From Methylomicrobium sp. wino1 (GTDB lineage: Bacteria > Pseudomonadota > Gammaproteobacteria > Methylococcales > Methylomonadaceae): a DNA stretch of 64,000 bases. The DNA lies in the NCBI RefSeq assembly GCF_003932755.1, contig NZ_CP024202.1:2790001-2854000 (forward strand). The letters run 5' to 3'. Below are positions 1 through 64,000 of this stretch, piece after piece. Each line of letters starts with the position of its first letter. Position 1 is the first letter of the stretch. Position numbers and translations under genes: made by a program. The notes beneath the pieces were generated by a model. It was not told the DNA's origin. It did no database searches and saw nothing but the letters and a program-made list of their open reading frames with translations.

Positions 1-801
1 TCGTTATCGTTTTGTGTTTACGGCGGTATAGTCGCCGAAGATGAGGACAGTCATGCTTTGCTCGATCAAGAAGCCTGCCGTTTGGCCGAACAATTACATG
101 TCGATTATCTGGAAATGCGCAACCGTGTTCAGCAGAGCACGGATCGACCTTATAAAGAACTCTATGTTACTTTTCGGAAGACGCTCGATCCGGATCCTGA
201 AAAGAACATGCTGGCGATCCCACGTAAACAACGAGCGATGATCCGAAAAGGCATCAATGCCGGTTTGGTGAGTGTGATCGATCAAAATGTCGAACGTTTT
301 TATCAGGCGTATTCGGAAAGCGTTAGAAATCTCGGTACGCCGGTTTTTGCCAAAAAATACTTTCAAATTTTGCTGGATATATTTAAAGACCGATGCGAGA
401 TATTAACGGTCGAAAAGGACGGTCAGTTGATCGCAAGCGTTATGAGTTTTTATTTCAAGGACGAAATACTGCCTTATTACGGAGGCGGTAACGATCAAGC
501 CAGATCGGTGCAAGGTAACGACTTCATGTATTGGGAAGTGATGCGCCGGGCCGTCGACAAAGGCGTTAAGACATTTGATTACGGGCGAAGTAAAATCGGC
601 ACCGGTTCATACCGCTTTAAAAAACATTGGGGCTTCGAACCCGAGCCGTTATTTTACGAGTTTCATTTAGTCAAGGCCGATCGCTCGCCCGATATCAATC
701 CGTTGAATCCGAAATATCGATTGTTTATCGAGGCCTGGAAACGGTTACCGTTGCCGGTTAGTCAGATCGTCGGACCTTGGTTATCGAAAGATTTGGGGTA
801 A
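1..801 (+). CDS. FemAB-related protein of the exosortase/PEP-CTERM system (5' truncated by window)
   Basis: The reading frame is open from base 1, so the N-terminus (probably about 80-100 residues of a family near 340-350) lies outside the window. The visible part is a GNAT/FemAB-type acyltransferase fold. It contains the segment FDYGRSKIGTGSYRFKKHWGF, typical of the FemAB-like proteins encoded with exosortase (EpsH) and exopolysaccharide genes. It ends 6 bases before the sugar transferase start at 808, so the two are surely one operon. The exact acyl donor and acceptor of this family are not established. The gene fits the PEP-CTERM substrate protein at 27287-27964. The family call rests on recognition of the sequence pattern, without a profile search. 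Confidence 0.75.
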   Translation, partial: SLSFCVYGGIVAEDEDSHALLDQEACRLAEQLHVDYLEMRNRVQQSTDRPYKELYVTFRKTLDPDPEKNMLAIPRKQRAMIRKGINAGLVSVIDQNVERFYQAYSESVRNLGTPVFAKKYFQILLDIFKDRCEILTVEKDGQLIASVMSFYFKDEILPYYGGGNDQARSVQGNDFMYWEVMRRAVDKGVKTFDYGRSKIGTGSYRFKKHWGFEPEPLFYEFHLVKADRSPDINPLNPKYRLFIEAWKRLPLPVSQIVGPWLSKDLG

Positions 802-807
802 TGCTTG

Positions 808-1998
808 ATGGAAAACTTATTGTTTCTGGTTCATCGTATTCCCTATCCGCCGAATAAAGGCGATAAAATCCGCTCGTTTCATTTTCTTAAGGCGCTATCG
901 CAACACTACACGATTTATTTGGGTACTTTCATCGATGACCCCAACGACTGGCAGTATGTCGACACGGTCAAAGGCTATTGCCGAGAGACCTGCATTCAAT
1001 CGTTAAATCCTGTTCAAGCCAAAATCAAAAGCCTGACAGGGCTATTAACCGGCGAAGCGCTAAGTCTGCCTTATTATAAAAACCATGAGCTACGCAAGTG
1101 GGTCAATGGTGTCATCGAGCGTCATCGGATCCGCAAAGTGCTGATTTTTTCGTCGGTCATGGGGCAATATGTCCTTAATCGAGAAGATTTGACGTTGATT
1201 GCAGATTATGTCGACGTCGATTCGGATAAATGGCGGCAATACGCCGAGAAAAAGACTTGGCCGGAAAGCTGGATCTATCGGCGCGAGTCCGAACGCTTGC
1301 TCGAATTTGAGAAGCAATTGATATCCCAAACCAAAGCCGGTTTTTTTGTTTCTGAACAAGAAGCCAATTTATTTAAAACCTTGGTTCCGGAATTCGAGGC
1401 GCGCATCGGTTCGGTCAATAACGGCGTCGATACCGATTATTTTTCGCCGGATCATGCATTCGACTCGCCGTATCGCCCTGAAAGCCAAGTATTGGCTTTT
1501 ACCGGCGCAATGGATTATTGGGCCAATGTCGATGCGGTTAAATGGTTTGCCGAAAAGGTATTTCCGGCCATTCGGAAAAAACACCCCGATACCGAATTTT
1601 ATATCGTCGGTTCCAAGCCGACTAAGGACGTGTTGTTGCTCGCCCAAATAGACGGTGTGGTCGTAACCGGAAGTGTGGACGATGTCCGCCCCTTTATCGC
1701 GCATTCCGATTTGGTCGTGACGCCTTTGCGTATTGCTCGAGGCATTCAAAACAAAGTGTTGGAAGCAATGGCAATGGCTAAGCCCGTTGTGGCGACATCG
1801 ATGGCGATTGAAGGCATTCCGGTCGACGACAGTTTGAATGTCGTGATTACCGACGACGAAGGTCCATTCGTCGATCGAGTGTGTGAGGTGCTTGCCCAGG
1901 ATAAAAGAGGCAATCGCTCCGAAAATAATAGGCGTTTCGTTCTGGATAATTTCAGTTGGCAGACATCAGCCGACCGATTGAGCGAATTGATCGGTTGA
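808..1998 (+). CDS. Sugar transferase, PEP-CTERM/EpsH1-associated (TIGR03087-like glycosyltransferase)
   Basis: A 396-residue GT4-type glycosyltransferase. The N-terminus LFLVHRIPYPPNKGDKIRS is the hallmark of the sugar transferases that accompany exosortase/EPS loci. The C-terminal half has the GT-B nucleotide-sugar region around VVTPLRIARGIQNKVLEAM. It probably adds a sugar to a lipid-linked exopolysaccharide precursor on the cytoplasmic face of the membrane. ATG 808 is preferred over the in-frame TTG at 805. It follows the FemAB-like gene by 6 bases and is the last gene of that operon, facing ppdK tail to tail. A palindromic hairpin at 2090-2124 lies between them. Donor and acceptor sugars cannot be read from sequence. 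Confidence 0.8.
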   Translation: MENLLFLVHRIPYPPNKGDKIRSFHFLKALSQHYTIYLGTFIDDPNDWQYVDTVKGYCRETCIQSLNPVQAKIKSLTGLLTGEALSLPYYKNHELRKWVNGVIERHRIRKVLIFSSVMGQYVLNREDLTLIADYVDVDSDKWRQYAEKKTWPESWIYRRESERLLEFEKQLISQTKAGFFVSEQEANLFKTLVPEFEARIGSVNNGVDTDYFSPDHAFDSPYRPESQVLAFTGAMDYWANVDAVKWFAEKVFPAIRKKHPDTEFYIVGSKPTKDVLLLAQIDGVVVTGSVDDVRPFIAHSDLVVTPLRIARGIQNKVLEAMAMAKPVVATSMAIEGIPVDDSLNVVITDDEGPFVDRVCEVLAQDKRGNRSENNRRFVLDNFSWQTSADRLSELIG

Positions 1999-2089
1999 GA
2001 GTCGGTTTTTACTCCAGTCTGACTGAAATCGTTCAACTTCGTTAGTGCCGTTGGGCAGGCGCCGCGTACCCAACTTGACTTCGAAGTAC

Positions 2090-2124
2090 CCAACCTCCGG
2101 AGTCCGTTCGTCTCCGGAGATTGG
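2090..2124. terminator. Hairpin between convergent genes
   Basis: Two copies of the self-complementary octamer CTCCGGAG, flanked by CCAA and TTGG, can form a strong stem with a short loop. The structure sits exactly between the stop codons of the sugar transferase (+) and ppdK (-). It has no clear T-tract on either side, so a bidirectional terminator role is inferred from position only. Confidence 0.4.
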
Positions 2125-2132
2125 GGCGGCGA

Positions 2133-4883
2133 TTAGAATTCGATGCTGTATTCGTTTTCAAGCAACTTGGCATGAGCCGCCGCGAGTCTTGCGATAGGGA
2201 TTCGCGGTGCCGAACAGGATACATAATCCAGTTTGATATGATGGCAAAAGCGGATCGATTCCGGATGTCCGCCTTGTTCGCCACAAATACCCACTTTGAT
2301 ATCGGGCCGGGTTTGTCGTCCCAATTCAACTGTCATTTTCATCAATTGACCGACACCCTTAGCGTCGAGCACTTCAAACGGGTTATCCGCTAGTAGCCCG
2401 GATTCATTGTACAAGGGCAGGAATTTGTTTTCGGCGTCTTCTCTGGAAAACGAAAAAGTCGCCTGCGTCAGATCGTTGGTACCGAACGAGAAAAATTCGG
2501 CGACATCGGCCAGTTTTGCCGCGCGCGTGCAAGCCCTGACGGTTTCGACCATTGTGCCGAATTTGAATTCCAAGTCTATGCCATACTGTTTTTCGACCTC
2601 TTTTTGAATTTGATCGACGTAAGACTTTACTTTTATCAATTCCTGAACGGTAATGACTTGAGGCACCATGATTTCGGGCAAAATCGGTTTGCGTTGCTTA
2701 ATACATAACGCTGCCGCTTCAAGAATCGATCGGATCTGCATTTGGTAGATCTCAGGGTAGGACATGCCGAGTCTGACGCCGCGATGGCCGAGCATCGGGT
2801 TGACTTCGTAGAGCTCTTTTACTTTACTCAGCATGAGTTCCTTTTTCGCGATCGCTTTATTGATGACCTCTTCGTTCAGATGATTGAACGGCGACGGCAA
2901 TAAGGCATGGGACCCCAAGGTGTCGAGCGTCACTTGTTGGCCTTGAATCATGATTTTATAGTGATTCAAGGCCCGGATTTCGTCCTCCAATTGATGTTCG
3001 CCGGGCAGGAACTCATGCATCGGCGGGTCCAGCAGGCGGACCGTGACCGGGTAAGGCGACATGGCCTCAAAAAGCTCCTGAAAATCGTCTCGTTGAATCG
3101 GGAATAGCTTGGCTAAGGCTTCCTGGCGCGCTTCCTTGTTGTTGGCAAGAATCATATCGATGACGAGCGGTAGACGATCTGAGGCGTTAAACATGCGTTC
3201 GGTGCGGCATAAACCGACTCCGGTAGCCCCATAGCTGGCGGCCAAGCGGGCGCGTTCCGGGGTATCGACATTGGCATGCACTTCCAATTCGGCAACTTCA
3301 TCGGCCCAAGATAACAGGGTTTTCAATTCTTCCGAAAATGACGGCTCGATCGTGGGGATTCGGCCTAAAAAGATCAAACCGGTGCTGCCGTCAATTGTGA
3401 TCATATCGCCTTCACGGATATGCAATTCGCCGATGATGGCTTGACGCGAACGGACGTCGATTTTGATATCCTCGGCGCCGGCTACGCAAGCCTTGCCCAT
3501 GCCTCTGGCCACGACCGCGGCATGCGAAGTTTTCCCGCCTCGGCTGGTCAGAATGCCTTGCGCGGCAAAAAAACCGTGAATATCCTCGGGTTTGGTTTCT
3601 TCTCTCAGTAAAATGATCGCTTCGCCCGCACGCCCTAGTTGTTCGGCCGTGTCGGCTTCGAATACGCATTTTCCGCAGGCCGCGCCCGGCGAAGCTGGTA
3701 AACCTTGTGCAACCGCTTCGGCTGTTGCATTAGGGTCGAGTTGCGGATGCAATAGTTGTTCAAGCAATTCCGGGTTGATCCTCAATAATGCGCGTTTTTT
3801 GTCGATCAAGCCTTCCGCGACCATTTCGACCGACGTTCTAACCATCGCGGCCGCATTCATTTTGCCGTTACGCGTTTGCAGGCAATAGAGTATGCCTCGT
3901 TCGATCGTGTATTCGTAATCCTGAACTTCTTTGTAATGGTTTTCGAGTTTATTGCGTAATTCGACCAGTTGCCGGTAAAGATCGGGCATTTCATTAGCGA
4001 GTTCATGCACCGGTTTCGGAGTGCGAATGCCGGCGACGACATCTTCGCCTTGCGCATTGACCAAATATTCGCCGTACATCTCATTGGCGCCGGTTCCCGG
4101 GTTGCGCGTAAAACCGACGCCGGTCGCGCAATCATTGCCCATGTTGCCGAATACCATCGTGACGACATTGACTGCGGTGCCGTTGGCCATTTTCGGCGTG
4201 ATATGGAATTCCCGGCGGTAATCGACCGCGCGTTTACCCATCCATGAGTTAAAGACCGCTTTTATCGATAGTTCCAGTTGTTCATAGACATCTTCCGGGA
4301 AGGGTTTGCCGGTTTCTTCATGAACCACTTGCAGGAACAGTTCGCTGATTTGGCGTAAATGTTCGGCGTCGAGACCGACATCGGCTTTAATGCCGGCTTG
4401 TTTCTTGATGGCATCGAAATGCTGATCGAATTTTTCATCGTCAATACCCAAAGCGACCTTGCCGAACAGTTGAATGAAGCGCCGATACGCATCATAGGCA
4501 AAACGCGGGTCGCCGGTTTGATCGATCAAGCCGGCTAGGGTTTGTTTGTTGAGACCAAGGTTCAAAATCGTATCCATCATACCGGGCATCGATATCGCCG
4601 AGCCGGAACGAACCGAGACCAGTAAGGGGTTGTCGCGTCCGCCGAATTGTTTTTCGGTTTGCGCTTCGACTTCGACAATGTGAGCTTTGACTTCGTCCAT
4701 TAAGCCGTCGGGTAAGCGCTGGTTATTTATATAATCTAGGCAGGCGGTCGTGGTGATTACAAATCCTGGAGGAACATTGAGTCCGATTTGCGTCATTTCG
4801 CAAAGATTCGCACCTTTGCCGCCTAGCAGCATTTTGTTTTTGCCGTCGCCTTTTTGGAACGAGTAAATATATTTTTCAGTCAT
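2133..4883 (-). CDS. ppdK: Pyruvate, phosphate dikinase
   Basis: 916 residues, close to the usual ~880-910 of bacterial PPDK. It interconverts pyruvate + ATP + Pi with phosphoenolpyruvate + AMP + PPi. Order of domains: N-terminal ATP-grasp nucleotide-binding region (about 1-340), phosphohistidine swivel domain with GGKTSHAAVVARG (His454 is the phosphate carrier), and a C-terminal PEP/pyruvate TIM barrel ending in FSFGTNDLTQ and GICGEQGG (Cys867 the likely general acid). Type I methanotrophs are known to run a PPi-linked glycolysis in which PPDK replaces or supplements pyruvate kinase, and this fits. ATG 4883 gives the conserved N-terminus KYIYSF. It is a single-gene unit with an independent upstream gene. 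Confidence 0.97.
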   Translation of the reverse strand: MTEKYIYSFQKGDGKNKMLLGGKGANLCEMTQIGLNVPPGFVITTTACLDYINNQRLPDGLMDEVKAHIVEVEAQTEKQFGGRDNPLLVSVRSGSAISMPGMMDTILNLGLNKQTLAGLIDQTGDPRFAYDAYRRFIQLFGKVALGIDDEKFDQHFDAIKKQAGIKADVGLDAEHLRQISELFLQVVHEETGKPFPEDVYEQLELSIKAVFNSWMGKRAVDYRREFHITPKMANGTAVNVVTMVFGNMGNDCATGVGFTRNPGTGANEMYGEYLVNAQGEDVVAGIRTPKPVHELANEMPDLYRQLVELRNKLENHYKEVQDYEYTIERGILYCLQTRNGKMNAAAMVRTSVEMVAEGLIDKKRALLRINPELLEQLLHPQLDPNATAEAVAQGLPASPGAACGKCVFEADTAEQLGRAGEAIILLREETKPEDIHGFFAAQGILTSRGGKTSHAAVVARGMGKACVAGAEDIKIDVRSRQAIIGELHIREGDMITIDGSTGLIFLGRIPTIEPSFSEELKTLLSWADEVAELEVHANVDTPERARLAASYGATGVGLCRTERMFNASDRLPLVIDMILANNKEARQEALAKLFPIQRDDFQELFEAMSPYPVTVRLLDPPMHEFLPGEHQLEDEIRALNHYKIMIQGQQVTLDTLGSHALLPSPFNHLNEEVINKAIAKKELMLSKVKELYEVNPMLGHRGVRLGMSYPEIYQMQIRSILEAAALCIKQRKPILPEIMVPQVITVQELIKVKSYVDQIQKEVEKQYGIDLEFKFGTMVETVRACTRAAKLADVAEFFSFGTNDLTQATFSFSREDAENKFLPLYNESGLLADNPFEVLDAKGVGQLMKMTVELGRQTRPDIKVGICGEQGGHPESIRFCHHIKLDYVSCSAPRIPIARLAAAHAKLLENEYSIEF

Positions 4884-4959
4884 GGTAGATCCGTATTTGA
4901 GCTGATGGAAAAAAGAGAGGGGCTTAGAGTGCCTTTAGGATACGGTAATTCGCAATAAA

Positions 4960-5907
<948 letters not shown>

Positions 5908-5959
5908 GCGTTTAAGTTCTGACAATAAACAATTGCATAGACTTTTTTGTTAGCAGTTA

Positions 5960-6190
5960 GGATTTCGTGAAAAATAACTTCCTTGTGCTATGAGTTTTGA
6001 GCGGGTTCGGTAACTCGCTTGACAGGACGCCGTTAATACGTCCGTGTAGGCTTGACGGCGGTGACTGATTGCCAAGGATGGCATGAATGCAGATTTTGCA
6101 GGAGCAAAAATCTGCCCTGCCGCCGACACCTGCCAATCGAGCAACCGAACCTGCTTACCTTGCGTTAAAAATAGGGAAGTTATTTATGAC
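5960..6190. repeat. Palindromic repeat, family A variant (A2), with inner palindrome
   Basis: About 230 bp with outer inverted arms (AAATAACTTCC...GGAAGTTATTT). The inner inverted region starts GGTTCGGTAACTCG and ends CGAGCAACCGAACC. Inside is the family core GGACGCCGT-TAATACGTCCGTGTAGGC. A further small palindrome (CAGATTTTGC...GCAAAAATCTG, about 6082-6113) recurs at 14323-14355. This repeat explains most of the gene-free stretch 5908-6269. A shortened copy in opposite orientation is at 43050-43148. Confidence 0.75.
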
Positions 6191-6269
6191 CGAATTCATA
6201 GCAGTTAGCAGTCAATAGTGAATAGAATTGGCGAAATAAGATTTATTGTTATTCATTCGCTTTTAGTCA

Positions 6270-6785
6270 TTATTCCTTTTCGTAATTATTCAGGTTACTT
6301 TGCTCGGATGTCGAATTTTTTGCAGTTTCGAATGTTTTTCGATCCGGTTTGCCTTGGATATACGAAGCTCCCGGGTCGATAATAAATTGACCGCGCATCG
6401 CGGTTCTACCTAGCAGCATACGGAATTTCATGTTGTCGCGATTGGTTAGAGTCAGTTCTGCAGTGATCAGTGAAGTGCCAAGAAGAAGTTCGGTTTCAAT
6501 CACATAACGGCGACTTTTGTGTCCGCCGGAGTCGGTCACCATGCGGAGATCTTTAATTTGGGCATGGCATTCGATGACCGTATCGATGCGATGTTGGTCG
6601 GGATGAATGTTGAACATGATCCAATGATCTTTGCCTTTTTTATAGGGGTCGATATAAAAGGCGTGTAATGCCGAAGTGCGAGCGCCGGTATCGATTTTGG
6701 CTTTTATCCGGGGAATATTTAAACCCGGCAAGGCCAGCCATTCTCTCCAGCCTAATCTTGGCAGTTCAACGAATTCTGAAGTCAT
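6270..6785 (-). CDS. Retropepsin-like aspartic protease family (putative ATP-dependent zinc protease, PF05618)
   Basis: 171 residues. The segment IPRIKAKIDTGARTSALHA holds the conserved D-T-G-A-R-T-S motif of this small protease family, followed by a beta-rich core and a C-terminal ILLGRTAMRG-like segment (here MLLGRTAMRGQFIIDPG). Family members sit next to RimK-type glutamate ligases in some bacteria (RimB-like); no such ligase is adjacent here. The catalytic residue is presumably the Asp of the DTGA motif. ATG 6785 is well placed. It lies downstream of ispG on the same strand, separated by a terminator-like hairpin (6805-6830), so it is probably transcribed separately. Physiological substrate unknown. 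Confidence 0.75.
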   Translation of the reverse strand: MTSEFVELPRLGWREWLALPGLNIPRIKAKIDTGARTSALHAFYIDPYKKGKDHWIMFNIHPDQHRIDTVIECHAQIKDLRMVTDSGGHKSRRYVIETELLLGTSLITAELTLTNRDNMKFRMLLGRTAMRGQFIIDPGASYIQGKPDRKTFETAKNSTSEQSNLNNYEKE

Positions 6786-6804
6786 GGTATCTGATCCATT
6801 AATA

Positions 6805-6830
6805 AAGCCCCGGTATCAAAACCAGGGCTT
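6805..6830 (-). terminator. Rho-independent terminator of ispG
   Basis: AAGCCCTGGT / ACCGGGGCTT stem (one mismatch) with a 6-base loop. Read on the minus strand it is followed by a T-rich run (TTTATTAAT). It lies directly after the ispG stop codon. Confidence 0.65.
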
Positions 6831-6841
6831 ATGGTCGCCAA

Positions 6842-8068
6842 CTACCGAGATGCGGTTCCGTAGTGTGTTTCAATATAGCGTTCGACCAGCGCTTGAAACT
6901 CTTCGGCTATATGATCGCCTTTCAAGGTGACCGTCTTTTCACCGTCTTCGTAAACCGGCGCAACCGGGGTTTCGCCAGTGCCGGGTAAGCTGATGCCGAT
7001 GTTGGCATTCTTGCTTTCTCCGGGGCCGTTTACGACGCAACCCATGACCGCGACTTCCATTTCTTCGACGCCGGGATATTTAGTGCGCCAAGACGGCATG
7101 CTGACGCGCAGATAATTTTGAATTTCCATCGCTAGCTTTTGGAAATAATCGCTGGTCGTGCGACCGCAGCCTGGGCAAGCGATAACCATGGGTGTAAAAG
7201 AACGGAAGCCCATGGTTTGCAAAATTTCCTGTGCGACGACGACTTCTTGAGTTCTGGCGGTGCCGGGTTCAGGCGTTAGCGAGATCCGAATCGTGTCGCC
7301 GATACCCTGTTGCATGAGGACGGATAGGGCAGCCGAAGAGGCTACGATACCTTTCGAACCCATGCCGGCTTCGGTTAGCCCTAGGTGTAATGCATAATCG
7401 CAACGCTTGCTCAGGTCTTGATAAATACTGATCAATTCCTGAACGTTGCTGATTTTACAAGACAATAGGATTTTGTTGGCGGGTAAGCCTATTTCCTCGG
7501 CGCGGGTCGCGCTTTCGATTGCCGAAACAATAATCGCTTCTCGAGTAACGGCCGGTAGTTCGTCCGGATTTTCTTTTTGCCTGTTTTCGTCCAAAAGGCG
7601 CGTCAAAACCGATTGATCCAGACTACCGCCGTTAACGCCGATTCGAACGGGCTTGTCGTAGCGGCAGGCGAACTCGATCATTTGTTGAAATTGCGGATCG
7701 CGGTTTTTACCGCGTCCGACATTTCCGGGATTGATGCGGTATTTATCCAAGGCTTCGGCGCAGGCGGGGTATTTTTCGAGTAGTTTATGTCCGTTAAAAT
7801 GGAAATCGCCGACGATCGGAACGGTAAAACCTTTTTGGTCGAGTTGGTTACGTATTTCGGGAACGGCTTTAGCCGCGTCTTCGGAGTTGACGGTAATCCG
7901 AACGATTTCCGATCCGGCCTTCGACAATTCCATGACTTGGTTGACTGTTGCTTTGATATCGACGGTATCGGTATTGGTCATCGATTGAACGACAATTGGC
8001 GCGCCGCCGCCCACTTTGATGTCGCCGATTTGAACTTGATGGGTAATTTTTCTTGGGCTGATTGACAT
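6842..8068 (-). CDS. ispG: 4-hydroxy-3-methylbut-2-enyl-diphosphate synthase (flavodoxin)
   Basis: 408 residues, the normal bacterial IspG (GcpE) length. It converts MEcPP to HMBPP in the penultimate step of the methylerythritol phosphate isoprenoid pathway, using a [4Fe-4S] cluster. The N-terminal TIM barrel carries [16 protein letters not shown] and GDFHFNGH. The C-terminal iron-sulfur domain has the cluster motifs ACPGCGRTT and [10 protein letters not shown]. Two other genes of the same pathway, ispD and ispF, are in this window at 35-36 kb. The ATG at 8068 gives the standard N-terminus ending in [12 protein letters not shown]. It is transcribed divergently from the phosphoesterase gene at 8157. 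Confidence 0.97.
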
Positions 8069-8156
8069 AGACTTAAATCTTTATGGAAATGGTTGACATT
8101 ATCTGAAAGAATGATCGCAATTATACTCTATACGGACAATTCAAAAGAGTTAAATC

Positions 8157-8885
8157 GTGAAGATTAATTATTTTTCTGATGTTCATTTGGAATTCGGCAA
8201 TTTACAAACACCGAGCAATGATGCCGACATCATCATTGCCGCAGGCGATATTGGTGTAAATAAACAAGGAGTGGATTGGCTGAAAACCTTTAATAAACCG
8301 GTCATTTATGTGGCCGGCAATCACGAGTTTTATACCGGGGAATATCATGAAGTGCTGAAAATGTTACGGATGGAATGCGCCGGCAGCCGAGTTCATTTTT
8401 TGGAAAATAACCTCTTCGTTTATCAGAATGTTAGGTTTCTGGGGTGCACGCTATGGGCTGATTTAATGATAGACGGAGTAGAGACTGCTGAGGCGTTAGG
8501 CAAAACCTTGAATGATTTTAGAAAAATTACCTACAACGGTCATGCTTTCGATATTGAAAGCTTTTATAAATTACATCAGCGATCGAAGCAATGGCTTGAA
8601 GCCGAATTGCAACGGCCCTTCGACGGCAAAACCGTAATAGTGACACATCATGCGCCTACTTCATGGAGCTGGAACGATTCGCCTTATGCGTTGAAAAAGT
8701 TTGCTTATTGTAATGATTTAAAAGCCTTTTTGCATGAATACGAGGTAGCGGCTTGGTTTCATGGTCATGTGCACAGCATAAGCGATTATCGCATCGCCGG
8801 CGCTCGAATTCTCTGCAATCCAAGAGGTTATATGGGGCGCAAAATGGTTGACGGTTTTGATGTGAATAAGGTCGTTGAGATTTGA
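8157..8885 (+). CDS. Calcineurin-like metallophosphoesterase
   Basis: 242 residues starting at GTG 8157 (MKINYFSDVHLEF). All five metallophosphoesterase motifs are visible: DVH near the N-terminus, GDIG, GNHEFY, THHAP and GHVH, so a two-metal active site should be intact. It is a small cytosolic member of the type usually annotated as a generic metallophosphoesterase or Ser/Thr phosphatase-like protein; substrate unknown. It stands alone, divergent from ispG with 88 bases between the starts. The 240 bases after it, up to ftsK, hold no gene or repeat I can identify. Confidence 0.85.
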   Translation: MKINYFSDVHLEFGNLQTPSNDADIIIAAGDIGVNKQGVDWLKTFNKPVIYVAGNHEFYTGEYHEVLKMLRMECAGSRVHFLENNLFVYQNVRFLGCTLWADLMIDGVETAEALGKTLNDFRKITYNGHAFDIESFYKLHQRSKQWLEAELQRPFDGKTVIVTHHAPTSWSWNDSPYALKKFAYCNDLKAFLHEYEVAAWFHGHVHSISDYRIAGARILCNPRGYMGRKMVDGFDVNKVVEI

Positions 8886-9124
8886 AGGCTGTGTAAGATT
8901 AGCGGTTAGTAGTGAGCGGTAAGGCGTGAAAGGTTAGTGTAGGCATTCTTTCCCTTCCTGGATCTTCAGCGAAATTTGGAACTCTGCTTATATTAGCCTC
9001 CACATCGACGTATATCCGTTAGGCTAGCGATCATCTATTTTCCTGGTCTTGGGCTAATTCATGTTACATATTCAATTAATCATCTATAATGATGTTTTAT
9101 CGAATAAATTAAGAGAACTTGTTT

Positions 9125-11401
9125 ATGTCTGCAGTGATTGAAGAAAAAACATTTCGAGGTTTGCGAGAGGTTGCGTTATTAGGTTTGGCGGCCTGCGCAT
9201 TGTTCTTTTTAATTTCACTCGTCACATTTAATAATGAAGATGCCGGCTGGACCCATAGCGGCACCGGGCAAGGCATCAATAACGCCGGCGGCATGGTTGG
9301 TGCCTGGCTGGCCGATTTTACACTCAGCGTTTTCGGATTGATGGCGTATTTGTTTCCGATCATGATAATTCGCCAAGCCTATTTGATGTATGTCGGAAAA
9401 AGCCGGGAAACCGGTAAACTGAGTATTGCGGTTAGTTGGTTGGGGTTTATCGCTACCTTGATGGCTGGTACTTCATTGATCTATCTGCATTTTCTGAGAA
9501 TTCGTATGGATTTGCCCGGTTCGACCGGTGGTATTTTAGGCCAGGAAACCGGGGATATTTTTGTGTTGGCGTTGGGAGATTCCGGTGCGACCTTAATGTT
9601 ATTAGCGATTCTATTGGCTGGTGTGACGTTATTTACGGGCTTGTCTTGGTTTAAATTGATGGATGGCGTGGGTAAATACACTTTACTGTTTTTTCGTTGG
9701 TTAGGCCAAGGACTGTTCGGGGTGCTACAAAACCAATATGAAAGACGGGTCGCGGAGTCTCCGGTTTCGGCCAAGCCTCGTGAAAAAACGAAAGGAAAAA
9801 TCCTGAAAAAAACCAAAGCCGCTCCAGTAGTGGATTTGCAAGAAGAATCGTTTATTCCACCAAGTAAAACCAAGCAAAAGAAAATCGATTTTAGTAAGGT
9901 TTCAGAAGGCGAATTGCCGCCTTTATCTTTGCTTGACGAACGCAATATCCGAGTCAAAGGTTATTCGCCAAGCGAATTGGAGGATATGTCGCGTTTGGTC
10001 GAGGAAATACTGCAGGATTTCAATGTCGTGGCCGAAGTGGTTGGTGTCCATCCCGGCCCGGTAATCACTCGTTTCGAATTGCAACCGGCGGCCGGCGTTA
10101 AAGTCAGTCGAGTCAGTTCTTTGTCGAAAGATCTCGCGCGCGCGTTATCGGTAACCAGCGTTCGTATCGTCGAAGTCATTCCCGGCAAGCCTTATATCGG
10201 TCTGGAGATCCCGAATCAAGAACGCGAAATGGTTACGCTTCGTGAGCTATTGGCTTCGCAAGGTTTCGAAAAAGCCAAATCGCCGCTGACCTTGGCGATG
10301 GGCAAGGATATTTCCGGTGCGCCGGTCGTCGCCGACCTAGGCAAAATGCCGCATGCTTTGGTGGCCGGTACGACCGGTTCCGGTAAGTCGGTTGCGATCA
10401 ATACGATGATTTTGAGTTTGCTATACCGAGCCACGCCGAAAGAGGTTCGAATGATCATGATCGATCCGAAAATGTTGGAATTGTCGGTTTATGAAGGCAT
10501 TCCGCATTTATTGACGCCGGTCGTGACCGACATGAAAGAGGCCAGTAATGCCCTGCGTTGGGCCGTTGCCGAAATGGAGCGCCGATACAAGTTGATGTCC
10601 AAGATGGGCGTCAGAAATTTGGCCGGTTTCAATCAATTGATCAACGATGCCGACGCGAAAGGCGAAAGCATACGCGACCCGTTTTTTGTGTTGGAGAGGC
10701 CGCTTGAAGAAGGCGAGGAATTTCCGATGTTGACGACCTTGCCGAGCATCGTGATCGTAATCGACGAACTGGCCGACATGATGATGATCGTCGGCAAAAA
10801 AGTCGAGGAGTTGATTGCAAGATTGGCACAAAAAGCGCGGGCGGCCGGCATTCATTTGATTCTGGCGACGCAACGCCCGTCGGTCGATGTCTTGACCGGT
10901 TTAATCAAGGCCAACGTGCCGACTCGGATATCGTTTCAGGTGTCTTCGCGCATCGATTCCCGGACCATTTTGGATCAGGGCGGGGCGGAAACGCTATTGG
11001 GTAATGGTGATATGTTATTTTTGCCCTCGGGAACCAGTATTCCCATTCGCGCGCACGGTGCGTTCGTCGACGATCACGAAGTGCATCGTATTGTCGAGTT
11101 TCTGAAAGAAACGGGGCCTGCCGATTACTTGGACGAAATTACCCAGGAGCGAAGCGATAATAGCGATGGGTTCGGCGGGCTTTCCGATACCGATAGTGAA
11201 ACCGATGCACTTTACGACGAGGCGGTTCAGTTTGTTACCGAAACGCGTAAAGCGTCGATATCCAGTGTGCAGCGCCGTTTTAAAGTCGGTTATAATCGTG
11301 CGGCCCGCATGATCGAAGATATGGAGGCCGCAGGTGTCGTAAGTCCGGCGGAATCTAACGGTTCGCGCGAAGTTTTGGCACCTCCGCCGCCAAAAGATTG
11401 A
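9125..11401 (+). CDS. ftsK: DNA translocase FtsK
   Basis: 758 residues. The N-terminal ~190 residues contain four hydrophobic segments that anchor it at the septum. A short, lysine-rich linker (about 215-270) replaces the long linker of enterobacterial FtsK. The alpha/beta motor follows, with Walker [10 protein letters not shown] (near 415) and Walker [14 protein letters not shown]. The C-terminal gamma winged helix (about 690-750, with [22 protein letters not shown]) recognises polar KOPS DNA and activates XerCD. It moves chromosome dimers toward dif during division. Start set at ATG 9125; TTG 9119 is the only longer option. It is convergent with the mechanosensitive channel gene. Confidence 0.95.
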
Positions 11402-11461
11402 TATTGCTTACTCCAAATTTAAACTCACTTTGTTGACCAATGGGTTTTTGTGATGGCTCGA

Positions 11462-13888
11462 TTATCCAATTTCAGATAATTTAGGCTGCGAAACGGGCCT
11501 GTTATGCAAATACAGCGACTGAGTCGGATAAGCGAATTCGATGCCTTCCTGTTGAAACTGCCGGTAAATGTCCAGATTGATGGCTTGCTGCGCATCCATG
11601 TATAAAGCGTAGTCAGGGCTCAGTACATAGTAGACGATTTCGAAATCGAGAGAGAAATCACCGTATTGAAAAAAGTGAGCTCGATCGAAGCGAGTTTTAT
11701 CTTGCTTCTCAATGATCGATTTGAGCATTGCCGGAATGCTCTGCAGCTTTTTATAGGGCGTATCATAGACCACGCCAAGCTTGAAAACCACGCGCCGTTC
11801 TTGCATGCGCTTGTAGTTGCGGATGCGGGTATCGAGCAGTTCGCCGTTGGCGCAAATGATCTGCTCGCCGGTCAGGCTGCGTAATCGAGTAGTTTTAATG
11901 CCGATATGTTCTATGGTGCCGAAATAATCGCCGAAATTGACGAAATCGCCGATCACGAAGGGTTTGTCGAGCACGATTGATAGCGATGCGAATAAGTCGC
12001 TGAGGATGCGCTGCAGCGCTAAGGCGACCGCGATACCGCCGATACCGAGACCGGCAATCAACGCGGTGATGTCGATGCCGAGGTTTTGCAGAATCAGCAA
12101 TACCGCTACCGACCATAACACTATTTGGCTCGTGAAATTGAGGATGGCCAAAGCGCCCATGCTCGCGCCGTCGCGTTTAGTTTTGCGCGACAGGATACGG
12201 AAAATCCAGGCTCTTATAAAACCGCTCAGCCAAATCGCGACCTGAAGCGCGATAACGACTTTTGTGATTTTGGCGATCGTCGTGTCGGTGGCGGGGTCTA
12301 GCGTTAGCGATAATGATGCGAAAAAGACAGCGATGACAATAAAGAATATGAGATTGGCGCGTTTGACGGTGCTTAGCATTTCATTCGCTTGGGAAAAATG
12401 CTTGCGTTCGGCGGCATGCTTTAAACCGCGCATTAGGAACCAACGCAAAACGAATAATAAAATGAAGGTCATCGACGCGATGGCGAAGGCATAAAGCCAA
12501 TCCCATAGCGAATTATGATTGATCTCCATGTTGATTAAACTTTTGATCCGGTCGCGAAGGTTGTATTGCGAGGTTCTGGCATTAATATCGTCGATCAAGT
12601 ATTGATGAAGCCGGCGGCTTTCATCCATTGCACCGTTTAAATCGGTCAATGTGTCGATGATGCTTTGTATGTGTTCGCTTTGGCGGGATTGCCAAATGGG
12701 CTTGTCAGGTGTCGTTTTGCTGCCGACCGCATTCAGTCGGCTTTGCCAGTCGCTGAGCCAAAGCTTGATGGTGGCTTGTTCTTGTTCGATTTGTGTGATT
12801 TCTGAGTTGGCTTGCGATCGCCAGTTCGGTAATTCCTTTAGTTCGACCGATTCATTGAATAAGGCATGGCGCTTTTGCCATAACTCCTTACTTTCCGAAA
12901 TCAATTTTAATTTGCGTTGTGCAGCATCGGTTTTTGATTTAAGTGCTTCTAGCTCCAAGCGGCGCGCTTCCGTTTCTTCAATGGCTTGCACATCTTCGAA
13001 AGTAGCCGCTTCCAGCCGTTTCCTAGCTTGATTCAACAGACTTTGCGCCTTTGATTGCTGATCGTTGAGTCGAGACAAATCGCGGTTCAGTTCGAATTGT
13101 TGTTTGCGGATGCTTTCGTGTTGCTTGGTTAATGCAGAATTGTCGAAGCGGGCATGTTGCTGTAAAAAGTCGACTTTTTGGCGTAATAGACTAAGGTGGG
13201 TGTCATAAACTGAAAACGCTTTTTCTTCGTTTTTCAGTTCCAGTTCGCGAAGCGTTTGTTGTTGTTCGGCGAGATTATGTTCCAATTTCGCCGCTTTCAG
13301 TAATAAGGGTTCGGTTTCTCCGTTCGCGCTTTGTATTTGAGTCAGTTTGTCTTGGGTTTGCTTGAATGCCAGTTGCGCTTGCGCCAAACCTTCTTTAGCC
13401 AAATCGACTTTGGCGCGAACCACTTTAACCCGGGCCGACTCTATGGCAAATTGTTCTCGTGCGAGGTCCAAATCCAAAACTGAAACAGATTTTTCAGGCT
13501 CAGGCTCTTTCTCTTTCTCTAGTCGGGCAATTTCTTGTAAGTCGGCGGCTTTTTGAGCATCTAGTTCCTGACTTCGATTGAGTTCGATGATTTGTGCCGT
13601 AAAGGTTGCCGCTGTTTGCTCCAGCAGTGCGAGTTGCTTTTGTAAAAGTTCGGCATCTTGGCCCGATGCTTTTTGCAAACGCTGGTTGATTTCAGTTCTT
13701 TCATTTTCCAGGGTTTTACGGCGATTCGTAATGGCTTCGATGGTTTGGTCGAGCGTGTTGCTATTCTCGGGTTTCGTAACTTGTTGAGCGTCTTGAGACC
13801 AGGCTAAATTAAACGGTGCCATCAAGTAAAATAGCAATAGCCAGAGACTTGGATTTCGGGTCAATGAAATTGCTTCGTTGATGTTCAT
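11462..13888 (-). CDS. Large MscS-family mechanosensitive channel with periplasmic coiled-coil domain
   Basis: 808 residues. An N-terminal signal sequence ends near WSQDAQ. A long, charged, heptad-rich periplasmic region follows (about 40-420). Next come several transmembrane helices (about 460-620) and the canonical MscS pore/beta domain, with IAVALALQRILSDLFASLSI (TM3) and DKPFVIGDFVNFGDYFGTIEHIGIKTTRLR. This architecture resembles MscK/YbdG-like large MscS proteins; at 808 residues it is shorter than E. coli MscK. The role is release of solutes on hypo-osmotic shock, sensible for a bacterium accumulating osmolytes. Convergent with ftsK; the 670 bases upstream hold repeats only. Confidence 0.88.
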   Translation of the reverse strand: MNINEAISLTRNPSLWLLLFYLMAPFNLAWSQDAQQVTKPENSNTLDQTIEAITNRRKTLENERTEINQRLQKASGQDAELLQKQLALLEQTAATFTAQIIELNRSQELDAQKAADLQEIARLEKEKEPEPEKSVSVLDLDLAREQFAIESARVKVVRAKVDLAKEGLAQAQLAFKQTQDKLTQIQSANGETEPLLLKAAKLEHNLAEQQQTLRELELKNEEKAFSVYDTHLSLLRQKVDFLQQHARFDNSALTKQHESIRKQQFELNRDLSRLNDQQSKAQSLLNQARKRLEAATFEDVQAIEETEARRLELEALKSKTDAAQRKLKLISESKELWQKRHALFNESVELKELPNWRSQANSEITQIEQEQATIKLWLSDWQSRLNAVGSKTTPDKPIWQSRQSEHIQSIIDTLTDLNGAMDESRRLHQYLIDDINARTSQYNLRDRIKSLINMEINHNSLWDWLYAFAIASMTFILLFVLRWFLMRGLKHAAERKHFSQANEMLSTVKRANLIFFIVIAVFFASLSLTLDPATDTTIAKITKVVIALQVAIWLSGFIRAWIFRILSRKTKRDGASMGALAILNFTSQIVLWSVAVLLILQNLGIDITALIAGLGIGGIAVALALQRILSDLFASLSIVLDKPFVIGDFVNFGDYFGTIEHIGIKTTRLRSLTGEQIICANGELLDTRIRNYKRMQERRVVFKLGVVYDTPYKKLQSIPAMLKSIIEKQDKTRFDRAHFFQYGDFSLDFEIVYYVLSPDYALYMDAQQAINLDIYRQFQQEGIEFAYPTQSLYLHNRPVSQPKLSEIG

Positions 13889-14262
13889 GTTAATTCCTCG
13901 TGTTGAGAGTAGGTCGTTTTCGTAGCGTACTTGGTCATAAGCCTTGTTTACTGAAACGTCGCGTCATTACAATATTCTTGGCTGTAATAAACATGCAGAT
14001 AGGAGGAGGCAACTTCCACTAGCCGAGTTGTCGGTAAATTTTACTGGTGTCTGCGCCTCGGTCATGGCCGATAGCGTATGATTCATTCGGAATTTAAATT
14101 TGATGGACGAGCGACAGCGGTAATTGGAATTTCGTGCAATAAATGAAAAATGCTTATGAATCGCTCTTTTGATAAAGGATTATGTAATATTTGAGGTTTT
14201 ACTGCAAATCACGGCCGAGTAGAACAGCAATACTCAATTTGAGCAGTTTCGACAATCTTAGA

Positions 14263-14392
14263 GTGTGGGGTATACCTGTCGAGGACCGCCGTAAGCCCAT
14301 TTATGGGGGCTTGGGCAGATCGAACTGAATGCAGATTTTGCATGAAGCAAAAATCTGCCCTGCTGCCGACATCCTCGCCAAACACCCCACAC
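14263..14392. repeat. Palindromic repeat related to family A
   Basis: Outer inverted ends GTGTGGGG...CCCCACAC enclose GAGGACCGCCGTAAG and the inner palindrome CAGATTTTGC...GCAAAAATCTG, then CTGCCGAC. The inner parts recur in the repeat at 5960-6190. The remainder of the gene-free stretch 13889-14558 shows no other recognisable feature. Confidence 0.6.
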
Positions 14393-14576
14393 CCTTTTTG
14401 ATCCCCAAGTTGGGAATTGCTGCGATTAGAATACCGGTGGTGGCAATTTTCTCTTTTGTGGTTTAGGCGAAAATATCCTGGCGGTCATATCGATTCGTTG
14501 CTGAGTCTTCAGCAGACGTTAAGTTTATTGAGCTATTTTAAGAATATTCGTCAATATATTGAAATTTAAGTATCTT

Positions 14577-15110
14577 ATGGCTTTTCAGTTGTTGCAAAAA
14601 AAACCGTATCATTTACTCGTTAGGCGCAATTTCGGATTCGCTACCGTTTTGGCGATTTCGGCTGTGATGTTATTCGGTTGTTCTGCCAAACAACCGGTGC
14701 CGGAAGACGGCTTCGATAGAGTGATCGAATTCAAGAAGGATGCACCTTATAATAGGCCTTACCAAGTTAAAGGAAAACGCTACTATCCTTTGACCAATCC
14801 CAATGGATATAACGAAAGAGGCATTGCTTCGTGGTATGGCGCCGAATCCGGTAATCGGACTGCGATGGGTATCAGGTTTAATCCCGATGCTCTAAGCGCC
14901 GCACATAAAACGCTACCTTTACCTTCCAGAGTCAAAGTGACTAACTTGCAAAATGGCCGGTCGATTATTTTGGTCGTGAACGATCGCGGCCCCTTCGCCA
15001 AAAATCGTTTGATCGATCTATCGAAAGGCGCGGCTAAAGCGATTGGCGTTAAAGGGCTTGCCGAAGTGGAAGTGGAGTATATCGGCAAGTATGCCGGTAG
15101 CAATAGATAG
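14577..15110 (+). CDS. rlpA: RlpA-like septal ring lytic transglycosylase, lipoprotein
   Basis: About 177 residues from ATG 14577 (a TTG at 14559 would add six). An N-terminal hydrophobic segment ends in the lipobox LFGC, so this is an outer-membrane lipoprotein. The double-psi beta-barrel domain contains GIASWYG, AAHKTLPLPS and VVNDRGPF. The His and Asp in the last two are the residues associated with transglycosylase activity on denuded (peptide-free) peptidoglycan in RlpA. No C-terminal SPOR domain is present, so septal targeting through SPOR, as in E. coli RlpA, is lacking. Convergent with the sensor kinase gene, 25 bases apart. Confidence 0.85.
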   Translation: MAFQLLQKKPYHLLVRRNFGFATVLAISAVMLFGCSAKQPVPEDGFDRVIEFKKDAPYNRPYQVKGKRYYPLTNPNGYNERGIASWYGAESGNRTAMGIRFNPDALSAAHKTLPLPSRVKVTNLQNGRSIILVVNDRGPFAKNRLIDLSKGAAKAIGVKGLAEVEVEYIGKYAGSNR

Positions 15111-15135
15111 TCGATGCCGGCGCGAAAGTAATCAT

Positions 15136-16410
15136 TCAGTCATGCGATTTATGAATAGGCAACCAAATCTTAAAACTGGCGCCTTCTGCGATTCGGCTCG
15201 TGACGTCGATTCTACCATGATGAGCTCGGACGATATTATCCGCGGTCGATAAGCCAAGGCCGATGCCTTTGCCAATGGGGCGCGTCGTGAAAAACGGTTC
15301 AAATAATCGATGCAGATGGTCTGGATTAATCCCGGGGCCGTCGTCTGCAATTTCTACCCAGATCTGTTTGTCGTCGGTACCGGTTCGTATGATGATTTCA
15401 CCGGATTCGCCGACGGCTTGCCAGGCATTAGTCAGCAAACTTAAAAAAACTTGATTGATGAGTTGAGGAATGCATTCGATCCCGGGCGTGTCGCCATATT
15501 CTTTGCGAATACGGCATTGGATATTTTGACTGCATACGAACACCTTTAAGGTCGTATCCAAGCTCTGCTTAATATCGCATTGTTGCCGGTCTTGTCCGTT
15601 GTCCTCGGTGAATTGATTGAAGGCACGGACGATATTTCGCACTCGAGTTAAACCTTCTTTGGATTCGCTAATCAGATCGTCGATATCCTCGCGCAAAAAA
15701 TTCCAGTCTTTTTGCTGCTTCAAGTCTTGTATTTTCGCGATAAAGTCCGGTTGGGGCCTGCATGAGGAAAGTTGATTATCGTATTGGTCGATTAAATCGA
15801 ATATTTCGCGGGAGTACTTTTGAAAGGAATTAAGGTTGGAAAAAATAAATCCCAACGGATTATTAATTTCGTGTGCAATGCCGGCCGCCAATAGACCGAT
15901 CGCGGCGAGTTTTTCCGATTGCAGCAATTCCGATTGAATTAATTGATGTTCTTGCAAGCGTTTTTGCAGTTCCGCCTCGAGATGGATATTTTGATTTTGT
16001 AGGCGCTCGCGCGCTTTTTTAAGTTCTATCTGTAAGTTGACCCTGACCGATAATATCGCTAAGTTGCAGGGTTTATAGAGATAATCCGCCGCACCCAATG
16101 AAAAACCGAACGCTTCGTCTAGTTCAGATGTCAAGGCCGTCACGAAAATGACTGGAATGTCTTGCGTCTTCGGATTAGCCTTCAACGCTTTAATGACTTC
16201 GTAACCGTCCATGCCGGGCATCATAATGTCCAACAAGATTAGGTCTAGGGAGGTGTTATTCGCTATTTCCAAGGCTTTAGCGCCCGATGTTGCAACCAAG
16301 ACCGCATAATCCGCCATCAAACATTGTCCGAAAACCGAAAGATTGACGCTCTCGTCATCGACTATCAGAATGCTAGGGCGCTGCTCAATGCTTGCGGCAT
16401 CGTTTGACAT
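15136..16410 (-). CDS. Receiver-histidine kinase fusion (response regulator with C-terminal HATPase)
   Basis: 424 residues, soluble. The N-terminal receiver domain (about 10-130) has DD in ILIVDDE, phospho-acceptor Asp in LILLDIMMPGMDG, and a YKP motif. A coiled-coil linker (about 135-175) follows, then a dimerisation/phosphotransfer segment with the H-box IAHEINNPLG. The C-terminal ATPase has N-box LLTNAWQAV, DDGPGI, and GKGIGLGLST. The receiver-first order suggests an input receiver that controls the kinase, rather than a hybrid that passes phosphate onward. No transmembrane segment or partner regulator is adjacent. ATG 16410 is taken rather than TTG 16413. Confidence 0.88.
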   Translation of the reverse strand: MSNDAASIEQRPSILIVDDESVNLSVFGQCLMADYAVLVATSGAKALEIANNTSLDLILLDIMMPGMDGYEVIKALKANPKTQDIPVIFVTALTSELDEAFGFSLGAADYLYKPCNLAILSVRVNLQIELKKARERLQNQNIHLEAELQKRLQEHQLIQSELLQSEKLAAIGLLAAGIAHEINNPLGFIFSNLNSFQKYSREIFDLIDQYDNQLSSCRPQPDFIAKIQDLKQQKDWNFLREDIDDLISESKEGLTRVRNIVRAFNQFTEDNGQDRQQCDIKQSLDTTLKVFVCSQNIQCRIRKEYGDTPGIECIPQLINQVFLSLLTNAWQAVGESGEIIIRTGTDDKQIWVEIADDGPGINPDHLHRLFEPFFTTRPIGKGIGLGLSTADNIVRAHHGRIDVTSRIAEGASFKIWLPIHKSHD

Positions 16411-16520
16411 CAAGACCTCAAAATTGTTTTAAACATTGAAATGTGCATTCTATAATTTTCGCAACCGAAAGGTTTTTTGTACGTTTTCTTCGTTGCACAA
16501 ACAATTACACGGCGTAGCTT

Positions 16521-16595
16521 ATACCTATCGGAGACCAAAATTCGGCGCAGGCGCCTCCTCATGCACTACTGAAATTTGAAGTGCGAAAGGTATAA
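16521..16595. repeat. Minimal family B repeat (termini only)
   Basis: Contains only the two outer ends of the family B repeat, TATACC(T)ATCG-GA-ACCAAAATTCGGC and TGAAATTTGAAGTGCGAAAGGTATA, with the interior missing. Full copies are at 24516-24748 and 41509-41735. Confidence 0.6.
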
Positions 16596-16671
16596 CGGGG
16601 CTATCTGCCATACGCATCAAACTAAAAACGGCCAACCCGCATCCGCTCTTTCCCAAGTTGCTATTAAAGCA

Positions 16672-16755
16672 TGTAGCCCGAATGGAGCGTAGCGGAATAG
16701 GGGAATGGCGTGGCTTCGAACTTCCCGGATTGCGCTGCGCTCCATTCGGGCTACA
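16672..16755. repeat. Inverted repeat, TGTAGCCCGAATGGAGCG type
   Basis: Arms of about 19 bases (TGTAGCCCGAATGGAGCG and its complement) flank a ~45-base interior. This is the widespread proteobacterial intergenic palindrome type. Together with the next entry it fills most of the gap between the kinase gene and bioA. Confidence 0.6.
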
Positions 16756-16797
16756 CTGTTTATGCTTGCCGGAAGAGGTCGGTAGCGATTTAGCCGG

Positions 16798-16877
16798 GTA
16801 GGTCGGGTTTGGCGGAGCCGTAACCCGACATATCGATGAGCAAAATGTCGGGTTACGCTAGCGCTAACCCGGCCTAC
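16798..16877. repeat. Inverted repeat, GTAGGTCGGGTT...AACCCGGCCTAC type
   Basis: About 80 bp palindrome containing GGCGGAGCCGTAACCCGACA and GTCGGGTTACGCTAGCGCTAACC. A second copy is at 36710-36787. Confidence 0.65.
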
Positions 16878-16901
16878 GCTACACCGCGCGAAGTATAACG
16901 C

Positions 16902-18191
16902 TTAATGATCCGTTAGTTGTAGGGTTTCAAAAATCGCCGCGGTTAATTTTTGTAACTGGTTTTCGTCGATGATATAAGGCGGCATAGTATAGATTAAACG
17001 CCCGAACGGCCTCAGCCAAACGCCGTGTTTAACCAGACGGTGTTGAATCTCGGATAGGCAGACAGGGTCTTTCATTTCAACGACACCGATCGCGCCGAGC
17101 ACCCTGACATCGTTAACGCTAGCTAGGTTGCGGCAAGGTTCCAAGCCTTTTTTTAGCCCGGCTTCTATGGTCGCGACCTGGCTTTGCCAATCCGACTCGA
17201 GTAATAAGTCGATGCTCGCCGATGCGATGCTGCAGGCCAGAGGATTACCCATGAATGTCGGGCCATGCATGAAACAGCCGGCCGGTCCTTCCGAAATCGT
17301 TTTTGCGATTCTGCCGGTCGTCAATGTTGCGGCCAGTGTCAGGTAACCGCCGGTCAAGGCTTTGCCGAGGCATAAAATATCGGGCGAAATGCCGGCATGT
17401 TCGCAGGCAAATAGTTTGCCGGTACGGCCGAAGCCGGTCGCAATTTCATCGGCGATCAGTAATACGTCATATTTTTTGCATAAGGCGCTTACCGATTTCA
17501 GATAGTCGGGATGATAAAACCACATGCCGCCCGCGCCTTGGACTATCGGTTCGAGAATGACTGCCGCACAGGAGCGGCCATGCTTCGATAAAAAGGCTTC
17601 CAACGAATCGATATCGGACGGGTCCCAAGATTCGTCGAAGCGGCAAGCCGGTCGTGGTGCGAAATGGTGTTGAGGTAACACAAGGTTAAACAAATGATGC
17701 ATGCCGGTGACCGGATCGCAGACCGACATTGCGCCGAAGGTATCGCCGTGATAGCCGCCCCGAAGCGCCACAAAGCGATTTTTTTCGGGTTTGCCGAGCG
17801 CTTGCCAATATTGAATGGCCATTTTCAAAGCGACTTCGACGCTAACTGAGCCGGAGTCGCAAAGAAACACTTTACTCAAGTTAGCTGGAGTGATTTTCAA
17901 TAGACGCTCGACCAATTCGATTGCCGGCGTATGCGTAATGCCGCCGAACATTACATGGGCCATCGATTGTAATTGTTCCGTGGCCGCTTGATTGAGTTTG
18001 GGATGATTGTAACCGTGTATTGCCGACCACCAAGACGACATCCCGTCGATCAATTCGCGGCTGTCGGCCAGTTTAAGCATGACGCCGGAGGCGCTGGCGA
18101 CATGATAAACCGGTGTCGGTGCTGTCATTGATGTGTAGGGATGCCAGATATGATCGCGGTCGAGTTGCAGTCGTCTATTTTGTTGAGTCAT
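16902..18191 (-). CDS. bioA: Adenosylmethionine-8-amino-7-oxononanoate aminotransferase
   Basis: 429 residues, class III PLP aminotransferase. It uses SAM as amino donor to make 7,8-diaminopelargonate in biotin synthesis. The N-terminus has HIWHPYTSM, the substrate-contacting motif of Bio[14 protein letters not shown] and [10 protein letters not shown] are characteristic, the latter carrying the PLP lysine; [11 protein letters not shown] supplies the cofactor aspartate. The start is ATG 18191. It stands alone, with no other biotin gene in the window, so the bio pathway is dispersed. It is flanked on both sides by palindromic repeats, which cover almost all of 16414-16901 and 18192-18778. Confidence 0.95.
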
Positions 18192-18218
18192 TTAATGGAA
18201 TGAGTTAGGAAAATCATT

Positions 18219-18397
18219 AAACCTAAAAAAGCATTTCACCATGAAGATCATGAAGAATAAGAAGTTAATTCAATGGCTTATTCTATCTATGTAAATCATT
18301 TCCGCTTCTCTAAAAGGATATTCAAAAATCAAAAATTTAGAGCAAGTCGTTGAAAAAATTCATGAACTTCATGTGCTTCATGGTTAAACTGCCGAAT
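18219..18397. repeat. Family C repeat
   Basis: Begins CTAAAAAAGCATTTCACCATGAAG, continues ATCATGAAGAATAAGAAGTTAATTC, and ends CATGAACTTCATG...GGTTAAACTGCCGAATTTA. Related copies lie at 23536-23690 (reverse), 36612-36660, 42975-43253 and 46945-46990. It abuts a family A repeat directly. Confidence 0.6.
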
Positions 18398-18626
18398 TTA
18401 CTGTGAAAGTTCGTAGATTTAGACTCTTTATCTAATTTATCGATAGACAACACAATGTCGGTTCCGAAGAGGGTGCGGTTGCTCGATCGACAGGCGTCGG
18501 CGGCAGGGAGCCGCCGTCGAGCCTACATGGACGTATTCACGGCGTCCTGTCGGGCGAGTGACCGCACCCTCCCCACGTCTCAAACTTTCATTTGCCAAGG
18601 CGATAATGGCTTCTTCATGATTGTTA
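18398..18626 (-). repeat. Family A repeat (~230 bp, reverse orientation)
   Basis: Reverse complement of the repeats at 36803-37043 and 60415-60654. Conservation extends beyond the inner palindrome (GGGTGCGGTTGCTCGA...CACTCGCCCGACAGG on the other strand) into both flanks, ending in CTGTGAAAGTTCGTAGATTT. The core carries GTCGAGCCTACATGGACG (18516-18533), which matches the insertion target of the IS110 element at 62.6 kb. Confidence 0.75.
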
Positions 18627-18671
18627 GGTTAAACCTACTCCCTTTTGATCGAAAAACCGTCTAAGAATAAA

Positions 18672-18706
18672 AGGTATGGGATCCACGCTAGCCACACCCC
18701 ATACCT
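18672..18706 (-). terminator. Terminator of degP
   Basis: Stem AGGTATGGG / CCCATACCT with a 17-base loop. On the minus strand it is followed by a T-rich run (TTTTATTCTT). It lies 73 bases past the degP stop. Confidence 0.55.
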
Positions 18707-18778
18707 CTATAAAGTTAACCATTTTTTGAGTATAAAGGGAGTAGAAAAGCAATTGGGCCGCGAAGTATGCGAATGCGT

Positions 18779-20260
18779 TTAACGCCATTGCAAGACGACA
18801 TAGCGGGACATGCCGCGATCGCTGAGCAGTAACAAGACCCGCTTATTATCCTTGCTTTGATTGACGGCGCGATTGAATTCGTTGGCTGAATTAACCGATT
18901 TGCGGTCGACTTGCAGGATTACAGTCCCGGGGCGTATGCCGGCTATTGCGGCAATCGAGCCCGGCTTGACCTCGGTGGCGATGACGCCTTGGCCCGGAGT
19001 TGCATTGAATTGCCGTGCTAATTCTCGGGTCACGGTCTGCACGGTCAAGCCTAACTCTTCGGTGCTTTGGGCGGGCGCTTGTGCTGCTGCAATTTGTTGA
19101 TCGCCGAGTTTTTCGATTTTTATGTCGATTGTTCGCGATTTTCCATCGCGCAAAATTTCGACTTTGGCCCTTTTGCCGGGCGGTGTCAGCGCGACGCGAT
19201 TTCTGAAATCGCCGATATCGTTGACTGGCCGGCCTTGGTATTGGGTCACGATGTCGCCGGCTTTGAGGCCTGCCTTAGCTGCCGGCGAATCATCGGTGAC
19301 CTGTGCGATTAAAATTCCTTGATGCGTTGTCAAATTGAAGGACTCGGCCAATTCCTGCGTCAACGGCTGAATTACGACGCCTAAATAGCCGCGTGTGACT
19401 TCGCCTCGTTCGATTAATTGGTCGGCGATCGATCTTGCCAGATTGATCGGGATCGCGAAGCCAACGCCCATGTGACCGCCGCTCCGGCTGAAAATTGCGG
19501 TATTGATGCCGACTGCTTCACCATCCAGGTTGACGAGCGGGCCGCCGGAATTACCCGGATTGATCGCGGCATCGGTTTGAATGAAGTCTTCATAATCGCT
19601 GATGCCTAGGCTGGTTCTGCCCTTGGCGCTTACGACCCCGACGGTCAACGTGTGGCTCAAGCCGAACGGATTGCCGATAGCCACGACCCATTCGCCGACT
19701 TCCAGTTTTGTCGAGTCGCCCAGCGGCAAGGCCGGCAAGTTTCCGGCCTTGATTTCAATGACGGCTATATCCGATTTAGGATCGGTGCCGGTAATCTTGG
19801 CGTCGATTTCCCGCCCATCTTGGAACGTCACGCGAATTTTGTCGGCATTCGCAACGACATGATTGTTCGTGATGATATAGGAGGTTTCGCTCAATAAGCC
19901 TCGCTTCGACGCGAAAACGAAGCCGGAACCTTGGCCTATCGCGGGCGGCCGTTGTTGTGGGGCTGGCGCCGGACTAGGTCGCCTTGGTGTTGCGGGAAAT
20001 TCATCGCCGAAAAAACGCCGAAAAAAATCATCGCTGAAAGGCCATTCGTCGCCGAACGGCGTCGTAAAGGGGGCTTGCGCGACGCCTTCACGTGAACTTT
20101 CCACTTGGATAAAGACAACCGAAGGGGAGGTTTGCCGCGCGACAGACGCAAACGCTTTACTGGTTTCCCTAAGATTTTCGATACCGCCCGTTTGCGCGAA
20201 TGAGAGAGGGGACAGCGTGATAATTAACAGTAGTAACGGTAAAAAATATTTTTTATTCAT
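18779..20260 (-). CDS. degP: Periplasmic serine endoprotease DegP/HtrA (Do family)
   Basis: 493 residues. A Sec signal peptide ends near SFA-QTGG. The trypsin-like domain has the complete triad: His in TNNHVVAN, Asp in SDIAVIEI, Ser in GNSGGPL. Two PDZ domains follow (about 285-375 and 390-485). A proline-rich insert (about 85-110) precedes the first beta strand, as in Pseudomonas MucD/AlgW-like Do proteases. Role: degradation and chaperoning of misfolded envelope proteins. ATG 20260 has an AAGGTT ribosome-binding site. A perfect 15-bp inverted repeat at 20359-20410 lies about 100 bases upstream, in the region shared with the divergent sulfur operon. Confidence 0.95.
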   Translation of the reverse strand: MNKKYFLPLLLLIITLSPLSFAQTGGIENLRETSKAFASVARQTSPSVVFIQVESSREGVAQAPFTTPFGDEWPFSDDFFRRFFGDEFPATPRRPSPAPAPQQRPPAIGQGSGFVFASKRGLLSETSYIITNNHVVANADKIRVTFQDGREIDAKITGTDPKSDIAVIEIKAGNLPALPLGDSTKLEVGEWVVAIGNPFGLSHTLTVGVVSAKGRTSLGISDYEDFIQTDAAINPGNSGGPLVNLDGEAVGINTAIFSRSGGHMGVGFAIPINLARSIADQLIERGEVTRGYLGVVIQPLTQELAESFNLTTHQGILIAQVTDDSPAAKAGLKAGDIVTQYQGRPVNDIGDFRNRVALTPPGKRAKVEILRDGKSRTIDIKIEKLGDQQIAAAQAPAQSTEELGLTVQTVTRELARQFNATPGQGVIATEVKPGSIAAIAGIRPGTVILQVDRKSVNSANEFNRAVNQSKDNKRVLLLLSDRGMSRYVVLQWR

Positions 20261-20358
20261 AAATTTAACCTTCTTTTCTGTTGCTCAGGGCGCGTAAGGA
20301 AATTTGTAAAAGTTTAAACCTAAAAAGAGCAGTTGAGGCTTCACCAATGCGGTGAAAG

Positions 20359-20410
20359 TGTTGTAGACCGTTCATGCTTCAACTTTACTCAGAACGAACG
20401 GTCTACAACA
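20359..20410. repeat. Perfect 15-bp inverted repeat upstream of degP
   Basis: Arms TGTTGTAGACCGTTC and GAACGGTCTACAACA with a 22-base spacer, between the divergent degP and yeeE-like genes. It could be a terminator-like hairpin, a binding site for a dimeric regulator, or a remnant of a palindromic repeat; sequence alone does not decide. The rest of 20261-20595 holds no other feature I can support. Confidence 0.5.
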
Positions 20411-20595
20411 CATGCCAACTGTTATTTTTGGGTTGAAAGTTTCTTTGGCCAATATGTTTTTGCCTTGTTGACTGAATCCTCGAGCGTTAATATTAGCGGG
20501 CAGCATTTAAGGCTTTTCTCAAAAAAATAAAATGCACGTTCCTAAGTGTATATAAGGGTTATTTTTTAAATTTCAAAATTATTCAGGAATTCTTT

Positions 20596-21027
20596 GTGGA
20601 AAATTTTACACCGTTCTCGGCTTTTCTCGGCGGAACATTGATCGGTTTGGCGGCCACGTTACTGTTGTGGCTAAATGGCCGTATGGCCGGGGTTAGCGGC
20701 ATCATGCATAGTTTGCTCCATTCGCCTAAAACGGAATGGCTCTGGCGGTTCAGTTTTTTAATCGGCCTGGTATTAGGCGCTTTGTTGTTTAATTGGTTCA
20801 ATCCAGGATTTTTCACGCCGCGTTCCGATTATCCCTATTGGCTTTTGGCGGCAGGCGGTTTTTTGGTTGGTGTCGGTACTCGGATGGGTAGCGGCTGCAC
20901 GAGCGGCCATGGTATCTGCGGAATCTCCAACGGTTCGCCGCGTTCGATAACGGCGACTTTGATTTTCATGGCCAGCGGTGTCGTCACGGTCTACTGTATC
21001 CGTCATGTTGTGGGAGTCGGCGCATGA
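20596..21027 (+). CDS. YeeE/YedE family sulfur transporter subunit, N-terminal half
   Basis: 143 residues with four hydrophobic segments, GTG start with AGGAA upstream. It carries the family signature [16 protein letters not shown], whose Cys is used in thiosulfate or sulfur-compound relay in YeeE-type transporters. It matches one half of the larger YeeE protein; the second half is the next gene, joined by an ATGA overlap. Together they probably form a heteromeric inner-membrane transporter for thiosulfate or related sulfur species. The following soxC- and cytochrome-like genes support a role in sulfur oxidation. The exact substrate is inference. Confidence 0.8.
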
Positions 21028-21467
21028 AGCATTGTTTAGCGGCTTTATTGAGCGGTACGCTGTTCGGGTTCGGTTTATCGTTATCGCAAATGACCGATCC
21101 GAACAAGGTGTTGGGTTTTCTCGATGTCAGCGGGCGTTGGGACCCGAGCTTGGCGTTCGTGATGATGGGGGCTCTGGCCGTTGCCGGCATTGCGTTTCGA
21201 TTTATCTTAAAACGCCCGAGTCCTATATTGGCGGAGGAATTTCACATCGCCAAGAAAAAGACCGTGGACAAACCGCTTTTGTTCGGGTCGATGATTTTCG
21301 GTATCGGTTGGGGGATGAGCGGTTATTGTCCGGGACCTGCGGTTGCGGGCTTGGGTTTGGGCAATCCCGAAGCGTTCGTGATGGTCGCATCGATTTATCT
21401 GGGCTTTGTCGCACAGGGTTTTTTGGCCGGGAAACGTTTTAAAAAATTCGCACCTGCCGATGAGTGA
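21024..21467 (+). CDS. YeeE/YedE family sulfur transporter subunit, C-terminal half
   Basis: 147 residues, four hydrophobic segments. It starts inside the stop codon of the previous gene (ATGA overlap), so translation is coupled. Family motifs are LSQMTDPNKVLGFLD near the N-terminus and GWGMSGYCPGPA, the second containing the conserved Cys. It resembles the second half of full-length YeeE transporters, so this is a split version of one transporter. The next gene (soxC-like) begins at 21460 within its last codons, placing all four genes at 20.6-23.3 kb in one tightly packed operon. Confidence 0.8.
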   Translation: MKHCLAALLSGTLFGFGLSLSQMTDPNKVLGFLDVSGRWDPSLAFVMMGALAVAGIAFRFILKRPSPILAEEFHIAKKKTVDKPLLFGSMIFGIGWGMSGYCPGPAVAGLGLGNPEAFVMVASIYLGFVAQGFLAGKRFKKFAPADE

Positions 21468-22749
21468 GCAACCTTTAAAAGCCTTGGAACTCAATGCGAA
21501 ATTCGAAGCTTCGGGTGGCGGCTTGCTTGATCGACGCTTGTTTCTAAAGCAAGGTTTGATTTTTACCGCCGCGACTTGGGGTGGGGTAAGTTCGCAGACC
21601 GCAAGGGCCGAAGTCGAGCGTGAATCGTGGGCGAAACAACCGGGTAAGCCTTTCTCTAATTACGGGTTGCCATCCGACTATGAAAAAAAGGTAATTCGTT
21701 GGATTATGGCCAACGACGATGCGCCGGGTAACGGCGTATCGTGGACTCCTTTGCACGAACTCGAGGGCATTGTTACTCCAAACGGCTTGCATTTCGAGCG
21801 TCATCACAACGGTGTGCCGGCAATCGATCCTGAACGGCATCGCTTGTTGGTGCATGGTTTGGTCAAACGGCCGCTGACGTTTTCGGTTTCGGATTTATTG
21901 CAATATCCGATGCAATCCCGCTTATGCTTTATTGAATGCGGCGGCAATAGCAATGCCGGTTGGCGTAGAGAGCCGATACAAACTCAAGTCGGTTATTTTC
22001 ATGGCATGGCTTCCTGTAGCGAGTGGACCGGCGTGCCGTTGAGTGTTGTCCTGCAGGAGGTGGGCATTAAAGGTCGTGCTAAATGGATCATTGCTGAAGG
22101 GGGCGATGCGTCGATGATGAATATTAGTCTGCCGCTCGACAAAGCGTTCGACGATTGTTTGCTGGCCTTATATCAAAACGGCGAACGACTGCGGCCCGAG
22201 AACGGTTATCCATTGCGGCTGTTAGTACCGGGTTGGGAAGGGGTGCTCAATGTCAAATGGCTCAGGCGGTTGCATCTTGCCGCAAAGCCGGTCATGGCGC
22301 GTAACGAAACCGCTAAATATACCGAATTGTTGCCTTCGGGTAAGGCTCGGCAATTTAGTTTCGTGATGGAGCCGAAGTCGTTGATTACCCATCCTTCATT
22401 CGGCCACCGACTCGACCGGCATGGTTTGTACTCGATCAGCGGTTTAGCTTGGAGCGGTCACGGCATAATTGCGAAGGTCGAAGTATCCGCCGATGGCGGT
22501 AAGAGTTGGGCCGAGGCCGAGTTACAAGAGCCGGTATTGCCGCAGTGTTTCACACGATTCCGGCTTCCGTGGCGATGGCAGGGTCAAGACGTCGTGCTCA
22601 AAAGCCGTGCGTTCGACGAAACCGGTGCGGTACAGCCGGAACGCTCCGAATTGATCGCCAAGCGCGGCCGGCATGGTTATTTTCATTATAATGCCATTGT
22701 GAGTTGGGCCATTACCGAAGCGGGTGAGATTAGCCATGTCTATCTTTAA
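21460..22749 (+). CDS. soxC: SoxC-like sulfane dehydrogenase, molybdopterin subunit
   Basis: 429 residues of the sulfite oxidase family. A twin-arginine signal (DRRLFLKQG, about 26-34) indicates folded export to the periplasm. The molybdenum ligand is the Cys in FIECGGNSNAGW, and the C-terminal dimerisation domain has KVEVSADGGKSW. SoxCD removes six electrons from the sulfane sulfur bound to SoxYZ, though sulfite dehydrogenase activity of this paralogue is also possible. Start ATG 21460 overlaps the preceding gene; an ORF start at 21406 would be inside it. The neighbour downstream is a cytochrome c in SoxD position. No soxXYZAB genes are in the window. Confidence 0.85.
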   Translation: MSEQPLKALELNAKFEASGGGLLDRRLFLKQGLIFTAATWGGVSSQTARAEVERESWAKQPGKPFSNYGLPSDYEKKVIRWIMANDDAPGNGVSWTPLHELEGIVTPNGLHFERHHNGVPAIDPERHRLLVHGLVKRPLTFSVSDLLQYPMQSRLCFIECGGNSNAGWRREPIQTQVGYFHGMASCSEWTGVPLSVVLQEVGIKGRAKWIIAEGGDASMMNISLPLDKAFDDCLLALYQNGERLRPENGYPLRLLVPGWEGVLNVKWLRRLHLAAKPVMARNETAKYTELLPSGKARQFSFVMEPKSLITHPSFGHRLDRHGLYSISGLAWSGHGIIAKVEVSADGGKSWAEAELQEPVLPQCFTRFRLPWRWQGQDVVLKSRAFDETGAVQPERSELIAKRGRHGYFHYNAIVSWAITEAGEISHVYL

Positions 22750-23269
22750 GAGTCTGCTATGCTTTAGCCTTGGCTCGGCAAATATGGTTGTAGCCGAAGA
22801 GCTGATTGGGCCCGGATTAGGTCTTCAGACGCCGCCGGCGATGTTGACACAATGGAATAGAGATGTTTTTCCCGATGGGACGGGTTTGCCCTTAGGGCGA
22901 GGGACCGCTCGCGAAGGTGAGGCTGTTTACCGGGCGAATTGCATCGGTTGTCATGGTCCGGAAGGGCGTGGCGGCAGCGCCGAGGAGCTGGCCGGCGCCG
23001 AACATTCATTGACCGGCGATCCGCCGGATAAAACGATCGGAACTTATTGGCCGTATGCGACGACTATTTTCGATTTTACGCGACGCTCTATGCCGTTACC
23101 GAATCCGGGGTCGCTGACCGATGATCAAGTCTATGCGGTAACAGCCTATTTGCTTTTTCTCAATCTTATCATCGAACATGATGATGAAATGAATGCGCGA
23201 TCGTTGCCGGCTGTGGTTATGCCGAATCGGAAGGGGTTTATCGATAGTTATCGGCAGGCCGACCGATGA
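22736..23269 (+). CDS. c-type cytochrome, SoxD-like
   Basis: 177 residues from ATG 22736, overlapping the soxC stop by 14 bases. A short N-terminal hydrophobic stretch ends near VVAEE, suggesting export to the periplasm. There is one haem-binding motif CIGCH (around residue 70) and a later Met in RRSMPLPNPG as probable axial ligand. It is shorter than classical SoxD, which has additional domains, but its position directly after soxC argues that it is the electron acceptor subunit of that enzyme. Last gene of the operon; the 437 bases after it hold a long hairpin and a family C repeat. Confidence 0.82.
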   Translation: MSIFKSLLCFSLGSANMVVAEELIGPGLGLQTPPAMLTQWNRDVFPDGTGLPLGRGTAREGEAVYRANCIGCHGPEGRGGSAEELAGAEHSLTGDPPDKTIGTYWPYATTIFDFTRRSMPLPNPGSLTDDQVYAVTAYLLFLNLIIEHDDEMNARSLPAVVMPNRKGFIDSYRQADR

Positions 23270-23370
23270 TTATCTTAGGCCGGAATAGATTCCAGATGAT
23301 GGGTCAGCGAATCAGCGTTTCCAGTTTGATTTATCATTCGAGTTCTAATGTCCTACCTAAATTCGGAAGT

Positions 23371-23535
23371 TTATACTTCGCGCGGTCATGTTTGCGGATT
23401 TTATGGCAAGGCTATTTTGTTCGGTAGCTAGGCGCGAAAACAGGCGCATAGCAAGCTATGTAACTGTTTTCGCAACGCAGCTACCGGACAAAAGAGCGCG
23501 TAAGAAAACCGCCAAGGTGACCGTGCGAAGTATAA
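23371..23535. repeat. ~165-bp near-perfect hairpin element (MITE-like)
   Basis: Two arms of about 80 bases are inverted copies of each other. The ends read TTATACTTCGCGCGGTCA and TGACCGTGCGAAGTATAA; near the centre the arms share CGGTAGCT and GCGAAAACAG. A fragment of the terminus (CGCGCGAAGTATAA) recurs near 16885. An ORF through it is an artefact of the repeat. Confidence 0.7.
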
Positions 23536-23690
23536 CCATGAAGCAAATGACTTTCATGATGTCTTTTAACGGCTTGCCCTGAAATTTTGAATAACCTTTT
23601 AGGGGGGCAAAAATGATTTGCAAAATAAGTCATTCGATTAACTTCTTATTCTTCATGGTGAAATGCTTTTTCTAGGTTCAAGCTTTGTTA
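23536..23690 (-). repeat. Family C repeat (reverse orientation)
   Basis: Starts with a CATGAAG...TTTCATGATG segment and ends TTAACTTCTTATTCTTCATGG and GAAATGCTTTTTCTAGG, the reverse complement of the 18219 and 42975 copies. It immediately precedes the double-receiver gene. Confidence 0.55.
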
Positions 23691-23706
23691 ATCAATCGAA
23701 TAAATC

Positions 23707-24513
23707 ATGCATAAATTAACTATTTCGGACTTGGCCATTGTCCTGATCGAACCTTCAGTTCCACAATTGAAACTCATTGTGAAGCATTTGCAGGAAGAAG
23801 GCGTCAAGTACATCAATGGAGTCTCGTCGGGCGAGGAGGCATTGGAGGCTATCAACAATTATCAACCGGACTTGCTGATTAGCAGTATGTATTTGCCCGA
23901 TACAACGGCGACCGAGTTATTTACCGGAATTAAGGAATCGGACGACTTTCAGGATATGCAATGCATGCTAATTTCCAGCGAGACCAGTCGAGTGGCGCTG
24001 GAGCCGATACGTCAAGCCGGCGTTGTGGCAATTTTACCCAAACCGTTCGATCATGCCGATTTGAAAAGGGCATTACGCGCTTCGGTCGAGTTTGTCGATC
24101 CGGAGGAATTGGAATTAGATTCTTATGATATCGAGGCTGTCAGGGTTTTGTTGGTCGACGACAGCGCGCCGGCACGTAAGCATATTACCAAAGTGCTCAA
24201 CAATATGGGGATACAACATGTAACGTTGGCAAACGACGGGACGGAAGCATTGGCGATATTCGCCGAGTCGCCGGATGCTTTCGACTTGATCGTGACTGAT
24301 TACAATATGCCGGAAATGGACGGGCAGGAATTGATCGAGGCGATACGAGCCAATATGGAAAATAGCTCGATTCCGATATTAATGGTAACCAGCGAGTCGA
24401 GCCAAGCAACGCTCAATAAAATTCAGCAGGCCGGAGTTTCCGCGATCTGCGATAAGCCGTTCGAGCCGAAAAATATAAAGGAATTAGTTTATCGATTGTT
24501 AGAGGAAATCTAG
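23707..24513 (+). CDS. Tandem receiver-domain protein (first receiver degenerate)
   Basis: 268 residues made only of two CheY-like domains (about 8-130 and 143-266). The second is canonical: VLLVDDS, phospho-acceptor Asp in VTDYNMPEMDG, Thr/Ser in MVTSES and Lys in CDKPF. The first has lost the acidic pair (LIEPS instead of a DD pair) and carries Ser60 (ISSMYLP) where the phosphorylated Asp should be. The KPF lysine is kept. The first domain is therefore a pseudo-receiver, probably a protein-interaction module. There is no output domain, so it should act by protein contact, for example in chemotaxis-like or phosphorelay systems. No kinase is adjacent. Confidence 0.87.
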   Translation: MHKLTISDLAIVLIEPSVPQLKLIVKHLQEEGVKYINGVSSGEEALEAINNYQPDLLISSMYLPDTTATELFTGIKESDDFQDMQCMLISSETSRVALEPIRQAGVVAILPKPFDHADLKRALRASVEFVDPEELELDSYDIEAVRVLLVDDSAPARKHITKVLNNMGIQHVTLANDGTEALAIFAESPDAFDLIVTDYNMPEMDGQELIEAIRANMENSSIPILMVTSESSQATLNKIQQAGVSAICDKPFEPKNIKELVYRLLEEI

Positions 24514-24515
24514 TT

Positions 24516-24748
24516 TATACCCATCGCAGATCAAAATTCGGCACCGGGGTGACCGTCAAAGGACGCCGTGAACCCAGCACCTAAATTATCCAAGATAGTT
24601 AACCATAGCCAATGGACTATGGAATTTAGGTGCTGGGTGAATACATCCCTGTAGGCTCTATGCCAGCCCCTCACCTAGCGTTAGGTGAAGGGCCGATCAC
24701 CCCGGTGCCTCCTTAGGCAATGCCGAAATTTCAAGTGCGAAAGGTATA
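24516..24748 (+). repeat. Family B repeat, full copy (B1), containing the 65-bp mini-element
   Basis: Ends TATACCCATCG and GTGCGAAAGGTATA. The core AAAGGACGCCG(TGAA) is split by a 65-bp palindromic module (24573-24637, CCCAGCACCTAAATT...AATTTAGGTGCTGGG), and TGAA is repeated after it, followed by TACATCCCTGTAGGCTC. Then come TATGCCAGC and a CCTCACCTAGCG / CGTTAGGTGA palindrome. It fills the space between the receiver protein and fae. Confidence 0.8.
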
Positions 24749-24843
24749 TTTTGTAGTGGTTTCAGTCGCGAATATCACGACTGAAACCGCCAAACTAAAA
24801 ATCAAGTTTTTAAAGCTGATGTCGGAGGAAATCCTCGAACTAT

Positions 24844-25392
24844 TTAAATCTTTCCGTCAAGGCCCATCTGGAAATATTTGTGAGTGATTTTTTCTTGATT
24901 TTCCAGAAGCCAATCGATATCCGGCGTATTGGTCATGGCTTTATGGATGGCTTGTGCCATCGCTTTACGATGAATGTCGAACAAAATTTGGTGATCGAGA
25001 TTGTCGTCGGTTGCGACGCTTGGATTGAGCCATACCGAGCAGATGATTCCCAAATCGTTCGCTTTTTCTTTCGGAATATCTCCCGCGCGAACCGCATCAA
25101 GCACGCCATTAGCGATAGCGGCCTGAACGGTACCCATCAATATATTGGTGTAGCGGCTATTGTTAACAGTGACCTTGCTGACCATTAAAGTGACGGGGCG
25201 GACTTGAATGTCCGTATTCAAAATTGCGAAAACCCGGCTGTGACCTTTGACTTGGTCTCCTGTCAGAGTGGCAAGCGCCGTGCCGACCGGTCCGTCCAGT
25301 TCGCCGATGACGATTTCCGGTTCGGCTGCAGTTCCTGGAGGCCCCCCTGCTACGAGTGCTTCGCCGGTACGCATGATGATTCTTTCGCTCAT
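24844..25392 (-). CDS. fae: Formaldehyde-activating enzyme (Fae) family protein
   Basis: 182 residues, close to canonical Fae (~170). Fae condenses formaldehyde with tetrahydromethanopterin in the C1 oxidation pathway of methylotrophs. Family features: GEALV near residues 10-14, the IGELDGPVGTA and PVTLMVSKVTVNNSRY segments, and AIANGVLDAVRAGDIP. However, where canonical Fae has the catalytic His shortly after GEALV (AHIDLIIG), this protein reads AAEPEIVIG, so the His appears to be replaced (Glu24 by my alignment). It is thus probably one of the Fae-like paralogues, not the main enzyme. A strong AAGGAG site (25399-25404) suggests high expression. Divergent from a radical SAM gene. Confidence 0.88.
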   Translation of the reverse strand: MSERIIMRTGEALVAGGPPGTAAEPEIVIGELDGPVGTALATLTGDQVKGHSRVFAILNTDIQVRPVTLMVSKVTVNNSRYTNILMGTVQAAIANGVLDAVRAGDIPKEKANDLGIICSVWLNPSVATDDNLDHQILFDIHRKAMAQAIHKAMTNTPDIDWLLENQEKITHKYFQMGLDGKI

Positions 25393-25451
25393 AATGATCT
25401 CCTTAATAAAAATGTTACAGGGAAAGATTGTGAACGACTAGAATAGCACAT

Positions 25452-26333
25452 TTGACTCTCATTCTTAAGGTAGTGACAAATTCAACACGATTAACAATAA
25501 CCGATCATAGTAGGGATTCAGCCGGGTTAACTTATATTTATCCCGTTCTCTCAAGGCGCGCCGGAGGGTTGTCGATCGGCGTCAATTTTAATATCAACAA
25601 TGCTTGCAATTGGCGATGTATTTATTGTCAAGTACCCGATTTAAAGTTGGGTGCAGCGCCGCCGCTCGATTTTACATTATTGGAAAATGAATTGAGGCGG
25701 TTTTTGAGTGATGTTTTGCAGGGTGATTTTTTTGATCGGTTTCAAGTCGATCCCCTTAATCAAGTAATCAAAGATATTGCGATTTCGGGAAATGGTGAGC
25801 CGACTAGCGTTCAGGATTTCGATAAAGCGGTCGACTTGGTCGGCAGTATTGCCACTGAAATGGGGGCGTTGCCGAATAGCGGTTTAGTTCTGATCAGCAA
25901 TGGCAGTTTAATGCATCAGAAGAAGGTTCAATCCGGGCTTCGGTCTTTGCATCGCTATGGGGGGGAGGTTTGGTTCAAGTTTGATAGCGCGACCGACACG
26001 GGGCGGAATTTTATTAATAACGCAGCGCAAGCGATGGAGTCGGCATTAAGAAATCTAAAGATTTCGGCCGCAATCTGTCAGACTAAAATTCAAACTTGCC
26101 TAATTGATTATTCCGGCTTGGGATTGACTGACGTGGAAAAAAACGCGTATTTACAATTTTTAAAAAGAATTAAGAGCGATGGTGTGGCGATTGGTGAAAT
26201 CATGCTCTATACCATTGCGCGCGCCTCGATGCAGCCGGAAGCGACTAAAATGAAGCCGTTGTCGCCGAAAGTCATGCGACATTTTGCGGACGAGATCAGG
26301 GCGCTTGGTTTCGAGGTTCGGGTAGATTGTTAG
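25452..26333 (+). CDS. Radical SAM domain protein
   Basis: Up to 293 residues. The CX3CX2C cluster motif is CNWRCIYC (Cys52, 56, 59), followed by a partial SAM TIM barrel with the GNGEPT motif (ISGNGEPTSV), typical of the radical SAM enzymes that resemble MoaA/pyruvate-formate-lyase-activase types. No SPASM or other auxiliary cluster is obvious at the C-terminus. The start is uncertain: the frame opens with TTG 25452 and has GTG 25473; no ATG precedes the cluster motif. It is divergent from the Fae homologue with a 59-base shared promoter region, suggesting a C1-related role, but the reaction cannot be named. Confidence 0.78.
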   Translation: MTLILKVVTNSTRLTITDHSRDSAGLTYIYPVLSRRAGGLSIGVNFNINNACNWRCIYCQVPDLKLGAAPPLDFTLLENELRRFLSDVLQGDFFDRFQVDPLNQVIKDIAISGNGEPTSVQDFDKAVDLVGSIATEMGALPNSGLVLISNGSLMHQKKVQSGLRSLHRYGGEVWFKFDSATDTGRNFINNAAQAMESALRNLKISAAICQTKIQTCLIDYSGLGLTDVEKNAYLQFLKRIKSDGVAIGEIMLYTIARASMQPEATKMKPLSPKVMRHFADEIRALGFEVRVDC

Positions 26334-26532
26334 TTGCTTGGTTCCGGGGCGATGACTTGGGGTAAATTGTTAGCAGTGAATGGTGAATGATGCCGGATGA
26401 GGGGTGCGTGGAAAATCTCGGTCGCTGTCGGAAAAATGGTGCGTCATAAGTCCAGCAAAGCGGCCGAACGAAGGGTGTATACTAAAGCCTGACTCTCTCG
26501 GCTTTAAGCCGTTTCTTGCTCTCAAGTCGGGC

Positions 26533-26784
26533 TTAAGCCTTGATGTCTAATAGACTTCCTATCGTTTTTTTCTCTGTTTCGAGAATTTTGACGGCTGCGG
26601 ATGTTTCAAATTCCGCTTCTTTTAAGCTGAGTACCGGTTTAATAATGTCTTCAGACTTGAATTCGGAGCTGCCTACTTCATCGTTTTTTATCGGCAATGC
26701 AGCAATTTTGTGAGCCGCTTCGGCTGATTTATGTTGTGCGCCGTTGATGAGGTTCAATGCGCTGTTTGTTGGTGAAATGTCCAT
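26533..26784 (-). CDS. Small protein resembling a flagellar rod C-terminal segment
   Basis: 83 residues from ATG 26784, preceded by a GAGGG site. The N-terminus (DISPTNSALNLINGAQHKSAEAAHKIA) and C-terminus (ETSAAVKILETEKKTIGSLLDIKA) resemble the paired amphipathic ends of flagellar rod/hook proteins such as FlgC, with almost nothing between. Such orphan mini-proteins occur in flagellated proteobacteria, function unknown. No other flagellar gene is in the window. Codon use is like its neighbours. Called with moderate confidence as a real gene on the strength of the ribosome-binding site and the recognisable ends. Confidence 0.6.
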   Translation of the reverse strand: MDISPTNSALNLINGAQHKSAEAAHKIAALPIKNDEVGSSEFKSEDIIKPVLSLKEAEFETSAAVKILETEKKTIGSLLDIKA

Positions 26785-26960
26785 AGTCAAACCCTCGTGA
26801 AATAGGTGCGCTTAGTGGAATTATATACACTACTATCAGTCTTTTAAGATTAATTCTATGCTTCTTTATTGCTTTACTCTTGCAAAAAATACTAGCTCTT
26901 TTATGTTGTTTTGTCCGGGCGTTATGTCACGTTTCTTAATTAAAGGGGATTAGATTTTTT

Positions 26961-27122
26961 GGCTCTTCCGGATTTCCCGTGGTAGTTCGTCTTTATTAGC
27001 CATAAAGACCTTGTGGTAGGATGCTAATAATAAAAAATATATTATTTATCAATAATTTAAAATACATCAATTATTCTAGCTTAGTATCGATGCGCTATTA
27101 CCACGGCAAGGACGGAAGAGCC
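26961..27122. mobile_element. MITE-like element with 8-bp target duplication
   Basis: 162 bp with imperfect terminal inverted repeats of about 25 bases (GGCTCTTCCG...CGTGGTA and TACCACGG...CGGAAGAGCC). It is flanked on both sides by the direct repeat GATTTTTT (26953-26960 and 27123-27130). The interior is AT-rich and non-coding. The mobilising transposase is not in this window. Confidence 0.75.
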
Positions 27123-27254
27123 GATTTTTTTTTGGCGATGTTAGGTATTCTAGCTGTCGATGGTCGATTAGATTAACGAGGTGCCTAATCCAACAGAAGG
27201 TTGGTTTCGGCATTGAGTTGGTGGAAGCGGTTTATTTTGAAGGGGTCTCGAGAA

Positions 27255-27280
27255 AAGCGGAAGCTAATTAGCTTCCGCTT
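27255..27280 (-). terminator. Terminator of the PEP-CTERM gene
   Basis: A perfect 26-base palindrome (arms AAGCGGAAGCTAA / TTAGCTTCCGCTT) just past the stop codon. It is followed on the minus strand by TTCTC, a weak T-tract. Confidence 0.7.
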
Positions 27281-27286
27281 GAGCAA

Positions 27287-27964
27287 TTAGACTGATTGTC
27301 TACGTTTTGTAGTAGAAATAAGGCCGATCAGAGCGGCTCCCAGTAACCAGATGCTTGCCGGTAATGGAACTGCTGTAACGTTTAGGCCAACATATTTTTT
27401 TTCAATGAATGCGGCTTCTCCCAGCGTTGTGCTTATGGCGCCAAGAAGGTTTTGGATTGTGATATTCAGGTATCCGCTACTAAAAGACGTTGTATCCAAA
27501 ATGGTATCTGCTTGCCAGTTATTGGTTTGCAAGAAGGCGGTTTGAGTAAGTGCACCATTTGCAACGATATTTTCTGTGGCATCTATGGATGGATTGCCGA
27601 TATCGAAAGCACGGACTTGACCGCCTACTCCAACAAGTGTTGAATCACCAAAACTAAAATAATCGCCTTTTTCAATAACTGAAACGGTGTTTATTTGATG
27701 TTGTGGGTTCAATGCTTGGACTTTGATGTTAACGGTATCGTTGGTCATGCTGACGCCAGCAGTATTCAGCGAGGTAGCGGTGAATGCTGTTGGAGTAAAG
27801 TATAAAGTGTCGCCGGAAACATTTGCTGAACCGAATAAACCGGTAAGCGTACTGTCAAATTCAAACGAAACAGAATTGCCGTATAAGGTAACTAGGCTTG
27901 CTTGTGCGCTCCCCGTAAAAAGATAAATAAATGATATTAATACAAACTTGGTTATTTTAGGCAT
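27287..27964 (-). CDS. VPLPA-type PEP-CTERM sorting domain protein
   Basis: 225 residues from ATG 27964, which has AAGGAG 6 bases upstream; an ORF start at 28000 lacks this. A Sec signal peptide ends at AQA-SLVT. The body is Ser/Thr-rich and beta-type with no known domain. The C-terminus is a complete sorting signal: VPLPAS, a hydrophobic helix (IWLLGAALIGLI) and the basic tail KRRQS. An exosortase should cleave here and release or attach the protein at the surface. The FemAB-like and sugar transferase genes at the window start belong to the same system. A candidate c-di-GMP riboswitch lies about 150 bases upstream in the leader. Confidence 0.85.
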   Translation of the reverse strand: MPKITKFVLISFIYLFTGSAQASLVTLYGNSVSFEFDSTLTGLFGSANVSGDTLYFTPTAFTATSLNTAGVSMTNDTVNIKVQALNPQHQINTVSVIEKGDYFSFGDSTLVGVGGQVRAFDIGNPSIDATENIVANGALTQTAFLQTNNWQADTILDTTSFSSGYLNITIQNLLGAISTTLGEAAFIEKKYVGLNVTAVPLPASIWLLGAALIGLISTTKRRQSV

Positions 27965-28110
27965 GAATAAAGACTCCTTGTAATTTAAGAATAAGGTCAA
28001 AAATTATATGGTGAAAAAGCTGAGTCAATTAGTCAAAAAGCAATATTGACCTTTAAAAAATGCGTTGCAAAAAAATTAAGATGCATGACATTAAAAATCT
28101 CACTAACAAT

Positions 28111-28190
28111 CTAAGGTGGTCCGGCCATCTTTAAATACTAAAGACCCGCGACTTTCCGACCCCGCTTCGCAACGGGTGTGGCTTTCTCTT
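28111..28190 (-). promoter_or_regulatory. Candidate c-di-GMP-I (GEMM) riboswitch, divergent
   Basis: Read on the minus strand: AAAGCCACACC, a stem-loop CCCGUUGCGAAGCGGG with GNRA-like loop, then GGUCGGAAAGUCGCGGGUCU, a second stem-loop, and GGCCGGACCACC. This follows the order of the GEMM-I aptamer (AAACC, P2 hairpin, GGGACGCAAAGC, CGGGUCU, GCCGG). Several normally strict bases differ, and the closing P1 stem is weak. It is oriented toward the PEP-CTERM gene, a class of gene often under c-di-GMP control. Identified by eye only. Confidence 0.45.
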
Positions 28191-29212
28191 AAAAATGTCT
28201 CTTTTGTTCTGCTGTAAAGAATTTCGCCAAAAAATTTGCCGTAAAGATGGATTAAGTTAATTTAAATAGTAAAAAACTAACGTCCACTTCACGGTGTTAA
28301 GGGTATCACTTCAATATTACATTTCTATTAAGAAAAGCTAAATTCTCTTCTCAATACTTTTCAATCTACCGCAATGTATTTTTATTCAGTCCCCTGCCTA
28401 CAAAACAAATTGTCAGCTTGGCTTCCCTATTTTTCAAAGAGGGGTGCTGAATATTTATACCGCAATGGCTACACATCGTTTGGTAGTTAAAATTATTGCA
28501 CTATAGCATAGTAAAGCATAAATTATGCCATTTAATATAAAATTATTATTATCATTATGTTGTGTGCCGCATGACGGTTTTTTAAACGTAAAAATCTTGG
28601 GTTTGTAAAAATTATTGACAATTAAACGCATTTCTCATGCGGTAAGTCTCTGTTTTAAATATGCGCGATTAATTGATGAGATCCCTTTATAGGCTTTAAC
28701 TTGCTGAAATATAAATTATTTATTTTGTTTAGTATGTGATCAGATTGTTGTTTCTGTAAGGCTAAGGCTCAACCGAAACGAGGCTCAAGCGTTTGGTATT
28801 GCTGGGGTTGTAAAATTATTTGACAAAATTTTTATTAACCAAATTTTGCCGGTTGTTGATCATAAGTATATGAAAGATAAGAAAAATATAGATTTTTACG
28901 CTAAAATAATGATCTAGCCTTATTTATAATAGCAGGGTAAAAATTGGCATGATTTTTAACCCAGCATTAACGTTTGGCGAGCATAAGGAATTGAAAATTA
29001 ATGATAATAGTAAATGTCATAAGCTATAGTCACTACAAATTGTTAAGGCTGATTGCATGTCGCTCGTAACGTTATTTACCCTTTATGAGGGCGTGAGGCT
29101 TGTCTAGTTAGGAGGGTCGGCAGCAATGAGGATGTTTGCTCCATGCAAAAAACCGCATTCACACCTTCCATGGGTTTCATGCTGCCGTCAAGTTCCCCCA
29201 TGGACGGTTTTA

Positions 29213-29277
29213 CTAATCACCTAAATTCTACAGTCCATTGACTATGGGCGGCTATCTTGGATAATTTATGTGCTGGG
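29213..29277 (-). repeat. Degenerate copy of the 65-bp mini-element in a decayed family B context
   Basis: Exactly 65 bases from CTAATCACCTAAATT to ATAATTTATGTGCTGGG, with the interior of the 24573 module in reverse orientation (GTCCATTGACTATGG, CTATCTTGGATAATTT). The outer end is mutated and no target duplication is visible. Confidence 0.6.
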
Positions 29278-29514
29278 TGAGTGGCGGTCCTCGATAGGCA
29301 TATTTTAAGCCTTATTATTTTAAGACGGTTTTTTGAATCAAAAAGGAGTAAGACCTTTCATGTATGAAATTTCGGCATTGGCTGAGTTATAAGGGTGGTT
29401 GAATTTCCTCGTTCATTGGCGGTGATTAACTATCCTGCTTGGATATTTTTTTTAGTACTGGCTCTTTGATAAATGTCTCGGCGCCGAAATTTGGCTAACA
29501 ATTTGGTGTATTAA

Positions 29515-30876
29515 ATGCTTCTATTAGAGTCGCGAGTCGTTGAATTAGGTCTGCAAAAATTAAAATCGCCGCAACAAATTTATATTGCCTATAGCGGCGG
29601 TGTAGATTCGCATGTGTTGTTACATCTTTGTGCTTCGATATCTTCTCTACAAAATAAAATTACCGCGGTTCATATACATCACGGTTTGCAAGCGGTAGGC
29701 GATGCTTGGCCAAGTCATTGCCGGTCGGTCGCTAAGCAATTGGGTGTTGATTTTGTCGAAATTCATGTCGATGCGCGAAGCGCCGGGCGCGAAAGCCCCG
29801 AGGAAGCGGCCAGGAATGCGCGGTATGACGCCTTAAAGGCTTTGCTTTCGGAAAACGACGTTTTGATGGTGGCTCAGCACCGAGAGGATCAATTGGAAAC
29901 CGTTTTATTGCAATTGTTTCGAGGTGCCGGTTTGCAAGGGCTCTCGGGCATGCCTGAAATGATGGTCTTTGGTAAGGGAGTGCTGTTGAGGCCCTTATTG
30001 AATACACCAAAACAAGTAATCGACCAATACGCCCGGCAACATGATTTCAATTTTATTGAAGATCCCAGTAATCAAGGCATTGACTTCGATCGTAATTTTT
30101 TACGCAATGAAATTGTTCCTTTACTCAAGCAACGTTGGCCGTCCATTGATAAAACAGTCTCTCGTTCAGCGGTTCATTGCGCGGAAGCCTCTGAACTGTT
30201 GAGTAAATTAGCTGGCGATCAATTCAAGCAGGTCTATCAAACAAAGGATGCAACGCTATCGATACCGGCTTTGGTAAAGCTTGATGTGACGGAACAAGCA
30301 TTAATTGTTCGGCAATGGTTCGCGCGTTTGGGGCTAAAAATGCCGCCCCGTGCCTTTGTGTTGCGCATTTTGTCCATGATTCAGTCGCCGCTTAGCGATC
30401 CGCAGTTGCCGAATCAAAAACATACGATACGCCGTTTCCGGAATAGCTTGTTTTGTGTGCCGCAGCAAACCGTTATTTTACCGGAACAAGGCGTTGTATG
30501 GTCGAATAGCGATGCCCCTCTTGACTTGCCTGACGGTACGGAACTGAAAATTGCTTATGACCACTCCGGAATTGATCAATCGATTTGGCTTAGGTCGCAT
30601 ATCGACGTTAGGTTTCGTAGCGGCGGGGAAAAAATTGCTTTGCCGAATCGAGAAGGGCGGCATCGCTTGAAAAATCTTTATCAGGACGCAGGGATTCCGC
30701 CTTGGGAAAGGCCTTATATTCCATTAATCTATTTAGACGGGCGCTTGGCGGCAATTGCCGATCTTTGGATCGGTTCCGAATTTTATTGCAAAAACAAGCC
30801 AGGATGTATTCGGCTAATTCGGTCGCAAAAAAATAAAAACCGGAAAGGCCATGACGAATGTGTCTTAGTCGATTAA
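29515..30876 (+). CDS. tilS: tRNA(Ile)-lysidine synthase
   Basis: 453 residues. It converts the wobble C34 of the AUA-reading tRNA(Ile) to lysidine with ATP and lysine. The N-terminal PP-loop ATPase has SGGVDS at residues 27-32, and the family motif HHGLQ and the QHREDQLETVLLQLFRGAGLQGLSGM region are present. The C-terminal tRNA-binding domain has DVRFRSGGEKIALP and LKNLYQDAGIPPWERP, matching the gammaproteobacterial long form. ATG 29515 is the natural start. It begins the cluster tilS-pyrG-kdsA-eno-ftsB and is separated from pyrG by 60 bases. In many gammaproteobacteria tilS follows accA; here it follows a non-coding region. Confidence 0.95.
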   Translation: MLLLESRVVELGLQKLKSPQQIYIAYSGGVDSHVLLHLCASISSLQNKITAVHIHHGLQAVGDAWPSHCRSVAKQLGVDFVEIHVDARSAGRESPEEAARNARYDALKALLSENDVLMVAQHREDQLETVLLQLFRGAGLQGLSGMPEMMVFGKGVLLRPLLNTPKQVIDQYARQHDFNFIEDPSNQGIDFDRNFLRNEIVPLLKQRWPSIDKTVSRSAVHCAEASELLSKLAGDQFKQVYQTKDATLSIPALVKLDVTEQALIVRQWFARLGLKMPPRAFVLRILSMIQSPLSDPQLPNQKHTIRRFRNSLFCVPQQTVILPEQGVVWSNSDAPLDLPDGTELKIAYDHSGIDQSIWLRSHIDVRFRSGGEKIALPNREGRHRLKNLYQDAGIPPWERPYIPLIYLDGRLAAIADLWIGSEFYCKNKPGCIRLIRSQKNKNRKGHDECVLVD

Positions 30877-30885
30877 AATAGATAA

Positions 30886-34691
<3,806 letters not shown>

Positions 34692-34707
34692 TCTATACCT
34701 GGGTAAA

Positions 34708-34727
34708 GGGCGGCGTTTTCGCCGCCC
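34708..34727 (+). terminator. GC-rich hairpin after eno
   Basis: Perfect 8-bp stem GGGCGGCG / CGCCGCCC with a TTTT loop, 16 bases after the eno stop. There is no T-tract after it, so it may be an attenuator or an mRNA-stabilising 3' structure instead of a full terminator. Confidence 0.5.
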
Positions 34728-34748
34728 CGATTCAGGGTTTGCCGTTAT

Positions 34749-35027
34749 ATGAACAATTTCAGAACTATCGTTGCGTTGCTAATTGCGATCATCGTGCATC
34801 TGCAGTATCGCCTTTGGTTCGGCGACGGCGGCATTGTTCAGATCAATCAATATCAAAGCCGATTGGATGAGCTCGCGATGCAAGTTCAGGAAAAAAAGGA
34901 ACGCAATGCAGCTTTATATGGTGAAGTTCTCGATTTGAGAAAAGGACAAGAGGCCATCGAGGAAAGAGCCCGCTATGAATTAGGGATGATCAAGGAAGAC
35001 GAGACTTTTTTTCAGGTCCTGGAGTAG
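34749..35027 (+). CDS. ftsB: Cell division protein FtsB
   Basis: 92 residues. A short cytoplasmic start, one transmembrane helix (about 4-20) and a periplasmic leucine-zipper-type coiled coil (about 30-65) containing NAALYGEVLDLRKGQEAIEERARYELGMI, the family signature. It forms the FtsQ-FtsB-FtsL subcomplex that controls septal peptidoglycan synthesis. The position between eno and ispD is the standard gammaproteobacterial location and supports the call. It is separated from ispD by 266 bases containing an imperfect palindrome of the TAGGCTGGG...CCTAGCCTA type (about 35033-35118). Confidence 0.93.
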   Translation: MNNFRTIVALLIAIIVHLQYRLWFGDGGIVQINQYQSRLDELAMQVQEKKERNAALYGEVLDLRKGQEAIEERARYELGMIKEDETFFQVLE

Positions 35028-35293
35028 GGTAGATAGGCTGGGATGGGATCAACAACGTGAACCCCGGCTCTGCAATGCCCGGAATGCTGGGTATCGCTGA
35101 TGCGCAACCTAGCCTACGACATTCTGTGGGAGCGACCCCTTGATCGCGATGTCGAAGCCCGGGTTGCCAAGTGACAGTTATGGTATCGAGGTCACATTGG
35201 CCAAGATGCCATAATGATAGCTACAAGTTATTCATAACGATGAGCGCTCCACCGTAAGGTCCTATTCACAAGCGTATATTTTTTACCTTATCG

Positions 35294-35989
35294 ATGACAA
35301 ATACCCGATCCATATGGGCGGTAGTTCCGGCGGCCGGTGTCGGTAAACGGATGCAGGCCGAACGTCCCAAGCAATATCTCGAATTAGCGGGCAAAACTGT
35401 CTTGGAACATACGTTGACACGTTTGTTGCAAGCCGAAATTTTTACTGCGATTTCGGTTGCGATTTCTATCGAAGATCCGTATTGGTCGGAACTGACGATT
35501 TCGAAAAATGAGCATGTGCTGACCGCACCGGGCGGCAAGGAGCGTTCGGATTCAGTGTTTTCTGCGTTACAGGCGATATCAGGGCGAGCATCTGAAAAAG
35601 ACTGGGTATTGGTTCACGATGCGGCGAGACCTTGCATTACCGCCGCCGATATTCGGCTTCTGATTGGCTCATTGCAAGATGACGAGATAGGCGGCATTTT
35701 GGCGCTATCGTCGCATGATACGCTAAAAAACGTCGAAGGCGGCCGCATTGTCGGAACCCTGGATAGAGTGCATATTTGGCGAGCTTTGACGCCGCAGATG
35801 TTTCGCTACGGCCAGTTGAAACAGGCCCTTGAAGCGTCGGCCGGCAATCCGGCCGTTACCGATGAGGCGAGTGCGCTCGAATTGCTCGGCTTTCAACCCA
35901 AGATCGTCGAAGGACGTCCCGATAATATCAAGATTACTAGACCTGAAGACTTACCCTTAGCACAATTTTATCTGGAGCAACAACAATGA
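35294..35989 (+). CDS. ispD: 2-C-methyl-D-erythritol 4-phosphate cytidylyltransferase
   Basis: 231 residues. It transfers CMP from CTP to MEP in the third step of the non-mevalonate isoprenoid pathway. N-terminal nucleotide-binding motif [22 protein letters not shown], the [10 protein letters not shown] motif with the metal-binding Asp, and the C-terminal TDEASALE and [16 protein letters not shown] segment. The stop overlaps the ispF ATG by 4 bases, the usual ispDF coupling. In its neighbourhood CTP synthase (pyrG) supplies the CTP substrate, though that link is only one of position. Confidence 0.97.
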
Positions 35990-36459
35990 TCAAAGTCGGT
36001 CAAGGTTACGATGTGCATCGTTTCAAGGATGGCGGAGACATTATTTTGGGCGGCGTGAAGATTCCTTATGAAAAAGGTCTCGACGCGCATTCGGACGGAG
36101 ACGTTGTGCTGCATGCCTTATCCGATGCGCTTTTGGGCGCGGCCGCGTTGGGCGATATCGGTAAGCACTTTCCCGATTCCGATCCGAGTTTCAAAGGAGC
36201 CGATAGCCGCGTATTGCTTCGCCATGTTTATCAGATCGTGCAAAATAAAGGTTATTTTCTCGTCAATGCCGATATTACGATTATTGCCCAAGCGCCGAAA
36301 ATGGCGCCGCATATCGAGTTAATGTGCCGTAATATTGCCGAAGATTTGAACGTCGAACTCGACTGTATCAATGTCAAGGCGACCACAACTGAAAAGCTTG
36401 GTTTCGAAGGCCGCGGAGAAGGCATTGCCGTCCAGGCGGCCGTATTGATTGAAAGGTAG
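35986..36459 (+). CDS. ispF: 2-C-methyl-D-erythritol 2,4-cyclodiphosphate synthase
   Basis: 157 residues, homotrimeric enzyme forming MEcPP, the substrate of the IspG encoded at 6.8-8.1 kb. Zinc-site motif GQGYDVHRF (Asp and His) with the second ligand in [12 protein letters not shown], plus KHFPDSDP, and the substrate-cavity motif [18 protein letters not shown] at the C-terminus. It starts inside the ispD stop. A perfect 10-bp hairpin at 36554-36577 after it may end the transcript before the repeat-rich gap that precedes truD. Confidence 0.97.
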
Positions 36460-36553
36460 AGCGACGCAGATAGAGCCGGATTTGTAACCCCGTCCTAAAT
36501 GTTTTGACCGTGGTCAAAGAATGCTGAAATGTTTGGGAGAAATCGAAACGTTT

Positions 36554-36577
36554 AGGGCGGGTTAAATAACCCGCCCT
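36554..36577 (+). terminator. Hairpin after ispDF
   Basis: Perfect stem AGGGCGGGTT / AACCCGCCCT with an AAAT loop, 95 bases after ispF. No T-tract; terminator or repeat remnant. Confidence 0.4.
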
Positions 36578-36611
36578 GCAGCCGTTATTCAAACTTATAG
36601 GGCAAACCTTA

Positions 36612-36660
36612 AACCTAGAAAATGCATTTCACCATGAAGATAATGAAGGGGAGAGAATTG
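36612..36660 (+). repeat. Partial family C repeat
   Basis: AAACCTAGAAAATGCATTTC followed by ACCATGAAGATAATGAAGG, matching the start of the 18219 and 42975 copies. Confidence 0.5.
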
Positions 36661-36709
36661 AGTGCTTTATTAACTTTCCCAATATCAAAGATAAACTCAA
36701 TGCAGCCGG

Positions 36710-36787
36710 GCAGGTCAGGTTAGGCGGAGCCGTAACCCAACAATCGATGGACAAATGTCGGGCTACGCTAGCGCTAACCCGACCTAC
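36710..36787. repeat. Inverted repeat, second copy of the 16798-16877 type
   Basis: Shares GGCGGAGCCGTAACCC, AAATGTCGGG and TACGCTAGCGCTAACCCG with the copy before bioA. Confidence 0.6.
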
Positions 36788-36802
36788 CCTGCTGCTTCTC
36801 AG

Positions 36803-37043
36803 TAACGTTCATGAAAGCCTGGCCATCGCCCCGGCAAATGAAAGTTCTCTGGTGGCGGAGGGTGCGGTCACTCGCCCGACAGGACGCCGTGAATACGTCC
36901 GTGTAGGCTCGACGGCGGCTATCCCTGCCGCCGACGCCTGCCGGTCGAGCAACCGCACCCTCTTGGAGCCGGCATTTTCTCTGCTGAGCTTCGTATATTG
37001 AAAAATTAGCTAAGGTGTCCGAATCTACGAATTTTCACAGTAA
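36803..37043 (+). repeat. Family A repeat (241 bp)
   Basis: Runs from TAACGTTCATGAA to TTTTCACAGTAA. The inner inverted part (36858-36962) is GAGGGTGCGGTCACTCGCC...CGAGCAACCGCACCCTC around GACAGGACGCCGTGAATACG and GCTCGACGGCGGC / GCCGCCGACGCC. It is nearly identical to 60415-60654. It ends 12 bases before the truD start, so it may supply part of the truD leader. Confidence 0.8.
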
Positions 37044-37055
37044 TACTTCCTAGTC

Positions 37056-38078
37056 TTGAAAAACATCGAAATACCACAGTGGCCTTATGCCTACGGAGAT
37101 CCCTCCGGAACCGGAAAGATCCGCACAGAGCCGGAAGATTTCATCGTTAAAGAAGTGTTGTCGTTCGAACCCTCGGGCGAAGGCGAGCATGTTTTTTTGC
37201 TTATCGAGAAAAAAGGCGAAAATACCGAGTTTGTGGCGAGACAACTGGCTCGTTTTGCCGGCGTTAGGCAGCGCGATATCGGATATGCCGGCTTGAAGGA
37301 TCGTCATGCCGTTACGACGCAGTGGTTCAGTGTATGGTTACCGGGCAAGGAAGCACCGCAATGGTTCGATTTCGAATCGGAAACGATTACGGTTCATCGG
37401 TCAATACGTCATGCTCGTAAATTGAAACGCGGCATATCGTCCGGTAATCGTTTCGAACTATTGATTAGAGATTGGCAAGGTGACGAAAAGCGACTTGAAG
37501 ATCAGTTGAGTCGGATCAAGAGCTGCGGTGTGCCGAATTATTTCGGCGAGCAACGCTTCGGGAATTTCGGGCAGAATGTCAATAAAGCTCTAGCTCTATT
37601 CGAAGGCGCTAAGGTTAAGCGTGAACAACGCGGTATTTACCTATCGGCGGCTCGGTCGTTTTTGTTCAATCATATTTTGGCCGAGAGAATCAGACTGGAT
37701 AATTGGAATAAACCAGTCGGTGGCGATGTATTCATAGTTGACGGATCCCGAGGTTTTTTTAAAGTTGACCAAATCGGTCCGTACATTTCTAAAAGGGTCG
37801 ATACGTGCGAAATTCACCCAAGCGCTGTGCTTTGCGGGCAGAGGGGTTCCGAAGCAAGCGCTGAGGCCTGGGTTATCGAATCAGCAGTGATCGAACGTTT
37901 CGATTTTATAGTTCGCGGTTTGTCCAACTGCGGCCTGGAAAGCGCACGCAGGGCGCTTAGAATGAGTGTGACCGATTTAGAGTGGCGTTTTATTTCGCGG
38001 GACCGATTGCAACTAAAATTCACCCTACCGGCGGGAAGCTATGCGACCGCTTTACTTCGAGAAATAATAGAGATTTAA
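37056..38078 (+). CDS. truD: tRNA pseudouridine(13) synthase
   Basis: 340 residues, TTG start at 37056. No ATG in frame gives the conserved beginning (QWPYAYGDPSGTGKIRTEPEDFIVKE). It isomerises U13 of tRNA(Glu) and some others. The catalytic Asp is in GYAGLKDRHAVTTQWFSV, and the insertion domain begins with NYFGEQRFG. The C-terminal part has FTLPAGSYATALLREI. The ispDF-truD-surE-pcm order is typical for gammaproteobacteria. The start lies 12 bases after a family A repeat, with a poor ribosome-binding site (a TAGT-type leader), so translation may be weak or depend on the repeat structure. Confidence 0.95.
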   Translation: MKNIEIPQWPYAYGDPSGTGKIRTEPEDFIVKEVLSFEPSGEGEHVFLLIEKKGENTEFVARQLARFAGVRQRDIGYAGLKDRHAVTTQWFSVWLPGKEAPQWFDFESETITVHRSIRHARKLKRGISSGNRFELLIRDWQGDEKRLEDQLSRIKSCGVPNYFGEQRFGNFGQNVNKALALFEGAKVKREQRGIYLSAARSFLFNHILAERIRLDNWNKPVGGDVFIVDGSRGFFKVDQIGPYISKRVDTCEIHPSAVLCGQRGSEASAEAWVIESAVIERFDFIVRGLSNCGLESARRALRMSVTDLEWRFISRDRLQLKFTLPAGSYATALLREIIEI

Positions 38079-38081
38079 ATC

Positions 38082-38876
38082 ATGGATATTATTCAAGCTA
38101 TCTTGTTAGCCTTACTGCAGGGGTTGACTGAGTTCTTACCGATTTCGAGTTCCGCGCATTTGATATTGTTGCCGGTTATCTTGGGCTGGGAGGATCAGGG
38201 GCTTGCATTCGATGTCGCGGTGCATGTCGGTACCTTAACGGCTGTCATAGCCTATTACCGCAAGGACTTATTGACGATCATTGCGGCATGGTTCGGTTCG
38301 TTCACCGGCAAAGGGGCTTCGGACGATTCCCGTTTGGCCTGGTATGTGGTGTTGGGCACGGTTCCGGTGGGCCTTGCGGGCTTATCGATGCCTCACTCGC
38401 TTGAAGAGTCATTGAGATCGCCTCTGGTGATTGCGAGTTCGACTATCGTTTTCGCGATCTTGCTGTGGACTTCAGAAAAATTCGCTAAAGAGCGTCGGAC
38501 TGTCGTGACTTTATTCGATGCTTTGCTGGTTGGCGTGTTTCAGGCGATTGCATTGATTCCCGGCACTTCCCGTGCGGGCATCACGATCACAGCCGGCTTA
38601 TTTTCCGGTTTACAGCGCGAGCAAGCTGCACGTTTTTCGTTTCTATTGTCGATTCCGGTGATTGCATTGGCCGGCATGCTAAAGGCTTTTGAGTTATTCA
38701 AGTCCGATGTCGAAGTCATGTGGGGCTTCATGGCGATCGGAGCGACGGTCTCCTGTGTCGTTGCTTACTTAACAATCGGTTGGTTTTTGAAATTGCTGAA
38801 TCGGATCGGCATGATTCCTTTCGTTTGGTATCGTTTAGCGCTCGGTATCGTTTTGTTCGTCGTATTTATCCGTTAA
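38082..38876 (+). CDS. uppP: Undecaprenyl-diphosphatase
   Basis: 264 residues with seven to eight hydrophobic segments. It recycles the C55 lipid carrier by removing a phosphate from undecaprenyl pyrophosphate and confers bacitracin resistance (BacA). Motifs: LLQGLTEFLPISSSAHL (catalytic Glu and Ser) and IPGTSRAGITI. It starts 3 bases after the truD stop, so it is co-transcribed. It is an insertion into the usual truD-surE order. Its 3' end overlaps the smr gene on the opposite strand by 42 bases. Confidence 0.96.
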   Translation: MDIIQAILLALLQGLTEFLPISSSAHLILLPVILGWEDQGLAFDVAVHVGTLTAVIAYYRKDLLTIIAAWFGSFTGKGASDDSRLAWYVVLGTVPVGLAGLSMPHSLEESLRSPLVIASSTIVFAILLWTSEKFAKERRTVVTLFDALLVGVFQAIALIPGTSRAGITITAGLFSGLQREQAARFSFLLSIPVIALAGMLKAFELFKSDVEVMWGFMAIGATVSCVVAYLTIGWFLKLLNRIGMIPFVWYRLALGIVLFVVFIR

Positions 38877-39401
38877 GCGCAGCAGGACAAAAACCGCCCC
38901 CGTGCCGCCTTCTCTGTGCGGTGCGGAACAAAAGGCCTGTACGTCGCGGTGTTGGCGAAGCCATAAATTGAGACTGTTTTTCAGAATCGGTAGGTTATCC
39001 GGTGAGCGATAGCCCTTGCCATGTACGATACAGACGCAACGGAAACCTTCCTCCACACAGCTATGCAGAAAGCGTAATAATTGCTTTTTTGCCTCGTGGC
39101 TACTCAGTCCGTGTAAGTCGATTTCGGCATCGAGTCCGTAATGTCCTTTGCGCATTTTTCGCAAAACGTTTTTTTGTAAGCCGGGGCTCAGAAAGCTCAG
39201 ACTATCCTCGAGACTTAGCAATTCAGTGACCGATATTGATTCGTCAAGTGATTGAGCATTATCAACTGAACGTTTAACGGGTATGGGTTTGGGTTTAGGC
39301 GTGGTGCTCAGGTGCAGTTTGTCGCTGTCTATCGATATGACTTTCCCGACTGTTTGACGAAACAGATCCCGATCTTCCTGTGTTAGGCTTTTTTTTCTCA
39401 C
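38835..39401 (-). CDS. Smr/MutS2-type domain protein (SmrA/SmrB-like)
   Basis: 188 residues, GTG start. A charged N-terminal half is followed by a complete Smr domain (about 95-180): DAEIDLHGLSSHEAKKQLLRF, then CVCIVHGKGYRS, and GGTGAVFVLL. The family's DxH and HGxG motifs are intact. Proteobacterial Smr proteins include SmrB, an endonuclease that cleaves mRNA at collided ribosomes, and SmrA; the N-terminal portion does not let me choose. The last 42 bases overlap antisense with uppP, and the gene is divergent from surE. Confidence 0.88.
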   Translation of the reverse strand: MRKKSLTQEDRDLFRQTVGKVISIDSDKLHLSTTPKPKPIPVKRSVDNAQSLDESISVTELLSLEDSLSFLSPGLQKNVLRKMRKGHYGLDAEIDLHGLSSHEAKKQLLRFLHSCVEEGFRCVCIVHGKGYRSPDNLPILKNSLNLWLRQHRDVQAFCSAPHREGGTGAVFVLLRLTDKYDEQNDTER

Positions 39402-39475
39402 GTTAGCTGATTTAAATACGATAAGTTGTTAATATTAGGGATTTTATAAACTATTTGCGCACGGGGCGACTTAAA

Positions 39476-40216
39476 ATGCATATTTTGTTGAGCAATGATG
39501 ACGGCTATCTGGCGGAAGGCCTGAATGCATTGGCGGATGCATTAAGCGCTCATGCCGAAATTTCGGTTGTGGCGCCGGACCGAAACCGCAGCGCGGCCAG
39601 TAATTCACTGACTCTGGAAAGACCGCTCAGAGCTTACCAAACCTCTAACGGTTTTATTAGAGTAGACGGCACACCGACCGATTGCGTTCATTTGGCGATC
39701 ACCGGTTTGTTGGAGCAAGAGCCTGATATGGTATTTGCCGGAATTAATCACGGTTCCAATTTGGGCGATGACGTACTCTATTCCGGCACTGTGGCGGCGG
39801 CGACCGAAGGCCGGTTTTTAGGTTTGCCGGCCGTGGCGATTTCGTTGTTCGGCAATAATCCGAGGTATTTCGATACGGCGGCGCAAGTTGCGGTTATATT
39901 ACTACAAAGATTGATAGAAGAGCCTTTGCCTCAAGATAGTATTTTGAATGTCAATGTACCTGATATTCCTTTTAGCGAGCTTAAAGGTTTTCAGGCGACT
40001 CGCTTGGGGCAGCGTCATAAGGCCGAACCGGTGGTCAAAAGCGTCGACCCAAGAGAAAGACCTATTTACTGGGTAGGACCGCCAGGTCTGGAGCAAGATG
40101 CGGGACCCGGAACCGACTTTTACGCGATTAAATCGGGTTATGTTTCGGTTAGCCCCTTGCAAGTCGATTTGACACGCTATGAACGTATAGGCGCTTTAGA
40201 AAATTGGTTGCCTTAG
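39476..40216 (+). CDS. surE: 5'/3'-nucleotidase SurE
   Basis: 246 residues from ATG 39476, which follows a GGGG-type ribosome-binding site; a frame opening at 39455 adds seven atypical residues. Survival protein E is a metal-dependent nucleoside 5'(3')-monophosphatase. The N-terminal [13 protein letters not shown] carries the metal-binding Asp pair. [15 protein letters not shown] holds the phosphate-binding Ser, and [24 protein letters not shown] is a family signature. Located before pcm as in most gammaproteobacteria. Confidence 0.96.
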
Positions 40217-40229
40217 GAGAAATATAATA

Positions 40230-40892
40230 ATGATGATGCTTAATGTAAAAGGAATAGGCATGACTTCCATGCGAACTCGGGAGCGCATGGTGGGGCGATT
40301 GAAGGAACAGGGGATCAATAATCATAAAATTCTCGATGCGTTGCGTAATACGCCGCGTCATTTGTTCGTCGATGAAGCGCTCGCTAGTCGGGCCTACGAA
40401 GATACCGCTTTGCCGATCGGTTATAATCAGACGATATCGCAACCTTATATCGTCGCTAAAATGACCGAGTTGCTTTTGGCATCCGGTCCGCTTGCCAAGG
40501 TCTTGGAAATCGGCACCGGTTGCGGCTATCAGACGGCGGTGTTGTCGCAATTGGTCGACTACGTTTACACGGTCGAAAGGATTCAGCCGCTGCAAAAGAA
40601 AGCCAAAAATTTGGTATGGAGTTTGAAACATAAAAACATCAGCTATTTGCACAGCGATGGCGGCTGGGGATGGCCCGATCATGCCCCGTACGACGGGATT
40701 TTGGTAACGGCGGCGCCGCCCGAAATTCCCGAAATGTTGCTGCGGCAACTGGCTGTCGGTGGAGTGATGGTGATTCCGATCGGTCATGCCGGCGGACAGG
40801 AGCTACAACGGGTTACGCGAAACGCATCAGGATTCGAAGTCGAAATCCTAGAGTCGGTCAATTTCGTGCCGTTTTTGTCGGGCAGGGAATAA
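40230..40892 (+). CDS. pcm: Protein-L-isoaspartate O-methyltransferase
   Basis: 220 residues. It methylates isoaspartyl residues with SAM to start repair of damaged proteins. Family motifs: [23 protein letters not shown] near the N-terminus, [13 protein letters not shown], and the SAM-binding loop [18 protein letters not shown]. The start at ATG 40230 follows GGAG at 40217-40220; the internal ATG at 40260 would also give a full domain. It follows surE by 13 bases and precedes a YqaA-like gene by 2 bases, so the three are one transcript. The usual nlpD-rpoS genes do not follow. Confidence 0.96.
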
Positions 40893-40894
40893 GC

Positions 40895-41482
40895 ATGTTT
40901 CAAGCGCTATACGATAAGACGCTATCGTGGTCCCGGCATCGGCATGCCTTAAAGTATCTTTGCGCTTTGAGCTTTGCAGAATCGTCTTTTTTTCCGATTC
41001 CGCCCGATGTTATGTTGGCGCCGATGGCGCTCGGTCGTCCTCAACACGCTTTCCAATTTGCGCTATGGACCACGGTATTTTCGGTCTTGGGAGGCATCTT
41101 TGGTTATGCGATCGGTTTTTTTATGTTCGACCAGCTTGAGCCTTGGTTAAAAACCACGCATTATTGGGAGGGCTTTCTATTGGCCCGACAATGGTTTACC
41201 AATTGGGGGTTCTGGGCAGTCTTGGTGGCTGGTTTTTCGCCGATACCTTATAAAGTATTCACGATAGCGGCCGGCGTGATGAGTATGGTTTTTTTACCAT
41301 TTGTGCTGGCATCGACAGTCGGGCGCGGTGCGAGGTTTTTTTTGGTGTCGTTGCTAATCGCGGCAGGTGGCGAAAAACTGGAAGCGAAACTACGTGAATA
41401 TATGGATCGTCTGGGTTGGGCTTTGGTTGCACTGGTAGTTATTGGAGGAGTTGCTTATAAGTTGATGGCGGGTGGTCAATAG
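40895..41482 (+). CDS. YqaA family membrane protein (DedA/SNARE-associated type)
   Basis: 195 residues from ATG 40895. It starts with ALSFAESSFFPIPPDVMLAPMAL, the E-x-x-x-P-x-P motif of the DedA/YqaA superfamily, and has further helices with FSPIPYKVFTIAAGVM and RGARFFLVSLLIAAGG. Members are polytopic inner-membrane proteins, in other cases implicated in lipid or ion homeostasis; the function of YqaA itself is unknown. In many gammaproteobacteria yqaA stands exactly between pcm and nlpD-rpoS. Here the next gene is rpiA after a family B repeat. Confidence 0.86.
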   Translation: MFQALYDKTLSWSRHRHALKYLCALSFAESSFFPIPPDVMLAPMALGRPQHAFQFALWTTVFSVLGGIFGYAIGFFMFDQLEPWLKTTHYWEGFLLARQWFTNWGFWAVLVAGFSPIPYKVFTIAAGVMSMVFLPFVLASTVGRGARFFLVSLLIAAGGEKLEAKLREYMDRLGWALVALVVIGGVAYKLMAGGQ

Positions 41483-41508
41483 TTTGTTGTTATCGCTACT
41501 TCACTTGC

Positions 41509-41735
41509 TACCCATCGTAGATGAAAATTCGGCCTTGGGGTACCCGTCAAAGGACGCCGTAAACCCAGCACCTAAATTCCATAGGTCTTTGGCAATGATT
41601 TAAAATCATGGCTTATTTAGGTGCTGGGTAAATACGTCCATGTAGGCTCTATGCCAGCTCCATGCTGGCAAAGCCTTTACCGAGCACCCCAATGCCTCCT
41701 CCGACAATGCCGAAATTTGAAGTGCGAAAGGTATA
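41509..41735 (+). repeat. Family B repeat, full copy (B2), containing the 65-bp mini-element
   Basis: Same ends and core as the 24516 copy. The 65-bp module (41564-41628) is flanked by TAAA on both sides and is reversed relative to its host compared with B1. It also contains GTCCATGTAGGCTCTATGCC (41636-41655), the complement of the IS110 target sequence, here unoccupied. It occupies the space between yqaA and rpiA. Confidence 0.8.
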
Positions 41736-41778
41736 TATAGAAACTTAATTGACGAATGGATTACTTCTGGGAGTCGCA

Positions 41779-42525
41779 ATGAATGATAAAGAATTGGTGG
41801 CAGTCCATGCCGCAAAGCTTGTTAAAGACGGGATGCGGGTCGGACTCGGGACCGGTTCCACGGCAGACTGTTTTATTAAAGAGTTGTCTCGCCTCCATAA
41901 AGATGAAGGTTTAAAAGTGATCGTGATCGCCAGTTCGGTTGTCAGCGCGATTAAGGCTCGTGAATTGGGTTTGCCTCTGCAGTCGATCGAACAAACCGAG
42001 CGAATCGATCTCTATGTCGATGGCGCCGATGAAGTTACTCTCGATAAGACGCTGCTCAAAGGCCGGGGCTACGATTTGGTGCGGGAAAAATTGTTGGCGA
42101 AGGCGGCCGACCGATTCGTCGTTCTGATCGATAAAAGCAAGCTGGTCGGGCGTATCGGCGAGCGTTTTCCGATCCCAATCGAGGTTATGCCATTTGCCTG
42201 GCGAATGGTTAAAGACAGTTTGGAAAAACTAGGCGGCAGGCCGGCGCTACGACGGACTGCAAACGGTGACGGATTGGTGATGACGTCCTACGGAAGCTTG
42301 GTGCTCGATACCGTTTTCGATACCACTATCGATATCGTTGATCTCGACGATGCGCTCAACGCCCTGCCTGGCGTTATCGAGCACGGTATATTTCGAGGTT
42401 TGGCAAGTTCGGTATTGATAGGCGCTGATGGCGCCATTCAAGAATTAGGTCCTGAAACTAGGCTTGATTCGAAAGATATCGATAGTCGGGATTTTGTCGA
42501 TGATGGCTCTGCAGATGGCGATTGA
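41779..42525 (+). CDS. rpiA: Ribose-5-phosphate isomerase A
   Basis: 248 residues from ATG 41779 with GGGAG nine bases upstream. It interconverts ribose 5-phosphate and ribulose 5-phosphate. In a methanotroph it also serves the ribulose monophosphate cycle of formaldehyde fixation. Motifs: GLGTGSTAD (phosphate loop), DGADE with the catalytic aspartates, and KGRGYDLVREKLL with the catalytic Lys and Glu. The KGRG variant resembles cyanobacterial and plant-type RpiA more than the KGGGAA of E. coli. It is about 30 residues longer than E. coli RpiA at the C-terminus, which is acidic. Confidence 0.93.
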   Translation: MNDKELVAVHAAKLVKDGMRVGLGTGSTADCFIKELSRLHKDEGLKVIVIASSVVSAIKARELGLPLQSIEQTERIDLYVDGADEVTLDKTLLKGRGYDLVREKLLAKAADRFVVLIDKSKLVGRIGERFPIPIEVMPFAWRMVKDSLEKLGGRPALRRTANGDGLVMTSYGSLVLDTVFDTTIDIVDLDDALNALPGVIEHGIFRGLASSVLIGADGAIQELGPETRLDSKDIDSRDFVDDGSADGD

Positions 42526-42547
42526 AGTAATTATTTGCCAAATATTC

Positions 42548-42582
42548 TTCGTTCCCACCGCTCTAGCGTGGGAATGCATACC
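42548..42582. repeat. CGTTCCCAC...GTGGGAATG palindrome
   Basis: A single copy of the widespread proteobacterial palindrome (CGTTCCCACCGCTCTAGCGTGGGAATGC type) in the short gap between rpiA and the ferredoxin gene. Confidence 0.55.
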
Positions 42583-42665
42583 GATCTTGTCTCGGCAGCC
42601 CAAGAGATGGATTTGCACGGAGGACTGTGGAAACCAGAAATCTTACAAAATTTTAAAATACTGCG

Positions 42666-42974
42666 ATGAGTTACTATAAACACCATGTTTTTTTCTGTAC
42701 CAATCAACGCGAGAACGGCGCGGCTTGCTGTCAGGATCATGAGGCCCAATTTTTTCGAGATTATGCGAAAGTGCAATTGAAAAAGCTAAAAATGAGTGGG
42801 CCCGGCAAATGTCGCATCAACAATGCCGGTTGTCTGGATCGTTGCAAGGAAGGGCCGGTAATGGTCGTCTATCCCGATGCCATTTGGTATCGTTATAAAA
42901 ATCAAGCCGATATCGATGAGATTATCGAGGAACATTTGCAGAATGGGCGAGTTGTCGAACGCTTGAAAGTTTGA
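42666..42974 (+). CDS. Thioredoxin-like (2Fe-2S) ferredoxin
   Basis: 102 residues. Thioredoxin-fold [2Fe-2S] ferredoxin with cysteines at 11, 21/22, 49, 56 and 60, in the order of the family (CTNQR...ACC...KCRINNAGCLDRCKEGPVMVVYP). The small size and lack of a signal peptide indicate a soluble cytoplasmic electron carrier. Its partner is unknown; homologues are found in many proteobacteria as free-standing genes. A family C repeat begins ten bases after the stop codon. Confidence 0.85.
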   Translation: MSYYKHHVFFCTNQRENGAACCQDHEAQFFRDYAKVQLKKLKMSGPGKCRINNAGCLDRCKEGPVMVVYPDAIWYRYKNQADIDEIIEEHLQNGRVVERLKV

Positions 42975-43253
42975 GATTAACCTAGAAAAAGCATTTCACT
43001 ATGAAGATCATGAATCCTAAGAAGTTAATTCAATAACTTCTTAGGATTCGGTCATAAATAACTTCCCTATTTTTAATGCAAGATAAGCAGGTTCGGTAAC
43101 TCGCTACAAAACTCATAGCTCCAGGAAGTTATTTTTCACGAAATCCTGATATGCTTGTATAGAACATTCGCTCACCAAAAAGATTAGCGAGAATGTTTAG
43201 GTGATTTCTTGAAATCCTTCATGAACTTCATGGTTAAACAGCCGAATTTAGGA
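42975..43253. repeat. Family C repeat interrupted by a family A2 copy
   Basis: The C halves are 42980-43049 (CTAGAAAAAGCATTTCACTATG...) and about 43200-43250 (CATGAACTTCATGG...GCCGAATTTAGG). Between them sits a shortened copy (43050-43148) of the repeat at 5960-6190, with the inner palindrome deleted. The composite fills the whole space between two genes; it ends at the helicase stop codon. Confidence 0.6.
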
Positions 43254-44576
43254 TTAACCGTTGGTTTTTAGTTCGCTTGGCTTGCGTCTTTTACCGATGT
43301 TTTTGCGGTCACGATGGCGATCTTTGATTTTGGACGCTTTCTTCTCCGGTTCCGCTTTTTTGTTTTTATTACTGGCCGCTTTTCCCGAGGCTTTGAGCTT
43401 TTTGGGGCCTTTGTAGCGACCTTCCAACTCCTTTATCGTGCGCCGGATCAGTCGCTGTTGTAGATAACGTTCGATACCCGCCAAGACGTTCCATTCGGTA
43501 GAGTTGATCAATGCGATTGCAAGTCCCGGTCGGCCGGCTCGTCCGGTACGGCCGATTCTGTGAAGATAGTCATTGCCGTTACGGGCCAGGTCGAAATTAA
43601 TGACCAAGTCCACTCCTTCGATGTCGAGACCGCGCGCGGCAACATCGGTTGCGACCAATATGTCTATGGTTCCGTCTCGGAAAAAGCCCATGGTCTTGTT
43701 GCGTTCGCTTTGATCCATGTCGCCATGCAAAGAGCCTACGCGCAGTTTTTGCCCTCTCAAGGGGCCGCGCAATTGATCGGTATGGATTTTGGTGTTGGTA
43801 AAGACCAAGGCTTTTTCGTAAGTTTCGTGGCTCAGTAGCCAGATCAATAATTTTTTCTTATGTTCGAAATCGTCGGCCAGTAGCATTTGCTGTTCGATGT
43901 CTTCATGTTCTGCCTGTATGCCATCGAGATAGACTTTTTCCGGCTCTTTAAGAAGTGTGAGAGCAATGCCTTTGATCGTCGGATTAAGTGTCGCGGAAAA
44001 TAACAGGGTTTGACGTTCCGGCTTGCAAACGCTTGCGATTTTCAGTAAATCGTTTTTGAAGCCCATGTCGAGCATACGGTCGGCTTCATCGAGAATGAGT
44101 AGGTCGAGTCGGCTGAAATCGGCGGAGCCTTCCTTGATGACTTCGATTAGGCGTCCTGGAGTTGCGATGATGATGGCGGTACTTTTCGCAAATAAAGCGG
44201 ATTGTTTCTTGAAGTCTTCGCCGCCGATAATCATACCGGACTTGATCGAGGTGAACTCGGCCAACTGCCGACATTGTTTATATGTTTGCTTGGCCAGTTC
44301 CCTTGTAGGCGCGAGTATCAAGACTTTTGCCGCGTTGTTTTCGGGGCAATTTTTCAGCAGATACTGTAAAGCGGGTATTAGAAAGGCTGCGGTTTTACCG
44401 CTTCCGGTTTTTGCACAAACCCAAAGGTCCTTGGATTCGGTGGCCAAAGGTATGACGGCAGCCTGTACTTCGGTTGGGCGATCGAAACCCATGGCTTGCG
44501 TGGCTTGTTGGATACGTGAATCAAGCTCGAATTGGCCGAATGTTAAAGAGGGCGTTGGTCCCGGTTGTGTTTCCAT
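43254..44576 (-). CDS. DEAD-box ATP-dependent RNA helicase (RhlE-like)
   Basis: 440 residues from ATG 44576. All SF2 motifs are present: Q-motif region FGQFELDSRIQQAT...GFDRPTEVQ, motif I AKTGSGKT, Ia PTRELA, II DEAD, III SATL, IV-VI ending ARGLDIEGVDLVINFD and HRIGRTGRAG. A lysine- and arginine-rich tail of about 50 residues (KNKKAEPEKKASK...) probably binds RNA. Proteins of this group help in ribosome assembly and cold adaptation. Assignment to RhlE versus SrmB is uncertain. Monocistronic; its stop codon touches a family C repeat. Confidence 0.92.
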   Translation of the reverse strand: METQPGPTPSLTFGQFELDSRIQQATQAMGFDRPTEVQAAVIPLATESKDLWVCAKTGSGKTAAFLIPALQYLLKNCPENNAAKVLILAPTRELAKQTYKQCRQLAEFTSIKSGMIIGGEDFKKQSALFAKSTAIIIATPGRLIEVIKEGSADFSRLDLLILDEADRMLDMGFKNDLLKIASVCKPERQTLLFSATLNPTIKGIALTLLKEPEKVYLDGIQAEHEDIEQQMLLADDFEHKKKLLIWLLSHETYEKALVFTNTKIHTDQLRGPLRGQKLRVGSLHGDMDQSERNKTMGFFRDGTIDILVATDVAARGLDIEGVDLVINFDLARNGNDYLHRIGRTGRAGRPGLAIALINSTEWNVLAGIERYLQQRLIRRTIKELEGRYKGPKKLKASGKAASNKNKKAEPEKKASKIKDRHRDRKNIGKRRKPSELKTNG

Positions 44577-44843
44577 AAAACCTTGAATGAGTTGGCTGAG
44601 CCGGCAGTTTTCCAATTTAGCAGAAGCGCCGTAAAGATAAATCCGACAATGTTACGTTTTGTTTAAAATATAAGCAACTTCGAATAAAAGTTCTTAGTGT
44701 CGTTGAGATCTGTATGAAGCGTCATTGATTTTATCTTTTTCAGCATGCTGATATGCTAAGCAGCAAAGTCGCCGGGCACGGAATATCAAATTAAATGCGC
44801 CGGTTTTATCTTTAAGATTGGGTTTTAAGGAGGATTGTTATTT

Positions 44844-45740
44844 ATGAGGGCTTTAGCGAATTTTGTAATGCAGGGACCCTATCAGGCCTTGGCCGCTGCT
44901 TGCGTATTGGGTGCTTTATCCCAATTTGTTTTGCCGTTGGCGCTATTCTGCTGCGGCATCATCGCATTATGCGTATTGTCGCGTTCGGATAGCTACTGGC
45001 TGATTGTTTTGATCGGCACGGCTTTGGTTGTTTATGTCAGCAGTCTTTTTGTCGAAAGCAGGCCGGGCCTCGAGACTCCGGTAGTTTTGTTTTTGTTGGT
45101 GCCGTTGGCGGCTTCGGCAAAAGTATTGCGTGTTACCCAATCGCAAAGTTTGGCGATAATGGTCGCGGCGGTGTTTGCAGCTATATTGGCGGTTTCGATA
45201 CAAGTGGTGTCGGGTGATGCAGCGCAATGGTGGGCTAATTGGTTGGAAGGGGCTGTTGAAGGCGTTAAAGGCGCTACTTATCAAGGTTTCGAGGCCGATG
45301 GTACTTTACGGTTGATGAATGGATTGGTGGCGATGATGTTCGGTTTCGCAGTGACTTCATCGTTGTTGATCGGACGTTGGATGCAGGCGGCTTTATACAA
45401 CCCTGGAGGATTCGCCGAGGAATTTTACCGAGTTAGATATCCCATTTATGCATTGGGCGTTTTGGGTGTAGTGTTGATCGTGACAGCGCTATTAAGCGAA
45501 GCCTTGCTTTATGATTTGTTATTGGTTTTTACGATGCCGTTTTTCTTCCATGGTATGGCGGTTTTACATTGTACGGTTGAAGTTTCCGAGCGTAGTAAAA
45601 GTTATTTGCTTCCGCCGTATTTGTTATTGTTTGTGATGCCGCAATATGCGATCGTCGGCATGGCTTTTCTCGGTATGACAGATATTTTTTTAAATTTTAG
45701 AAAGGCCGTCTATAAACGGAAAGATCATGATTCCCATTAG
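44844..45740 (+). CDS. Polytopic inner-membrane protein of unknown function
   Basis: 298 residues from ATG 44844, which lies 10 bases after a perfect AAGGAGG. Seven to nine hydrophobic helices cover almost the whole length. No catalytic motif is visible; the overall look is of a DUF2232-type (YybS-like) membrane protein, but I do not recognise it with confidence. Its end overlaps the rhomboid gene by 14 bases, so the two are co-expressed and perhaps functionally linked. Confidence 0.7.
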   Translation: MRALANFVMQGPYQALAAACVLGALSQFVLPLALFCCGIIALCVLSRSDSYWLIVLIGTALVVYVSSLFVESRPGLETPVVLFLLVPLAASAKVLRVTQSQSLAIMVAAVFAAILAVSIQVVSGDAAQWWANWLEGAVEGVKGATYQGFEADGTLRLMNGLVAMMFGFAVTSSLLIGRWMQAALYNPGGFAEEFYRVRYPIYALGVLGVVLIVTALLSEALLYDLLLVFTMPFFFHGMAVLHCTVEVSERSKSYLLPPYLLLFVMPQYAIVGMAFLGMTDIFLNFRKAVYKRKDHDSH

Positions 45741-46413
45741 AGATACCGCACCGTGTTATTCAAAGCCGATTGTTTCCTGGAGTTTAATGGTTTTATGTAT
45801 CGTAGTCTTTATCGCGATGGAAATCATTCCCGATCAATTGAAATACCGTTTGACTTATTTGTTCGGTATGGTGCCGTTGCGTTATTCAAGCCCTGCTTGG
45901 TCTGCTCATTTCGGTTTGCCGCCCGATTATTATTTGTCGTTTTTGACCAGTCTTTTTTTGCATGGAGGTTGGGTGCATTTAGCCACTAACATGTTATTCA
46001 TGTGGATTTTTGCCGATAATATCGAAGACCTGATGGGCAGAGGACGTTTTTTGATTTTTTATGTGGTTTGCGGATTATCGGCTCAAGCCTTGCAATTTTA
46101 TTTCGACCCCTATTTAACGATACCGGTCGTTGGCGCATCGGGAGCGATCGCCGGAGTATTGGGTGCTTATTTTTTTCTATATCCGTTTGAGCGCGTCGTT
46201 GTTTTTATACCAATCATATTTTTTCCATTGGTTTTTCATGTGCCGGCGATAGCTTTTTTGGGGTTTTGGATCATTATTCAGTTACAAAAAGCCACGACTT
46301 CGGTGATGTTCGATGGCGTAATGGTTGATGTGGCTTGGTGGGCGCATTTAGGTGGTTTTATCGCGGGGGCGATCTCATATCGGTTTTTTCTACGCAACGA
46401 GCCTGCGCAATAA
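45727..46413 (+). CDS. Rhomboid family intramembrane serine protease
   Basis: 228 residues with six to seven transmembrane helices. The catalytic dyad is present: Ser138 in VGASGAIAGVLG and His207 in WWAHLGGFIAG. The usual loop-1 motif (here GRGRFLIFYVVCG) and the GG-W-HL-NM segment (HGGWVHLATNMLFMW) match the compact bacterial rhomboid type that contains the typical WR-like region. It cleaves membrane-anchored substrates within the bilayer; targets unknown. It overlaps the upstream membrane protein gene and is followed, after 126 bases, by a small membrane protein gene. Confidence 0.92.
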   Translation: MIPIRDTAPCYSKPIVSWSLMVLCIVVFIAMEIIPDQLKYRLTYLFGMVPLRYSSPAWSAHFGLPPDYYLSFLTSLFLHGGWVHLATNMLFMWIFADNIEDLMGRGRFLIFYVVCGLSAQALQFYFDPYLTIPVVGASGAIAGVLGAYFFLYPFERVVVFIPIIFFPLVFHVPAIAFLGFWIIIQLQKATTSVMFDGVMVDVAWWAHLGGFIAGAISYRFFLRNEPAQ

Positions 46414-46539
46414 AAAATGAAATTGAATCGCATTTCTGTATAATAAGCGCCTTTTGAAAGGCTTGCTTCTTCATGGTCAAAGGACTGCGGTACTCGTCCT
46501 TCGAGGCTTCTTAAGTTATGTCGGGAATTTAAAATTACA

Positions 46540-46866
46540 ATGAAAAATATTAACGTCGCATTAGTTAGGCTTCTTCAGTTCGTCGTATTCGTTCTGTTTA
46601 CATTCATGGTATTGATTTATTTCGGCGCAATGGTTTTATTGCCGCTGGATGCTGCCGTGTTATTGATCAAGTTGATGACCTTGTTCGGTTTGAACGGAGT
46701 TATTGCGGCTTTTATTGCGATTCCGATAGTGGCTTATTTAGGCTTGAGAGTCTATCGAATTCCGGGGCTTGTCAAGATGATCATCGATACCGGAGTCGAA
46801 TTGGTCAATACCGGCAAAGCTAAAATTGATGCGTTCAATGCGCTAGCTGAATCGGAAAAAGTTTAA
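46540..46866 (+). CDS. Small two-helix membrane protein, hypothetical
   Basis: 108 residues with hydrophobic segments at about 8-35 and 40-65, then an amphipathic C-terminal region. I do not recognise a family. A clear terminator at 46881-46918 follows the stop codon, and base composition and codon use match the neighbours, so it is very probably a real gene. It may be co-transcribed with the rhomboid gene, but a 126-base gap separates them. Confidence 0.65.
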   Translation: MKNINVALVRLLQFVVFVLFTFMVLIYFGAMVLLPLDAAVLLIKLMTLFGLNGVIAAFIAIPIVAYLGLRVYRIPGLVKMIIDTGVELVNTGKAKIDAFNALAESEKV

Positions 46867-46880
46867 CCGCTTCGCTAAAC

Positions 46881-46918
46881 AAAAAAGGCCGGAAAGAGGG
46901 TTCTTCCGGCCTTTTTTG
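46881..46918 (+). terminator. Rho-independent terminator
   Basis: Stem GGCCGGAA / TTCCGGCC with flanking A- and T-runs (AAAAAAGG...CCTTTTTTG), so it works in either direction. It ends the rhomboid-region transcript and may also serve uvrA (-). Confidence 0.9.
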
Positions 46919-46944
46919 TTTTCAATCCTTATTTTGTAATATTT

Positions 46945-46990
46945 ACCATGAAGGACATGAAGATAGCGAATAAGATTGAACCAGCGCTTA
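46945..46990. repeat. Short family C fragment
   Basis: ACCATGAAGGACATGAAGATAGCGAATAAG, related to the start of family C, between the terminator and the uvrA stop. Confidence 0.4.
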
Positions 46991-47013
46991 AACATTCGAG
47001 TTAATTTGTTAAA

Positions 47014-49830
47014 TCAGCTAAAAAATCGTTTTAGATAATGCCCGGTATGTGAGGCGTTGTTTTTACTCAATTGTTGCGGTGTACCTTCGGCGACCAGTTT
47101 GCCTCCTCCGTCGCCGCCTTCCGGCCCCATATCGATAATCCAATCCGCCGTTTTGATCACGTCCAGGTTATGCTCGATGACGATCACGGTGTTGCCGTGA
47201 TCGCGTAGTGTATGCAATACACGCAATAATTGTTTGATATCGTGGAAATGCAGGCCGGTTGTGGGTTCGTCGAGAATATAGAGCGTCTTGCCGGTATCGC
47301 GTTTAGACAGTTCCTTGGCCAGTTTGACGCGCTGTGCCTCGCCGCCGGAAAGCGTAACGGCATTTTGTCCTAGCGTGATGTAGTTCAGCCCTACTTCGGT
47401 CAATGTATGGAGTTTTTTGGATAACACCGGGACGGCGCTGAAAAATTGCGCGGCGTCCTCGACGGTCATGTTCAATACTTCGTTGATAGCCTTGCCTTTG
47501 TAGCGGATTTCCAGTGTTTCTCGGTTATATCGTTTACCGCCGCAGACGTCGCATTGTACGAAAATATCTGGCAAGAAATGCATTTCAACTTTAATGACGC
47601 CGTCGCCTTTGCAGGCCTCGCAACGACCGCCTTTGACGTTGAAACTGAAGCGCCCCGGCGTGTAGCCGCGTGATCGGGCTTCGGGCGTTGCCGCAAATAA
47701 TTCCCGGATCGGCGTAAAAATGCCGGTATAAGTGGCGGGATTCGAACGGGGCGTTCGGCCGATCGGGCTTTGATTAATATCAATGACTTTATCGAAATAT
47801 TCAATGCCTTCGATTTCATCGCACGGTGCGGGCAGGGTGCCGGCTCGGTTGATTGCGCGTGCAACATAGCGGTAGAGTGTATCGTTGATGAGCGTCGATT
47901 TTCCTGAACCGGATACGCCGGTAATACAGGTTAGTAGGCCAACCGGCAGAGCAATATCGACGTTTTTCAGGTTGTTGCCTTGGGCGTTGCGGATCACGAT
48001 GTGCTTTTCCGGATCGACCGGCGTCGTGCTTTCCGGAATCGCAATCATTTGTTTCCCCGATAAATACTGGCCGGTCAACGAGTCGGGTGAGTCGATGATG
48101 TCTTGCGGCGATCCCTGTGCGACGATTCTGCCACCGTGAATACCGGCCCCGGGGCCGATATCGACGATATGATCGGCCGAGCGAATCGCATCTTCGTCGT
48201 GTTCTACGACGATTACGGTATTGCCCAAATCTCTAAGCCGGAACAGAGTATTCAACAAACGGTCGTTATCACGCTGATGCAGGCCGATTGACGGTTCGTC
48301 GAGCACATACATCACGCCGACTAAGCCTGCGCCGATTTGGCTGGCCAATCGGATACGTTGTGCTTCGCCGCCGGACAACGTATCGGCGCTACGATCGAGG
48401 GTCAGATAGTCCAGGCCGACATTGACCAAAAATTCTTGTCGTTCGACGATTTCCTTGATGATTTTCGCAGCCACTTCGCCCTGTTTTCCAGGTAAGTCCA
48501 ATTCTTCGAAAAACTGTAAAGATTTACGTATCGGAAAACGGGTAAGTTCGTGCAAGGGGCGTTCGTTGACGAAAACATGGCGGGCGGCCTTGTTTAGGCG
48601 GGCTCCGCCGCAGTCGGGGCAGTTTTTTTGCGATAGATATTTGGCCAGTTCTTCACGGACCATCGGAGAGTCGGTTTCATGGTAACGGCGATCCATGTTC
48701 GCGATGATGCCTTCGAAGCTGTAACGCTTGGTTTGGCCTGCGCGCGGACCGCCTAGCAGTTTGAAATCGATAGTTTCGTTGCCGCTGCCGAACAATAAAA
48801 CCTTTTTGATGTTGTCAGGTAGTTCCTGATAAGGGGTATCCGGATCGAAGCCATAGTGTTCGGCCAGCGAACAGATAATTTGAAAATAATAAGCGTTGCG
48901 CCGATCCCAGCCTCGAATCGCTCCACCAGCCAGACTGATGTCGGGATTATGCACCACTAGTTCCGGATCGAAGTGTTGGCGAACGCCTAGTCCATCGCAA
49001 GTTGGGCAAGCGCCTTTCGGATTGTTGAACGAAAAAATGCGCGGTTCCAATTCGCTGATACTGTAACCGCAGTGAGGGCAGGCGTAGCGCTCGGAAAATA
49101 TTAAGGTCTTGTTGTCGTCCATGGAAACGGCTAGCGAAATACCGTCTGCGATTCGAAGTGCCGTTTCGAATGACTCGGAAAGGCGCAATGCGATATCGTT
49201 ACGAATTTTGAATCGATCGACGATCACTTCGATCGTGTGCTTTTTTTTGGGGTCGAGCGTCGGCGTTTCGTCGAGATCGTATACGGCACCGTCAATACGT
49301 GCCCTGATAAAACCTTGCGCGCGTAACTCCTCGAGTAATTGTAGGTATTCCCCTTTGCGTTGGCTGATAACGGGAGCCAATAACATCCAGCGCCCGCCCT
49401 CCGGTTGTTCGAGCACGCTATCGACCATTTGACTAACAGTTTGTGCGGCTAATGAAACGTTATGGTCAGGGCAGCGAGGCGTGCCTGCACGAGCATACAG
49501 CAAACGCAAGTAATCATAGATTTCGGTAATTGTGCCGACCGTCGAGCGAGGATTGTGGGAGGTCGATTTTTGTTCGATCGAAATCGCCGGGGACAGCCCT
49601 TCGATATGATCGACATCCGGTTTTTCCATCATTGACAGGAATTGCCGGGCGTAGGCGGATAGGGACTCGACATAACGCCGTTGGCCTTCGGCATAAATCG
49701 TGTCGAAAGCCAGTGAGGATTTGCCGGAACCGGAGAGGCCGGTAATGACAATCAAGGAATCGCGGGGCAAATCCAGGTCGATGTTTTTTAAATTGTGGGT
49801 GCGCGCGCCGCGAATGCTAATGGTGTCCAT
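47014..49830 (-). CDS. uvrA: UvrABC system protein A
   Basis: 938 residues, the usual UvrA length. DNA-damage recognition ATPase of nucleotide excision repair. Two ABC ATPase modules: first Walker [13 protein letters not shown] (about 31-42) with its signature [12 protein letters not shown], second Walker [13 protein letters not shown] with [12 protein letters not shown]. The zinc modules CPHCG...CPTCDGLG and CEACKGDG...CDVCGG are intact. ATG 49830. Codon use is normal. Divergent from the DUF2231 gene at 50004 with 173 bases between, in which I could not identify an SOS box with confidence. Confidence 0.98.
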
Positions 49831-50003
49831 TGATAAAATCTTGGTCTAAGAAACAGGCCGCTAATATACGGCGAAATTGGGTCGATTTCAAAGCTCGGGA
49901 GGGTGAAGGCTTACAAGTCTGCTTTATCGCTTTCTAGCAGTTTGCAATTCCGACAATTTCGAGTACATTGTGCTTATTCGAAACCTAACATAGCGTAAAT
50001 GAT

Positions 50004-50753
50004 GTGAATCACTTTTATTCTTTTCAAATTCATGGCGGCGCCGATCATGGTGGCGGGGTAGCCGAGTCTGTCGGGCATTTTTTGGGATTTCTGGAAAGTC
50101 TGGCGGCTCAAGAGCCTTCGGACATATTTGCGAGCATATTTCCGGGAATCGCAGAACTGGATAATATTCATCCTTTGCTAGTACATTTTCCAATCGCTTT
50201 ATTAATCGGTTTTTTTATTCTCGACTTATTAGGGACTTTGATTCGTAACCCGGTTTGGCGCAGTGCCGCTTCGGCGATGCTTTATTTTGGGACGGTTGGC
50301 GCAGCAGTGACTGTTTATACCGGTTTGCAAGCCGGCGAAACGGTTGCGCACGGCGGTAATGTTCATGACATTATGGAAAGGCATGAGCAAATTGGTATTA
50401 CGGTGTTGAGTTTGTCGGCGTTGTTATCGGTTTGGCGTTTGTTGGCCGGTAGTTTGCTTAAAGGTGCGGCTAACGGTTTTTTTCTATTGCTGTCGGCGGG
50501 TCTGTCTGTGTTGGTCGTTTTGGGCGCCGATTTGGGCGGATTGATGGTCTATCGTTACGGCGTTGCGGTCGAAGGAGCAATCGATCCTCAAGAAGCCAGT
50601 GTGCATGAGCACGGGCAACCGCAAGTCAATGAGCATAGACATGATTCCGGTGGTGAGCCCCCTCCCTCTGATTCATCTCAGAGCCATCACCCTAGTGAAA
50701 ATCATCTACATCCTGACAATCTCAAGCACTCCGAATCAAATCATACTCATTAG
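50004..50753 (+). CDS. DUF2231 family membrane protein with His-rich tail
   Basis: 249 residues, GTG start at 50004 with no strong ribosome-binding site. The start NIHPLLVHFPIALLIGFF (around 53-70) is the DUF2231 hallmark (HP-x-x-VHFP), followed by four transmembrane helices. A cytoplasmic or periplasmic tail of about 50 residues is unusually rich in His, with clusters HEHGQ, NEHRHD, SHHPSENHLHPD and SNHTH. A metal-binding role is plausible but unproven. DUF2231 proteins are often linked to c-type cytochromes or metal systems. It is monocistronic; the following 170 bases carry a truncated family B repeat (about 50765-50812). Confidence 0.8.
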   Translation: MNHFYSFQIHGGADHGGGVAESVGHFLGFLESLAAQEPSDIFASIFPGIAELDNIHPLLVHFPIALLIGFFILDLLGTLIRNPVWRSAASAMLYFGTVGAAVTVYTGLQAGETVAHGGNVHDIMERHEQIGITVLSLSALLSVWRLLAGSLLKGAANGFFLLLSAGLSVLVVLGADLGGLMVYRYGVAVEGAIDPQEASVHEHGQPQVNEHRHDSGGEPPPSDSSQSHHPSENHLHPDNLKHSESNHTH

Positions 50754-50764
50754 CCGTTGTATTG

Positions 50765-50812
50765 CTCATCGTAGATAAAAACTCGGCCCTTCGCCTAGCG
50801 TTAGGTGAGGGG
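50765..50812 (+). repeat. Family B fragment
   Basis: Contains TCATCGTAGATAAAAACTCGGCCC and the CTAGCGTTAGGTGAGGGGC palindromic segment of family B, without the mini-element or the far end. Confidence 0.5.
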
Positions 50813-50924
50813 CGCTGAGGTCTTTGAATTGGGAATTGCCGTAGGCCATTTTAGCCTTAGGTTAGGGCTTTTGTTTTATGGTATTCTATTCGGCTAAATT
50901 TTTTATTAAATATCTTATCTCTTT

Positions 50925-51551
50925 ATGCGAACTCGCGTTAAAATTTGCGGCTTTACCCAGGTTGATGACGCAGTCCGTGCGGCTCATCTAGGCGTGGATG
51001 CGATCGGGTTGGTTTTTTACCCTCCTAGTCCGAGAAATATTGATATAGATCAAGCGCTTGCGATTGTTGAGGCATTGCCGGCCTTTACCAGTGTCGTCGG
51101 TTTGTTCGTAGACGAGCAAGAGGCACGTATTCGTGAAGTGTTGAGTCGGGTATCGATTGACTGTTTGCAATTTCACGGTGATGAACCGCCAGAAAATTGT
51201 GAACTGTACAACAAGCCATACATCAAGGCAATCAGTATGCGGCAGGGCGTTGATATAGCTGATTTAACTAAACGGTATTCCAGCGCCGCCGGTTTGTTAC
51301 TCGATGCCTATCATCCGGGAGTGAAAGGCGGTTCTGGAAACCGTTTCGATTGGGATTTGATTCCGCAATCTTGCCCGAAACCGATTATTTTGGCCGGCGG
51401 TTTGGAGCCCGGCAATGTCAGGCAGGCAATGGAATCGGTCGGCCCTTATGCATTGGACGTCAGCAGCGGCGTAGAATCGGAAAAAGGTATTAAGGATGCC
51501 GGTAAAATGGCGGCATTCGTAAGAATAATTAACGAGGGTAATAGAAGTTAG
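50925..51551 (+). CDS. trpF: Phosphoribosylanthranilate isomerase
   Basis: 208 residues. Third step of the tryptophan branch (PRA to CdRP), TIM barrel. [34 protein letters not shown] carries the catalytic Cys, and LVDEQEA-type, [15 protein letters not shown] (catalytic Asp) and [10 protein letters not shown] are family signatures. It opens the run trpF-trpB-trpA-accD-folC-dedD-cvpA-purF-metZ. No trp leader peptide with tandem Trp codons is visible upstream, so attenuation of the enteric type is unlikely. Confidence 0.97.
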
Positions 51552-51555
51552 TAAC

Positions 51556-52758
51556 ATGACACAGCATTATAACTTGCCGGACGAGCGCGGACATTTCGGT
51601 CCTTATGGCGGAAAATTCGTTGCCGAAACATTAATGGGGCCTATTCAAGAGTTAGAAGAGGCTTATCTGCGCTATATGCAGGATCCTGAATTTTTAACCG
51701 AATTGGATGCCGATTTGCAGCATTATGTCGGGCGCCCTTCACCGCTTTACCATGCCGAACGCTGGAGTCGGCATTTAGGCGGAGCGCAGCTTTATTTAAA
51801 ACGAGAAGACCTCAATCATACCGGCGCGCATAAAGTTAATAATACGATCGGACAGGCGCTATTGGCTAAGCGCATGGGAAAAACCCGGATCATCGCTGAA
51901 ACCGGCGCGGGTCAGCATGGCGTGGCTACAGCTACGGTCGCTGCCAGACTGGGACTCGAGTGCGTTGTTTATATGGGGGCGGTCGATGTCGCGCGACAGT
52001 CCTTGAATGTTTACCGAATGAAACTGCTTGGCGCAAAAGTCGTTGCGGTCGAATCGGGTTCGAAGACTTTGAAAGACGCGTTAAACGAAGCGCTCCGTGA
52101 TTGGGTTACCAATGTCGACAATACATTCTACATCATTGGAACGGTAGCAGGGCCTCATCCTTATCCTGCGATGGTGCGCGATTTTCAAACCGTGATCGGC
52201 CGTGAAGCCAAAGAACAATGTTTGACCATGACCGGGCGGCTACCCGATGCGCTGGTCGCTTGTGTCGGGGGAGGGTCGAACGCGATCGGTTTATTTTATC
52301 CTTTTATCGACGATGCGTCGGTCAAAATGTACGGCGTCGAAGCGGCCGGAGACGGCGTCGAGACAGGACGTCATTCTGCTCCGCTTTGTGCGGGACGTCC
52401 GGGGGTTTTACACGGCAATCGGACTTATTTGATCGAGGATGATGATGGTGAAATCATCGAAACGCATTCAATCTCGGCCGGCTTGGATTATCCCGGCGTC
52501 GGACCCGAACATGCTTGGTTGAAAGACAGCGGGCGTGCCGAATATGTCAACATAACCGATGATGAGGCCTTGAAGGGTTTTCATGATTTAACCGAAATGG
52601 AAGGCATTATTCCTGCGCTGGAATCGAGTCATGCGATTGCTTATACGACAAAGCTGGCACCGACCATGCCCAAAGACAGCATTATTATTATCAATCTTTC
52701 CGGTCGTGGCGATAAAGATATCATGACCTTGGCGCAACGCGAGGGAATAGAACTGTGA
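51556..52758 (+). CDS. trpB: Tryptophan synthase beta chain
   Basis: 400 residues. It joins indole and serine to tryptophan. N-terminal [23 protein letters not shown] lysine in [23 protein letters not shown], phosphate-binding loop VGGGSNAIG, and C-terminal NLSGRGDKD. It starts 4 bases after trpF and overlaps trpA by 4 bases, which keeps the alpha/beta subunits in equal ratio. No truncation. In Pseudomonas trpBA stand elsewhere under TrpI; here they are inserted between trpF and accD. Confidence 0.98.
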
Positions 52759-53558
52759 GCCGTTTAGCCGCTAAATTCGAAGAGCTTTCCAAATCGGGCC
52801 GCAAGGCTTTAATTCCATTTTTGACGGCCGGCGATCCGCATCCGGATTTTACCGTACCGATGATGCATGCGATGGTGGAAGTGGGCGTTGATATTATTGA
52901 GCTTGGCGTACCGTTTTCCGATCCGATGGCGGACGGTCCGGTTATTCAGAAAGCCAGCGAACGCGCCTTGGCGCATAAAATGAGTTTAAGAAAAGTACTC
53001 AATGCAGTCGCCGAATTCAGAAGAAAGGATGACCAAACGCCGGTCGTGTTGATGGGGTATTTGAATCCGATCGAGGCAATGGGTTACGAGGATTTTGCCA
53101 ATGCAGCGCAACGCGTCGAAATCGATGGCGTGCTGACGGTTGATTTGCCGCCCGAAGAGGCCGATTTCTGTGTTTCGTTGCTGAAAGAACGAGGCATCGA
53201 TCCGATTTTTTTGTTGGCGCCTAATAGCAATGAAGAACGCATTCGTAAAATGGATGCGGCGGGTAGCGGTTATATTTACTATGTTTCACTCAAAGGCGTG
53301 ACCGGTGCTGGGCACTTAAACACCGCCGATGTCGAAGAAAGACTGAAATTAATCCGTGCCAATACTCAATTACCGATCGGTATTGGCTTCGGTGTTAAGG
53401 ATGCCGAAACGGCGAAGACAGTGGCTCATTTAGGTGATGGTGTCGTTGTAGGAAGTGCCTTGATCAGTAAAATCGAAGCGAATTTGGATAATCCGGAGCA
53501 GGCCTGTTCCGAAATAGTCGATTTACTTAAAGCCATGCGCGCCGCAATGGATGAATAA
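52755..53558 (+). CDS. trpA: Tryptophan synthase alpha chain
   Basis: 267 residues. It cleaves indole-3-glycerol phosphate and passes indole through a tunnel to TrpB. Catalytic Glu in [19 protein letters not shown], catalytic Asp in [11 protein letters not shown], and phosphate loop GFGVKDAE. It starts in the trpB stop (GTGA overlap) and is 36 bases upstream of accD. Confidence 0.97.
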
Positions 53559-53594
53559 GTCGTCGATCACATGAGCGAATTCGGAGTTTAAAAT

Positions 53595-54533
53595 ATGAGT
53601 TGGTTTGAAAAATTGGTCCCTTCAACGATCAGAACAGACGGGACTAACAAGAAAAAAGGTGCGGTGCCCGAAGGTTTATGGACCAAATGCCCGAGTTGTA
53701 ACGCGATTCTCTATAACAACGAATTGGAACGTAATTCCAGCGTATGCCCTAAATGCAATCACCATATGCGGATATCGGCAAGAGTCCGCTTGGAATTATT
53801 TCTTGATGAGCAGGGTCAAGAAGAAATCGGTCAACAAATCAAACCGACAGATCCGCTTAGATTCAAGGACTCCAAACGATATAAAGACCGTATCAGCCAA
53901 GCGCAAAAGCAGACCAAGGAAAGCGATGCACTGGTAGTGATCAAGGGTAAGCTCAAAAATAAGGATATCGTGGCCGCTGCATTCGATTTTAGTTTCATGG
54001 GTGGTTCGATGGGGTCGGTTGTCGGTGAGCGTTTTGTGCGAGGCGTTAACAAGAGCCTCGAAATCGGTGCGCCGTTCATTGTTTTTACCGCCAGCGGTGG
54101 TGCTCGCATGCAGGAATCGTTGTTTTCATTATTTCAAATGGCTAAAACCAGCGCGGCCTTGACCCGGTTGTCAGAAGCGGGATTGCCGTTTATTTCGTGT
54201 ATGACCGACCCGACGATGGGCGGTGTTTCCGCGAGTTTGGCGATGCTTGGCGATATCAATGTCGCTGAACCGAATGCCTTAATCGGTTTTGCAGGGCCTC
54301 GCGTCATCGAGCAAACCGTTCGAGAAAAATTGCCCGAAGGCTTTCAACGTAGCGAATTTCTGCAAGAGCACGGCGCTATCGACATGATCATCGATAGGCG
54401 TGAAATGCGCGATAAGATTGCTGCAATGCTGGCGATGTTGATGGCTTCACGGATGGAGACGAAAATAAGTCCGAATGTAGTCGAGCCAATTATCTTGGCC
54501 GAAGCCGAACCTTTGCCTGCCGTTCAGGATTAA
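53595..54533 (+). CDS. accD: Acetyl-CoA carboxylase carboxyltransferase subunit beta
   Basis: 312 residues. Partner of AccA in the carboxyltransferase half of acetyl-CoA carboxylase, the first committed step of fatty acid synthesis. The N-terminal C4 zinc ribbon is [13 protein letters not shown]...CPKCNHHM, and the crotonase-fold core has [20 protein letters not shown] and [12 protein letters not shown]. The trpA-accD-folC order is the usual gammaproteobacterial arrangement. It is separated from folC by 188 bases that hold no clear gene. Confidence 0.97.
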
Positions 54534-54721
54534 GTGCATATATAATTGGCCGAATGATCCTACTGTTGCGGTTAAACCACGAAAAGTACGAAAGACACAA
54601 CAAAATTGGTCCGCGATAGTGCTCGGGTATGCAGTTATTGGATGGGGCGATATACGATTGGCTATCTCGTTGATGCTTTCGTGTTTGTTTGTGTTTTCGT
54701 GGAACCCATAATTTTTCTGAG

Positions 54722-55990
54722 ATGAAGCATTTCGATACGCTCGAGGGCTGGCTGAAGTGGCAGGAAGGTTTGCATCCGCAAACGATCGATCTAGGCTTGG
54801 AGCGGGTGCTGAGCGTATTCCGCGCATTGCAGCCGCATTACGATAAACCGACGACGATCACAGTAGCCGGAACTAACGGTAAAGGCTCGTGCGTGGCTTT
54901 CTTAGAATTCATTTATCGGGCTCAAGGTTACCGAGTCGGCACTTATACTTCTCCGCATATTCTAAACTATAACGAACGTATAAAAATTGACGGTAAACCG
55001 GTTGGCGACGATTTGATTTGTTCGGCTTTCGAGCGTATTGAATCGGTGCGAGCCGGTGTGTCGTTAAGTTACTTTGAATTCGGCACCTTGGCCGCCCTCG
55101 ATATTTTTTCCAGGATCAAGCTCGATGTGCAATTGTTGGAGGTAGGTTTGGGCGGGCGCCTTGATGCCGTCAACATTGTGGACCCCGAGGTTTCGATCAT
55201 TTCCAGTATCGGGATCGATCATGCGGATTGGCTCGGTGAAACGCGCGAGCTGATTGGACGTGAAAAAGCCGGTATTTTCAGAAAGCAGGTTCCTGCGATA
55301 ATCAGCGATCCTGAGCCACCCGTATCGATATTCGACTATGCAAACGAAATCGAGGCACCGGCTTTTTTTATCGGGTGTGATTTTGCTTATCGGAAGCATC
55401 CGAAAGGTTGGGTGTGGTACACCCCTGATCGGCAGATCGACGCATTGCCGGAACCTAATCTCAAAGGCGAGCATCAATATAGAAATGCGGCTGCTGTGGT
55501 AATGGCCGTGACTCTATTGTCTTCACGACTGCCGATTAGTGTGGATTCGATAAGAAAGGGGATCGAATCCGTTAAACTGACCGGACGTTTTCAATTTATT
55601 AATGACGAGATTCCGATCTTGCTCGATGTCGGGCATAATCCGCAAGCCGTTCAGACCTTGGTCGACTATCTGAGTACTAATTTTTCAGGCAAACGCATTC
55701 ATGCGGTTTTTACGATGATGAAGGATAAAGATATTCCGGGCGTTATCAGTATCATGAAACCGTTGGTTCATCAATGGTATTTTGCGCCGTTAAAGGAAAA
55801 TCCACGGTGCGCTTCCGAGACAATGATGCAAGAGTATTTTGAACAGTGCAAAATTACGAGTGTCGATTTCGGTTTTTCCGGATTACAAGACGCATTGAAT
55901 AGTGCCAAGAATAAAGCCGGAAAAAACGATTTATTATTGGTTTTCGGCTCTTTCTTTTTAGTATCTGAATATTTGGCTGGTTTAGCTTAG
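54722..55990 (+). CDS. folC: Bifunctional folylpolyglutamate synthase / dihydrofolate synthase
   Basis: 422 residues from ATG 54722; the frame opening at 54689 adds unconserved residues. It makes dihydrofolate from dihydropteroate and glutamate and then extends the glutamate tail. The N-terminus has LEGWLKWQEGLHP, ATP loop TVAGTNGKGS, YTSPHI and FEFGTLAALDIF; the C-terminal Mur-ligase-like domain has LLDVGHNPQA. Important for the one-carbon folate pool. Followed after 9 bases by the SPOR protein gene. Confidence 0.95.
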   Translation: MKHFDTLEGWLKWQEGLHPQTIDLGLERVLSVFRALQPHYDKPTTITVAGTNGKGSCVAFLEFIYRAQGYRVGTYTSPHILNYNERIKIDGKPVGDDLICSAFERIESVRAGVSLSYFEFGTLAALDIFSRIKLDVQLLEVGLGGRLDAVNIVDPEVSIISSIGIDHADWLGETRELIGREKAGIFRKQVPAIISDPEPPVSIFDYANEIEAPAFFIGCDFAYRKHPKGWVWYTPDRQIDALPEPNLKGEHQYRNAAAVVMAVTLLSSRLPISVDSIRKGIESVKLTGRFQFINDEIPILLDVGHNPQAVQTLVDYLSTNFSGKRIHAVFTMMKDKDIPGVISIMKPLVHQWYFAPLKENPRCASETMMQEYFEQCKITSVDFGFSGLQDALNSAKNKAGKNDLLLVFGSFFLVSEYLAGLA

Positions 55991-55999
55991 AGGTTAACG

Positions 56000-57010
56000 A
56001 TGGACCAGGAATTAAAACAAAGATTGATCGGGGCGGTTGTCATTACCGCGTTGGCCGCTATTTTTGTACCGATGCTGTTTGACGATCCCATTGAAGAAAG
56101 CGGTCAAATAGTCAACGAATTGACCTTGCCCGAACCGCCTGTGGAGGACTTTGCCAAGAGTGCGGAAAGTCTTCCGGAGGACAGTCATCCGCAATGGGGC
56201 GAAGAAACAGTTGACGAAACTGCACAGCTTTCCGACGAGGCCGAAGGATTAACTCAGGAAGAACTCGATTACATGGGGCCTGTCGATGACGGATCGGAAC
56301 TTAAGCCTATTGATAAAACAGCGCTGCCGGACTCTTTGGCTGGAGCGGAAACGGCTAAATCGTCAACGATTGAAAAAAACGCGACAACTCCGGTTCCGGT
56401 TGCCAAAGTGCCCGAAACTAAAACTGAGGCGTCTGCATCGTTGCCGATTGCGGAACTCGTGACTTGGTATATTCAGCCGGGTAGTTTTAGTAAGAAGGAC
56501 AATGCATTTGTGCTACGCGATAAATTGCGTTCGCAAGGTTTTCCGACTTCGGTCGAGGAGTTTGATACCCGCGCCGGAAAATCCTATCGGGTCTTAGTGG
56601 GGCCTGAAACCGATAAAAGCAAGGCTCAGGCGCTTAAAACCCGACTGGATGCCGCCAATGATATTAAGAGTCTGTTATTGTCGGTCAATAAACCTAAGGC
56701 AATCGAACCGGCAGCGGATAGTACTCAAATAAGCCAATCGGCGTCTCAACGGAGCGGCCCGTCTGCAAGTAACGATTTGGTTAAGTGGTATATCCAATTA
56801 GGTAGTTTCAGTAAACAGGAAAATGCCGATTCACTCCGTGATAAACTGCGCGCAAAAGGTTTTCCTGCCGCCGTTACCGAAGTTGATACCTCGCAAGGTA
56901 AAGCGTATCGTCTACGTGTCGGCCCCGAACTCGATAAAAAACGGGCTGAAACACAATTGAAGCAATTGGACAGCCAACACAGTCTGAAAGGTTTTCTGGT
57001 TTCCGAATGA
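56000..57010 (+). CDS. DedD-like cell division protein with two tandem SPOR domains
   Basis: 336 residues. The N-terminal cytoplasmic stretch and one transmembrane helix (RLIGAVVITALAAIFVPMLFDD) are as in DedD, followed by an acidic periplasmic linker (about 35-150). Two SPOR domains follow, beginning WYIQPGSFSKKDN at residue 156 and WYIQLGSFSKQEN at 263, about 60-65% alike. SPOR domains bind denuded glycan at the septum. Classical DedD has one domain at the C-terminus, so this protein has gained an internal duplication. Same position (folC-dedD-cvpA-purF) as in E. coli and Pseudomonas; the stop overlaps cvpA (ATGA). Confidence 0.9.
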   Translation: MDQELKQRLIGAVVITALAAIFVPMLFDDPIEESGQIVNELTLPEPPVEDFAKSAESLPEDSHPQWGEETVDETAQLSDEAEGLTQEELDYMGPVDDGSELKPIDKTALPDSLAGAETAKSSTIEKNATTPVPVAKVPETKTEASASLPIAELVTWYIQPGSFSKKDNAFVLRDKLRSQGFPTSVEEFDTRAGKSYRVLVGPETDKSKAQALKTRLDAANDIKSLLLSVNKPKAIEPAADSTQISQSASQRSGPSASNDLVKWYIQLGSFSKQENADSLRDKLRAKGFPAAVTEVDTSQGKAYRLRVGPELDKKRAETQLKQLDSQHSLKGFLVSE

Positions 57011-57522
57011 GCTTTATAGGGGATGCGGATATGATCTGGGTCGATTATGCCATTTTGGGGTTGATCTCCATTTCCTTGGTGATCGGTTTGTTTAGAGGCT
57101 TTGTCGAAGAGGCTTTTTCGCTGGTATTGTGGATTGTCGCCATTTGGCTCGGATTAACGTTTAGTCGGGAGTTTTCCGCGCTTTTGGAGCCGGTTTTTAG
57201 CGTGCCTTCGGCACGTATTGTCGCAGCCTTTGCGGCATTGTTTTTTTCGGTATTAATTGTCGGTGCATTGATCAATTTAATTTTGCGAAAATTGGTCAAG
57301 CAGACCGGATTGACCGGATCTGATCGTTTTGCCGGAATGATTTTCGGTATCGCTCGCGGCTTATTGGTCGTCACGGTTTGCATTATGTTGGCCGGATTGA
57401 CTCCGCTTCCGGAGGATGCTTGGTGGAAGGAGTCGACTTTGATTCCTCCTTTTCAATCGCTTGCCGTCTGGCTACGGGAACATATCCCGTCAGACGTGAT
57501 GAGCTACGTTAATTATCGTTGA
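57007..57522 (+). CDS. cvpA: CvpA family protein
   Basis: 171 residues with four or five transmembrane helices, CvpA family, named for colicin V production in E. coli. Motifs: DYAILGLISISLVIGLFRGFVEEAFSL and LTGSDRFAGMIFGIARGLLVV. The start is either ATG 57007, overlapping the SPOR gene, or ATG 57031 (MIWVDY), which fits most homologues better. It precedes purF in the conserved order. Function: inner-membrane protein needed for resistance to some envelope stresses; mechanism unclear. Confidence 0.92.
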   Translation: MSFIGDADMIWVDYAILGLISISLVIGLFRGFVEEAFSLVLWIVAIWLGLTFSREFSALLEPVFSVPSARIVAAFAALFFSVLIVGALINLILRKLVKQTGLTGSDRFAGMIFGIARGLLVVTVCIMLAGLTPLPEDAWWKESTLIPPFQSLAVWLREHIPSDVMSYVNYR

Positions 57523-57543
57523 TTCAATTTTTAGGTTTAAAGC

Positions 57544-59052
57544 ATGTGTGGTATTGCCGGTATTGTTGCTCATAAATACGTTAATCAAGAACTGTACGAT
57601 GCGTTGACCGTATTGCAGCATAGGGGGCAAGATGCGAGCGGTATCGTGACCTGTGAAAATGGACGCTTGCATTTGCGTAAGGATAACGGCTTAGTTAGGG
57701 ATGTTTTTACTAACAGCCAAATGTTAAAGCTCAAGGGTAATATGGGCATTGGTCATGTGCGCTATCCGACCGCCGGATGTACGAGCTCGGCCGAAGCACA
57801 GCCTTTTTATGTGAATTCGCCGTTCGGTCTGACGCTGGCTCATAACGGTAATTTAACCAACACCGAAGCATTGAAGCACGTCTTATTCTTAGAAGATCAA
57901 CGTCATATCAATACTGACTCCGATTCCGAAGTATTGCTCAATGTGTTTGCACACGAGTTGCAGCAACTACGTAAGTTGAAATTGACTGTGGACGATGTGT
58001 TTACCGCGGTTTCCAGGGTTCACCAGCGTGTACGCGGCGCATACGCGGTTGTCGTAATGATAGCAGGCTTCGGTATTCTAGGCTTTCGCGACCCGCACGG
58101 TATCCGGCCTATCGTATTCGGCGAAAGAAAATCCGATAAAGGTAGTGAATTCATGATCGCTTCCGAAAGCGTCGCGCTGGATGTCTTGGGCTTTGATCTG
58201 ATTCGGGATATCGATCCCGGAGAGGCTGTGTTCATCGAGGAATCGGGTGCCTTGCATACCAGGCAATGTTCCGATTTCGTCGATCATTGTCCTTGTATGT
58301 TCGAATATGTCTATTTTGCTAGACCCGACTCGATCATCGACGATATCCAAGTTTACAAGGCCCGCTTGAGAATGGGTGAAAAACTGGCAGAAAAAATTAT
58401 GCGGATTTGGTCGGATCACGATATCGATGTGGTGATTCCGATTCCCGATACCAGTCGAACCGCGGCATTGCAGTTGGCTAACAAGCTTCGTGTCAAATAC
58501 CGAGAAGGTTTTATCAAAAACCGTTATATCGGACGGACGTTCATCATGCCGGGGCAACAAAAGCGCAAAAAATCGGTTAAGCAAAAGCTCAATGCAATCG
58601 ATTTGGAATTCGACGGAAAAAATGTTCTGCTAATCGACGACTCTGTTGTCAGAGGAACGACTTCGGAGCAAATCATACAAATGGCCCGTGAAGCCGGGGC
58701 TAAAAAAGTTTATTTTGCATCGGCAGCGCCGCCGGTCAGATACCCTAATGTTTATGGTATCGATATGCCGGTAGTGGAAGAATTAATTGCGCACGGCCGT
58801 ACCGAAGACGAGGTTTGCGAAGCGATCGGTGCGGATCGTTTAATTTATCAGGATCTTGAGGATTTGATCGAGGCGGTAAGGAAAGGAAATAGGGATATTC
58901 AGCATTTCGATACATCGTGCTTTAGCCGCGAATATATTACCGGGGATATCGACGATGCATATTTGGAGAATGTTCAAGCCTTGCGTAACGATGATGCTCA
59001 GGCAAAAAGAAATTCGGAAAATTTTATTATAGAAATACAGAATTCAGACTAA
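57544..59052 (+). CDS. purF: Amidophosphoribosyltransferase
   Basis: 502 residues. First committed step of purine synthesis (PRPP + glutamine to phosphoribosylamine). The N-terminus MCGIAGIV exposes the catalytic Cys2 after Met removal, with no propeptide. The glutaminase domain has [16 protein letters not shown] and AHNGNLTN, and the phosphoribosyltransferase PRPP loop is [14 protein letters not shown]. Follows cvpA by 21 bases as in E. coli. Confidence 0.98.
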
Positions 59053-59112
59053 GTAAAGAAAAGACTATGAGCAAACCTATTGAAACGTCTCACCGGTGAT
59101 AACAGGAACAAC

Positions 59113-60303
59113 ATGAAAGATACCGATTGGAACGATTATTCGCTCGAAACTCAGGCCATTAGAGCGGGGCATCGGCGCACGGGCGAAGCAGAACATAGCA
59201 TTCCGATATTTATGACTTCCAGTTATGTGTTTGACAGCGCCGAAGAAGCCTCATTGAAGTTTACCGGCCAAATTCCCGGTAATATCTATTCCCGCTTTAC
59301 CAATCCGACTGTCAATGCATTTCAAGAAAGACTAGCCGGTATGGAAAATGGTGAGCGTTGCCTGGCTTTTGCGTCGGGCATGGCCGCAATCATGGCGGTG
59401 GGCATGGGTTTGCTGAAATCGGGCGACCATGTGGTGGTTTCGCGGGGTGTATTCGGCAATACTGTGTTGATGTTTCAAAATTATTTTGCCAAGTTCGGGG
59501 TGGAGAGTGATTTTGTCGCCTTAACCGATTTGGCCGCTTGGGAAGCGGCGATCAAACCGAATACCCGTTTTTTGTTTTTGGAGACGCCGTCTAATCCGTT
59601 GACTGAAATCGCCGATATTCAAGCGCTTGCCGACTTAGCGCATCGGCATGATTGCTTGCTCATTGTCGATAATTGTTTCTGTACGCCGGCACTGCAAAAA
59701 CCGCTCGAATTGGGCGCCGATATTATCGTCCATTCGGCGACCAAATATATCGACGGCCACGGTCGCTGTGTCGGCGGCGCTGTTGTCGCTTCCGATGAAA
59801 TCATCGAAAAGGCCATCTATCCTTATTTGCGCACAGGCGGCGCTTCGATGAGTCCCTTTAATGCCTGGACTTTTCTGTCGGGGCTCGAAACGCTAGCACT
59901 GCGCATGGAAAAACATTGCGCCAATGCTTTGGATTTAGCTCGTTGGTTGGAAAGGCAACCGGGAGTTGAAAGGGTTCATTATCCAGGGCTGGCATCGCAT
60001 TCGCAACATGAGTTGGCAAAGCGTCAACAAAGTGGATTCGGCGGCATCGTGAGTTTTGAATTGAAGGGCGGCAAAGAGCCGTCCTGGAATTTAATCGATT
60101 CGACGCGCATGATTTCGATTACGGCAAACCTGGGTGACGTCAAAAGCACAATCACTCATCCTGCGACCACCACACATGGCCGTCTGTCGCCTGAGGCGCG
60201 GGACGCTGCGGGAATCAAGGATGGTTTGGTGCGTATTTCGGTCGGTCTCGAAGACATCGAGGACATCAAAAAAGATTTGTCGGCAGTGAATGCTTTTGTT
60301 TAG
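59113..60303 (+). CDS. metZ: O-succinylhomoserine sulfhydrylase
   Basis: 396 residues from ATG 59113 with AGGAA upstream. PLP-dependent Cys/Met metabolism enzyme that forms homocysteine directly from O-succinylhomoserine and sulfide. PLP lysine is in HSATKYIDGHGR, the substrate loop in YSRFTNPT, and C-terminal LGDVKSTITHPATTTH is the family signature. A frame opening at 59080 adds 11 atypical residues. The purF-metZ adjacency is typical of Pseudomonas and relatives and supports MetZ over cystathionine gamma-synthase. It is the last gene of the cluster. Confidence 0.95.
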   Translation: MKDTDWNDYSLETQAIRAGHRRTGEAEHSIPIFMTSSYVFDSAEEASLKFTGQIPGNIYSRFTNPTVNAFQERLAGMENGERCLAFASGMAAIMAVGMGLLKSGDHVVVSRGVFGNTVLMFQNYFAKFGVESDFVALTDLAAWEAAIKPNTRFLFLETPSNPLTEIADIQALADLAHRHDCLLIVDNCFCTPALQKPLELGADIIVHSATKYIDGHGRCVGGAVVASDEIIEKAIYPYLRTGGASMSPFNAWTFLSGLETLALRMEKHCANALDLARWLERQPGVERVHYPGLASHSQHELAKRQQSGFGGIVSFELKGGKEPSWNLIDSTRMISITANLGDVKSTITHPATTTHGRLSPEARDAAGIKDGLVRISVGLEDIEDIKKDLSAVNAFV

Positions 60304-60414
60304 GATTTCGTAACAAATCATTTTTCGGAGTTATGGCTTTGTAGCGGGTCACTGCTGCCCCCACAATATAGAAATTATTTATCCTTAATTCGGCATTCGC
60401 TCCAAGAAATACAC

Positions 60415-60654
60415 TAACGTTCATGAAGGCCTAGCCATCGCCCCGGCAAATGAAAGTTCTCTGGTGGCGGAGGGTGCGGTCACTCGCCCGACAGGACGCC
60501 GTGAATACGTCCATGTAGGCTCGACGGCGGCTCCCTGCCGCCGACGCCTGTCGATCGAGCAACCGCACCCTCTCTGGAACCGGTATTGCCAGCACAGAGT
60601 TTTGTATATCGAAAAATTAGATAAAGTGTCCAAATCTACGAACTTTCACAGTAA
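60415..60654 (+). repeat. Family A repeat (240 bp)
   Basis: Almost identical to 36803-37043, from TAACGTTCATGAA to TTTCACAGTAA. Contains GTCCATGTAGGCTCGACGG (about 60510-60528), the complement of the IS110 target with full identity over CTACATGGAC. It fills much of the 610-base gap after metZ; the rest (60655-60913) contains a possible -10 box TATAAT (60867-60872) for the next gene and nothing else. Confidence 0.8.
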
Positions 60655-60913
60655 AGTATTCATGCGGTTCCATAAATCTTTTTTAGCCCTCATTGGGTGA
60701 GCGGCTTGGAACGTATAGTTAATTGAATATTTTCGTGGTTTTCGTGGACAGAATATACTTTTTATAAGTTTATGAACAAATCCTTGGCGCATGAATTCAG
60801 GACAAATTCAGGTGCTTTTTTGCAGTATTAACCCTCGACTCGTTTTTAGCGATCGGTGTTTTGGCATATAATAGCCAGCTATCTTTTCACTTTTCCGCAA
60901 TAGGAAGTCAATA

Positions 60914-61474
60914 ATGAAAAAATTCACGCTCTTAGTTTCAGCTTTGTTTTTGTTTGCAGCCGGCGCCCATGCTCATGGCCCGGTGCGTCAGAAAGTAAAG
61001 CAGGATATCACCATTAATGCACCGGCTGATAAAGTCTGGGCGTTGATTAAAAATTTCGACGATATGTCATGGTTGCCGGCAGTGGCCAGCACAACAGGTG
61101 AGGGCGGCAACAAAAAAGGCGCAACCCGTGTTTTAACGCTAAAAGACGGGGGCACGATTAAAGAAGAATTGAAAAAGCATGACGATAAAAAGATGAGTTA
61201 TGCTTATAAAATCAAAGATATGAGTGCTGCAAAAACCATAACGCATTCCGGCCAAGACGAAGAGGTGCCGGTATTGCCGGTCAGTAACTATGCTGCGAGC
61301 ATCGACGTCAAGGCCAAAGGCGATAAAACGCAGGTCATCTGGAAAGCCGGTTACTACCGCGCATACATGAACAACAACCCGCCGGCTGAAATGAACGAAG
61401 AAGCGGCCAACACTGCCGTTAACGCTATTTTTAAAGAAGGTTTGGAAAACCTGAAAGCCTTGGCCGAAAAATAA
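60914..61474 (+). CDS. Periplasmic SRPBCC (MxaD-like) protein
   Basis: 186 residues. A Sec signal peptide ends at HAHG. The mature part is a START/SRPBCC-type lipid- or small-molecule-binding fold (DITINAPADKVWALIKNFDDMSWLPAVASTTGEG, then ALKxGG-like LKDGGTIKEELKKHD) as in MxaD and related proteins of methanol dehydrogenase systems. MxaD is thought to help electron transfer from methanol dehydrogenase to cytochrome c. Whether this protein does the same is inference. A TATAAT (60867) lies 47 bases upstream. The downstream YVTN protein starts 11 bases after its stop. Confidence 0.82.
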   Translation: MKKFTLLVSALFLFAAGAHAHGPVRQKVKQDITINAPADKVWALIKNFDDMSWLPAVASTTGEGGNKKGATRVLTLKDGGTIKEELKKHDDKKMSYAYKIKDMSAAKTITHSGQDEEVPVLPVSNYAASIDVKAKGDKTQVIWKAGYYRAYMNNNPPAEMNEEAANTAVNAIFKEGLENLKALAEK

Positions 61475-61485
61475 GGTTGTTTGCA

Positions 61486-62451
61486 GTGTTTTTAACGCAT
61501 GTCAAAAACGCGGCGGCTTTGGCCGCCGCGTTTTTTTTATCCCTGCCATTGGCCACCGCCGCGCCACGCGCCTATATCACCAATCAACTCGGCGATAGCG
61601 TATCGGTTATTGACACTGCGTCGAATACGGTTATCGAAACGATCGCGGTACCCGGCAAACCGGCAGGGATCGCAGTTGCGCCGGACGGTAGCCGTGTCTA
61701 TGTCACGACGCCGGAATCGGGCGAACTAGCCGTGATCGATACTGCCAACAACAAGCTGATCGCTCAGGTTTCGGTCAGTGCGGGCGCATTGGGCATCACG
61801 ACGGACCGGACCGGCAAGACGATCTTCATCGCCGACTGGTACAAAAACATCGTATCGGTAGTCGATGCCGAAAGCCTGGAAGTTAAGAAAACGATTCCGG
61901 TCGGACAATCGCCGTCCGGTCTTGCGGTAAGCCCCGATAACCGTTGGCTCTATGTTGCGAATCGGCTCGATAATTCGGTGTCTCAGATCGATCTGGAAAC
62001 TCTGCGTATCCGCAACACGACCAAGGTCGGCGAACATCCGTTCGGTTTGACGGTCGACAGCAGAGGCAAAAGGATCTATGTGGCCAATGTCGAGAGCGAC
62101 GATGTCACGGTGTTAGGTCGGGATCACCTCAAGCGAATTGCGACCGTGAAGGTTAAAATGCTGCCTTATGCGGCGGCTTTGGCGCTCGAAGACCGTTTAT
62201 TGTTGGTAACGAACCAAGACGATGGCACGGTTTCGGTGATCGATACCGAAACGCTGCAAGAAAAGGCCGTGATCAGTGTCGGCGACAAACCGGAAGGCAT
62301 CGACACGCTGCCCGGCGGGCGCTTCGTCTATGTCGCGAATTGGTTCGATGACAATGTATCGGTCATCGATGCGTTGAGTCTTGAAGTGATCGATACGATT
62401 GAAACGGGCGGCGGCAGCCGGGCCTTCGGTCAGTTTATCGTCGGCGATTGA
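61486..62451 (+). CDS. YVTN-type beta-propeller protein, exported
   Basis: 321 residues. GTG 61486 with AAGG upstream is preferred over TTG 61477. A signal peptide ends near ATAA-PRAY. Seven repeats follow of about 40 residues with the pattern RxYVTN/VYVANxxxxxVSVIDT, including IAVAPDGSRVYVTT, LAVSPDNRWLYVAN and VSVIDALSLEVI. YVTN proteins of this type occur in PQQ-dependent alcohol oxidation clusters of methylotrophs. Here it follows the MxaD-like gene by 11 bases, so both are probably co-expressed periplasmic helpers. A stop at 62451 is followed 40 bases later by the family B repeat that holds the IS110 insertion. Confidence 0.85.
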   Translation: MFLTHVKNAAALAAAFFLSLPLATAAPRAYITNQLGDSVSVIDTASNTVIETIAVPGKPAGIAVAPDGSRVYVTTPESGELAVIDTANNKLIAQVSVSAGALGITTDRTGKTIFIADWYKNIVSVVDAESLEVKKTIPVGQSPSGLAVSPDNRWLYVANRLDNSVSQIDLETLRIRNTTKVGEHPFGLTVDSRGKRIYVANVESDDVTVLGRDHLKRIATVKVKMLPYAAALALEDRLLLVTNQDDGTVSVIDTETLQEKAVISVGDKPEGIDTLPGGRFVYVANWFDDNVSVIDALSLEVIDTIETGGGSRAFGQFIVGD

Positions 62452-62490
62452 CTTAAATTACCTCGCGTAGCGCCTCTGCGCGAGAATGGT

Positions 62491-62572
62491 TATACCTTTC
62501 GCACTTCAAATTTCGGCAGTGCCGGGATGCTCGGTTCGCTTGCCGGCTAGTTGAGGGGCTGGCATAGAGCCT
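62491..62572 (-). repeat. Family B repeat, left part of the copy disrupted by IS110 (B3)
   Basis: Reverse orientation: begins TATACCTTTCGCACTTC and runs to GGCATAGAGCCT, where it breaks. The remainder continues at 63899 after the insertion element. Joining the two halves restores GGCATAGAGCCTACATGGACG as found intact in other copies. Confidence 0.85.
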
Positions 62573-62599
62573 TGTATGATTAATTTAAATGAATTTTAG

Positions 62600-62790
62600 C
62601 CAGGAAATACTTTAAGCTGTACCGAGTTCATTGGGAGGCCGCTTGAGCCTGAGGACTGGATTAAACCAGAGCCTGTCATGTAGATTGGCCCCCGCCCTAT
62701 TCACCTATACCGCGGAGTATCTGAGGCTTAGAGCCTGCATTCACAAGGATGGTAGGTGCATACGCAGGGTCGGGAACCAATGACTAGTTT
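62600..62790 (+). ncRNA. Bridge RNA of the IS110 element
   Basis: Two complete loops are visible. Target loop 62633-62693: closing stem GGCC/GGCC (62637-62640, 62687-62690), left guide GAGCCT (62645-62650), inner hairpin CTGG/CCAG (62656-62669), right guide CATGTAG (62677-62683). The guides match the real flanks GAGCCT (62567-62572) and CTACATG (63897-63903). Donor loop 62702-62758: stem CACCTA/TAGGTG (62702-62707, 62753-62758), left guide GAGTATCT (62715-62722) identical to the element's right end (63891-63898), hairpin AGGCT/AGCCT (62724-62736), right guide ACAAG (62743-62747) complementary to the left end CTTGT (62571-62575). The outer ends of the transcript cannot be fixed from sequence. 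Confidence 0.85.
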
Positions 62791-62820
62791 ACTTTCCTTA
62801 TCACAGAATAACAATTAAAC

Positions 62821-63855
62821 ATGGCAGATCAACAAATTAACAGCGCTTCACTTGACACACAAACCCGTATCTTCGCTGGCGTCGATGTAGGATCTAAAGA
62901 ACTGGTTTTGGTGGTGCGCAAAAATGGCAAACCTTTCAATCCGCAGAAGTTCTCCAATACCCCAGCTGATCATGCCCGGATGGCCAAGAAACTGAACAAA
63001 TTGTCCGGCATTATCGTGTGTATGGAAGCCACCGGCAGTTATCATTTCGATTTAGCCGTTGCGCTCCATGATGCCGGCGTCAAGGTAATGGTCATCAATC
63101 CCAAGGTCTCTCATAACTTTGCTAAAGTGTTGATGAACAATAGTAAAACAGATGATGTGGACACGAATACTCTGGCGGTGTATGCCGAACGGATGGATTT
63201 TGTGCCTTGGTCCCGTCCTTCGAATGAAAAGATCGCTTTACGTTGTTTCTCACGCCGTATTAATGCGCTAACCGATCAAAAAACAGCAGCAAAGAATCAG
63301 TTGCATGCCTTAAGCGCAACAGTTGAAACACCCAAAGCCGTGCTAAAAGATGCACAAGCAGCCATCGATCAATTAGATAAGCGTATCGATCAGTTAACGG
63401 CTGGCGCCTTGGCATTGATCGAAAAACATCCGGAACTCAGTCGAGCATTAGTTTTGTTCACGACCATTAAGGGTATTGCCAATACCAGTGCGATTGCCCT
63501 CATGGGAGAACTACTGATTTTGCCTGCGGATATGTCGCACCGTGAGTGGGTCAAGTTTGCGGGGCTCGATCCAAGAGCTTTTGATTCCGGCACGAGTGTC
63601 CACAAAAAAACGCGTATATCCAAGGCCGGTAACAGCCAGATTCGCGCCGCCCTGTATATGCCTGTCTGGAGCGCTGTGCAGCATGATCGCCATATTAAGG
63701 CGTATTACCAACATCTCCTTGATATGGGTAAATTACCGTTGCAAGCCTGTTGTGCGGTCATGCGTAAATTGTTACATGCGATTCACGGCATGCTCAAGCA
63801 TGATAAACCATTCGATAACACGCGTTTTTATGCAATTCCGTCAATCGCTGAATAG
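62821..63855 (+). CDS. IS110-family transposase (bridge-RNA-guided recombinase)
   Basis: 344 residues. The N-terminal RuvC-like DEDD domain has Asp22 in FAGVDVGSKE, Glu69 in CMEATGSY, and Asp111 and Asp114 in SKTDDVDTNTLA. A coiled-coil segment (about 150-195) follows, then the C-terminal transposase_20 domain with TTIKGIANTSAIALM and the serine region FDSGTSVHKKTRISKAGN (Ser256 or Ser259 the likely nucleophile). IS110 enzymes (for example IS621) recombine a circular donor and a target with the help of a bridge RNA. The gene is complete with no frameshift, so the enzyme should be functional. ATG 62821 is 248 bases from the left boundary. Confidence 0.93.
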   Translation: MADQQINSASLDTQTRIFAGVDVGSKELVLVVRKNGKPFNPQKFSNTPADHARMAKKLNKLSGIIVCMEATGSYHFDLAVALHDAGVKVMVINPKVSHNFAKVLMNNSKTDDVDTNTLAVYAERMDFVPWSRPSNEKIALRCFSRRINALTDQKTAAKNQLHALSATVETPKAVLKDAQAAIDQLDKRIDQLTAGALALIEKHPELSRALVLFTTIKGIANTSAIALMGELLILPADMSHREWVKFAGLDPRAFDSGTSVHKKTRISKAGNSQIRAALYMPVWSAVQHDRHIKAYYQHLLDMGKLPLQACCAVMRKLLHAIHGMLKHDKPFDNTRFYAIPSIAE

Positions 63856-63898
63856 CAGAAAAATGCCTATTTTTAACTTGATTTTAAACAGAGTATCT

Positions 63899-64000
63899 AC
63901 ATGGACGTATTCACCCAGCACCTAAATTATTCAAGATAGTTAACCATAGCCAATGGACTATGGAATTTAGGTGCTGGGTTCACGGCGTCCTGCCAAGCGA
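63899..64000 (-). repeat. Family B repeat, right part of B3, with the 65-bp mini-element (runs off window)
   Basis: Continues the 62491-62572 repeat with ACATGGACGTA, then TTCA, the 65-bp module 63914-63978 (CCCAGCACC...GGTGCTGGG), TTCA again, and CGGCGTCCTGCC. The window ends before the end of the repeat. Confidence 0.8.

What the first reader, a model, noticed from the sequence alone, without database searches (positions are those of the whole stretch)
62600..62790. Complete bridge RNA readable from sequence, with both target and donor guides matching
The 5' non-coding end of the IS110 element folds by eye into two internal-loop hairpins. The target-binding loop carries GAGCCT (62645-62650) and CATGTAG (62677-62683), which match the left flank GAGCCT and, as complement, the right flank CTACATG of the actual insertion site. 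The donor-binding loop carries GAGTATCT (62715-62722), identical to the last 8 bases of the element, and ACAAG (62743-62747), complementary to its left junction CTTGT. Each loop has a closing stem and an internal hairpin, and everything centres on a CT core, as described for IS621. Four independent matches at the expected places make coincidence unlikely.
Basis: partly seen in the sequence, partly recalled or inferred. Interest (0 to 1): 0.93.

Follow-up and report, generated by a model that had tools for sequence, protein, structure and literature searches.

The report
Jumping gene cut by own guide
This stretch encodes a guide RNA that tells a bacterial jumping gene where to insert, and related genomes, including those of E. 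coli, carry scars suggesting that such elements sometimes mistake their own guide gene for a target and delete most of themselves.

Summary
All four guide segments lie at the stated coordinates in the left end of an IS110 element (recombinase 62821-63855; three near-identical copies in the genome). In 22 relatives, one per genome, the left target guide tracks each element's own insertion site (5.36 of 7 positions against 3.51 shuffled, p about 1e-5), and stems show compensatory changes. It is a bridge RNA: a new member of a known kind.

The new part lies beside it. In six genomes of the genus I count 13 left-end remnants; in seven an internal CT is joined exactly to the target's right half. 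Two of the six endpoints are guide genes (LTG 62650, LDG 62722). E. coli IS621 shows the same scar, a 72-bp stub ending at the LTG core, at three loci; at one, full-length and stub versions differ by an exact 1,207-bp deletion. I infer that the recombinase sometimes takes its own guide gene for a half-site. This bears on the published open question whether excision is bridge-RNA-guided. Eight searches of an open-access library listed no description of it.

The parts
62571..63898 (+). IS110 element, from left core CT (62571-62572) to right core CT (63897-63898)
   Evidence: three near-identical copies with common ends in the own genome, 13 near-full copies in the genus
62564..62572 (+). left target half, ATAGAGCCT
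   Evidence: flank of the element; empty site GAGCCT|ACATGG seen at an orthologous locus of a stub in G002
63897..63903 (+). core and right target half, CTACATG
   Evidence: pairs with the right target guide
62600..62775 (+). bridge RNA gene (ends approximate, transcript not tested)
   Evidence: consensus of 24 relatives, 28 pairs, 8 with changes on both sides
62633..62693 (+). target-binding loop: closing stem 62633-62640 with 62687-62693, inner hairpin base 62652-62654 with 62672-62674
62642..62650 (+). left target guide (LTG), CTTGAGCCT; also a look-alike of the left target, endpoint of stub L073
   Evidence: guide-target covariation in 22 elements; stub L073
62677..62683 (+). right target guide (RTG), CATGTAG
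   Evidence: complement of CTACATG; extension beyond GTAG weakly supported across relatives
62702..62758 (+). donor-binding loop: closing stem 62702-62711 with 62751-62758, inner hairpin 62724-62727 with 62733-62736
62694..62770 (+). outer stem around the donor-binding loop, 62694-62700 with 62762-62770
   Evidence: one of its seven pairs is not formed in this element (62699-62763, A-C)
62715..62722 (+). left donor guide (LDG), GAGTATCT; identical to the right end of the element, endpoint of stub L015
62743..62747 (+). right donor guide (RDG), ACAAG
   Evidence: complement of the left junction CTTGT
62575..62580 (+). -10 box TATGAT of the promoter that would form in the circular element
   Evidence: joined ends read TTGATT-17-TATGAT; no such site in the linear element
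63878..63883 (+). -35 box TTGATT of the circle promoter
62821..63855 (+). IS110 recombinase gene, 344 aa
   Evidence: PF01548 and PF02371; ISCro4 3e-42, IS621 1.2e-38
62669..62674 (+). internal GAGCCT, endpoint of stubs L016 and L071
62867..62872 (+). internal GTATCT in the recombinase gene, endpoint of shortened element L014
62656..62657 (+). internal CT, endpoint of stub L060 (poor guide match)
62705..62706 (+). internal CT, endpoint of stub L272 (reads TT there; poor guide match)

Best explanation
The region is the bridge RNA gene of an IS110 element whose recombinase joins target and donor DNA at a CT core (mechanism known for IS621, inferred here). The two left guides have the same sense as the half-sites they recognise, so every bridge RNA gene carries a copy of a left-target half and a left-donor half. 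The recombinase occasionally uses these copies, or other internal look-alikes. If the internal site imitates the left target, an attempted excision joins it to the right target and leaves a left-end stub. If it imitates the right end of the element, a shortened element results, either by insertion of a small circle or by deletion. Shown: the junctions, and in E. coli an exact deletion at a site that also exists full-length. Inferred: that recombinase and bridge RNA did it, and the order of steps.
For: Bridge RNA. Stubs in the genus: 7 of 13 left-end remnants end at an internal CT (TT in L272) joined exactly to ACATGG or, in L071, ACAGGG. Four of their six distinct endpoints are among the only five CTs, of 58 in the element, with six or more guide or site matches next to the core (chance 1.7e-4, or 0.02 if only the 18 CTs of the left end are counted). 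Empty target at the orthologous L073 locus. E. coli IS621: 72-bp stubs ending at the LTG core at three loci, each with a full-length IS621-type element at the same site in another strain; at msrQ-zinT P15-385 and STEC2017-197 agree at 40 of 40 left-flank, 72 of 72 left-end and 38 of 38 right-flank bases. The cut points share only CT there. Of 72 CTs in IS621 only the LTG one has a run above 4 matching the LTG.
Against: Six of the 13 remnants in the genus do not end at CT joined to the target, and two of the six precise endpoints (62657, 62706) match the guides poorly. In genus g17 only 1 of 8 remnants that start at the left junction ends at the LTG, and its right flank lacks AC (L184). Two of the three E. 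coli loci were found with a query that contained the junction, so they say nothing on endpoint preference; the zinT stub is in one genome only. At flgK the compared left flanks differ at 6 of 40 bases, at znuB the right flanks at 6 of 38. For ISEc11 (IS1111 type) a rejoined target was not detected after circle formation (PMC11187229), which speaks against simple reciprocal excision in that group.
Confidence: 0.75

Rival explanations
1. An ordinary bridge RNA element with random decay: the stubs are deletions by replication slippage or by recombination between short repeats, unrelated to the guides.
For: Six of 13 remnants in the genus end elsewhere; L018 has a five-base overlap ATTTA at its junction. 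L014 and L015 end in GTATCT and GAGTATCT, six- and eight-base repeats of the right end.
Against: Seven junctions fall exactly at CT and the right target half. For the GAGCCT endpoints and for the IS621 stubs the two cut points share only CT.
Confidence: 0.12
2. The stubs are small mobile elements in their own right: small circles formed with a false right end and then inserted into empty targets, rather than deletions of resident copies.
For: L016 and L071 share the endpoint 62674 although their flanks point to different loci; the L015 endpoint would give a circle with the donor junction GAGTATCT|TGT of the full element.
Against: In E. coli a full-length element occupies the same site in other strains at all three loci, which fits deletion in place. 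Circles of 72-150 bp would be very small (inference).
Confidence: 0.25
3. The stubs come from failed insertion: only part of the circle was copied or retained when it joined the target.
For: In the genus the precise remnants found all keep the left junction; I saw no precise right-end-only counterpart (L064 is right-end only and not joined to a target on its left).
Against: Gives no reason for endpoints at the LTG and LDG cores or for full-length copies at the same three E. coli sites.
Confidence: 0.08

Closest known systems
IS621 and its bridge RNA, E. coli (PMC11208160, PMC11208158; passages read)
   Same: Recombinase homology (E 1.2e-38); bridge RNA upstream of the gene with two guide loops; CT core; promoter formed across the circle junction; repeated palindromic targets.
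   Different: Left target guide differs and the target is another repeat; the LDG here keeps the CT core (GAGTATCT) where IS621 reads ACAGTATCA. Stubs at the guide gene turn up in both but were not mentioned in the passages I read.
ISCro4 recombinase (PDB 9t56)
   Same: Closest solved sequence (E 3e-42).
   Different: Only the sequence match was examined; its bridge RNA and targets were not compared.
ISEc21 seekRNA, IS110 type (PMC11187229; passages read)
   Same: Upstream non-coding region needed for circle formation; promoter formed in the circle.
   Different: No sequence comparison made here; target differs.
Engineered bridge RNA excision (PMC11208160; passages read)
   Same: Deletion between a target-like and a donor-like site on one molecule in the same orientation.
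   Different: That was engineered; here the element's own guide gene seems to supply the site, in nature.

Membership tests
IS110 family | DEDD (PF01548) and Transposase_20 (PF02371) domains | tested here: met
   both above curated cut-offs
IS110 family | acidic DEDD residues and C-terminal serine in place | tested here: met
   identical D, E, D, D and an FDSG serine aligned with IS621 and ISCro4; which residues are catalytic is recalled, numbering not checked
IS110 family | long non-coding region upstream of the gene | tested here: met
   about 248 bases from left core to the gene against about 43 on the right
IS110 family | specific target, no target duplication beyond the core | tested here: met
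   13 of 13 near-full copies at GAGCCT|ACATGGA; empty site GAGCCT|ACATGG at a stub locus
IS110 family | circular intermediate | not testable with these tools
   only the promoter that would form was read
Bridge RNA | target loop whose guides match the insertion site and vary with it | tested here: met
   left guide p about 1e-5 in 22 elements, right extension p 0.035
Bridge RNA | donor loop whose guides match the element's own ends | tested here: met
   GAGTATCT and ACAAG
Bridge RNA | conserved two-loop secondary structure | tested here: met
   28 pairs, 8 with changes on both sides, 39 such cells against 13.1 shuffled; number of further pair types not above shuffles (14 against 15.1)
Bridge RNA | transcribed and bound by the recombinase | not testable with these tools
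   no expression data
IS1111 group | long non-coding region downstream of the gene | tested here: not met
   the long non-coding region is upstream

The most novel reading that the evidence does not exclude
Self-recognition of the guide gene is a built-in hazard of bridge RNA systems. Because the left guides copy the top strand of their sites, an element can attack its own bridge RNA gene, and the stubs are a fossil record of bridge-RNA-guided excision that went to the wrong half-site. Selection may have removed the CT core from the donor guide of many elements (CC in 10 of 28 read here, CA in IS621) to close one of the two routes.
Probability: 0.6. Interest if true: 0.75.

Novelty: new variant of a known kind. 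Interest (0 to 1): 0.62.

Why it matters
The structural paper on IS621 states that it remains unclear whether excision is carried out by the IS621-bridge RNA complex (PMC11208158, legend of Extended Data Fig. 1). Natural stubs joined exactly between the target guide gene and the right target are what bridge-RNA-guided excision would leave when it picks the wrong left half, so they make the question testable in a simple assay. They also warn designers of bridge RNA tools: a donor that carries its own guide gene in cis contains a half-site for its own recombinase. The bridge RNA itself is ordinary for its family.

Tried and rejected
Rfam search of the element: no bridge RNA family at E up to 1, only a weak 7SK hit. 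Single-sequence folding: weak (z -1.23). Precise stubs in genus g17: of 8 remnants with a fetched locus that start at the left junction, 1 ends at the LTG core (L184) and none has the CT|AC junction. A search meant for the left end of the G145 element covered its right end, because the locus was not turned; not used. Of 20 further places read across genus and family, only L272 added a CT-type junction with the target. Empty-site comparison gave no matched pair of flanks in another genome for L014, L071 or L060; for L015 the intergenic context differs although G002 has a similar empty repeat nearby. Rejected by inference: that the stubs are copies of the RNA, because they start at the first base of the left end, upstream of where transcription from the circle promoter would begin.

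Rows dropped: the family table had 67 elements, 50 with both left target and guide; the test used 22, one per genome. The structure alignment used 24 elements chosen for readable loops. Three left-end matches in G004 that stop at contig ends (L058, L063, L067) were left out of the 13 remnants. L068 and L273 have near-identical flanks and are probably one locus in two genomes.

Full report
What is there. The window lies in a 5.06-Mb genome (G000). A 99% copy of the element is in Methylotuvimicrobium buryatense 5G, and I take the genus to be Methylotuvimicrobium. The element runs from a CT at 62571 to a CT at 63898 and encodes a 344-aa recombinase with PF01548 and PF02371. By sequence its closest solved relatives are ISCro4 (E 3e-42) and IS621 (E 1.2e-38). 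Three near-identical copies are in the genome and 13 near-full copies in the six genomes of the genus held here; all 13 sit at GAGCCT|element|ACATGGA.

The guides. The left target guide is best read as nine positions, 62642-62650, matching the left flank at 7 of 9. GAGCCT occurs four times nearby, so the match by eye would be weak alone. Two family tests make the case. First, in 22 elements, one per genome (of 50 readable, of 67 tabulated), the guide matches the element's own left flank at 5.36 of 7 non-core positions, against 3.51 when flanks are shuffled among elements (p about 1e-5). Three of the 22 match at only 2-3 of 7. The extension of the right guide is weakly supported (25 of 60 against 18.2, p 0.035). 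Second, an alignment of 24 bridge RNA regions gives both loops, their closing stems and inner hairpins: 28 pairs, 8 with changes on both sides, 39 such cells against 13.1 in shuffles (0 of 500 as high), covariation score 0.214 against 0.121, and 98.5% of cells paired against at most 53% when slid; the number of further pair types is not above shuffles (14 against 15.1). Related sequences can exceed such shuffles, so I rest on both tests together. A lone fold is unremarkable (z -1.23) and Rfam gave no matching family. Joined as in a circle, the ends read TTGATT-17-TATGAT; no such promoter was found in the linear element.

The target. RAGCCTACATGGA occurs 98 times in the own genome and 33 to 266 times in the five other genomes of the genus, with no hit for the pattern read backwards. 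It belongs to a dispersed palindromic intergenic repeat. At the L016 locus that repeat is absent from G004, so the repeat itself seems to be mobile. The parallel with IS621 and REP sequences is plain.

The truncated copies. Searching the genomes with the element found short left-end copies. In the six genomes I count 13 left-end remnants that do not stop at a contig end: L014, L015, L016, L017, L018, L059, L060, L068, L070, L071, L073, L272, L273. Seven have the left junction and a right end where an internal CT meets the target's right half, ACATGG; L272 has TT for CT, which I read as decay, and L071 has ACAGGG. In window coordinates the endpoints are 62872 (L014), 62722 (L015), 62674 (L016, L071), 62650 (L073), 62657 (L060) and 62706 (L272). 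Of these, 62650 is the core of the LTG and 62722 that of the LDG. Of 58 CTs in the element, five have six or more bases next to the core that match a guide or its site; four of the six endpoints are among those five. The chance is 1.7e-4 over all CTs and 0.02 if only the 18 CTs of the left end are allowed. The other two endpoints match poorly, and the other six remnants end elsewhere. At the L073 locus, G002 shows the empty target GAGCCT|ACATGG.

Generality in E. coli. A search with the IS621 left end found matches in 2,226 of 5,426 genomes, in 1,660 of them covering 80% or more. Of 60 records listed at even steps, 44 had a complete match, one a 90% match, 14 a match to the first 27% and one a short internal match. 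A 27% case, downstream of znuB (L294), is a 72-bp stub that stops at the core of its LTG and continues with the right half of the REP target. A query holding the junction LTG|AC then led to two more loci: between a rod-binding protein gene and flgK (39 genomes) and msrQ-zinT (one genome). Because that query held the junction, only the znuB stub is an unbiased endpoint; in the type strain DSM 30083 a whole-genome search gave one intact left end and this stub. At all three sites a full-length IS621-type element is found in other strains: C311 at flgK, RM10042 and P15-385 at zinT, and PT62 at znuB, where the LTG is a natural variant; the stub's guide matches that target at 9 of 9. An empty znuB site is in B1W1. 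Between P15-385 (full) and STEC2017-197 (stub) the left flank (40 of 40), the left end (72 of 72) and the right flank (38 of 38) are identical, so they differ by an exact 1,207-bp deletion from the LTG core to the right-end core. At the other loci the match is less clean: 6 of 40 left-flank differences at flgK, and 1 left-flank, 1 left-end and 6 of 38 right-flank differences at znuB. IS621 has 72 CTs; only the LTG one has a run above 4 matching the LTG.

How it most likely works. In the published scheme, excision recombines left target|left end with right end|right target (PMC11208158, legend). The left target guide has the top-strand sequence of the left target, so its gene is a copy of that half-site. 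If the complex takes the gene for the real left flank, the product is LTG|right target, with the left end kept as a stub. The LDG gene copies the right end of the element in the same way; used as a false end, it gives a shortened element whose circle would have the donor junction of the full element, or a deletion. Of 28 elements with a readable LDG, the window's own included, the core reads CC in 10 and CT in 18; in IS621 it reads CA. Loss of CT would block the second route. The junctions and the E. coli deletion are shown; the agent and the steps are inferred.

What is known. I read passages of PMC11208160, PMC11208158, PMC11187229 and PMC1525189. They describe bridge RNA insertion, engineered excision, rare deletions between insertion sites in the laboratory, the need for the non-coding region in circle formation, and REP targets. 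Two statements bear on excision: it is unclear whether the IS621 complex mediates it, and for ISEc11 no rejoined target was detected. Eight library searches listed nothing that describes stubs at the guide genes. The library lacks most subscription papers and bioRxiv, and I read no whole text or supplement, so this is not proof of novelty.

Verdict. The bridge RNA is real and ordinary for its family. The self-inflicted stubs are the part worth following.

Noticed in passing
window 18519-18531, 41637-41649, 60510-60522 (exact); 6041-6053, 24646-24658, 36898-36910 (one mismatch): Six further copies of the 13-base target motif in the window, against 0.06 expected by shuffling; they belong to the dispersed palindromic repeat that the element uses as its target.
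   Followed up: partly
window about 63912-63980: A second palindrome (CCCAGCACCTAAATT...AATTTAGGTGCTGGG) sits inside the target repeat just right of the element, and matches tens of other places in the genome.
   Followed up: no
L262 against L016: The target repeat itself is missing at the orthologous locus in G004, with a short TATAC-like sequence at its edges, as if it were a small mobile element.
   Followed up: partly
L088 / L166 (G226), upstream of the element: About five copies of the first 15 bases of a left end (TGTATGATTAAAACT) lie in tandem before the element, each unit ending in CT.
   Followed up: no
L004 and L005 (G000:C1:1250877 and 4968925): Two further IS110-type genes in the genome, only weakly like this one; the second has an in-frame TGA.
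   Followed up: no
L184 (G117:C92): A left-end remnant of about 82 bases in another genus ends exactly at its LTG core (CCACCCT) but continues with TGCG, not AC.
   Followed up: no
L305 (E. coli PT62); five genomes at 99% or more: An IS621 variant with a changed left target guide (TATCCGACCT); in PT62 it sits at a site with that sequence, a natural retargeting.
   Followed up: partly
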